From the NCBI RefSeq assembly GCF_022458985.1, contig NC_061789.1:18146357-18210356 (forward strand): 64,000 bases of DNA, in the 5' to 3' direction. The translations under genes were made by a program, and so were the position numbers. Origin of the DNA: Mugil cephalus (Eukaryota; Chordata; Actinopteri; Mugiliformes; Mugilidae). Below, piece by piece: positions 1 through 64,000 of the stretch. How positions within the stretch are numbered: the stretch's first letter is position 1; every line of letters begins with the position of its first letter. Under the pieces are notes generated by a model. The model made no database searches. It had not been told where the DNA came from and was given only the letters and a program-made list of their open reading frames with translations.

Positions 1-1039
1 AATACTCCTTTTTTAAATGTGCAGAGTTATAGGGACACTATAACTCAGATGTGTACATTTGGAGGGTGCATATCTAATTTTAGAGGGCAGCGAATATTAA
101 GTGGAAGTGTTTCTAAATTATTATCTACTTCGCTTTATTACTTTTAACTATCTGTTTGTCCTAAAATAATCACTGACTTTAAAGACCTATTTTTCTCTCT
201 CTGTTGGCAAAGCGGAATAAACGCTCAGCACATTATGCCTCTTGATTTAGGGCCAGCCTGACCTTTTAATGGAGACGCAATAAATGCAGCGTTCATAGAT
301 AAAATAGTCCATCAAATTAAGTAGTTAGGGGTGACTGGGCTGTCTTTATGAGTCTCACAATTTTTAATTTAGCTGATTTCCTTGGAAGACTCCCTCCCGC
401 AGAGAGGTTTATGTTTTTTTGTGAATGAGTTAATAACATGACGCGGCACCACGTGCCAGGACAGGCCAGCAGTGTCGAGTCATGTCATCCGGACTGAAGA
501 GAGACACTGCCTCCTTCTGGACACAGGCGGTAGCACATTGCATTACATTACTTGATGAGCGTCTATAAAGTAATAAAGTAACTTCACACAATAACACAAA
601 CACTCTAGGTTATTTTAGGAGGAGATACAAATGAGTTATTATGTATTATCAGGCACCTAGAGCTGAAATCTGAATACAAAGTAAAGGACTGGATTTTCAC
701 TCGATGTTAATAATCATGCAGATTTCTCTTTATAAACCTTCAGAATATACAACACAACTGGAAAGTGGAGATTTCTGCCTCAGTACATCAGGAAAAAAAT
801 ATTGTGTGAGAAAAGTCTTCAAGCCTTTATTTTTTCGTGCAACGTTTTAACTTAATTTTCGGAAAGAGGTGTATTTTATTGAGCATACATTCGCAGGCAC
901 TGTATTATAAACAGTCATGTGTGGGGTTAATACTTTTACATTTTTCAAATGTCACTAAGTGAAAAAATAAAACACAAAAAGAATAAATAAATTAATTCAT
1001 ATTTTGTTACATAGTGAGGCTGAGATAATCAGTTGCATA
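1..1039. other. Upstream intergenic DNA, no gene seen
   Basis: AT-rich sequence with stop codons in all frames and no recognisable exon, RNA gene or complete mobile element. Parts of it, about 60-400, are rich in TAAT-type homeodomain-like words and could be a conserved non-coding element. That cannot be judged without an alignment to another fish. Confidence 0.5.
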
Positions 1040-1375
1040 TTGCACGTGTTGGATACTGCAAATGTTAATGAGAGGCAGGGGGACGTTAGTGGCTCATGTT
1101 GAAGCTGAGTACCCTTGTAGCCCATGGTTGCTGATAAGGAGACATCATGCCATGACACGATCCATGCCGCTGTTGCTATGCAACCTCGGACACTGTTTTA
1201 CCAACTATTTTTGTATATTTTTTCATAATTCTAATTCTGTAAATGTTTTGATTACACTGTTTATTTTACTTCAATCTAATCTCATTTTATTTTATCTATT
1301 CCGTGTTTACTTTTATGTGCAACAAAGCCACGGTGACAAAGTAATTTCCCTCGTGGATCATTAAAGTCTAAGTCT
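1040..1375 (+). repeat. Retroelement 3' end with fish-LINE-like tail
   Basis: The stretch ends with a phrase typical of teleost LINE/SINE 3' ends: a purine-poor AT-rich segment, then a TTTCCCTCGTGGATCATTAAAG-like tail at about 1344-1370. It is on the plus strand and stops where the minus-strand reverse-transcriptase remnant begins at 1376. The family assignment is by resemblance from memory; the 5' boundary is uncertain. Confidence 0.45.
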
Positions 1376-2240
1376 GAGTTCTTGTTTCGAAGCCCTTATA
1401 TCTCCCACAGGAGGGCAGCAGGCTGAACAACTTTTGTCCAGGTTGGAGGTGGTCACCAGTGATGCCTCTGGTCCTGGAGAGGCACCGAGCGATGGCGATG
1501 ACATCCACGGAGGGTAAAAGGCAGCCAGTAGTCTTTTCGACTGACCTCATGACCCTCTGCAGCTTTTTCTTGTCAGCTGCTGTGAAGTCAGCGTAGCACA
1601 GGGTGATGGAGGACGCCAGCACACTCTCAGCGGTGAAACAGTCAAAGGTCATCAGCAGCCTTTCCTTCAGTCTGTTCGTTCTGAGGAAGCGGAGTCACTG
1701 CTGGTCCTTCCTCTTCATCACTGCCACGGCATTATCTGACCAGGATAAATCTTCAGAGATGTAAATCTCAAGGAATTCTAAAGGCAGTCAACATAAATGT
1801 GCAGAGGGACAGGAGCATTAGGTGGAGTGGGAGGTTTTGTGAAGCGATCCCTGGTGGACCACATGCCAGAGTGCCCTTGATAAAGACACCGCATCCAGAG
1901 ATGGGTGAATGAATGGGTGACAGCCAAGCCCTTTGAGTACCAAAGAAAATACCTAAAGACGAGACCATCTTCTCCTGTGGTGAACCCCATCACCCAGTCA
2001 TCTACAGATGTTACTGTTTAGGTAGGGTAGGTGGGAGTGCAGCCATGGGTGTAGTTGGCATACAGGACGGGAGCCAGTGCTGAGCATAGTAGAGGAGCTG
2101 TGGGTGTTTTGTAAGACAGTCTTTAATCCAGGCGTGGGTGGGAAGGGGGAAATCCATGTCAGCATTTTTTTCACAAGGATGTCAGGGATGATTGTATTTA
2201 AAGCCAAGCTGTAGTCAACAAAGAGTATACTTACAGATGT
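1376..2240 (-). mobile_element. Decayed LINE reverse-transcriptase (ORF2) fragment
   Basis: Read on the minus strand from 2240 downwards, the fragments line up with the end of a non-LTR retrotransposon reverse transcriptase of the fish L2/CR1-like type. Motif A is visible near 2220-2190 as F-V-D-Y-S-L-A-L-N-T-I. A degraded motif C (S-V-D-D in place of F-A-D-D) follows near 2005. At 1652-1378 comes the C-terminal stretch with LQRVMRS, SVEKTTG and LFSLLPSCGRY. Several frameshifts separate these pieces, and the usual C-terminal end after the R-T-R-T-like motif is missing. It is a dead copy and was not treated as a gene. Confidence 0.75.
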
Positions 2241-2429
2241 CCCCCAACATTCCAGATAGCTGGGAGCAGTATGGAGGTTGTGGAAATGTCATTATCATGA
2301 GTTGCTCTGTTGGTTCTATCTGGGAACTGTTGAGTCAGGTTTAAAATGTAGGGGTTTTGGCTTATAACAGTGATTTATAAAGTTGTGGTATTGCTATTTG
2401 TACTGAAGAAGAGAGTTCTTCTTCCATAA

Positions 2430-2645
2430 TCAGGCAGAGGAGCTGGTTCAGTGACAGGTTGCCGTTTCTGTCCTGCTCTGCAGACAGATTGAAGAGGTTA
2501 TTTTCCCCTCAGGCCATAAGACTCTGGACATAACCAACTGGACAGTGGTTATACCATGTATATTATTCTTCCATATATATTTATATGGACACTGAATTTC
2601 CCTCAAGAAAGATAAAGTGCCTATCCATCTGTCTACCTAAAACAG
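2430..2645 (+). mobile_element. LINE 3' end, plus orientation
   Basis: A short plus-strand stretch near 2480-2530 reads like the final residues of a LINE polyprotein (D-R-L-K-R-L-F-S-P-Q-A-I-R-L). An AT-rich 3' UTR follows, ending in AAAGATAAAGTGCCTATCC with CTATC/CTGTC-like repeats, as in many teleost LINE tails. It may be part of the same family as the minus-strand fragment at 1376-2240 but lies in the opposite orientation. No intact ORF remains. Confidence 0.5.
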
Positions 2646-5600
2646 CAATGACTGTCACATTCTGGTTTGTGAGTATAGGACTCAATCAGGAACAAAAAAA
2701 AAAAGTGCTGCAGTTGCGAAGCAGCCAAAATCCAACACGGGTGTAATCCAGAAACTAAAAGCAGGAACTTGAGGAGCTGAACATGAGCACAAGGGGACAT
2801 GCACAGGGGTGACTTTGCAGAGGTAACGACATGGACGACTAATGAGGGCAGAGTGCACAAGGAGAAAACCAATCAAGCAATCAGAGAGAAAAATACAGGA
2901 AGCAAAGCAGGAAATGAGATGCAAAGGAAGAACTTACAAAAAGGAAACAGAAAACACAAAGAAGCCATATGGGACTACAGCAGAGATACCAAAAACACAA
3001 GATCATGACAATGATGCAACAAGAGCTGGTATACAGCAGGCCTGTTAAACTTTAAATAATGCTCTTATCACAGGTTTTGGTTTCCTGGAAGTGGCATTTT
3101 TAACTTACTGCTCCCAAAGGGGATTAAACCGAACATGCATTGAATGTCCTGATGTCTTTATTCTTTATCTACTGTGTTTCATTATATATGGTGTGTTTTG
3201 GATTTTGTCATTCAGTTTGTGTTTTCCTGCTTTATTTAAAAAGAAACTCACTCTGTGTCCTACCTTAAGGTTTACATCCTGCCTTTGTCTGTTTTCCTCA
3301 CATGCGATTACTCTCACCTGTCTTGCCCTGTCTATTGTGTGTGTATGCGCTCACGCCCTCCTTGGGATCTCCTCTTTCTTGCCATCCTGTCAACCCTTGT
3401 GCGCATATGTAGCCCTCTTGTTAATTCTTGTGTTCTTGTCTTCTGGTGTCCTCAATGTGTCTTTCGTATTTTCCGTCAAGGTCCTGCGTGTGTCCTGCTT
3501 CTCCACAATTCCTTGTTTAGTTTGCGACACTGACACTGAAGCACTGGTGGGGGAAAAAAACAAAACAAAAAACAACAGATAAAATGAAACTAGAAAGAGC
3601 TTATGAAAAACTAGGTTGATGCAGTGGGAAAACTACAACAAGTTTATAAGAGCAGATCTGACAGCTTTCACAACACATGAGAACAGTATCGGGAGACCAC
3701 TGTCCTTTTGCATCTTTTCGCCAGGCCCACAGCATTTTCAGTTCTTAAAATGTCTCTTCAGCTCCCTTCGCAAAAGAACATTGAAAACGTGTCGATTACA
3801 TAGCATTTCAAAATGCATTGGACTTTGAATGCGCTGATCTCCTACTGAAAAGTCAATCCTTCGTCTTGCAGTCAATAAACAGAGCAGCAGGTGGCAGTAT
3901 ATATTCATGACTGCTTCAGAACCTGTTTCTTTATATACATTTTTGTGAATCAATGTGCATTTTAGTGAAACTTATGAAGAACAAATGTGTTTGCACCACA
4001 TACTTCTTTACTTTCCTGGTTGAGACAGTGCATTCTTCCTAACAGAACAACCTACAACTACATTTGTATGTACATAAATGCACCTGCACTTAGATTAAAC
4101 TGATTCAAATGCCAGCCTGCTCCACCTGCTTATCGGTGTATCTGTTACATGTTCGCCACTCTGCAAGTAACCACATTACACTGGTGTATTATTAGAAAAG
4201 GGATGCAGCGTTAAATCAGTGGCAGGGTGAAAGACCATAGCTGAACTGGTAAGGAGCCAGTTATGCAGTGACTTCTGGTTTCCAAGCTTTCAGTTTCTGC
4301 ATCACTGCCAAGCAGAACTGACTGAGCCTCTAGAATTTACTGTTAGATTATGCACGTTGCGTTTTCATTTAAATCCAACAGCAAAGTGTGGTATATGTGT
4401 AGCGTATGCACTGTAACACTGACAAATCAAACCTGTGTCCGTGATTATTGCTTGTTATATCTGCACCTGTGCACACTGCAATGCAGAGACCAAGCACTGT
4501 TTTTATTATTGGGTTGCTGGCTCCAAGTTTGGTGGGACGGGAAAAAAAATGGGATGCAGTAAAGCTGATGTAAATGCTTTTCAGCATAAGCTGCCTCCTG
4601 CGAGGAAAATCATAAGGTCATATTAGCATAGTGACTGTACGCTTTATACAGTGTATAGTTTTAAAAAACAGAAGGCAATTCAAATATTGTCTTACATGGG
4701 TATTGTAAAATGCATTGTAAACGCTTCTGGTTGCAAATAGACAATATTTTTATATCTTCCAAAGGAGTAGGAATCACTAATTTAACAATACACTGTGTTG
4801 CTAAATGATATAAAACACCCCAAATAACATTTGCCTTTATGAGTTGAGCTGGATGGAGCTGGATAGCAGTTAAAACATTTCATCATATTCATCATCATAT
4901 TCATCATAGGCATCATATTATAATCTGAAATAAGCAGATAAGTTGCCGCCATCACATAGAGGCATATATATACACACACACACAGTAATATATATACTAT
5001 ATTATATAATATAGTATATATATCATATATACTATATTATTACAGACATTCTGCTGTAATAATTCCTGCTCATTTGAATGATTTCTCATCTGTCTTTTCA
5101 TTTAGTGGATTTGCTCTGAATCCTAGCAGTTGCTAATTGAAACGAAAATATGTGTGTGTCTGTAGCTAAGACACAAGCAACCTCAGAGGCCTTCCAGACT
5201 CCCTGCAGACTCAGTCTATTTGCCTGGCAGAGTGGTGACAGTACTTTATCTAGGCCAAATTACACCAGCGAGCAGCGCTATGCACTAAGTAACCTACTTA
5301 GACAACAGAGGAAGTCTTCCAAATACGCCAGGTGTCCCAGGCAGTACATCTTTGTTCCTGCTTTCCTTTAACTACTACTGTAGCCCAGGATGGACACACT
5401 TTCAAGTCTTTATAGCTGCTGGAACGTGTTCTGAAATTTTCTTCTTAACTTGCGGCATAAGTTATTTTCCTGACTAGACCTTGCTGGTACTGGCCTGCCT
5501 TGTCAGAGCTCAGTGAAGAACCGCCCATTGATATAAAGAGTGGCTCAGTGCGGTTGGTCGAATTCAACAGACATCTGCCTTGTAACATTTTGTGTTGTCA

Positions 5601-6599
5601 AGGTGCCAGATCAATAATGCCTGCATCTTACATCATTAAGCCCCTGTGGGATATTGATTGGGCCTTTGCTGACTTTAGCCATAGAAGTGCTGAGTGGCAC
5701 TTTATGGCCACAAGGTGTCTCACCACTCCTACTGTGGTTCCATCTCTCTGAATGGACACTCGGCCTGTCCCTCAGCTCTAAATGCACAGAGCTATTAAAT
5801 GCAAATGTACTCTGGTTTCATTTTATGACACTGGCAGTTACTGTTATCAAAATGTGCTACTTTCACACGAGCCTCCGAGGTTCATGAGAAATTTAAGTCC
5901 CAATAAATGAGCTTCACAATAAAGCTGTGAATTTTAACGAGAGCCCCTGTCCCACGTGTGCCTGCTTTAGATGGATGGAGGTCATCCTGCCCCGTGGTTC
6001 CGGATTCCCCTCGCGGAGGCTGAATAATACAAAGCGTTTTGTATCACTTTATCAAAAACTGGCATGACCTCAACACAAGCTCATATTTTTCTGAGCTGCC
6101 TGTGCAGGGAAGTTACAACAATGAGCCATACGCAAGCCCAAAGTTCCTGCAAATCCCACTGCAGAATAGGCAGCATAAACAGTCGTTTCCTCCGACTCCT
6201 TGAGTTCCACAAACATGTTAAACATGCAGCAGTAAACAGTCAGAAAGGGCCCGCTGAAAGAAATATTAAGCCATTAATTTGGCTGTATAATTTATTGAAG
6301 CCGAGGGTGCTGCACTCTGAATGTCTCAAGCAAAATGAAACACCAACAGACAATACTGCCTTTATACTGATCATCAGTCCTAAAATAATGTTTTAGGGGC
6401 TGTAGTTTTAGTGTTTCTGTGTATAACACCCTACTTCTTTTCTCCAACCATGCCTTAAAGTCGCAGAAATGAACAGACGGGCTATTGAGGGGAGTTTGAA
6501 AGCGTTTTTTTAAAAAAAACTTTATTTGCCTTCCAGCATTAATGGATATTTCTTGTAAGCTACTCCTCTGCTTGGTGCAATATAGGCTTATTTTATAGC
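2646..6599. other. Intergenic DNA upstream of vat1
   Basis: No exon, RNA gene or recognisable element was found. The only marked structure is the AT-rich inverted repeat at 4985-5041. Open frames here lack conserved residues and plausible splice sites. Human VAT1 is followed on this side by RND2, but no rnd2 exon is visible in the window. Confidence 0.5.
4985..5041. repeat. AT-rich palindromic repeat
   Basis: Alternating TA runs form nested inverted repeats around TATATACTATATTATATAA, able to fold as a hairpin or cruciform. It is preceded by a short CA run at about 4972-4984. This is simple-sequence DNA; no function is implied. Confidence 0.7.
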
Positions 6600-6928
6600 C
6601 CTACCCAAACAGCCAAATCCATCCAATCACACAAGCCAATCCATGGCTTTCTTCTGCGCTCCGCGTTTTCCAGCCTGCCTCTGTCTCGTCCCACTCACAG
6701 TCTCTGTCAGAGCGCGGCGTTGACAGCTACTGGCCACTGATCAGCCCACTTTGTCTAGGTTTGTGTCTCCGTGCAAGACTGCTGAAAAAGACGCACTCAG
6801 ACTCTCATACTTGTTTTATTTGCAAGCCAAGCTTACGCAGCAGACGACGCGCCCGTCCACGGCAATAAAGGCACAAGTAGCGAAAAGTGCATTTCTAAAC
6901 TCATCACCGTCTCGCAGCACCCTGCACA
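6600..6928 (+). promoter_or_regulatory. vat1: vat1 promoter and 5' leader region
   Basis: Two CCAAT boxes lie 13 bp apart at 6623-6627 and 6636-6640. They are followed by GC-richer sequence (about 6650-6740) leading to the vat1 start codon at 6929. No ATG lies between about 6700 and 6928, so the leader would be free of upstream ORFs if transcription begins in that stretch. The transcription start itself cannot be placed from sequence alone. Confidence 0.5.
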
Positions 6929-9900
6929 ATGTCTGGAGAGGACGCACCTGCCCAGCAGCAAAACGCCGTGGACCAGAAACAGGAGACCAAACCCAACGAA
7001 GAGCCCAAAGCCGAGCCACCCAAGACGGAGTCCGCACCCGAAGGCGCCGCGGAGGCAGCGGCCACCCCTGCGGCGACCACCGAGAAGGTCCCCGAGGAGG
7101 AGACGTTTACCTACCGCGCTCTGGTGCTCACCGGCTACGGAGGCTATGATAAAGTCAAGCTGCAGGTGAAGAAGGGCAAGCCGGCGCTCAAGGCTGGCGA
7201 GGTCTTGGTGCGCGTCAAGGCTTGTGGGCTCAACTTCGCGGACTTGATGGCCAGACAGGGGCTGTACGATCGGCTGCCATCTCCGCCGGTTACCCCGGGA
7301 ATGGAGTGCTCCGGAGTGGTGGAGGCTGTAGGAGAAGAAGTAACGGACAGAAAAGTAAGCCCCCCCAGGCACTCAGCCTTTACACTGTCACACAAGACTA
7401 GAATTGGCTGTTTTTATTGTTAGAATGATTGTAGTTGCTTCGTTTTGATTCTGAACAGCTACATCTGGATATGGGCGTGTCACGCGTTGCTTGCTGCTCA
7501 GGCAATGTGGTGGTGCTGTACAATGTGTTAAACAGTTTTATGATTTAATGAATGAATTGAATGCCAATATGCCGTTAACTCGGGCAGTTAACACATAAAA
7601 TGGGGCGTTATAACGCGGATTTATGATAGAGCTCTTATTCATTATGTCTACTGTGCGTAAAAAGGAGACCGCGTGTGCTGTACAGAAGTTGAAAGCAATA
7701 AAGTGTGCTGGTTTGCACAGGTTGGATTTGAGTTCTGTGAGAAGCCCAAAGTGCGTGGGTAAATGGCACAAGTTGAGTACAATGCAAGCAGCAGAGGCAG
7801 CAGCAGCAGCAGGCGTCGCCCCTCTTGTCTCCCCTTTTCTTATTGCGCTGCCTGCGCGCGCTCAGACCGAGCGACTCAAAGTACAGAACAGTTTCTGAGA
7901 TTAATTTCACCGGTCACGATGAACATGCTTGTTAAAAAAAATCTAAACCTAAATAAATCAACGCAAGTCTGTGGGATGCTCTCCACCCTTGCTGCACCAG
8001 TGCACCTACGCTCTCTTGCGCTGTGATGTGCGCCAAGGTGCGGAGCGTTGCGTCAAGTTAGCCAGAGATAGCGGCGATGAGACCGGAAATGAGAGCGCTC
8101 TGCCTTCAAAATGAAAGCAGTGGACGCTTGCCTGTGACTTCTTTGTGTTTAAGCAGGGGAAAGAAGCGAAATGAAAATGCATGTCGGATATTAAAACGCA
8201 GAAAAGGTCGAGTACATATGAAGATGGTAGAGTTCTGAAGTTTAAATTTGCCTATTCACTGTACGAAATTTGTGATTTTTAAAAACGGCTGAGCCATGTC
8301 TGCAGTGGTGTCTCTTTCTGCCTCTTCTCTGGATTCAGCTCTGCAAATATTCTAACGTTTTAGATGACAATTACAAGACGTCTATTTGGACACCATCCAC
8401 TACTGCGTCCGTTACTTTGCCTGACGTATTTTCTAATTAACAATGGATTTTATTTTGAAAGGCGTGAAAAAAATACACCACTGTTAATAATGTGACTTGA
8501 CACCGGTGACAGAAACCGGAGTCACCGACGCCTTTTGTTACCGGGAGCGGCGGTGGCGCACAAGCGCACCAAATGGAAAGGGCGAGGCGCGACGCAACAC
8601 ACAGCATGCTGAGGGGAATGGGTCCACTCGCCCCCTTTGTCAGCAGATAGTGCATGGCCTCTGATATGTTCAGAAAATATGTAATATGCAATATTTACAA
8701 TCATCCACAGACCAAGATCAAAGTTCAGCCCCAATTAAACATGATAAAATAAGAGTCTTTTTTTTAATGCCCAACCGCGAAGAATGATGCGGTGATTACG
8801 AGAGGATTATATCTTTCTTGCATTGCATGATGAGTCACAGGCCTATATGTCTGTCCTGGTCTCCTGGCCGCCTGGCATCACCACGGTAACGCCTTTGAGA
8901 GGCAATTAAACTACAAAATCCAAATGTTACACACCGATGACTCACGCTGTTTGTTGTAAGAGTACCACATATTCTCACATCGTCCAGTTGAAAATCTGTG
9001 GATAACACAGTGTGGCGCAAGAGCAGAATCTGTGCATCTGACTGGGAGTGGCACATATGTCTGTAAAGTATATCCACTGCTCGTGGACGAGGACTCTCTG
9101 CACTGTAACGGGGAGATGATTAATTCATTGGTGATGGGTCAGCCGGCAGCAGCCAGACATCAAAGGTTAAGACCCTCGTGTTTCCAGAATACTTTATTGC
9201 TTCTTTCCACATTGTCAGTGATGTTGATTGGATTTAAAGGTCACAAACCACACGCAGATGCAGAAACACGCAGCTTGTCGCCACACATCCAGCGGCCTTT
9301 AGCTTGCAGAATTAAGAGCCAATCTTCCTAATGGATGGAGATCTCTGAGATCTTCTGGCAGCCAACTCAGAAGGAATGTGCTGACCTTGATGGCACAGAT
9401 TTCTTTTCTTTTTGGGTGGAGGGGGGGGGGGGGGGGGCATCAGTCGGTATTTCTTTTTTTTTTCTGTCTGCCTATCTATCTCTGCATCCCTCTCACATAC
9501 ACATGAGCACACAAAGACTTACAATGGTGGGTGTGTCTGAGTGTTTGCTCTGCATGCCATGTACACAAAGCTGTGAACACATAATGCCTTTTAATTAGAT
9601 AATGCAACGTAAACATCAGTGGCTAAGTAAAATGTGATTGATTTTTATTTAATCTTTATGTCATTTTAATAGGATAGAAAATCATATGGTCTGTAATGCT
9701 CTCAAACAGGCCGAGGTACAGTTATTATTTTTATATGAACAATATTTCTTGTGATAAAATAACAGTCGAGATTTCCTTTTGGGTTTAAGAAAATAGCTGT
9801 GTTCTTTAAGTAAACTCATTTCAAGCTTGTGCTGTGACAACTTCTCTGTTTATGCCTCCTTATTGTTTTGATTCTTGCCGGCTTTTCTATTACTCATTTA

Positions 9901-12900
9901 TTCTCCGCTGCACGTCTCGCACAGTCAATAACCGCTGCAATACAAACATCCCTGGGAGGGATAGTAAAGTTGAGTGATTTAATACTACAGTTAATTCACC
10001 TGATATGACCTAAGTGGGAGTGTGGGGAAAAGTGCAGCAGCGAGTGAGCGAGGGGGGAGCGGAAATATCACAAGTCACACTGAAGCTCCCCTGACGCCAA
10101 ACATCAGCACTTTTTTTTTCTCTCCAGGCATGCCTTTGAAAAAAAATGTTCTCCCTTGGTAAGTTTTGGTAGGATCTGACCCATATGTTATTAATTACCT
10201 CTCTCTGGCTCACATTGTCAGTCTGGTATTTCCTCCATCAAACCTTCCCTCCCCCATCTATAGCTTCTTTCGTCTCTTGATTCCTCTCTTGATTTGTACT
10301 TTGACCATTTCAATATCAGTGGATCCTTCTATCATGCGCGCCACGCCTTCATTCTCTTGGCTTCTCAGAAATTGCTGCCAAAAAGATAAGCTTTCTGTGT
10401 TTGATTTTTTTTCAGTTCTAGAAATTTCTGAGGCTCCAAAAGTTTATTAATCCGGCCGCAAACGCAAGGTGATGGATGATGTGATCAGTGACTGGGGCAG
10501 AGTGCAATAGGCAGCGTGTGTGCTGTGCGCGGGCCTGGGCGTGGCCTTTATCTCAACACCACACAAACTGTGTTAAGCGCAGCGCCACCTACGCTGGCAC
10601 GGCGGAGGTGTTGTGTTTCCTTTTAATTATATTTACAGCAGCCGTGTGAGCTGCGTGGGTGTGGGTACATTTAACCTTCATCCTTTGCCTTGGCCTGACT
10701 CAGGAACTATCATCAGAATTTTTGTTCTCGTCTGTTTTACCTGATTTGAATCTTTTTCTGCTGAAATCATCAAAACTCCAGGCCACGAAGCAGCTGACTT
10801 GGAGGCCTCTGCATACCCCAAAATTGAATCACCATCTGATTAAGTCCATTCATGTACAGTTAACTGGACGTGTCTTTGTTCAGTGGCCCCCGCACTCCTG
10901 ACCCCAAATGTGGCTATATTTGATGTGCCCAGCAGAGCCTGTGTCACACTGCGAAGATGTTGTAACAGAAGTGTCACAAGGGTTGTTTACTTGGCCTTGA
11001 ATGTTCCTACCCAGCTTCTGTGTGACTGACAGAAACTCACATGCCACGCATGGGCACGGAAGAATAGCTGCAGTCGCGTATGAATTCGTGAGTCATGCTC
11101 GTTTCCTGTGAGAGGCTGAACTCCCCCGCGTATCGATTTGTACCACACTGTACCCCCAATTACGCCAGTGAGGTTGATGAGTTTAAAGGCTGCAGCAGCA
11201 GGGAAGTAAAAAGAGATGGAGATGAATGAAAGTTTGAAATCCGCTAAATGACTCGGCGTCAGACAGAAAGATGAGAGTATGAAAAGAGAAAGAGAAAGGG
11301 AGATCTCTCTAATTGGAGTGGATAGACAGCGAGGCGCATGGCTCCCTCCAGACCATTAGAGAGGCCCGGGTGGAGAGGGTTTGTTCCCAGGAGGAGAGAG
11401 CTTGTCTTATGCTCAGCCATGGGGAAGAATCTGGCAAGGCCTCTGATGAGTGGAGAGAAGCCAGGGGAGAAGATGGGCCCCATTGTCCTGTCTCGCTGAT
11501 GAGAAAGAGGGGATACGGGACACTCCTCACCAGGGAGAAAAAAAAAAGGGAGAGGATGGCAAAGGCAGAATGAGACGGAAGAAGATGAGGGCTTAGGTAT
11601 GTAAGAGGGGCCGTTGAAGAAGACACAGACAGGATGAGACGGGAGAGATTGGAGAAGGGGGAAGGAAGATGTTCTAAAGTTGTAAGAGGAAAAGGAGTCA
11701 GGAAGTGAAAGAGAAAGAAGGGAAGAGAAAAAGTGAAGAGAATGGAAACGGGGAGGGAGGGAGGGAGAGCTGTGTCGCGAGGAGTGGATAAGGGGGAGGA
11801 AGAAAACAGGAAGAGAATTATAATGCCGCGGTCGTCTCTGTTTCCTGTGTCCCTCGAGTGAGCTCCACCTGATTGGTTAGTTCAGGCGCTGCTTGGGAAG
11901 TTTATATCGTGGCTCATTCTTCTGGGAAGGGACAGTTGTGAATGGGAGGGGGGGTCCTGCTTTGATAAGGATAGACAGAGAACAGAGAAGGATGAGATGG
12001 AGATCAGGACATGCAGTACGTTTCATGCTCGAGCATTTCAAGCATAGGGAAGTCTTGAAATAGCTAAAAACCTGATTATGTGTTCTATCATCTCCACTGT
12101 TGTGCATAAGCATCAATGTAGTTAATAAAATATCAAGAAACAAACCTAAGCAAACCAGACCTTTAGCCGTGCACGCAGCTCCATTACAAGTTGAGAAACA
12201 GCTCTCTATTTTGGCAGTATTCCTGTTGCATCTTACATGATCCACTTCATTTTCTGCCCTGGTTCTTTTCCTGTCTCTCTGTTTTTGTCTAAGTCAAAGC
12301 AGCTCTGGTTACTATTCTTACCCTGCTGTGGGTCATATTTTTTTTTCCTTGTTTGCTTGCTTTCTTTGAGAATGAACTCTCTGAGGTTGTGGTGGAAGAG
12401 GTGGTTGCATGTTTGCAGGTCTGCTGGTGCAAAAACAATAAACCTCAGTCTTACTGTTCCGTTGCATAATTCACAGTGCACCCAAGAAAGCAGGAAGTTC
12501 CAATGGCAGGACGTGGCCTGAGCGGCAACCCCAGAGCTCCAAGAATGATTTTAGAAGCAGTCTTCATACCTATAATGCTGCTCCTGTATAGCAGATTGAC
12601 ACTTAGACAAAAAAAAAAGTTTGAGCAATACTTTCAGGTTCAGGTTCACGTGGATTCACCCATGTGTTCTATTTACATATCTCAATATGTGCATGAATTT
12701 GAATCCATTACAGCAGTGCCCTCCTTGAGAATTACTGCGTAAGAGCACTTTGGTTTCACACCAAACAATGGGAAGACCGAGAGCCCTTTGCTTTATTTCG
12801 TCAGCTCATGCCTTCTTTCCCGTCTGTTCCAGGTTGGTGATAAGGTGATGGTGCTGAACCGCTTCGGGCTGTGGCAGGAGGTGGCCACGGTGCCGGCGAG

Positions 12901-15900
12901 CCACACCTTCCTCATCCCAGAGGGGATGAGTTTTGAGGAGGCGGCGGCCCTCCCCGTCAACTACATCACCGCCTACATGATGCTGTTTGACTTTGGCAAC
13001 CTGCGGCCCAACCAGAGCGTCCTCATCCATGCCGCCGCAGGTACGACAGAGCATGTGTGAAGATGTGTCAGACTGAGCCTGTGAATAAGTCCACTTACTT
13101 TCTTAGTTTCGTGTGTGAGTCAGTGTAGATAGATTAATAATTGACTGAGTGCGGTTGTGGCTTTGAATGGGTGCATGCGTTTCACTCTTAGTGCAAATAG
13201 CTGGCGTGATCCTACAGCTGAGAACTTGGCTTTAGGATCATAAGATCAACCTCTTGAGCAGAAACTCAAGAGCAACTGTACATAGCTCGTGAAATGGCGT
13301 TAAGGAAAACACCCTTGAATATTTTCGGAACCAGACGTCGTCCTTCCCTGCGCCCTCTGTTTATGCATTCCTCTCCTATATGAATTATGGTTGTTGGAAG
13401 GGGTCCCGCTCTTCATTTGTTTAAGATATGGCTCAGTGTTTTGCTCTCTCCAGGACTGCACTAACACTGGAGCACCTGCCACCTGGAGCGCGAGGCCGAG
13501 GTTCGGAGTGAGTTGGCGGGAGAGAGACAGGGACCCGGGGACTAAAAGCACCTGTTTTGGGGTGTGATGCACCGAGCCTCGGTGGATTTTGCCGAGTTTA
13601 CACAACTTGGCCAGCTGGAGAAAATGGGGGTGGGGGGAGGGCGAGCTTTAGCCAAAAGAAACTGTCCCCCTGCTCTTTCTCCCTCGCTGTCTCCCGGCGT
13701 ACAGCTCTCCCTTTTCCTCTCATTCCCGCTTTTATTGTGCACAGGGAACCAGAAAGGGATTCCTTCTGCATTTGGGACACGGTGTGGGTGTGGACTGATC
13801 AGAGAAGTAGAGCACGTAATGAAACCTTGGCCTGTTTTCCCTCTGAGATACAAAAAAAAAAAAAACATGACAAAAGAGAATTGGGACACTTCCAGCACAG
13901 GTGGATGTATCCCTTGACATTTTACGCAAAAAATCCTCAAATTCGCAAGACGAACACTAAACTGCGTAGAGCTGGATGATAGCTAGTAGGCTCATAGTTG
14001 TGGGACTGGTGGGCTACGCAGGAATCCCAAATCCTCCAGTTGATGTCACTCACCCTTGTGAACACACACACTGACTGCCAGAGTTCTTCTCAGAGTATGT
14101 TCGCTATAGGAGGAATGCTGTGGAAGTGTGGTGTAAGACACTTTTCTCTGCTGGTTTGGTTTGAGGCGGCGTCTCTGGTTTCTCACGGGCAGGCTGCCAG
14201 CCCTGGCTCGCCAGCTGTCCGGACATCAGGATTGTAAAAGCACATTGCCGAGCCTATGACAAAAACATTCGCTGAGCAGTCTTGCCGACACTCTGTCATT
14301 CTCTGTATGTGTAAATAATTACTACACTGTACGCAGTACAGCCCCGCTCTGCTGAGACCTCTCTTTGCATTAGTAGTTTGTGAATACGGTGTTACCGGCG
14401 CGATGGACGTGCACGTCCTCGTCTGAACGCCGTCTCCCCGCGTTGTGGGGCTGCACGGCTCACGTGGTGCTGGATGCTGGGCGTGTGTGGAGGGGGGAGG
14501 GTGGGAGGTCCCCGCTCCTGAGTCTGTCAAAAATTGTTTGCGGTGTTCTCTGATTAGTGAGATCAAAGGTGTCTGCTGTGACGCGGCTGTAGAGGGGAGG
14601 TGAGAGAGACAGACTCGTGATTGTGTCTATTTCTGCTTTTAATTAAAAAAAAAAAACAATATTGTGAAGGAAATTGCAGCCGGGGTTGCATGTACCTCTT
14701 AGTATTTATTTTTTATGTATTTTGTTTTGAAATCCCTATTTTATTTATATAGCAAACACAAATTCTGACATTTAAATTGATAAAATACTATAAATGTGAA
14801 GCTCTGCTTCTTAGTTTGTAGGTCTTCAACAGGGGGTCCATAGAGGTACTGCAGGGGCGTCGCAAAATCTTTGATTGATTAAACATTTTTCATATATTTT
14901 TTTTGTTTCCCCCACATTTTATTTTTTATTACACATTATCATGAATCAAACATATTTTGGTAATACTGAATGTAAAATGATAATAACAATCTATGTTTAT
15001 GAATAGTTTAATATAGAACACATATAATATGAAGGGGGGCCCTAATTAATCTGTCAGGGGGTCCTTTGCCTGAAAAACTTTGAAGACCCCTGAGCTAGTG
15101 AATATACTTCTGGCTCCCTTAAGTATGCATTCATTGCATAACCATCTCTCTTAGCTCTGTGGTAATGTACATTAATCTGACTACATCAGTCTCATTTTGT
15201 CTTAAAAAAAAAGCAGTGTTTACTTGAGATTCCAGATCCCGTGATATTAGTAAAGGGAGCACAACTCAAACATTTACAACGGCCTTCTATTATCTTACAT
15301 AAATGAATTCTGTGAATCGCTTTAAGGAGTCTGGTTTGTCTCTGAGATTACTTCAGACTAACCTCCGCCTTACTCGGAACATCATTCATTTGACCGTGGA
15401 GCGTCACATGGCGATGTGGAACACCGCCACTGTTTCCACGGCTGAAATTCCACATTTTCATTTTGAAAGTTTTCCCAAGAACTGATAAATAAATTCTACG
15501 CAGCACATTAAAATACAGAACGTGGTTTGTATTTCACTTACGAAACAGTGTCTAAGTAGAAGTGCTGTGCTACAACTCAGCCCGCAGCTTCAGTGAACAC
15601 CCCATTGAGCCACATGCAGAATTACACATGTGGTTAAATGGCTCTGCTTCAACTCAATAGACCGTCTCACAAGACCTTGCAGCTGACGATTGCATACATG
15701 TGCGCTGTAAACTGTGTAACAGCAGTGATGTTGTGTGACAGACATGCCTGCGCAACCCTGCATTCCTCTTAGATCAGTTTATGTCGAGAAAAGAGTGAGC
15801 TTTAACATGAGATTAATTGGGGCAGCCAAGGAGTAGCAGCAGTACAGAAGATCCTAATTTGTTTTTCACCCGCAAGTCACAGGGTATGGTGGTAATTATG

Positions 15901-16930
15901 ATTTAAACCAGAGTTATTTTCATTCAGTGCCTTAATAAATGGCTCCTTATCACAGAAAAGATTAATTTTCTTCCATTGGCACAGATCTTTTGATCTTTTC
16001 AGGATGTCTTTCTAGTAAGCAAAGCCTTGAGGGGTTCATCTTCTGCTGACTTATCTCATAGCTGACGTGTTTATTCTAATAATAAGAATTTAATCCGTGG
16101 ATGCAATTGTTTATGGAAAATAATTAGACTTCTTGAATTACCTTTAGATCTATGCGTCCCTGGAGCTCCTGGAGCATTCTGATAATTTGTCCTGAACTGA
16201 TTATAAAATGTAGTGATAATCTAATGATATCACCTTCATCAGGTAGCAGCGTTTCTGCCCAGCTGTACGGAATAGCTGCTAACATTCTGAATCACTTTAA
16301 TAAATGCAAATGTGGGTTTTACTTTAATACAGTGAGATTAGAGGACAAAAACAGCACAATTGCAATCTGAAGTAAACACAAGCCCTAAAATATAAAGTAA
16401 TATTAAGTAAATATTAACATTTTGAGGCGATATTATTTTTTGCTTCTTTGCCAAGAGTTAGATAATAAGATCTGCTCGGTAAATATGAAACTAAATCCAG
16501 CATTAGCAGAGAATTCAGGAAGTTGGCCGCGCCTGCCAAGAAGTAGTCTGGCGCATAACCCCCGGTAAAAAGGTGACTCGTCATATTTACACTTGTCAAG
16601 ATTAAACAAACAAAACGTGTGATCTTAAGAGATTTTGATTGATGGATTTGGTTACCTTTGGACTGAGCCCACGACGCTCTTTTGTCCTGTTTCCAGTTTT
16701 TGGACAGAAATAACTTTGTGGATGTTCGCATTAACCACACAGTGATTGTATGTTTTATTGTTGAAGGTAGGTATTAACAGAGGGATGATGGATAGCCATC
16801 TCCAGGTTGTGTCGCATCAACATAAAGGGCATCATTTCCTCCAAAGTATGGCGACCTTAGCCCATCAGGATCAGATGACCAGTTAGGAATGTCGGACTGC
16901 TGTTTAGACTCCATCAGTCAGTCATGTCTT

Positions 16931-16977
<47 letters not shown>

Positions 16978-19900
16978 GTCAGCTCTGGTGAATAGTCCTC
17001 AGCTGCCTCTCTCGTGGGTCCGCTCCTGTCCTTTCTCTCCAAACAATAGCTTGTTGTATTTCCTCCCATCGTGCCTCTCTTCTCCACCACACCGCACATC
17101 TGCATCCTCCGTTGTCCTCCTCCCCCTCTGGCCCTCCGTATCCTCCGCTCCCCCTGCGTGACCTCTCCATATCCGCGCTCTATTCCTCGTCATCGGGGGG
17201 AACGCGTACACGTTTCCCCTCTCGTTTTCCCCCAGAGGGCCTGGGTGGGTGAGGAGGAGTCCGGTGACATTTGAACGCATCTCGTGGGTCTTCCACTGCG
17301 CCCGGCCAACGGCCTTTCCTCTGACCTCTGCCTGAACCGGTCCTAATGTTTATGAACCCTGGCCAGCCACCCCGTCACCACACCCACACTACACATTCCT
17401 GCATACATATGGGGCTAAACCGCTTCCAATGATGACGTCTACCTCTGTTTTATTTATGAGCCTTTGAGTGACTGCGAGCCAGAATTAATTACCACGCATT
17501 GTGTTGCTGATGAGGAATTCATAATAGGAATTAGGTGGTGCTGTCGGAGTGTGTATCATGCACTTTTTTTAGTTGATTTTACTTCAAGCTTCAGCCATCT
17601 CCTCTTGCATGTCAAGACTTTGGGACATTTTGGCAAGAACTCCGCAAGAATTCCAACTGGATATTCCCCTACGCTCGGAACACACTCACTAATTGCAGCG
17701 TAAGGTGCCTTGGCCTGCTAAATAACACATGTTATCAATCATCTTCTCTCATAAAGCTCCACAGCAGTGTGTTTGAGGTCTGTGTGCAAGATTTTATTTT
17801 TCCCTCCAGTCAATTACGCTGGCTTCTGCAGCTGCTTCTTCCTGGATTGTCTGCGTTAGGATAGAGTTACACCAGGTGAACCTAAGCATTAGCTGGGAAG
17901 GCTTGAAGTGAGGGGCTTCCAGCTGCTGCAGATGTAGATTTAATCGAACCCTCAGAGAGGTGGACGACAAGTAGTCGCAGCCGACGAGTTAAATCCTTGT
18001 TAACAGTAATCCGTAGAGCTCAGTCTCTGGTTCTGGATGTGATTTTTACTGAAATATACTGAAGTTTTCTTTTGATCTTCATTGTTCCTCGTTCATCGAC
18101 GTGAGGCAAATAAGTCGTATTTGCTGTCAGATGTAGAGGCGCGAATCCAGCTGTAAAATAAAAATGAATTAAAAATAAAAAGTGGGCTACAGGTGGTGAG
18201 TTCACCAGAACATTTTCCCAAGTATATGAAAGTAAAATCGTTTGAAACGCTCAAAGTTTCTTACTTTCTTACTCACTTTTGCCTGAACAACAAAATGTTG
18301 AGCTTTCAGACACATTTCTTGCCTATCTATAGATGACCTTTCTACTCACACAGTATGTTACTTTAGACTTTTCCAGTGGCTTTTAAAGAAAGAATCAAAC
18401 ACGACAGAATCTTGGACTTACAAGCACTCTATCTGTCAGTCACATTCTCTGTGGTGAAAAACGTGGAAAGGACTTTTATTCACATCCATCCGTCTAGAAC
18501 CAGTTGTAAGAGCGTTTGGGTTTGTGGTAGTAGTAATACAGTGAAATAGGACACCCATTTAAGCTCCCATAGAGCTTTTTGGTGGAACCAAGTAATATTT
18601 GTTGCATTTGTGAGGAACAGCAGACGTGTGGCGTCGCGTACTCTAAATGTGCTCTAAATGATTAAAGTGAGTGGAACAGGTGGCTGGATCTCTTGGGCCT
18701 CCTGAATGAGAATCCTCGTGTAGATCTCCATGACTGCTGTCAAACCTGCAGGCGAGGCCTCGGGCGTATGAGCCCTCTGTGCGCAGTTGATTTCCAGATG
18801 GGTTTGATAAACGACAGACAAAAAGTTATTGTTTTGTGAGTTTTAAGGAAAGATATAGAGATTTTTTTTGTGTCTCATTCGTCCCAGGACTCCCTCCAAG
18901 ATTATTGTCCTCATTCATTATTTACAAGCTAACAAAGTCCCTTGCCGTTTCAGCTTCAGCTCATCTGTACTTACATCTCTTGCTTTTGTAGATCTGTTGT
19001 TCCTGGAAGCTGTGATGATAGTCCATGCCATGAAAATATTTTCCTCTCCTCTCCTACCAGTCTGTCTGCTCAGGAGGTCTTACCCTAGTTTGGAGAATGC
19101 TAATTCGCTCTGACCACTAAGCGGGAGTCGGGGCTGCGTGGTTGAACCGTCTCTGCGTTCCCCAGGCCTGGCATCGCCGGCGGCAGATCAGCTGCACTGA
19201 TAGGAGAGGGAAACCAGGGCAACCTCTGATCTAACCCGCCAATCACATCCCTTGCTCGCGCTCTTGCTGCTGCAGCCGTTGGCGAATGACCCCACCCGCC
19301 CCCACCAAACCACTACCACAGGTGTATGTGAAACCTATTTCGGGACACCTGTTCATGTGTTTGTACGCGTTTATGTGGACATTTTGATGGCGTGCACCGG
19401 CTTTTGTTTCATTTTTGCAGGCAGGTTTATGCCAGGAAGGAAACCTTCAAGACGTATTTTGCGTCTGACATGTACATTACATTCTCTTCATGTTGTTTTA
19501 GTGTTCACACTGTGAGAAACCTTATTCAGGAAAGCGTACATTAGCTAAGGATGTTGTTTTTCTTTCACTCACCCAGTAACTAAAAATGGGCTTCCTCTTT
19601 GCTACATGGAGAAATCCACTATCAGAGAGAGCACAATAAACTGCTCTTCAAGCGCACACACGCACACACACAGTCATAGCAGAAAAACGCCAAGGTTACA
19701 TAATTCAGTGTAATGCGTGTTCAGAAACAGCAAACCGCAGCTCCTACCATCGTTACAGGACTCAAATCTGAACTCTGTTATTCGAGCAGCAATAAAATGC
19801 TCATTTATCCGGCTCGGCTTGTTGATATTGTAACGCTGCCACGGCGAGTTTGGGTAAAAAGAGATGCTTGCGTCCACACTTGAGTTTCATTCTTTCGTAG

Positions 19901-22900
19901 CCACTGCCGCCGCAAACTAATGACGGGTTAAGAAATACACAAGTCCTTGAGGAAATGTGCAGAAACATGCACACTATCAAAGAAGAAAAAACACGGAGGA
20001 ACAAGGGACCAGTCATTTTATAGTGTGGACAGTAACCATATGGAGACCATCCGTCCCCCCTCCCCCTGCTTGCACCTGAGAATATCACAGTCTTTCGTTG
20101 TCTTGTTTTTGATAAGGAACCCAGGCTGATAAGGAGGACGTAACTAGATTGAGAGACGAGGAGGAGGCAGATGTCATTTTTTTTTATTTGTATAATATGA
20201 TAAACAGCTCAGATGTCCCCACCCACCCCTGGCTGTTGATCTGTGGGGTGTGGAGCAATAATAGTGGCCTCAGTGTCAGCCTGGATTCCTCTGTGTTTTG
20301 GGGAAAATTCCTCTTCTCTCCTAACAGGCATTTTATGGAAGCCAAGCGCAATTTGAGCCAAAATGGGAGAATGTAAGGATTCAGGGGAAAGACAAAACCC
20401 CTCCTGTGTATCCAGTTTCTCCAGAAGGAGACAAAAACAAAATAGATAGATGGACGCTTTTTGACATACTTACAGATTCCAAGTGTAAACAGCTTAATTG
20501 AATCTTGAGCAGAACAAATGCAGTTAGCTGGAAGAATTTGCTTAAGCTTCTTGCTCTTCCCTGAGCAGTGGGCTAGTGTTTGTGGCTGGCCTTAAATCAC
20601 ACTCTGTCCAATCCACCGAGAAAGTTTATTCCACTCTAAAAACATAGATGTGTAGGATGAAATTCAAAATCAGGAAAAAAGCAGGAACTGAAAAACATTA
20701 GGTTAATGTAAACTTAACATTTTAATTTACTATATTTACGAAGAGGAGCGGCCATTCTGGGAGGGAGCAGCCCTGCTCCTCTCCTCTGTGTGATGTGCGT
20801 ATGTATGGACGTGTGTCTGTGTGGGAGTGTGTATTTGTGAAGTGAGGGGTGCAGCAAGGGGTTCTTGGCACAGCTTAGCAGTCTTGTGATGGACGATCAG
20901 GAGTTTATACTCGTGGGATTTGTGAACAGGTACATTCTTCTTCTTTGGTACCCTCACAAAAGATTACTGACAGAGTAAAGTTAAAAAAAAAATGAATTTT
21001 TAATATGATTACATATGAAAGATGCTGCTGTTTCCATATCGCTCACTCACTCCGCGAAGCTGTAACAGAAGGGAAATCACTGGCTTTATGACAGCAGCCC
21101 TAGTTAAATATTAATACGTGAGGCCGGCCTGGGAGTGTGTGTGTGAGACGCGAGATTAAAGGATGCATGCATCACCCTGTCACTTTTTAACACCTGTGTG
21201 AGAGGGTTGCTACTATGTGACAGAGACATTTAGTAAAAGCAGCTCTTAAACCTCCCACTCAGACGGTGCATATTCAACAGCCTCTCGCTTTTTTTTTTCT
21301 TTCCACCTCACGTAAACTGTTGCTAACGCTCAATTCGTGTCAAAAGCAAGAAGAAGACGACACATTTTCCATATAAGTTCGTGATGAATGAGAATGCATA
21401 TCACGTTATCACGTCCAAGTGGCTCATTCGAGCTAAGAGGAACGATTCTCTGTCCAACATGAACGGATGAAAAACTTGTGATTGCTATCAAATGACTCTT
21501 ACAGGCCCAAAGCAGGAGCAGTCAAGGAAACAAAATGGCTCCCTTTGCTCAGTCATTGCCGACAATTTGGCCGAGGTTTCCTTGGCAACGCAAACTTGGT
21601 TCCTCGCTGAGGACAAGGAGAGATGGTGCTGTTATAACGCAGCAGTGACAGCGCTCACATCCAACAGCAACAGCCTTGAATTTGTTTTCTCATCAGTTCT
21701 ACCCCGAGTGTCAGCAGGCGCGATTATAGTAATGCGGAGTGCTCCATTCATCTCACGTGGACTCGAGACGAACACTATGAGAGAATTTCTGCGCTGAACT
21801 GAAGATTTGTGCGTTCAGATGATTACGGTTCTGGCCGTAGCTTTTCTTGTCGGCTCAAATTGTGTAACAAAGAAAAGGAAGGCGGGCTCAGTAGTGAATC
21901 TCCTGGTCAGAGATCATTTGAATCTGTCCTAATCTTAGAATTAGATCACGTTTCATGCTTTGGCCGGTGTCAGTGCGGTTTTTCGTGGTGTAGCGTCAGG
22001 CGTGATATGCCGGATGTTTGGGAGGAAATTGTACTAAATTTAAACTATTAAGTTTGCCAAATACTTTTTAAGTTTAGTGTCAGATCGTGCCCAGTATCCT
22101 CTCTTCACAATACATATTCTGTGTATAGAAGGCAATGCAGATTTCTGATGCTGTGGTTATTCATAGAATATAAAGGTAATAATGAATGATTTCCCAAATT
22201 AAAGATGTCACCATTTGGTTACTTTTCCAAGAGGTCCAAGCAAATGTGTAAAAACCTTCTCACGCATGTGCCCGCCTTTCTGTCTGAAGTCTTGAGTTTA
22301 GGTGGCTTCATGAGCGAGCGAATCATTCATTTACTCCGAAGTCCGCCGCATGTCTGGCAGCCCGGCTATGCCCATTAAAAATGGATGTTATTTAAATGCA
22401 CATGTTGCTTTGTGTTGCTTTATGCACTGGGATCAGATAAGATGTACTCCTTGCTTGGTCAGGCATGAATGACCTTTATGGGTGCCTTTCAGTTCAAGTC
22501 TTCAAGTCGGCCTCCATTTCAAACAAGCCACCTCTTATCAGTAACCTATTACTCCTTGCTCTGGCTGCTTTAGCAAACACTGGCTGAGGCTCTTTTACCG
22601 CAACTATGTGCGCGCTTTCAGACACAGTGAGCAAAAATGCATATATTCAAACCTTGGACAATGCAGTGCATTTTCAGCTGGCATAGTTATAGGTTCGTGT
22701 AATTTGTGATAGCATATCATCCAGTTCTCCTATCCTAACAAATAGAAATGCATTTTTTCTTATTATGTGGCATTTGTCCTGAATAAGGGAACCAGAAACA
22801 GGGATGTGTCATTCCAGCTACAATGGCTACTTTCTCCAGAGTTCGAAATGTGTGTCTGTGCATCTGTGCGTGGGCGTCTATTCTCCCTAGGCCGTCCGGG

Positions 22901-25900
22901 GTAATGTGATTGTGCTGTGTTTAATGCGCTCCTTACATACCCCCGAGCTGAACACATTCACCCTGTTACTGACTTGTTTGTTTGGGACAATAAAAAACGC
23001 AAATCGCATTTACCTGCCATAGAAAGTATGCGCAGAATGTGAAATCTTGGGTGCTTGGTTGTTTAGAGCTGAGCTCCATGCTGTGTCGCCGTGAACAGCA
23101 AAATTCTCAGCCGGCCTTAAATCATTGCCAGACGACTTTTCATTAGGATCAATTACCGGATTGTGTATGTTTCCACATATCTACATATTAACCTTTCTCC
23201 TCTTGCTCCAGGTGGCGTGGGCATTGCAGCCACTCAGCTGTGCAACACGGTGAAGGATGTGACTGTGTTCGGCACTGCGTCGGCCAGCAAGCATGAGACC
23301 ATCAGCCAGGGCGGAGTCACGCATGCCATCGACTACCGCACCAAGGACTATGTGGAGGAAGTCCGCAAGATCAGTCCAAAAGGTGAGAAACCTCTGGAAA
23401 AAAGCTAACAAACTGCGTGTGTACAGAGACATGTGATGATCATAAATAACAGGAAATAACTGGCCCAGCCACGCTGCCAATAAAGGTTTTTACTGCAAGA
23501 TACACTTTCCCCGTTGAGATTGTCTCATAAGGCAAATAATCCAGATAGATATATTCCCACTTGCGCAAAGCAATACGGAGCGAAGACAGCGCTTGTTGGT
23601 CGCTGTTGAACAAACTACAGTGAGATGAGATCATTTTCATGCATTTCCTCCGAGGAGCTGGATGCAGCGTGCACTAGGCTGACCTCATGTAGGGAGTCAT
23701 TATCCCTACCAAGCAAACTCATTTCACCGAACAGAGGCTCCCGCCACAACCAATAATGTATCCACAGAGTTTTATGTTAATGGACTCCCTACGAGGGGCA
23801 CAAAAAAAAAAAAAATGCAGCTTTTCAGAAAAACTAAACAATGTCCAGTTCCTGTTTCACATTTTGCCTACTGCTGTGTTCCGAAGCTCATTTCGCAGTC
23901 CTCTCTCCGAACTGGCATGAGTGAGTGAGACGGGCAGACATTACTGAGACGGATAGGACGAGAGTGAGGACTGACACTTTAGACAGAATGTATCTAATTA
24001 GAAGCCCGGATCGATGTACAGCCCCTGCTCACTACCTTTCTCTCTGTCTTTGGCTTTTGTCGATTCATCTGTGCTGTGGTCAAGTCAGAGTCCTGCTGTG
24101 AGTCTCCCACGATCAATAGAACCAGGGCTTAGCAGAGCAAGGAGGGCCAGCCCAATTTGAGGAGTCCCGTCTGGCACTGAGGAGCATCATTAAGTCTGAG
24201 CCTACATGGCTGGACATTAATAAGCCACAAAGAAGCCCTCATAGTTAGGTTGTTGTGCTTTGCCATCTGTTAGAGGTTGGTTTGTTATTCTGTCCACTTA
24301 GGAATGGAATTGACGTGACGGAGCAACATTTCATCCCTCTTATCTTATCAGTGACAAGAATGAAAAAACAGAAAACAAGCAGGATCTTATGCCACTCTCC
24401 TCCTCTCCTGTTTTGGGATACGTATGGGCTCCTTTTCTTGTAAACAGGGCAGAATTTGGCGGCGCTCACTACTCCTAGTGAACTTTGGCATGCAGAGGAG
24501 GTTGCTGAGGAGACTTGGCAGGCTGCTCTCCGAATTCACACCAGTGATAACTGTCCCGTTCTTTTCTCCTCTGCTCCAGGGCTGGACATAATTCTGGACC
24601 CTCTTGGAGGATCAGACACTCACAAGGCCTACAACCTGCTGAAGCCCATGGGCAAACTTATTACCTATGGTAAGTAAAGATAGTATAGTGACACAAGACA
24701 GCCGTCGATGTGCTTGCTTGGGGAAAACGGGAAGAAATAGTTAGCAATAAATACATTTGCTGAAGTAAGGAAGGATGCTTGCCAGCTGAATCAGTTTTCC
24801 ACACAGCGTTAGATTCAGAGTCCCTTTTATCTGCTGGAGTGAAGTAATTCCTCTGCTTTTTCAAGCAAATACCCCCTGGATTAAATATATATATATAAAA
24901 AATCTCCAACCAGGCATTCCCTGATTTTCAGTTTTTAAAAGTACCAGAACTTTTTATGTGACGCCTTTAACAAATGTGGTTCTTTAAGCTTGAAGCTAAA
25001 TGCCAAGGCTAGCTAATAGCTGAGGTCACAGTTGTTGTTCCTTTCATTAACAGAGTATTCATACATATTGCTGTAGAAAAAAATTTATTTCTGATGGCAT
25101 GGAGGAGGAATTTGTTATGACTCCAGCAGCACTTGGAGTTAATGGAACAACTTTATTAGACTGATGCGTTTTGGCTGGTGGCTGTCATGAGGGTCATACA
25201 TACATATTAACATATATATATTAAAATTATTAATAAGCTGTTTGCATGTTATATTGCATGTGTAATGCAGTTCAAAAGCTCTAGTTGGTTTAAATGAAAT
25301 ATTCAAGATAACTGTAAGTAAATTTAGACAATAGAACAGATGAAATAGCTGTGGGTTCCGCACTTTCCACAGAGAAAAGCTGCGTTGTAGTGGGCAGTGT
25401 GGCCTCTCAGTAGAAGTCCGTGTCCTTAGTGTCATCCGTGGGAAGCGCTTTACGCTCGCTCTGTTGCAGTGCCAATCTGGAACCAGCGCACATGCAGTGG
25501 GTGGGGTCGGCATCCACGGAGAACAGGGCCTTGCCTTTGCATGTCGCTCAGAAACCTACTACTCAGCATGGTGCCCTCCACCCTCGCCCATTCACCCTCT
25601 CTCACCCCTATAGGCAGCCCCCACCCCAACCCCACCCCACCCCAGCCTCCCCATCCTTCTTTGCCCGCTGCTTCTCTTCCAGCCTGTCAGAAGTATGCGT
25701 GGCGGAACAATGGGCGTTCTATCCGCACGAAACCTGGAATGTGTCTGAATGTAGCAGCCCGGGTCCCCTCTCTTCTCTCAGAGCACGCTTTGTGCCCCCT
25801 GTTTCCCCCGAGAGAGAGACAGAGACAGCGAGAGCACTGGCAACTATGTGCACAAGGAAGGGGAGGATAGGAGGACAATATGGTGACAGCTACAGCTGAA

Positions 25901-25993
25901 GTGCTAAAGAGGTTTTTAAGGTGGAAGGTGTAGGTGAGAGTGTGAGTATCTAGAGAGACAGAGGTGTGACATTAAACCTGAACAGACAGGCAG

Positions 25994-26025
<32 letters not shown>

Positions 26026-29000
26026 ATATATATGTATACAATAATATACAATGATACAAGGTTCACGTGACATAAACCAGACAAAACACCACATTCTGAT
26101 GTTTCAGCAGCAGTTAGAGGCCAATGTTTGCCAGGTTTCCTTAGTAAATAATCATCAAATGTTAGTCAGTCATTTTCCATCAATTCGCTGAGAGGTTGTT
26201 CCACCAGTAAGAGAGAAGATCGGCTAAGAGCAAATAAGGTCAGAGCTAATGAGGAAAGAGGGATAAAGTGGGAGATAAAGATAATCTGACAGTGAATTTA
26301 CCAGAGTTTACACTAGTGAACTAATTAAACTTTGAGATTAAGATACTCACCTGTTCAGAAGTTTTTCCTTGGCTTTCTCTTAAATCTCTTTCTGTCCTTT
26401 CACTTTCCTTCTGTGTCAGGTGCGGCGAACATGCTGGCGGGCCAGAAGAAGAATCTGCTCGCCGTGGCCAAGAACTGGTACCACCAGTTCTCCATCCACA
26501 CACTTAGCCTGATCCAGGGAAACAAGTCGGTGTGCGGCTTCCACCTGGGCTACCTGGACGGGGAGACGGAGCTCATCAGCCAGGCCATGAACACCATTCT
26601 GGATCTCTACAAGCAGGGGAAGGTCAAACCTCGCATTGACTCCACTTGGCATCTTGAGCAGGTTTGTGTCTGTCTTTTTCCTGGCCTACGCCCGGATTAT
26701 CATTTTTCTTCAGTGTGGCTGGGTTAACCAACAGAAGATCATGTTGTTATCATTCACCCTACAACCGACATTCCAGTCAGAAATATATTCATCAAAACAT
26801 TTCCTTTGCCTGGAATTTGAACTGTGCATGTCTTTGTTTTAATCTTTTTTTGGCTGATTCTGAACTCAAAAGTGAGTTTCCATTATAAGGGCTTCATGTG
26901 TGGACTTCAGAGTCATTTCCCCTGATTGTTAATGTGACTAAATCCATCCCCGTGCACCTCAGTTTGAATGATTCATTGTGACATGGTTGTATTTACACCT
27001 GAATTGCATGCATTTGTATGCAATGTGACTACAGCCCAGTCATGATCTGCAGGAGATGGGTGTGGCCCTGATTCAATGAGCCTAACATTCAACAGTTTGT
27101 CCACAAGAAGCCCTATGTGTCCTCTAGCACAACTCACTCAGCCAGACAGACTGAGATTGTTGCTGACAAAATTAACACGGCTAACAGATATGAATAGAGA
27201 GTGTGAAAACACAGATAGAAAGAGAGAGTCAGAGGCTGACATCCTCTGTTGTCAAAGTCAGTGCCGGTCAGTATTCGGGCTGTGTGACTGTGGCCAGATA
27301 GAAACACCCGCTGTCTTTCTCTGCCATCTGAAGCTCTTTCTCTGCCTCTTCATCTGTCCGCTCTTTATATCAGATTCTTTTTCTCTGTCTTTAGGTTATT
27401 GACTCCCTCTCCGTCTCACTCTATCTCACTGTATTCTCTCCTCCTCACAGTGTATCTTCTTTGCTCTTTCTCTCTTGTTGCTATGGTGACATCCTTTAGT
27501 CAGTGTGTGCGTCTGTCTTAGGGAGGGGCCCTGATGTATGAGAAAGAAACATGGAAGGAGTGTGTCTGTACAGAGGAGAGAAGAAGGTGCATCTGAGTCT
27601 GGCTCGGAGCAAATCACGGCGTGAAGTTTTCGGTTGATGTCTGTCTGCGCTAATGCTGCCGCTCGTAGGAGACACGAAGCTTTTCGGTTGATCCAGTCTA
27701 ATACTTGGTCAATCGTTATGACCTGGGTACGGAAGCCAAACCTTGACCCTTATTAATCACCCCCCTTCCCCCTCTGGCACTTCTAGTTTTTGCTCCATTA
27801 ATCAATGTACGTGCTTGAGTAATATTTGGAAATGAGCATAAATGCTTCATCCTGTGGCCTCTCATGATTCATTATCCACATCTGCACTGATCCCTGGGAG
27901 CTTAATGGTCATGCCACAAATAGCAGACTCTCGTCTGAGATGCCCGGGAGCAAGTTAGGTTGTCAGATCTTAGACAGTGAAGGGTGGAAGTGGGTGGGGT
28001 CTTCAAAAGAGCCTCTCGCTGTGACTTTCATTCACATTGAAGATGATTCTTATAATTCCTCGACTCACCCCTCCCTCCCTTTCAGTGCATGTTCTTCAAT
28101 CGAGGGATGCCAGTTTCTTCCCTCCTTCTCCTCCTCCTCCTCCTCCTCCTCACCCCTTCCTCTCCTCTCTCCCTCCACTTCGAACTCCCACACTCCCCCT
28201 CTTTCCCATGTGTCTGAATCGTCAGGGCCACGTTTCAGCCAGGCTTTACGTTGCTAGGAGATGGCCCTGTTGCCGTGGCATTGGTCGTTAGGTGGTCTGC
28301 CCGCCTCGCACAAACGGGGGGGATTGGAGGAAGGAGGGAGGGTGATGTGATAGAGAGAAAGGAACAGACAGTGGACAGAGCTCAGTGGTCATGAGGAGGG
28401 TGGGGCAGATCTGGACGGGATTCTCCACTCGTCTTTATGATAGATTGGAGTCGGCAGTCAATCCATCACTGCTAGGAAGTTTGGGGGTTGTCATTACAAC
28501 AGCCTGTGTCCCCTGCGGTAAAACGTATGGCTGAGTTCTCAAAAGCTCTTTTTCACGGATATGTTCACATTTTTCCAAGTCTGTCGTAAAACAGCATCCC
28601 CTTGTGAACATTACCAAATTTTACAGGTCACTGTAACCTTGTTTTTTACTTGCCAGTAAAGAAATCTTTTCTTAAATCAGTTTCATAAAATGCACGGACC
28701 TTGCTGAAAGTAACTGTTACTCTTAAGGCTTCAACAGTCTGAACTGCACTATTTTCAGGTTTCAGTCCAGTTTTAATGTTTTTTTTTTGTGAATGTCTGT
28801 CTCTTTTTGCGTGAAGAGCCGAAGGAGTCCCTCGGATGAGTTATGACACTTCCTCTCGCCTTTGTTTAGATATTTCTCTCCTGTTGCCTCCCTGTGCAGT
28901 GTTTCCTGCCTGAACTGCATTAACACAAATATGGAATTTCTACCAAATATCTGTCAAACTTTTTTGAATGCATCTGCACAGATGAAGGACTCTGGATTTC

Positions 29001-30018
29001 GTCCCGCACTCCGTACGCTGGAAGGCAAAGCCTCCCGCCACAATTATGTGCAGCAATTAAAAACCGCAGCTCCATCGTACACGGTGGAAGTGCGATAAAA
29101 ACGTGAGGCCGCTGTTGATTGCGTCATCTGTAACGTGACAATGACTACACCTCAAAACGGCAAATTTGCTTTCCAAGATGTGAAGGAAGATAAGCAACTT
29201 TTCCTCCCACTCGCTTTAATTTACAGTGCAGAGCAATGGAAACATGGGCTGGAATAGATTTCTTTGCAGTATTTGAACATTAAATTAAGATTTCTGTCAC
29301 AGCTCCGCTCATCGTCTACTCAGTTTCTTGCAAATTTATAGATATTTCATTATGCTTATACTGAATACGCCCTAATAATGGAAATATCTGTTTGCAGCAT
29401 GCGTTATTAACTCCAGCCACTTTTTACCAGCTGTGTGCCGCTGCAACAATTTAATTTCCTCTTGAAGATTATTAAAGTCTCATCTAAACAAATGTAATTC
29501 CTCATATACTGTATATTAAAGGGATAGCTGACGAGCAAGCCTGCAATATTTGCTTCTAAGCTGTGGCTTGAAAAAGGAAGATGAGAGGCACAGGAGGCAA
29601 AGAAGCACATGTTGCTGTGAAAGAAACCGGCTACTACCGCTCCCTGCTCGCACCATCCTTCAAAAGCTTCCTAGTGCTCCTGTCACATTTCTTCCTGTCA
29701 TCTTGCCTTACGTAATTTGCCTTTGTCTCTCCGTCTCCCGTCCAGGTGGGCGATGCCATGAGAAAGATGCAGGAGAGGAACAACATCGGCAAAGTGATCC
29801 TCACCACGGAGCCGATGCCCGAGGAGGAGAAGAAGGAGGAGGCCAAGAAGGAGGACAAGAAGGAGGACAAGAAGAAGGAGGACAAGAAGAAGGATGACAA
29901 GAAGAAGGACGATGGCAAGAAGGAGGAGAAGAAGGACGACAAGAAGAAGGAGGAGCCCAAGAAGGAGGAGAAGAAGGAGGAAGAGAAGAAGGAGGAAGCC
30001 AAGAAGGAGGAGAAGTGA
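6929..30018 (+). CDS. vat1: Synaptic vesicle membrane protein VAT-1 homologue (6 coding exons)
   Basis: The coding exons are 6929-7354, 12833-13040, 23212-23382, 24580-24669, 26420-26661 and 29746-30018. The joins are GT-AG and the phases agree, giving 469 residues. VAT-1 belongs to the zinc-independent quinone-oxidoreductase branch of the medium-chain dehydrogenase/reductase superfamily. It is a cytosolic and membrane-associated protein linked to vesicles, mitochondrial fusion control and phospholipid transfer (family knowledge). Residues 1-59 are a Pro/Glu/Ala-rich disordered arm. The GroES-like catalytic fold starts near residue 60 (F-T-Y-R-A-L-V-L-T-G-Y-G-G). The Rossmann nucleotide-binding loop is A-A-A-G-G-V-G-I-A at the exon 2-3 join, about residues 208-216. 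Residues 403-469 are a Lys/Glu/Asp-rich tail that human VAT1 lacks. The ATG was chosen because it opens the conserved MSGE...EEP arm and no upstream ATG is in frame. The gene is tail to tail with the RBM43/Deltex-like gene. Confidence 0.95.
9421..9437. repeat. Poly(G) run of 17
   Basis: Uninterrupted G17 preceded by GTGGA. Such runs are prone to length errors and can form G-quadruplex DNA. Confidence 0.95.
11260..11830 (+). repeat. Purine-rich tract with G4-capable core
   Basis: A long, strongly purine-biased stretch on the plus strand, densest at about 11500-11820. It contains GGGGAGGGAGGGAGGG at 11750-11765, which meets the simple G-quadruplex rule. It lies deep in vat1 intron 1 and codes for nothing recognisable. 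Confidence 0.7.
14821..15088. mobile_element. MITE-like non-autonomous element
   Basis: The segment is bounded by the perfect 9-bp inverted repeat GGTCTTCAA (14821-14829) and TTGAAGACC (15080-15088), with an AT-rich core. AGGGGGTCC occurs near both ends in the same orientation (14831-14839 and about 15056-15064). The end phrase, GGGGGTCCTTTGCCTGAAAAA followed by TTTGAAGACCCCTG, is of a kind common in teleost non-autonomous DNA transposons. No clean target-site duplication was found, so the outer boundaries are approximate. Confidence 0.55.
16933..16975. repeat. (TG)21 microsatellite
   Basis: A perfect alternating TG run of about 43 bp in vat1 intron 2. It is probably polymorphic and can adopt Z-DNA. 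Confidence 0.97.
23383..24579 (+). other. vat1: vat1 intron 3
   Basis: Between donor AG|GTGAGA and acceptor CTCCAG|G. No gene, RNA or clear repeat is seen apart from a short poly(A) run near 23803-23815. Confidence 0.85.
24670..26419 (+). other. vat1: vat1 intron 4
   Basis: Contains a C-rich stretch at about 25600-25680 and a TA microsatellite at 25994-26021. The larger open frames near 25420-25900 are low-complexity and unconserved, and were not called. Confidence 0.85.
25994..26021. repeat. (TA)14 microsatellite
   Basis: Perfect alternating TA of 28 bp in vat1 intron 4, followed by degenerate TA/CA sequence. Confidence 0.95.
26662..29745 (+). other. vat1: vat1 intron 5
   Basis: About 3.1 kb. 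It includes a CTC/CCT-rich tract at 28124-28151. No exon or RNA gene is supported. Confidence 0.85.
28124..28151. repeat. (CTC)n trinucleotide tract
   Basis: Nine or so CTC/CCT units in vat1 intron 5, in a pyrimidine-rich surrounding. Confidence 0.85.
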
Positions 30019-31162
30019 GAGGGAGGGATGGATAGTCAAGCAGACCAGCAGGGAGTTTGTGTCCTGGGAGCAGGGTGTGGGGTGGGGGACGGCGATGTAG
30101 AAGGATGGGGTGGGGGGGACAAGCAAGGATGGGAAGGAGTTAGATGGATAGATTAAAAAAATGATCACACATTTGTCAGACTTTCACCTCCCCTCTTAAG
30201 TCAGTGATTACTCGGGCCCGCTCCTCCCATCTTCCCCCTCCTCTCCTGTTTGTCTGAAAACAAAACAAAACAAAAAAAAGCATAACGCCTTGTAAGCTCC
30301 AAACTCCCCCCAGATTAACAGAAAACACCCTCCAACCCTTGAAAGATGTTTCCTATTCCGAATGACAGCGACAAGAGATCCATGGAGGATTGTGGGTATG
30401 GTCCAGGCCTGGGGCTAATCACTGTTTCCTTGACAACCGTTATCCCCGCTCGCACTCCGGCCCCACCCTCGACCCCGTGCCCCTCCGCACCTCAACTCCC
30501 ACTGTGCTAAATTGTTCTGCTCTGACTTCCACCTGCCACCTCCACTTCCCCCCTCACTGTGCTGAATCCCCCCCACCCCCTACCCCACCCCCCTCCCCAC
30601 ACCTCTCACACCGCCACCCCGACCCACCCACGGGCCGGACCCACAGACAGACACAAAGACAGGCAGATAAACGAGAACCACACCCACCCACACGCTGCTC
30701 TCTTGGTGTCCAACGCTTAGTTATGTCACCGAGGATGAGTCAGAGATGCCTACGATTGGCTGATGCGCTCCACCTCCCTTTGAGATTGTTGCATCACGGT
30801 TCTGATCAAGATGTTTGACTGCTCAGACAATAGCGTTAATGCTACGAGGCCTGACATCGGTTACCATTTATCTTGTCAAAGCCCGGATAAACCAGTCTCA
30901 GTCTGAGCCGAGATGAAACAACCGAAAAATGAATTTGGTTCCCACCAATTTCCAAGTTAAAAGAGTGGCTGCAGTTTTGCACTTGCTTGAATATGAATTT
31001 CCCTCATAATGAGCCTTTCTGTGCAGTATTGAATGGGGGAGGCAGGAATCATTGCTCAGCTTCCTCCTCCTTAGTTACAGATTTTTCTAGCTGACCAACT
31101 GTTGGCAAGAAGTGCCCGGTGCCAATTAAGAGAGAATTTGTTTCTGTTCAAACAAGTCACAG

Positions 31163-31189
<27 letters not shown>
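31163..31189. repeat. (AC)13 microsatellite
   Basis: Alternating AC run downstream of the vat1 stop codon. Confidence 0.95.
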
Positions 31190-31193
<4 letters not shown>

Positions 31194-32448
31194 TACACAC
31201 TCTGAATGATGAAAGAGGCACTGTCGCGCTGAGACAGTGACGCTTCTGAAATGAGCAAGTTAAGAAGGTGAATTCCACTTCTTTTTTGTGCATTCCTCCT
31301 CCCATATTCCGTAGCTTTCTCCTCCTTTCACAGCGGCCACTCGCCCGTCGATCACCCCAACCTGAGAGGAGAATTCGGTTCAAGCTGGCGTCCGTACTTT
31401 GCCTCCCCTCCATTCTCTTTACTCTCCCCCCTCTCTCCCTCTCTCTGTCTCTCTCGCCCTCCTCTTTCCATTTCCCTCTCTATGGTCGGCATAGCAACAG
31501 GCGTCAGCCTCGTCAGAGATGGCACTGTGGTCTGTTTCCCTGACTCCCTCTCCCTGCGTCTCTCTTCTCTGCTCTCCTAACTCTATATTTGCCAACAGTC
31601 GGTGCTGCCGATCATATTTCAACAGGTGCAAAAAGTGTTAAGAATTTCTGATTCTGAAATGAGGAGGCGAATCAGTTTTCTTTCTTGTGTTACTGTAGGA
31701 AACCTATTTTTCTGAGAGTCTGCCATTTAAAATCTAATATTGACAATGTGTGCTATTAAAATAGCTCACCGCTCCCTCTAATGGACGGTATGAATTCTGT
31801 CCCACTGGTATCATATCAGTAAGGATAACCCTTGGTAGATCCTACTGGTTGGACTGAGTAGACGGACTAAATATTTCATGCGTGAGAACACCCACTTTAC
31901 ACACGTAGATATTTACCCACCTGCCTGCCTCGCTGCCTGTCTCTGAGTCCGGCCTCAGTGTTAAGACTCAGATGGTGACTAGTGACTTTGTAAAAAACAA
32001 AAACAAAATGTTTCCAAAAAAAAAAAAAAAGAAAGAAAGAAAGAAAAAAGTTGTTGTGTTAGCATGAGTGGCCTCCCTCATGTGCTGTGTGTGGTGTGCC
32101 ATTGTGTGTGAAGATGTGTGTGTGTCCTCAGGTCATTTGTCAGGTTTCCAAAAGCACCCACCTCACCCCCGCCACATTCCCCCCTTACACTACTCCGCTA
32201 CAATATTATGTAGCTCCAAAAGCCCCCCCCCTCTCACTCTATCTTTCCCTCCTGTCTGATAAGAGGCCTGTGTTATGAGGACAGTTGGTATTAGTATTTT
32301 GCACTCTGCTCGCTGATCTTAATGCACTTGCAAGCATGGCAGTCGCACTCCAGTCCCACGCAGGCTTTGATTTTGCTCCAGGTTTACAGCCTGTTTCCCA
32401 TCATCCACTCCCAGTGTATCTGCGAAAGCTCGCTGAAAGCACAGGTGG

Positions 32449-32459
32449 CACACACACAC

Positions 32460-32501
<42 letters not shown>
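32449..32501. repeat. (CA)26 microsatellite with one CG interruption
   Basis: Alternating CA for 53 bp, broken by CG at 32463-32464. It lies in the probable vat1 3' UTR. Confidence 0.95.
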
Positions 32502-32504
<3 letters not shown>

Positions 32505-33880
32505 TCTAAAGGTCCCCTCATTTTCTGCTATCCAGTCCCTGCCTGGGCCAACTTCTCCTGGGTGGCAGCTAAAATCAAAGCATTCATCCATCCTTGACTG
32601 TGGGAAGTAAAATGTGGAGCAGGATACAGGATGGAGTGATCTGGGCTGGAGTGCGAGCGCCACGCTGGTGTGGGGAGTGATTGTGTCCTGTCAGCATCTG
32701 GTTAGTGTTCTGTTCTAATCTGCTGGGCTCCCTTTGTGAACCTGTGGACGGTGCTTCTGTTCCGAGTGCCATGTGAGAAACAAACGCTTTCAGTAAGGAA
32801 AAAAAAGAAAAAAAAACAACTTACTATGTTATTTTAATTTTCCTTTATATTTTTGTTGGTTTGTTTTGTTATCCAAGGGTTTAAAGTTCAAAGCTCATAC
32901 ACTTTATGTGGGGACCTGCCAACCTGCACTCCTTATAAATGTGATAAAGTCTTTCTGTTGGTCCAAACCATGTGTGCCAAATTGTATGTATATTCCTCTG
33001 TCAATGCTTTGAATATTAACAGTGCATAAAAAGTGTGAAGAAAGTTCTGTTTTTGGATGCGTTTCCGTCAACCTTGAAGAAAAAAAAAGTGAAAATACAA
33101 ACGAGTTGCTACAGTGTGTCAGGTTTGTATCTCAAATCCTCATGGGTGCTGCAGTTTACAAAAGGTTTAAGACAATTTTGGATTGGTTGTAGTCTTGCTC
33201 AAGCGTAGGCCTGCACTGTGCCTCCCTCCTCTCCTTGCACACATCTTACCTCAATCCGAGGCCCCTTCTTTGTATTTATATCCTTTTCACTGTGTTTTAG
33301 CAGCTCTCACATTGCGTCAACTCCAACGGGTTGACTCCTCCTCTGTGTGTTTACAACTAAAATATCAGTATCACAGTGAAAAGGAACTGGATAAGGTGCA
33401 TTTAAGACTCAAAAACTCAAATGCATACACATACGGCAATCTGCAAGTTCCCTCCAAATCCAAAGCTCCATGTTATTCTACTCTTTGGATTCCTTTTTCT
33501 TTCAGTTTGTTTCCAAATGGTTCATATAACAAGCGAGGGAGCAGATGTTTTCACACAGCTGTACAGGGATGCCAATACTGTAACCCAGCTGAACAAAACC
33601 CCTGCTTATTGGCTGACGATAGCTCAGCCCTGGCCTGCCCCAGACATTACATTTCCGCTTTACAGCTGATCTCGGTTCACTCAAGGATTGTCAGGAGTCG
33701 TTTTTCTTTTCCTGTGCTGCATCTGCAGAGCTTCTTGGCCCGTGCAGCGGCCCACGGGTCTGCCAAAACCCCTCTCCATACCAGCCCCTTCCCTCTGCAC
33801 ACGCATTCATAGAAAATAAAACATATAATTGACATCTGGAATTTGAAATTGCATGCGTTCATCTGCATGTGGAAAACAGA

Positions 33881-34087
33881 TTAGAATCCTTTTTCCTTTT
33901 CCTTTTTTCCCTCCTTGGTTCTTTTGAGCTGAGATGCCTTTGAGATGAACTCAATCAGTGGGGCGGGTGCTTCATGTCTGGGGTTGGGGTTCAAGTGGAT
34001 CTGTTGGTTCAACTTAAGACCACCCTTTCCTACTTTGGCTGCTGTCTGAGAGCTTTCCACCACAGTGAAGCTGAATTGTAAGTCATC
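33881..34087 (-). CDS. Unidentified coding-like terminal exon or relic
   Basis: On the minus strand, a 68-codon open frame runs from 34087 to the stop at 33883-33881. It starts right after an acceptor-like CCATTTCAG (AG at 34089-34088). The peptide has mixed, protein-like composition: D-D-L-Q-F-S-F-T-V-V-E-S-S near its start, L-I-E-F-I-S-K-A-S-Q-L in the middle, and a basic K-K-E-K-E-K-G-F end. I do not recognise the family. There is no good polypyrimidine tract, no matching upstream exon that I could find between 34130 and 35290, and no minus-strand AATAAA just downstream. It may be the last exon of a small gene, a relic, or chance. A TAA lies just upstream in the same frame. Confidence 0.3.
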   Translation of the reverse strand, partial: DDLQFSFTVVESSQTAAKVGKGGLKLNQQIHLNPNPRHEAPAPLIEFISKASQLKRTKEGKKEKEKGF

Positions 34088-35218
34088 CTGAAATGGTTTC
34101 CCAGTCATTCCAGACACTTATGCAAGAGTACTTAGCAACTCAGAGATGCACAGGACAAAACAGTGTTTAAAAGTTCAACTAAACAAAGTGGTAATTTCCT
34201 GAATTTCTTGCAGTTTTAAATTTCATAATTCACACTCAGTTTTAGGTCTGAAAAAACACAGTGAGTGTAGTACTTCCCATAGCCACTTTTCTGTCCGTCC
34301 TGACTTTTAGCTGAAGTCCCTCACAGGCACCCATAGTTCAGCTTTGAGGTGAATTTTTTATCTTATGTATGGTTTCTCAGGTCATTCCAGCAGTTTTCCT
34401 CATGTAAGAAACCACTTAATTTTGCATTGTCTAACACACAGCATCATCGATTCGCTGCACAAGTGAATTCCAAGTCCAAGTAACGGAGAGGATCTGTCAG
34501 TGGCTCATTTCCAAATTTCAGAGCCACGGCGTTCACTCATCCGCCTTGAGAACCCAAACAACCACATCTGCCTGCAGCTATTGTTTCCTTAGCAGTCCAT
34601 GCAGAGATGCTAAGAAAGTACAAACCTGGCTGGACTTGTCATGTACAGTACTAGAATGCATGTTTCGTCAATCAGAAAATAAGGCATGTGTGTATGTACA
34701 GCTCACTGTCTCTTTCATATTAGTTTAGTGGTCATGTATTAGTGTGGTGTGAGGGAGGAGAATGCCAGTCACGTCAACTGGAGCCAGTCCGCTTCCCCCT
34801 GTGCCACCTGAGTCTCTGTCCTTTCCTTCAGCATGGGCACTGCCATGGCCAGCTGGTACATTCAAGAGACACCTTAACCTATCTCTGGGAATGCTTTAGA
34901 AACTCACATCCATCCTGCTACACACCTCCTGTTAGAATTCCATCTCCACTGGTCATTTTCTACAAGGCATACCCAACAGGTTGATTTCTAGAACTTCTTT
35001 TGCTCTGTTCTTCCTCGTGTCGCACTTTTTTTTTTTTTTTTCTCTGTTCGCAAACACACTTCTCGTCTCGACTTTGTTTTTTAAACCCTTTGAATTGATG
35101 CTGCTTTTGTGCTTGACTCTGGGTTTACTGCGTGGTGCCATGTTTTCCACATGGTCTTTAGAGCTTGTAACGCTTCAGTGTGTAATGTTACCATATGCCT
35201 TACATGTTTTCCAGGACT

Positions 35219-35224
35219 AATAAA
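35219..35224 (+). terminator. vat1: vat1 distal poly(A) signal
   Basis: AATAAA on the plus strand, with a T-rich downstream element about 30 bp later. It lies 45-95 bp from the minus-strand signals of the convergent gene. Confidence 0.55.
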
Positions 35225-35310
35225 AAAAAGCATAACAAAAAAGACAAGAACTGTGTTTTTTTTTTTAATTTATTTCTGTGCCCATTCTAAAGTGAGCAGA
35301 AAGCAAAGAG

Positions 35311-35316
35311 TTTATT
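35311..35316 (-). terminator. Poly(A) signal of the RBM43/Deltex-like gene
   Basis: TTTATT on the plus strand, so AATAAA in the sense of the minus-strand gene, about 370 bp past its stop codon. A second copy lies at 35269-35274. The predicted 3' UTR is about 400 bp. Confidence 0.6.
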
Positions 35317-35686
35317 GATTTAGATTACAATCACATAGGACGGACAGTATAAAATGTAAATCATTACAGTACTGAACACAGTGTACAAAATAAAGTGAAT
35401 ATTTTATCAAATAAGCTTTAACTGTAAGTAAAAAATATATATATTCAGCAATGCTATGTGGTCCCTTTCGTCACCTTTCTCATAAGAAAATAAAAAAAGT
35501 TTTTAAAAATTCTGAATATCTACAGTACAATGTCATCCGTAACTAACTAGATTTCAGTTACTGTGCTGTGTGGAGATGCAATCGAAAACCACTAATTGGC
35601 TACAAGAGACACGATCAAAATACAAATACAGTGCAAATGGCTCCAACACAGAGAAGAATACATATTCAACAACATTAGAACTTCTT

Positions 35687-38600
35687 CTACGTATTTTGTT
35701 CAGACTTAGCTGGTGACTCCTCAATCCCGTGAGAGGTCAAGACTTGAGACAAGCGCGTCAAGTAAGAGGAATCTGGGTAGCCGTTCCTGGGAGAAAACAA
35801 AAAGAAGACTGTTCATCAGAGATCCACAGACATGTGTTTTGTGACCTTTAGTTGCGCAGCTCTGTTAGACATCATCACTGGCCTCGCTCACCCTGATTTG
35901 CCTCCCTGGATGCTGGTCTTGTGTGGGATGCAGTCCCAGACGACCTTGGCCCTTGCGTCTTTGCTTGTCACTGTAAAGGTGAGTCCCTGCTTGAAAGCTT
36001 TCTCCAGCCTCGGCAGGAGCTTCCTCGTCTTCTCGCAGTCAGGAAGGAAGGCGTCAAATATTCCCCCTTGAAATGGACTCCCGGGAGATGGGTGACCCTC
36101 CTGAGTAGATGGGAAACAAAGACTCTAGATATTACCATCCATAAACGAAAAGCAAAGTCTTGTTCGTATGAGTACAATAGCAGCACCCTGCAGTATGATG
36201 CTTGCAGATGGTTCAAGAAACATAAAAAAATAGACACTGTTTAATAATTCCACAAAAATACACCAATGTGGCACTTTAATTTCCAGTAACATAAATCATA
36301 GCAGGCCTCTCTGAAAACAACAACAACAAAAAAAAAACATTCTGAATTTTAAATATTATTATCAGAGTATAGTAATCAGTAAAGAAGATACCATTTATGC
36401 AGCCTTTTTAATTTCATGTCTCTTAAAAGCTTAATAGGCACAGCATTGCATTGATCTTAAGGCCTGTCAGATAGAATCGTTATCAGTGAGAATAACTTTT
36501 AAGTAAGCCACTCACCCCCTGGATACCATCAGGAATGGAGTAAGTGATCTTGATAGAGCCGTCCTTGCTGTGACCTGGTATGCTGATCTGTAGTCTAGAT
36601 TTGCTCATTCTGCCCTTGATGCCCGAGGGTTTGCGCTCCGTCTCCTGACAAACTCTGCAGTTGGCATGAACCTTGTCCAGGCACTTTGAGCATATGGTAG
36701 TCCCACACTTGGTTCTGGTCATAGGTGCCCCATTCTCCCCACATACACACAAGGACCCCAGGCCTCCTTGACCTGAGCTGGATTCCTCTGATGTGTTCTG
36801 GAACTCTGCCTGTTTTTGGCCTACACTGTCTATCTGGGTGGCATGGATGCTTCTCTCTTTTTCGGTCGAGGTTGTCACTGGAGCGACACCGTTCAAATGT
36901 TTGGTGCTTAAATCAATTCCTGTCGTAGAGTGGTTGACATATGGCTCGGGCGTCTGACCATCCATCTCAACTGTACTTTTAGTTTTTACTTTGTCCTTAA
37001 TGACATGGTCTTTCCTTGCTAACGACTGGCTAAGAGATCCATTCAAAATCTCTTTCTCACCAAAGTCTTTTCTGTATGTTGTTTTCCATTCCTCAGTCCA
37101 ACCACTTCCATCAGCTTTGCTTGTTTGGTCCTCTAGCATCACCTGGGAATTTCTGTTAAAGTGTAGACTGGCTTTGTGGTCCTCGTTTGTTTGTAAAGAC
37201 GTTGGTGAATTCCACAAGGAGGTAGCTTGGCTAGATAAGTGGTGCTGTTCGGTTGTTTGGACCAAATTGCCAGAAAATACCTCCCGCAGTGTAGCACCGA
37301 CCTGAGAGCACAGCTGTTGAGGACCAAGAAGAAATAAGGTCTTCTTCCATATCTGTATAGTAACCTTCTTGAAGCGGCTCTGTACCTCAGAACAACAAGC
37401 CTGTAAGGTTTCATCTGCTTTGTCGGTGACACCCAGCTCTGACAAGCGTAGCTGCTGCACAGAGAAGTCTGAACTAACTGAGTCAAACAGCCTCTGTAAA
37501 CCTTTCTGACATGAACTCACTGCGGATGGGTTTGCACCTCTTAAGGTGAGAGTCATCTCCCTGGTACCTTCTGACTGACTCTCTTTCATCTGGACATCAG
37601 AAATCAAGTCCTCCACTCTGGTGCTGTAGGCTTCTTTTATGTACTGCCACATCAAACTGGAGACTGTAAGCTCTGCACTGCAGACTTCCTGTTTGTCCCT
37701 TCCTGTTTGTGTGCTAAAACTCGAAGACCTGCCCCTGGATCTGACTGTGGATGTGCTGGAATCATCTTGACTCTTCTGACCCGTAACTTGAGCCTTCTGC
37801 TGAGGCCTTCCTGAGAAACTACTGGCCCGCTTCAAGGAGGATCCAAACTCGGCAGGTGAAGTACTTCCTGACAAACTGGCCTGAGTAGTGCTGAAGGGGG
37901 ATGCTACATTCTTTGGTCGAGCATCCATTAAATCTGGGCTTAGAGAGGTTTTATTCTGCATAGAGGCAGACGAAGGCATGGAATATCTCTCGGTCTTAAA
38001 CAAAATGTCTCCTCCTGTATTTTGGGATCTGGAGACTGCTTCACCAGTAATCCCTGATGTGTCTGACAACACATCACGCCCTAACATTGGCCCAGAACGG
38101 GGCTGTCTACTAGGAGATGAACTTGGTCGCAAGGTGAAGTCAGTTGGTCGACTGCCTAAAATAGACAGACCTGTGTCCTTAAACCGAGGAGCTAGTTTAT
38201 ATTTTTTGACTCCTTCAGCTCTCCTTTCATCTTCCTCTGCCCCCATCTGGTACATTCTGTCCTCTGAGGACCCTAAAGTGGAGGATGGAGGGAAAGGGAC
38301 TCTCTCTTCATCAAAATAAATTGATTGGCTTGGTTCATGCACTGGAATTCTAGGACTGGCTGCACGCTCTTTTTTATCTGTCACTTTACCATGGTCCAGA
38401 AGAAACTGCTTGGCGTCTGACACGTCACTACTGCTCCCGATAATGCAAATATTTTGGTCATCTTCATTTAGAAGAAGCTTGGGATATCTGACACTAAGAT
38501 GCTGTATTGCCTTTTGTAGCTCTCCACTGGGGGACAAGATAATCTTTGGAAGCTGGGATCGACGGGTCTTAGCCTCATTCTCCTGGTAAAGCCTACTGAT

Positions 38601-40010
38601 TGCCTTTTTTGCCAACTTCAAGCACTCCTGTTCTTCACCTCTTCCCCTCGATGCAGTAGAGAGTTGAAAAAACAGAGTGGTAACACCCTGATTTGTCATG
38701 TCCACCACCTCAACACCATACTGACTAAGGATATGCTGATATTCCTTCCGGCAGTGTTTTACCAGATACTGGAACATGTCTGCATCTACAATTAGTGACA
38801 AGTCCTCCGCTGATGTTGTAGGAAGCTGGATAGCTGCACCATCTGTCTGGCCAATACCTTCCCAGCCATAACTACCAGATGTCAGGTCTCTATTTGAACT
38901 TGACTTATACTCATCAGATGGCTTGTCAGTGAGGTTTTTTCCTCTTTGTTCTCTTTGCTTATTATGTTGCCTGCTCTGATCTTCTGTCTCCTGAGGATGC
39001 CGTGCTGTCTGAACAGACTTTGAACCACTTGAGGCAGACTGAGCGGAGTCTCTGTTTCCCACCAACTCTAGGCCTCCAGGTTGCCCTAGCAGTTGTCCTA
39101 AAGCAGCATGTACTTTGGAGAAAGTGCCTCTCACTGTACAGCATTCCTCAGAACCAATATAGTTTATCTGGACATCAGGGTGGCTTTTGCGAAGGTTTGT
39201 TAAAGCTGTGACTCCCCCAGGAAGCTGACTGTAATCAACAGTCGCCGTTAAACTTAAGATGACCTATGGTGACAGAAAAGGACAGATGATAAACACTTGT
39301 GAATTTTTTAAATTTTGCTATATATTCAGTATCTGTTACATATTTCCCAAATTTGCAGGTAACAGTACCTGATCAGGATCAAAGCTTTCACGATGCTCAG
39401 TTGCAGTGAGTTCATACGTCTTCTTGTCCACTTCCAGAATGTGCCGGCTGACTTGAATAATTCTCTGTGCCACTGTGTAGGGGGGGTGAGGGAGTCATCA
39501 GAGGGAAATCAATCAGCCCTGAGAAGCATCCTGACTAAGCGTTTTTATCGTTGGCCACTCCACTGACTTGCATGCCAACAGTTCACTGTAAATCACTGGT
39601 GACAGCAGACCTAGTGCTATACCTTGCTAATACTTTGTGAACGATTGGAATTAAATGTTGAAATCTTTAGAAAGCTTGTGAGATCCGAGCATTAATACAG
39701 TAAGTTCAATAAAAAGTATTTTCACGCGAGATTGCATCTGTAATAGAATCAATTAATTATTCAGAAAATACCCCCCTGCCTTACACTTTAAATGCAGAGA
39801 CCTGAACACACCCTGACCCTACTGACCTCTGCTGTCTTCGAAGGTGATTAGAGCAGAGACAAGTGTTGCCTTGACGATGGTGACATCGTCTATTTCCCCT
39901 CCTCCATTGCAGGCTCTCAGGAAGTGGATGAATAGCTTGTCTTTTAGCCTGTCATCATCAATGTCCGTGGGCAGGCCCGTCACCCTCACAGTCCTGCCCT
40001 GTTCTGCCAT
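35687..40010 (-). CDS. RBM43-like / Deltex-type (RING-like + DTC) protein, 5 coding exons
   Basis: The coding exons, in gene order, are 40010-39827, 39472-39369, 39263-36516, 36100-35892 and 35786-35687. All joins are GT-AG and the frame closes at 1,114 residues. Residues 1 to about 90 form an RRM-like fold of the RBM43/NMI-IFI35/PARP14 kind (V-R-V-T-G-L-P, then N-G-G-G-E-I). Residues 251-390 resemble the C-terminal half of RBM43 (V-D-A-D-M-F-Q-Y-L; I-I-G-S-S-S-D). A related W-Q-Y-I module follows at about 629-760. Residues 390-625 and 760-930 are low-complexity and probably disordered. Residues 935-968 form a RING-like cluster with seven cysteines. The Deltex C-terminal (DTC) fold runs from about 980 to the end (I-P-D-G-I-Q-G, H-P-S-P-G, P-H-K-T-S, G-Y-P-D). 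DTC proteins such as DTX3L are ubiquitin E3 ligases that bind ADP-ribose/NAD and act in DNA repair and interferon responses (family knowledge). It may be a DTX3L relative, but the RBM43-like half leaves orthology open, so no symbol is given. The ATG at 40010 follows CTCCAG, so a 5' non-coding exon is likely. Confidence 0.9.
36648..36749 (-). other. RING-like cysteine cluster in the Deltex-type protein
   Basis: Residues 935-968 read C-V-C, then K-C-G-T-T-I-C-S-K-C, then H-A-N-C-R-V-C. The spacing follows the RING of DTX proteins, except that the first pair is CxC rather than CxxC. The histidine usually found two residues after the third cysteine is replaced by threonine. One histidine is present at residue 962 and might substitute. 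Confidence 0.75.
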
Positions 40011-40720
40011 CTGCTGGAGGAAACACAATCAGTGCTGCGAAGGGGAAACTGTCGAAGCAACACAAATACGTCTGCAGAAAGATGAAAGTGGTGAGAGTGA
40101 ATATCGGCATGACACTGACAAAGAGCCAAAACACAACATGCCACCACGAGGCTTTTAGGATCGGGCAACCCTGCAAAGACCCCACCCTTACAAATATTCA
40201 GAGACGCATCTTTAATAATCTGACACCCTCTATTGGGGGTTACTAGGACACTACATCAACATACTAAAACATATCTATTATCAACACCAATCAAAGTATA
40301 AAACGTATTTAAATGTTTTTTTGTTTTGTTTTTTCTAATTCTGCAAAAAAAAAAAAACTGTCTTTTACCGGAAGCATCTCTGTACAATGGTAATGGTGAT
40401 CAAGGTGCAGCCTATAGACCGTGACCTATACAGTCATGGTTGTGACAGATGTTAAAGTTAACGCCCCTTTATTCCCTTTCTTTCTCCGTCCCACCGTCTG
40501 TTAACCTATTTGCAAATAACTGACAGAGGCCAAACTGCCCTTATTCATTAACCGGAAGGCAGCTTATCGCACACGTCAGATATGGTACATCAAGTAAACA
40601 CTATGTTTATTTGAAATCTTTTCGAGTCAAAAGACTAAGTGCTGAGCATGTACGGCTCTGCGTTGTCAAAACATGCATCTAGCAGCGAAGAGGAAGCCAC
40701 ATTGCAGCGCAGTGTGTCAA

Positions 40721-40730
40721 GGAAGTGAAA
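40721..40730 (-). promoter_or_regulatory. IRF/ETS composite-like motif
   Basis: GGAAGTGAAA on the plus strand (TTTCACTTCC in the sense of the minus gene). It matches the GGAANNGAAA pattern bound by ETS-IRF pairs. It lies about 700 bp upstream of the Deltex-type start codon, where a 5' non-coding exon or promoter is expected. Confidence 0.4.
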
Positions 40731-40926
40731 AAAATCAGACACATCTCAACTGACAATCTGCTTATCGCACCATCGACGGATCTTGTATTTGAGCATAACG
40801 TTAATTCCACGCGTGAACAAACACCTTGGTCATCTTTTAGATTTGCAACGATTACTGACCTTATAAAGGTTTGGCGGCGGGTTCTCGCTATTGTTCAAAA
40901 GATCGTCACTCTTGACGAGCCATGCA

Positions 40927-40940
40927 GGAAAAGTGAAACT
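40927..40940 (-). promoter_or_regulatory. ISRE-like element
   Basis: In the sense of the minus gene this reads AGTTTCACTTTTCC, matching 11 of 12 positions of the classical AGTTTCNNTTTC element. A TATA-like TTTATAA lies about 60 bp downstream at 40867-40861. Together with the motif at 40721 it suggests interferon control of the RBM43/Deltex-like gene. The transcription start was not located. Confidence 0.5.
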
Positions 40941-41606
40941 ATACACTTATTATGAGATATGCTTCCTCCTCGCTAGGGGGCGACCAAGTGTCTTTCCCTT
41001 CCCTGAGGCTATGTGTATCCTATGTGATTTATGTGCAGATGAGTCAGAGGTGAGCAGGTGTCCCTGCTGGTTTTTCTACAATTATGTACGTCTCTGAAAA
41101 ACTAAGAATTCGCTCTCGGCAAAGCTGTGTCGTGTTTATTATGTGAATAGAAAATCTTAATTACTATCACCACTACTATAACTACTACAGTATAGTAATA
41201 ATAACTCCAACCAAAATTATAAATTCTAACATATCATGTTATTATCATTGTTGTTTTTGTGATGGTGTTTTATTTATTTATTTATTTATGTTTTTTTTAT
41301 CTAGAAAGGTGTTACAAAGTTACAACAGCAAAACAAAAGGTTGAGTAGACTACATAATCCAAAATAAATAAATTACAATGATTTAGGGCTCGGTGATAAT
41401 AGAAAAAGAAAGAAAAGAACAATAAATAAAATATAAAAATTAGGCAGGAAATTTATTTAAGAAGCGACTTCGAGATTGTGAGGTCCTTGGACAGATATCA
41501 TTCCAGAATTAAGGCACCAGGTTTTTGTTTGAGGACCTCAGGCAAAACAGGGTGGGCAGGGTAAGAACATCTCCAAAATACAGTGTTGATCACAAAGAAT
41601 CAGTAA

Positions 41607-41903
41607 TCAAATAATGACAACTCCAAACATTTCCTTTGTTTTAGTGCAAGGTAGCACATTATGAAAGTGTTAACATTACTGAACTGCACTATTACAAAGC
41701 TGAAGAACCAGACAATTCTTAAGAAAAAGAAGTGCAATTTCTGTTTAGTTCTATGTCTCTACATTGTGTTATGTCTACAACACTTACTCAACCTAAGAAT
41801 AACAGTTACTTTTACTGGAAAAATTGCAGTTAATGTCTTCAGTGCAATTTTTGCACCTTGCAAATTCATCCTGCGGGCCAGATTAGATCCTCTGGTGGGC
41901 TGC
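41607..41903 (+). mobile_element. Truncated hAT-like repeat, copy 1
   Basis: This segment aligns by eye with the element at 54895-55436. Shared phrases include TTTGTTTTAGTGCAA, TGCAGTTAATGTCTTCAGTG and CCTGCGGGCCAGATTAGA. The outer inverted repeats are missing on both sides and the nested insertion seen in the other copy is absent. The left limit is where visible similarity stops. Confidence 0.75.
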
Positions 41904-42073
41904 TTTTGGAAGCTGAACAGCTTATTTCCTCAGGTTGTAAGGATGATCAATGGACTGCCCCATCCCTAAATTAACACCCTCTCTCATCACTCAACCATGG
42001 ATGTGAAATAATACAGACTCAGACACAGACTATGTAACCGATGGGTGGCAGGAAAGCTACATTACACTTAATT

Positions 42074-42154
42074 CCAATCATTCTGACCGTAGAAGAAGAG
42101 ATCTGTCGTCTGTCCAATTAGAAGCTACGTTGCTACATCCAATGCGCATGCGCA
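42074..42154 (+). promoter_or_regulatory. phb1: phb1 promoter: three CCAAT boxes and an NRF-1 site
   Basis: CCAAT occurs at 42074-42078, 42114-42118 and 42139-42143. The last abuts TGCGCATGCGCA at 42143-42154, a perfect palindromic match to the NRF-1 (nuclear respiratory factor 1) consensus. NRF-1 controls many nuclear genes for mitochondrial proteins, which suits prohibitin. Transcription probably starts just downstream, since the first exon ends at 42222. Confidence 0.7.
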
Positions 42155-42222
42155 GTGAAGTAGATATTTCATGTGTTGTACGTCGTGTCCGGTGGAGGTC
42201 ACAGATATCCAAGGGAACTGAG
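42155..42222 (+). other. phb1: phb1 5' non-coding exon
   Basis: The exon end is set by a strong donor, AACTGAG|GTGAGT, at 42223. It joins the acceptor at 42768-42769, nine bases before the start codon. The 5' limit is approximate. Confidence 0.65.
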
Positions 42223-42778
42223 GTGAGTTATGACATGCACGCTTGTGACACTGAAAGTCATTTTAGCTCTTATAGCAGCCATTGCGGTGTGGATTTAAGA
42301 CAATATTTACGTGTCATCTTTAATTAATGTTATATAACACCATCTGAGTAAGTCGAGCACAAGCAACGGCTTTGCATTTCCACCCGCTGCAGATAGCATG
42401 CGTACAGCCACCCGGCGTGCTAGTTGGATTTGGCCGACACTATATTTTTTAATGTTTAATGTACCTCATATGCCTTAATCCTAGACCTGTGTGTGTCGTA
42501 AACTCCGAGCTGCAGTTCTTGGTTTAGTCAGCTTGGCTTATCAGCTATTATTATCCATGAGTAGCCGACAAGCTAATGCTAACTGGTTAGCTATATTAGC
42601 CACAGCCTCGGCACTACTCAGCTCAAGGCCAGAGCCAACTGTCATTAGTGAGAACTGATTTAACCTGGCTTTCCGAGGACCGTCATAAACATTTAAGTGG
42701 TTTCCTTTGCGCAGGGGTAAAGTTGGTGATGTATGAAAATGTTCATTGTCTCAATTTAATTGCTCTCAGGTTTCTGTC

Positions 42779-45123
42779 ATGGCCAAGTTATTTGAGTCTA
42801 TTGGAAAGTTGGGGATTGCCCTAGCCGTCGGTGGAGGTGTTGTGAACTCCGCCCTTTTTAATGGTGAGTTCTGGTCAGACTAAATATCTTACAGTCTGGA
42901 AAATTATACTGTATTTATTTACGAAGTGGTAGTATACATTAGTATTCATTGTAGCAATAATATTACACTACAGCCCTCACTCAAACCCCTTCCATTGATA
43001 TGCAGTGGTTTATGTTGATATGTTGTCATTTGTGTGTTGGATTAGTGAATGTCTTCTAAAATGTTGTGCTATTGAACTATAATTTAGTTTTGAACTAATA
43101 TGCGTTGGATGTTGAAAATGAGTTTGAGCTCTTCTTTTTATTCTGATAGTCTAATTTATGTTTTTGTATATTTTACACTTTTATTTTTAAACTTATTTAA
43201 GTGCTTGTCTTGTACCATAAAGCAAAGTTATAGGAGTCAAATAGGAGTCAAATTCCTTATATGTGTACACATACTTGGCCAATGAGGCTGATTCTGATAA
43301 AAATGTTTGGCAGGTTTTAAGTTGCGTGCACCTTGTATGAGAGATTGACTATCCCTCTTGCGGCAGTTGATGCAGGGCATCGTGCCGTGATATTTGACAG
43401 GTTCCGAGGCGTACAGGACACTGTTGTCGGTGAAGGGACACACTTCATCATTCCCTGGGTTCAGAAACCTATCATCTTTGATTGCCGCTCCCGTCCACGC
43501 AACGTGCCTGTCATTACAGGCAGTAAAGGTACATGTATAATCTTCTATTTCCTACTATTAAATCTTGTGTGCATTTAAAAATAAGTAGGATTTATGCTGT
43601 ATCTGCAGCATTTGAAACGTGCCATTTTTGTTTTATCATAGCAATAATAATAATGATAATGATAATAATAATATTAATTAATGTCATCCAAATATAATAA
43701 AGCTGCATGTGTTCATATTTTAATCTGTGGGAAAATGTTTTTCACTTATATGCCAGTATATACAATATGACTTACTTTTGCGCCATTCACTCCACAGATC
43801 TTCAGAATGTTAACATCACATTGCGTATTCTGTTCCGACCGGTCTCGAGCCAGCTACCACGCATCTTTACTAGTATTGGTGAGGACTATGATGAGAGGGT
43901 GCTGCCATCCATCACCACAGAGGTCTTAAAGGCTGTAGTGGTGAGTGTTGATCTTTAAGATAGTTTGTACATATGTATTCATACACACACTTGCCAGTTC
44001 TTTAGGTATCCTATAGAAAATGAATGCATTCAAATGACTCACCTGCACTGCGAATCTTATGACATTTAGCATTAGTTTGAAGTAACTGAGAGCTGTTGAT
44101 TCAACTGTTTTCATTTTGGAGGTTGTGGTTTATAGTACAAATTGTGTTGTGTTATAGTTAAACATGGTTCTATTATTTTGCCAACCCCATTTTAGTCACT
44201 GATCTAGATAGAATATCAGAAACACTTTAGTGATTAATTCAGTACAGTTTTACAGCTCCACAAACTACATCCTCGAAATAGATTATCGGTTAAGTAACCA
44301 CCTATCTGGCGCCGTTTCAATGTAATCTTAACATTAGAACAGTCATGAAGCTAAAATTTAGGGCAGGATTGTTCACATTGGAATGCCTTTGTTTTTACTA
44401 GTTTACCTAATAAACTGGTGATTGAGTGTAGTGTAGTGACATAATGGGTGACTGTGGGGATAAAATCATTATTTTCATACCAGACTACCATATGTCTTTC
44501 TTACAGGCCAGGTTCGATGCTGGTGAGCTCATCACTCAGAGAGAACATGTTTCTCGTCAAGTCAGTGAGGACCTTACAGAAAGAGCCTCCACTTTCGGCC
44601 TCATCTTGGATGATGTTTCACTGGTATGAAATACTATAAATAAACATTGAAACAGTGTTTGTGTTATCTTTTTGGTTGTTTCTTAACTTGACTAAACAAT
44701 TTTATTGTGTACTTTCAGACGCACTTGACCTTTGGCAAGGAATTCACAGAGGCTGTTGAGATGAAACAGGTTGCCCAGCAGGAGGCAGAGAGGGCCCGTT
44801 TCATTGTAGAAAAGGTAATGTTTTTTATATACTAATCCCTAACTACTTGTGCATTTAAGTCTTTGTTGAATGAATGTTAAACCACTCTAATTGTAATTTT
44901 ATCCTTTTAGGCAGAACAACAGAAGCAGGCTGCTATCATCTCCGCAGAGGGAGATTCCCAAGCTGCCTTGCTCATTGCCAACTCTCTGATGGCAGCTGGT
45001 GATGGTCTGGTAGAGCTCCGTAAGCTGGAGGCAGCCGAGGACATCGTCTTCCAGCTCTCACGTTCACGCAATGTCACTTACCTGCCCTCAGGACAGGGCA
45101 CATTGCTTCAGTTGCCTCAGTGA
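42779..45123 (+). CDS. phb1: Prohibitin 1 (6 coding exons)
   Basis: The coding exons are 42779-42863, 43367-43528, 43798-43940, 44507-44623, 44719-44814 and 44911-45123. All joins are GT-AG, giving 271 residues, one fewer than human prohibitin. With prohibitin 2 it forms ring-shaped scaffolds in the mitochondrial inner membrane that stabilise new proteins and cristae (family knowledge). Residues 2-25 form the hydrophobic N-terminal anchor. The SPFH/PHB fold covers about 26-187, with [13 protein letters not shown] at its start and R-S-R-P-R-N-V-P-V near residue 70. An Ala/Glu/Lys-rich coiled coil follows at about 177-220. The C-terminus keeps the family end L-L-Q-L-P-Q. No frameshift or missing motif is seen. 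The gene is divergent from the RBM43/Deltex-like gene and in tandem with znf652. Confidence 0.98.
44106..44477 (+). repeat. Dispersed repeat R, uninterrupted copy
   Basis: Lies in phb1 intron 4. It aligns with 54834-54886 plus 55445-55698 in znf652 intron 4. Shared phrases include CACAAACTACATCCTC, ACATTAGAACAG and CCTAATAAACTGG. The last is widespread in fish repeats. The family was not identified. It acts as an empty site for the hAT-like insertion in the other copy. Confidence 0.75.
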
Positions 45124-45795
45124 TAACATCTCGCCCCCTGTCTAACCCACTTTTGCTGTCACCATCTATTATACGGGCCATGGAAGGGGTGGTTGGAGGA
45201 TTCAGTAAAGGATTCTCTCAACTTCACATACATTCCTCCCACTCTTTCTCTAACCAACTCTGGACTGGGCTCTGCTGCAGCATAGCAGAAAGGTGGGAGA
45301 CAAAGTGAGAGGTCTGTGATGGATACATATATGAAGCCCCCCCTTATGTGAGAAAGTAATGGGGTTAATTGATAATCTGATTATCCATACAAGTATAGTA
45401 CTTTGTTTTGAGAAGAATTGCCAAAGCAGTTAATGCTCTAACGATTCATGCTACGTTGTTTCAGAGTGAAACACATCATTATGGAAAGTAAATCATCTTA
45501 CATCAAGGAAATGCGTGTGATTCCTTTAAAAGATTAGATTATAAATAACATTATTCTGTAACTATTCTCGAACCACTACACTTAAGATATAACTCACTTG
45601 GCATGGCTTATTGATAGAGGTCTTGGAAATTATTCATGGAATATATTACCACCCCATATAAATTGGAATGTATCTATGGGACAGCAGAGGTTGAAGTCAA
45701 TCTTTACATTTATTGCTGTGTCTTTAGTTTGTGTGAGAAAGTGTACTCCCCATGTATCAGAAATGGCTCAACAATAAAATTGTCTTTCTACCTCC
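45124..45795 (+). other. phb1: phb1 3' UTR
   Basis: Runs from the stop codon to just past AATAAA at 45773-45778, which is followed by a TGTTGT-type downstream element. Length about 670 bp. Confidence 0.75.
45773..45778 (+). terminator. phb1: phb1 poly(A) signal
   Basis: AATAAA followed within 20-30 bp by a GT/T-rich stretch. The CpG-rich start of znf652 begins about 400 bp downstream. Confidence 0.75.
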
Positions 45796-46199
45796 CAGTG
45801 TTCAGTCTTGTTGTCATGGACATGCAGATGAACTTAGACTTATTAGATTTTTTTTTTTTTTTTTTGCAGACTTGTTCTTCATTGTCTGTTGATGCTAAAC
45901 CATGAAGCTAGATGGCATCATTGTAAATGTTTTCAGATGTATAGTTTATATGAACAATTATATACATCTGTGTTTAGCTAAACCTGAACGTGAATAGTTT
46001 AATACTCAATATATGTGTACTGTCCAATTTTTGACACTTTCCTATGAACCTTTACCCAAAAATGTATATTTAAAGAAAAAAATCTCATAGTGGAGAGATT
46101 TCTTTTTAACGACTAAGAATCGGTGGTAAAAATGGAACAGATTAATTGCGGTTTTAGAATGTGTCCTGTGAGAAGATAAAACGGTCCTCGGGGTCTTCT

Positions 46200-46694
46200 C
46201 ATTATGATTTCATCAATCAAAGGCTTCGGCTCGGCGCGCGGGCGCGTCGTACCCCGTCTGCTTTGGAGGGAGAGACAGGATCCAGACCCAGACACGCTGC
46301 CGCGCCGCGCGCCTCCCTCCCACACACACACACAGAGAGTCGGCGGGTTGACTGTGTCGGTCTGTCTGTCGGTCTGTCTGCCTGCCTGCTTGCCTGTCTG
46401 TCTGTCTGGATGAATGCCTGGGATGAGCGCGGGACGGCGGTGGTACGCGCGAGAGCTTGGCTGGGCCACGTAGCGGGGCTGAGGAGGACGCCGGTGCGCA
46501 GGTATCTCCGCAGCCCGTACAGCGCATCGACAAATATTCTGGCACATTTTGCACACAAAGACCACTGGCACTGGCCTCTCTAAATGCACATCCGCCAAAG
46601 TAGAGGGAGGGCGAGCCAGAGAAGTGCGCGTGCAACCCTGAATCTGTGCAACTCTGATTGCACGGTCGCAAGAGGGAGGTCGCCCTCGACGGAG
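46200..46694 (+). promoter_or_regulatory. znf652: znf652 CpG-rich promoter and first non-coding exon
   Basis: A strongly CpG-rich block, in contrast to the AT-rich DNA around it. It ends in the donor GACGGAG|GTAAGA, so the first exon is taken to end at 46694. A CTGT/CTGC-type tetranucleotide run lies at about 46360-46409. Long open frames on both strands here are a by-product of GC content. The transcription start was not fixed. Confidence 0.6.
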
Positions 46695-49600
46695 GTAAGA
46701 CAGCAAACCGACAGCAAAATTTCGCTGTATTAGTTAATTTTTGTGCAGTTATACGAATTGACACGCGTGGCAGTTGCTGGGGAAAGCACGTACGGACCGG
46801 CGGTGGCCGGTGGCCCAAGCTACGGTGAGAATTGCCCGTGAGCTCAGCTAGCCCTGACTTTGTGACAGACTGTCGAGTTGAGTGGGTTTGCCTGTGCAGC
46901 AGTCTGGGGTTTGTTAGAACAGCGGCGCATTTTATCTTGACGACAAGGGAGATGCGTTGATAACAAAGCATGACCACGGCTTTTCATCTAGCTTCATGTG
47001 GGTCCGATAACTGTCACACTTTGCCTTCAAAATGCAGCGACGGTGTTGTGTGTGAGTGGAACGTCAATGCTAAATATCTGACGTTAATGCTAGCTTTAAG
47101 CTAACTAGCCCCAATCTGAGCCGTTTTAAGGAAAAAAAAGTGAAAGTACTCTGGCAGTTGTTACCGAATGCATGCCAGCAAACACTAGCCTTCAGGTGTT
47201 ATAGCTTGTGCAATGTAGTGGGGTTGTTCTTCAGATATAGTAATCTTAAAAGCACTAAAACATTTAATGGCTGCACCTTGAGCTAATGTAGCCAAGTTAG
47301 CTTGTCATGTGTGTGCAGGTTAGTACCTATGGACTATTGCTAGCTAGCTAAGTAGCCTAAGTTGGCCAGGCCTGCACAACATTACTGATGTCCGCTGTAC
47401 AATGTTGCCTTTTTATTTTAACCCTTTCTTTGCTTGGAACACCATTCAGCATCAAACCTTACAGCTTGAAATATATTGCATTCACCGAGATGGAACATTT
47501 CCTAAGATTGTCTACATTCACTTTGTAATCTCGTCTGTCAGAAATGGTAAGCTTGTTAGAGCCTCCCCCATATTTGTATTTTAGTCACGCTTTACTCCAA
47601 ATCAGTTTAAACTAATTAATAAGGAATGATCCCGTGTTATGTTTACTTATTTGGATAGGAGGCAGGGGATTGCAGTTTCTATTTTGTGCTGTAAAAAAAA
47701 AACTTGTAGGAGAGACAGGAGCTGACATATTACTCGCCCACTTTTCTGTAATGTGTCATATGACATATACTATATCACAAACCACAGATAATGCTCCAAG
47801 ACCCGATTACGAGCTTGAGGGCCAAATACCTACAGAGGCATGGAGAACCCCTGCAGTGCACCACACAGTGAGCTGGTTAAGGTCTTATGAGTTTGGACAG
47901 AGTGAGGAATGTGAACCCTCACACGGTCCTCCACAAGCTGCGAAGGGGAAAGCTCATTAAAGTCTGGGCTTGAGAGGGTGCATGGATTTGAGTAGCACTC
48001 CCGTGGAATGAGAGGTAAACGTGACGCATTTTGACTTCAGAGGTCTCATCTGCTTTACTGTCACAGTTCATCCAAGCACTTGTGAACATGTGCACCTTTA
48101 ACGGCTGCTGGTTTGAGCGTTGTTTAGGACCTTCGCAGTTACACTCCCATCCTGTGTCATATAAATCTGAAGCCACAGTAGCACCTATCCGTTATATGAC
48201 TGGGTTTGTGGCTTACCCTATATGAAATTAGTTTTGGTTTCTCATGTGTCTGCAGGATGATTGACGAAGGCTATAAATTCGCCACTGCTGCAGAAACTTT
48301 GATTTCTTGGCAGGCTTGTCAGAGCATTAGTAATGCTTTGGATTACTGAAATGTGCTGTCAGAGAGACGTTCATTGATGCACTCTCTTCTTTTTTTTTCA
48401 TCAGGGTGCAAAGTTCATCTTTGAAAGCTGTCCAAACTATAAAGTATTCGTCAATGATCTTCATTTCAATATGTTTGACCTCCAGATCTAACAAAATGAT
48501 TGTGTAGACGAATTATCAGTGATTTTGAGAAGTGTGCGCTCCACTTCATTCCCACATCAAAGGTCTGCATTATTTCACAGTGAGTGAAACCCCAAAATGA
48601 CTCATCGCGATAATGATAAGCGGGTGGATGGATTTTACTCTGTACGGGTTGCATAACCACACACTGTTTATTTGCACATGTGAGTTTTTTGATCGTTTTC
48701 AGTCCGAGTTTAGCACTTTTGATTAGTTTTATTTTAGGAAAATAATATTAACCACATCCCGGAAGTCAGACGTTCTATGTTCGTTCAAGCCCATAAACAT
48801 GTATTTTAAATGTATATTTTAAAATGGGCGAACCAGCTGATTGGATGTCAGTTTCAGGCGTTTTTCTTGTCCAGTTTATATTGCTCTGTCATCTAGACAG
48901 GATAATCTACGAGGCTTTGTGTCTAGGACAACCATGTGAGTTGAGTTGCTCTGTCAGTGCCCTCCCCTTGTGGTCTTAATGCTCTCAGAGCTGCTGTCCA
49001 ATTCTCAGAAAGGATCAGAGTCAGCATGCACAGGAAGACAGGTGTGTCTTACATGTTTGAATAATGCACAGAAATGAAACTGTCATAAGTGCTTGCAAAC
49101 TGAGGTAGAACCAAATTAAGTGACATGAAGACTCTTAGATGTACCAAGACAAATTATCACATTTACTGAGACTCAGTTACACCAGGATTTATACTGTGTG
49201 TTTAGGTACATGTTGAAAAAGTAGATAAAGAACAAATTGTGAAAAAGTAAGAGAATTTAAGCTGTTGACATATGTTATTTGAAATATTTTTATTATTATT
49301 ATTACAGATTATTTTGAGTAGGTGCAGCTTCTCTTTGGTCTAAATTAGAGGTAAGAGAGACTGAACCTGCAATAATACAGAATAAGCAAGTGTTTTGCTT
49401 GCTCTCTATTAAATGTTCTTGTGCCTGAACCTCAGAACTAATTATCATCAGTAACTGTGATTGTAATTGTTAGAATAATCACTTATTGTGTTTACCTTAA
49501 TTATAAAGCTAAATTCCCTCATTTGCAAACTTTTAGCCCTTATACTTACATTCTCACTCTGTGTTAATTGTGGCTATAAATTAAAAACTAAAACAAAGCG

Positions 49601-50797
49601 GACTTCATGGAATGAGGTGGCGGTGTCTCAGTATGCAAGTCTCTCTCTGCCTTTTTGTGTTTTCCTTTGTAGACAGTTGAGCGTCAGTTGTTTAAAGAAT
49701 AATAAGCTGTTTGTGGAGACGCAGAGGAGAGGATGTTTGTCGTCTCCAAGAAAGGAAATGTTTTTTTGTTTTTTTTTTTTTGCTTATTGCTCAGAGAGGT
49801 TATGTAGTGAGAGACCTGCCCTGGTGCACGCTCAGAATGGCTAGTAAGGTGTAAGGTTGTTTTAGGTCATCCAACTGTCAGCCAGGGGAACCACCCACGT
49901 ACATGTTTACAAAGGCCAGGAATATACAAATGCTGCAAAAGTCCTAAAGTGATACGTAGCTGTTTGTTAGTTTTTCTCGAAGAAGTAAGAATATTACTGT
50001 ACAGTAGTTTACCGAAAGTGCACTGGTAAGGCTTTGCTGAAAGGTTGAAATAGAGTTTCCTGTGGTTGTATTTGCAATACAAGCTACTAAGCTGTGGTTA
50101 CACTACGCTCTAACAGTCAATGGGAGGTTTGTGCATGTGTGAAGTTTAAAACAAAAGGCAAACTTATGTTTAAACTGTACTTTTCCATCAATTTGTGTTG
50201 AATTGTCTTGTTTCCAGAAAGACTAACGACATTACAGGTTTTCACTTTTGCACTTGTTTATTTCTTGTTTCAAGATGCAGATAATTGATATCGTAGATAT
50301 TATAGATTGCGTCTTTGTTTGTGCAAAGATCATTGCAACTCATATTGTTCTACCAACAGGTTTTGCTGTTTTCAGTCTAATGTAACTGTAAAATATGTAA
50401 GAAGATATTTTACTTCATTTCAGTACTTTGTCTTGTTGTTGCTTAGTTGTGGTGAATGTGTATTAAATAAACATGATGCACAGTGATGTGTCATTCTAGA
50501 AAGCAAACACTCTCTGATATATTTTATATAGAGGTGTTTCACTTGTGGTCTAAAAATATTTAGCGTGCTCAGTTGGTGAAATTGAATTCTCTCTCATCAC
50601 TTTGTGAAAGCTGTGGTTTCGACTCCTACACACGACACTGAAACAGTTGTGGGTGAATGTGGCACTTACTGACTTACTTGACAATATGGCTGTTGTTTCA
50701 GGTCACAGACCCTCTAGTGACTCAAAGCAGCCGAAGAGCTCCTTTTTTCTTATCTCATCTATATTCCTCCCCGTCTCTTTTCTGTTTTGTCTTACAG
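46695..50797 (+). other. znf652: znf652 leader intron
   Basis: About 4.1 kb between the first non-coding exon and the acceptor TCTTACAG|G at 50796-50797. Only low-interest AT-rich DNA is seen; no exon, RNA gene or identifiable element. A second donor-like CTACG|GTGAGA near 46821 might mark an alternative first exon. Confidence 0.65.
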
Positions 50798-51263
50798 GTA
50801 ACGCACAGTAAATGGCTGTACCAGACACAGAGGTCCTCACAGAATTTCATTGTATGCTGTTGAGCTGCTCTGCAGTTTGACGTCCCCAGCACTCTACAGG
50901 GCAGCCGCCCTCAGAGAAACTGAATCTGAGAACTGTCACCAACTCCAGTAATTACTGAAGTGGAACTTAGCTTTACATGCAATCCGAGCCTTTCATTTTG
51001 CATTCTGAATTTTAAGCATATGGAACAAAATTTGGAACCGATTGTATGTCGTTCCAACTGCGTTTCTTACCTTGGAAAGCATGGATGCTCTCTTTGAATC
51101 AGGTTGACAGTCTCTCACCTCATCCCCTCCTTCCTGTCACTTCAACCAAAGGAAGGTGGGGGATTGGTGTGGCGTCCCCTGCCCCTCCTTGTAGGGTAGG
51201 CTAGTCTACATAACCCTTATTCTCTTGCTTTGCCGTGTGCACCTACCAACTCCATCCTTCCCC
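50798..51263 (+). other. znf652: znf652 5' leader in exon 2, with three upstream ORFs
   Basis: The exon opens at 50798 and the main ATG is at 51264. Upstream ORFs run 50812-50880 (22 codons), 51020-51097 (25 codons) and 51046-51204 (52 codons). All end before the main start, which suggests leaky scanning or reinitiation if this leader is used. Confidence 0.7.
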
Positions 51264-59364
<8,101 letters not shown>

Positions 59365-61449
59365 ACTGTGCTTGAGGTCTGCAGGCCAGCACCAGACCGC
59401 GCCTTGTTCCCTCTCTTCTCCTACTCCTGCCTCAGTTGTTAAGTTGCAAGGCATGTCTACGGAAGAGGTTAGCAGAGATAGTAACGTGTGTCTACACAGG
59501 AGGTTTTGGAAGTGCTCAGAGCCAGACACACAAGCACTGCATAAAATGCAGAGAATCAACTTGAAGCATAAAACATACAGAGCCCCAAGCCTGTGTTGAC
59601 GGTTTGATTTCTAAAAATGAATGTGTTCTGCTGAAGCTTGAGATGGGGGACTGAAATACGAAGCTGAAGCGCTTTCTGTGTAGACATGCCACAATACAAG
59701 GATGCTCCTGTCAAACGAGTAAATGATTCAAGCTAAAGATTCATGCACCCTCAGTGCACACATCATTTAATTAAGATCCCTACTTAGACAAACCCCACGT
59801 CCACTGACAAAGATTTTTACAGCCTCTAGAAATTCCCTCCTGAACATTTTCTGCTGCAGAAAATGGCTTTAGTGTGAGTTCTCTATCTGTACATTGATGG
59901 GTGTAAACTATCTCTTTTTCCTCAAACGCTACTGATGGAAGCTGACGTGCATTACCTGGGCTTCATGGATCCTCAAAGATCAGTGTCCTCAAACTGTCCT
60001 CTCTGTGACTAAAGTTTGAACATTGGCCAGGGCTTAAGCTTTCTGTGCAGGTCCTCCCCATAGCAATACTCCACCTGTCCTCCTATTTGTACTGCAGAGC
60101 CCTGGGCTCCACCGAAATGTTTATTGAATGTTGTAACTGGTTCTTTCTGAGCCTTTCTGTGTCCAAGACTGAGGCTTTCTGTCAGAGAGGCAACAGCAGT
60201 AGTGCAAGATGCAGTGCCATAGGTTACAGTAAGAAGGAGGGGAGGAATTTTTGTAAAAGACATTGGAAAAAGATTTTGTATAATGGTGCTTTCCATTCCA
60301 GTACATAGAATATTTCTTAATTTTACTTTTCCATTTGACTTATAAAAGTATGAAACAACAACAATGTATTGTATCATAAAGAACACGTCTGCCAGGCTGA
60401 CTTTTCTACAGTGGGTTTGAGTTTTGACACTTTGTGATCAAGACAACTCTTGTTATGCAGGACATGCCCTGGAACCCTCACACTTATTCAAGCACATACA
60501 AAGATAAAAAGACCGTCTGGTCACTGATTTACTTGCTGTGATCAGAGCCACCTCAGCTTTCAGTAGTGTTGGTCAACAGATGCTTTTAGATAATGGATGA
60601 CTGTCAAATACTGCCACTGTGAGGGGCCAAACACATGGCCCCATCAGGATTTACCCCACCTCCCTTCGCTGCTGTCGAAACAATACGGGTTACCATGTTA
60701 AAGGTCATTTAACACTCACAGTATACACACCTGGGACCTTTTTTCCTCAAAGTTCTTAACAGGAAATTATGCATATTCCTCTCAGCCTATATTCCACGGT
60801 TTGGTGTGGGGTGTTCTTGTAATGTAAAGGTTTGTTTTTGACTTTCATCGTACTGGCATACTTGGATCCACACAGGCAAACGCGTGTCTAAACCTGTTGA
60901 ATGTTGCCTACGCAGAATGATGGCTGATGAGTCATCCACATGTGTTTTTTTTTCTGTTTGTTTTTTTTTTTAATGTTCTCAGATCATTTGCTGAGTTTTA
61001 AGCTAATGAATGGTTCTGTCTTGTAGATATACTGTTATTAGCACATGATAGGAAACGTCAGGATGGGCAGTAGTCATCACGTATAGATAGAATGTGTGCG
61101 ATCAAATCAGCGCAAGAAATTACATTAATCGATGTAATGGCTAACGGTGTGAATGTTGTTTGGTTGACAAGAAGAAGTGGCTGGTTAGGATTTTATCATG
61201 AATGTGGATTGCTTGGCTTGTTACCTCTACACCTAGGCGGATGGTGCGTTTGAGGGGAACATGGAGATTTGAGTGTGTGTGTGTGTTTGTCCCCGAGTCT
61301 GTGTGTCTGTTCCCCAGTGCTCTTGTACCAAAAGCTGCTTTTACACAGTGTGCCCCAATGGGGATACCTGACATGGACAATAGCAGTAAGTTTAACATGA
61401 CCACTCTAATGCTATCCAGTCGGAAGTGGTTGAGCTCAGTAGCTTAGAC

Positions 61450-61453
<4 letters not shown>

Positions 61454-61487
<34 letters not shown>

Positions 61488-61510
61488 GGGGGGGGTGGGG
61501 TGGGGGGGGG
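61454..61510. repeat. T33 run joined to a G-rich tract
   Basis: T33 at 61454-61486, then G runs broken only by two T at 61487-61510. On the plus strand the G part meets the G-quadruplex rule. Confidence 0.9.
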
Positions 61511-62105
61511 AGACCTGCAATTATCCTGCCATTTCTGTGGGTCTTAATACTGCTAAAATATTTGCTTTGCATCCCCATGTCTCTTCATGTCCACTGCTGT
61601 GATTCAGAATTTTGCAGTATGAATCCTTGTCTTTTTTTTTTTCATTTGTGTGTATTCTCTGCACTTTACTGCTGCGTGAGTGAGGCGCAGGGAAGGGGAG
61701 GGACTGACAATGCATTGTGGAACAGAGTGCAGTTGTGGCTGCATGGGAAAGGGTGGAGGTGATTATTTTGAGTGGATGTTTTTAGGCAAGGAAAGGAGGA
61801 GAATCTCGGGTGGAGGTGTGTAGTGTGGAAGGGACCATAGCAAACAAAGGACTTTTCTTTATTTTCCTTTTTTTTTTCTTCCATAGAAATCCACTTCTGC
61901 TCCCTTCAAAGTAAAAGCGATGCTCCTCCTGGTCGGCGACTTTACACTAGCCCCCTCCACGTCACGTCTGAAATCTTCAATTTATGTCCGTTCGGAGTGT
62001 TTCCTCTGTTTCATGACGCATTTTGTCTTTCAGTTTGCAGAATGATTCTCCTCCTCCTTTCTTTGTTATATAGAATGCACTTTCTACTAAATTTCTTGGG
62101 TAGTT

Positions 62106-62111
62106 AATAAA
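62106..62111 (+). terminator. znf652: znf652 poly(A) signal
   Basis: AATAAA with a TGTATATT downstream element. Other A/T-rich signals nearby could also be used. Confidence 0.6.
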
Positions 62112-62125
62112 AAATAACATTGTAT

Positions 62126-64000
62126 ATTCTTTAAAGATGTTTTAAAAAAAATCAATATACTTTTCCCCTTTGTATTTTTAACCACTTAATGTAGCATTGC
62201 GTATTTTATTATTGTATCTGGTACAAAATGTGCAGCTTTATAATGTCCCGGTTTGTCTTTTTTTGTATGTTATCTGGAGATTGAGAAGTGAAAAAGTTGG
62301 GCCTTTTTTGATAATGTACATTTAACTGACTGCTAACTTTGAGAAGTAAAAATAAGTAGCCATGATTTATTGCTTTCCGGGGGTGTTTTTGTTTGTCGTC
62401 AAGTTCTTATTGGCACAGGATGAAATGTGGCCGAAAGAGGAGTTGAAGGGACACGTGTAACTTTGCTGAAAAGTGAGATTTCAGACGACCAGCGTTAATA
62501 TTCTACCGGAGTCACTGGGTTCAAGGTCACAAGGTGCGCTGGCTGCACCGTCTTTTGAAAGCTTCTATTCAACAAAGGAAGCTGTCAGTCCTCCTCTTTG
62601 TGACCACTTCCTGTTCTTTTGATGAGACGCTAAGTTTTATCAGGGACGTCCGCCTTTCATCAAAACAGTTTTGCGTTTCATAATCCAAAATAACATGATA
62701 TTTTCCCAGATATCCAAGTCAGTCGACTTTGTTAATCTCCTAACGGACTGTTCCTCTTCTGAAGACACATTAACATATTTACTGTTGCTCGAATACCTCC
62801 TGAAATGCTGTGTGCCCTCCATCGCCATAGGTGGTTTTAAGTGGCGAACCAATGAGTCACGTAGTCCTATAAAGTAGCAGAGCGGCCCGACGGGTAGAGA
62901 AAATGTGCGTGACTCACTGTTGATGAGTGGGTGGTCAGGTACCAAGGCTCACTTCATGAGCAGAGGAGATAATAACACACCGTCTGTACATCTCCATCCC
63001 CGTTTGGGTTTGAAAATAGTCAGCCTCCCCAGCTGTTAGTCATTACGCCCTGTGGTGTAGAGGAGGGAGGAGGCTGCGTCTGTCAGTAGGCAGATAAAGA
63101 CAGGAGGGCTTCTCGCCGTGTTTCTCGCTGCTCTCAAAGTTTCCGCGCGGTTAATTAATCACAGCGCAGGGTTTTTATCGAGACCACTGTCTCGTGGAGA
63201 AACAAGCAGCCAAAACGCACTCCCTCGCTGCGATCCTAATGTTGCACCGTAGTTAATAATCGGAAATCATATTATTTCATATTGAAAATGATGCATTAAT
63301 ATTGATGTACTTCCTTAATTGTGTTCCCTCCGTTCTGAACGCCTCCTTCACAAACGAGATCGGAGGTCACGGACGCCTTTTTTTCCATTGTTCCTAATGT
63401 CACGCTGACACAAATCTAGATCGCCCTGTCGTTTGCGAGAACACTAAGAAGCTTTTAAAACTGCATCCTGTGTAAGATTACTTCAGCTTTTAGAGTAATT
63501 TACTTTTCCTCAACAACTCTTAGCAGTGTGGAGTGGCAGGAACTCAGAACAAAAACAGATTAGCTGAGATTTGCTGCTATAACAGCCTATTTTCCTGTAC
63601 CTGCCCGAGCTGAGCTGACCTCAGACCACCACGTTTTCTAAAACTGGACCAAGTTAGTTTCCAAATGTGACCTTGACCTTAGAGCTGACACGAGCCCAGG
63701 GTGATAATACCTGGCAGTGTGCAGGTTTTGTCTTCGGACTCCGCACAGAGATGAGACAGAAATTAACCAAGACCAAATAAACTACTGACACATTTACGTG
63801 ACTAAATGTGCGGATATATTCAGGAAACAGAGTATTTACTTTCAGCCTTTTTTTTTTTTTCTTCCTTCCTTTCCTCCCACACTGTCCCCCTTCTATGCCT
63901 CGTGAACGAGTCGTGAGCGCGCGCTGTAGGCTGCTATTAAATGGGTTGGACTTGGAGGCGCGCTCACGGCGGCTCCTGTGGTTTTGGAGAGGCGCATAAA
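62126..64000. other. Intergenic DNA downstream of znf652
   Basis: No gene is recognised. Sequence becomes GC-richer in the last 100 bp, with a perfect 11-bp inverted repeat at 63912-63922 and 63958-63968. This could be the edge of a promoter or first exon of the next gene, but no coding evidence exists inside the window. In mammals PHOSPHO1 follows ZNF652; I cannot see it here. Confidence 0.5.

What the first reader, a model, noticed from the sequence alone, without database searches (positions are those of the whole stretch)
35687..40010. Chimeric RBM43-like / Deltex-type protein
One gene joins two halves that in human are separate proteins: an RBM43-like N-terminal part (RRM-like fold, then the V-D-A-D-M-F-Q-Y-L and I-I-G-S-S-S-D block) and a Deltex RING-like + DTC end. 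The exon joins and frames I rebuilt are all consistent, and most of the N-terminal half and the RING-like cluster share one 2.7-kb exon, so an assembly join of two genes is unlikely. This suggests an E3 ligase whose targeting arm is related to RBM43/PARP14 modules.
Basis: partly seen in the sequence, partly recalled or inferred. Interest (0 to 1): 0.78.

Follow-up and report, generated by a model that had tools for sequence, protein, structure and literature searches.

The report
DTX3L-type protein with altered ligase end
A vertebrate (probably fish) gene has the same order of modules as the known human immune protein DTX3L, so it is not a strange fusion, but key residues of DTX3L's enzyme end are replaced, which suggests it works as a scaffold rather than as a ubiquitin ligase.

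Summary
The gene is real: five minus-strand exons (40010-35687), GT-AG joins, 1,114 aa. 'Separate proteins in human' is wrong: human DTX3L is itself RRM, five KH-like domains, RING, DTC. This protein follows that order: NID/RRM 1-96, KHL1 97-157, KHL2-3 250-390, KHL4-5 615-770, RING-like 935-968, DTC 979-1104; KHL1 and KHL4-5 rest on predicted folds. The 'E3 ligase' reading is weakened: no RING model reaches cut-off, the RING histidine position is Thr, the first Cys pair is CxC, and positions matching DTX3L H707, Y719, E733 are P, N, V. I read it as a DTX3L/RBM43-type scaffold with an altered ligase end. It lies tail-to-tail with VAT1, where chicken and cattle lists put IFI35. It has a predicted D2/KHL1-like fold that one paper dates to amniotes. 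No relatives, expression data or own genome could be examined; 'fish' is inference.

The parts
39827..40010 (-). exon 1 (aa 1-62, first part of NID/RRM); ATG at 40010; acceptor-like ...CCTCCAGCAG just before the ATG suggests an upstream noncoding exon
39369..39472 (-). exon 2 (aa 62-96, end of RRM)
36516..39263 (-). exon 3 (aa 97-1012), 916 codons without a stop
39081..39263 (-). KHL1 / D2-like predicted fold (aa 97-157)
38382..38804 (-). KHL2-KHL3 (aa 250-390), includes VDADMFQYL and IIGSSSD
   Evidence: Pfam KH_DTX3L 26.8 bits, cut-off 27.4; with recalled human letters
37242..37709 (-). KHL4-KHL5, predicted fold (aa 615-770)
   Evidence: single-sequence model, pLDDT 66; KH domains lead; sequence evidence mixed
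36648..36749 (-). RING-like cluster (aa 935-968): C935, C937, C949, C954, C957, H962, C965, C968
   Evidence: no RING model above cut-off
36516..36617 (-). DTC, first part (aa 979-1012)
35892..36100 (-). exon 4, DTC middle (aa 1013-1082); P1071 (35924-35926) at the DTX3L H707 position
35687..35786 (-). exon 5, DTC end and stop; N1083 (Y719 position) and V1097 (E733 position)

Best explanation
The gene encodes a DTX3L/RBM43-type protein: an RRM (NID-like), KH-like modules in the positions of the five of DTX3L, two long polar linkers, and a C-terminal RING-like + DTC unit. Inferred working: RRM and KHL1 help it self-associate and the KH-like pairs bind partners, as described for DTX3L with itself, PARP9 and PARP14; the C-terminal unit keeps the DTC fold but has lost residues needed for DTX3L-type ubiquitin transfer to nucleic acid or ADP-ribose, and probably normal E2 recruitment. 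It would then act as a scaffold or competitor in the interferon-linked DTX3L-PARP9-PARP14 / NMI-IFI35 network. Shown here: the gene, the NID/RRM and DTC domains, the residue changes. Supported by predicted folds: KHL1 and KHL4-5. Inferred: partners, activity, induction and host.
For: Gene model. Pfam NID, RRM_PARP14, KH_DTX3L (just under cut-off), DTC. KHL1 fold: 8r79_A, DTX3L D2. KHL4-5 fold: 10 of the first 11 rows of the VIA list are KH domains by title. DTX3L order (PMC11080071 passages). Pocket residues: alignments with DTX2, DTX1 and DTX3L chains put P, N, V at H582/H707, H594/Y719, E608/E733; H707A abolished and E733A considerably impaired ubiquitination of DNA, Y719A was defective (PMC11460948 passages). 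RING: best RING model zf-RING_5 12.3 bits (cut-off 27.9) against 35.5 bits (cut-off 27) for recalled DTX3L with zf-C3HC4_2.
Against: One sequence only: whether the replaced residues are conserved in relatives is unknown. Seven Cys and one His remain in the RING-like cluster, so a variant zinc site and some E2 binding are possible, and ubiquitination of proteins by a RING need not use the DTC pocket; the Y719 position differs within the family anyway (His in DTX2). The folds come from single-sequence models: for KHL4-5 only the best of five models reached pLDDT 66, the others 38 to 48. KHL4-5 by sequence: a family profile without this protein did not beat shuffles (7.6 bits, exceeded by 3 of 2000), only one containing its own KHL2-3 did (18.1 against at most 12.3 in 2000; profiles hold recalled letters). 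KHL1 alone: no convincing match to recalled RBM43 (E 0.17) or to DTX3L D2, no Pfam DTX3L_a-b hit, no PDB sequence hit; 8r79_A is tied with other folds. Papers differ on which KH-like pair of DTX3L binds PARP14.
Confidence: 0.55

Rival explanations
1. An active E3 ligase whose RBM43-like arm selects targets: the variant RING still binds zinc and an E2, and the DTC only positions substrate.
For: DTC well kept (1e-33); eight Cys/His in the RING-like cluster, H962 might replace the missing ligand.
Against: No RING model near cut-off; Thr at the usual His, CxC instead of CxxC; DTC residues at the H707/Y719/E733 positions replaced.
Confidence: 0.25
2. A recent lineage-specific fusion of an RBM43 gene with the 3' end of a Deltex gene.
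For: Residues 1-395 score 72 bits with RBM43 and 37 with DTX3L; the end scores 102 bits with DTX3L (recalled letters). A gene named RBM43 is mentioned separately in a paper found with the search word fish (PMC8794199, one supplement legend).
Against: A KHL4-5-like pair lies between the two 'halves' as in DTX3L; KHL1 to RING is one exon; DTX3L has the same order.
Confidence: 0.1
3. A decaying gene on its way to loss, its C-terminal domain no longer selected.
For: Catalytic positions replaced.
Against: 916 codons without a stop, intact splice sites and a well-scoring DTC.
Confidence: 0.07
4. Gene-model or assembly artefact joining two genes.
For: No transcript data were available.
Against: Both halves share one 2.7-kb exon; the module order matches DTX3L.
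Confidence: 0.03

Closest known systems
DTX3L (Deltex E3 ubiquitin ligase 3L)
   Same: Order RRM, KHL1, KHL2-3, KHL4-5, RING position, DTC
   Different: RING not canonical; DTC positions H707/Y719/E733 are P/N/V; long inserts; flanking genes identified are VAT1 and a Band_7 (prohibitin-like) gene, PARP9 itself was not searched for
RBM43
   Same: Residues 6-376 collinear, 26% identity, 72 bits (human letters recalled)
   Different: RBM43 as recalled is 357 aa and has no Deltex hit
NMI / IFI35 (NID proteins)
   Same: NID model 1.1e-17; solved NMI NID 1.2e-7, IFI35 NID chains 1.3e-4 and 1.5e-4; sits beside VAT1 as IFI35 does in chicken and cattle lists
   Different: NMI and IFI35 end in tandem NIDs (PMC13030082 passages); here one RRM/NID is followed by KH-like and Deltex modules
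PARP14 N-terminal RRM/KH modules
   Same: RRM_PARP14_3 2.6e-8, RRM_PARP14_1 4e-6
   Different: No macrodomain, WWE or ART model among the 10 families listed at E up to 1

Membership tests
DTX3L | N-terminal RRM | tested here: met
   NID 1.1e-17, RRM_PARP14_3 2.6e-8, RRM_PARP14_1 4e-6
DTX3L | D2/KHL1 domain | tested here: inconclusive
DTX3L | KH_DTX3L domain (KHL2-3) | tested here: inconclusive
   26.8 bits, E 5e-6, curated cut-off 27.4
DTX3L | KHL4-5 pair | tested here: inconclusive
DTX3L | C3HC4 RING | tested here: not met
   best RING model 12.3 bits, cut-off 27.9; Thr at His, CxC
DTX3L | DTC domain | tested here: met
   PF18102 1e-33; 3pg6 2e-21
DTX3L | catalytic/pocket residues H707, Y719, E733 | tested here: not met
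   P1071, N1083, V1097 (residues named)
DTX3L | locus beside PARP9 with shared promoter | tested here: inconclusive
   flanking genes identified are VAT1 and a prohibitin-like gene; no search for PARP9 itself was run
RBM43 | RRM plus KH-like half | tested here: met
   72 bits over 6-376, with recalled human letters only
RBM43 | ends after the KH-like half | tested here: not met
   DTC present; RBM43 end from recalled letters
IFI35/NMI | tandem NIDs | tested here: inconclusive
   two NID stretches, both within aa 1-96, which looks like one RRM split by the profile
active E3 ligase | ubiquitin transfer | not testable with these tools
   needs biochemistry

The most novel reading that the evidence does not exclude
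RBM43, NMI and IFI35 descend from a DTX3L-type ligase that lost its RING-DTC end. This gene, on the IFI35 side of VAT1 and most like RBM43 in its first 390 residues, is a surviving intermediate that still has the ligase end but with its active residues gone: a pseudo-ligase.
Probability: 0.3. Interest if true: 0.62.

Novelty: new variant of a known kind. Interest (0 to 1): 0.38.

Why it matters
It would tie RBM43, NMI/IFI35 and DTX3L into one family with a shared layout (NMI, IFI35 and the DTX3L-PARP9-PARP14 group are interferon-linked; for RBM43 that link is recalled), and offer a natural pseudo-ligase to separate the scaffold role of DTX3L from its ubiquitin chemistry. It also bears on a published view that the D2 domain of DTX3L appeared with amniotes (PMC10955461; the same paper reports a Foldseek D2 match in zebrafish): a D2-like fold is predicted here in what is probably a fish.

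Tried and rejected
No relatives: genome contigs (46 pattern stretches, none confirmed by tblastn) and viral contigs (8 stretches, none confirmed) gave nothing for exon 3; these hold prokaryotes and viruses. No second copy of the gene in the window by tblastn (one stray hit, E 0.79); recalled DTX3L and RBM43 hit the window only inside this gene, apart from stray hits at E 1.5 or worse. Recalled RND2: best E 0.40. No tandem repeats in 35600-40100. Pairwise tests of single modules with recalled human letters, 60 shuffles each: KHL1 z 2.8 (RBM43) and 2.9 (DTX3L), the first KHL4-5 slice 2.4 and 1.8, so neither is convincing alone (that slice began too late, at aa 641). Promoter: GAAANNGAAA occurs 10 times in the window (4.7 expected, 0 of 100 shuffles reach 10), the one nearest the ATG at 41402 in an A-rich run; a one-mismatch ISRE-like site at 40929-40940 and TTTATAA near 40866 lie upstream, one of 7 such sites in the window (2.6 expected), so only a lead. 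(a bacterial promoter scan) says nothing here.

Literature: ten searches. The four papers that hold both RBM43 and DTX3L were judged by title and abstract start only and do not seem to relate the two. Two of four papers hold 'DTX3L-like' and are on fish (listing only), so such proteins are already annotated. Papers were seen as passages (PMC11080071, PMC11460948, PMC13224862, PMC13030082, PMC7240924, PMC12075139, PMC8794199) or as passages plus two sections (PMC10955461); none was read whole.

Rejected: assembly chimera (one exon joins both halves); 'separate in human' (DTX3L). The organism was not identified; 'fish' is inference from gene content and layout, from no call.

Full report
Observation. 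Exon 3 has 0 stops in 916 codons, the other five frames 30 to 59. An acceptor-like sequence just before the ATG suggests a noncoding first exon.

Modules. Pfam on the whole protein and on five segments: NID 1.1e-17, RRM_PARP14_3 2.6e-8 and RRM_PARP14_1 4e-6 on residues 1-96; KH_DTX3L 5e-6 on residues 255-383 but 26.8 bits, under a cut-off of 27.4; nothing above cut-off on the KHL1 and KHL4-5 segments; DTC 1e-33. PDB sequences (7 distinct sequences at E up to 1): DTX2 1.2e-25, DTX1 5e-22, DTX3L 2e-21, NMI NID 1.2e-7, two IFI35 NID chains 1.3e-4 and 1.5e-4, and a kinetochore chain at 0.0065 that I take for chance. The stretches 396-640 and 796-935 are poor in hydrophobic residues (22-23%); that they are disordered is inference.

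Comparison with DTX3L and RBM43. Passages of PMC11080071 give human DTX3L as RRM (1-95), KHL1 (130-200), KHL2-3 (230-365), KHL4-5 (366-540), then RING and C-terminal domain; PMC13224862 passages agree. So the layout reported as a chimera is that of DTX3L. Pfam on the recalled letters finds RRM_PARP14_1, DTX3L_a-b, KH_DTX3L twice, RING and DTC in DTX3L, and NID (27.3 bits) but no KH_DTX3L or DTC in RBM43. These are leads, not tests.

The ligase end. From the printed alignments with database chains, the positions of DTX2 H582, H594 and E608 (DTX3L H707, Y719, E733) are P1071, N1083 and V1097. [quoted passage not shown] the Y719 position is His in DTX2. The RING-like cluster has C935-x-C937, C949, T951 where DTX3L has His, C954, C957, H962, C965 and C968 (the Thr is read from the alignment with recalled DTX3L). 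No RING model reaches cut-off, while recalled DTX3L scores 35.5 bits with zf-C3HC4_2. Ligase chemistry of the DTX3L type is therefore unlikely; RING-only activity is not excluded.

Neighbours. To the left on the plus strand is VAT1: the exon at 6899 gives 4e-30 to VAT1; a later frame at 26.3 kb gives ADH_zinc_N_2 at 3e-4, below its cut-off, and is VAT1-like by eye. It runs toward this gene, tail to tail; of the frames between them only one (33171-33809) was tested and it hit nothing. To the right a Band_7 gene, prohibitin-like by eye, lies on the plus strand from about 43.3 kb (one exon above cut-off, two below), then a C2H2 zinc-finger gene that I recall as ZNF652-like. In chicken and cattle region lists IFI35 stands next to VAT1 (PMC7240924 and PMC12075139 passages; the cattle list has STAT3 between RPL27 and IFI35, so it is not strictly in map order). 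That human IFI35 and VAT1 are tail to tail is recalled. So this gene lies on the IFI35 side of VAT1; I recognised no IFI35-like frame in the lists, which were read by eye only.

How it most likely works. By analogy with DTX3L, KHL1 serves self-association (PMC10955461) and the KH-like pairs bind PARP14 and PARP9; on the sites papers differ: KH2-3 for PARP14 and KH4-5 for PARP9 (PMC13224862), KHL4 for both (PMC11080071). The best reading is a scaffold or competitor with an altered ligase end. No partner, induction or activity was shown. PMC10955461 states that the D2 region is lacking in zebrafish DTX3L, only half recognisable in salmon, and emerged with amniotes, while its own Foldseek search found a 99% match in zebrafish; the D2-like fold predicted here suggests that the module is older but has diverged beyond sequence recognition.

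Verdict. Real gene, useful observation, interpretation half right. Ordinary in layout, unusual in its replaced catalytic residues and in its place beside VAT1. One sequence without relatives cannot settle whether this is a conserved pseudo-ligase.

Noticed in passing
6899-7423 and 26329-26727, + strand: VAT1 exons (the first by phmmer 4e-30, the second by eye and a sub-cut-off Pfam hit), tail-to-tail with the studied gene.
   Followed up: partly
43321-45123, + strand: Prohibitin-like (Band_7) exons, head-to-head with the studied gene.
   Followed up: partly
51195-59364, + strand: C2H2 zinc-finger gene with a long Glu/Asp-rich stretch, ZNF652-like by eye.
   Followed up: partly
1368-1694, - strand: Open frame that looks like a piece of a non-LTR retrotransposon protein (by eye only).
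   Followed up: no
40929-40940 and about 40866: ISRE-like AAAAGTGAAACT and a TATA-like TTTATAA upstream of the gene; weak against chance.
   Followed up: partly
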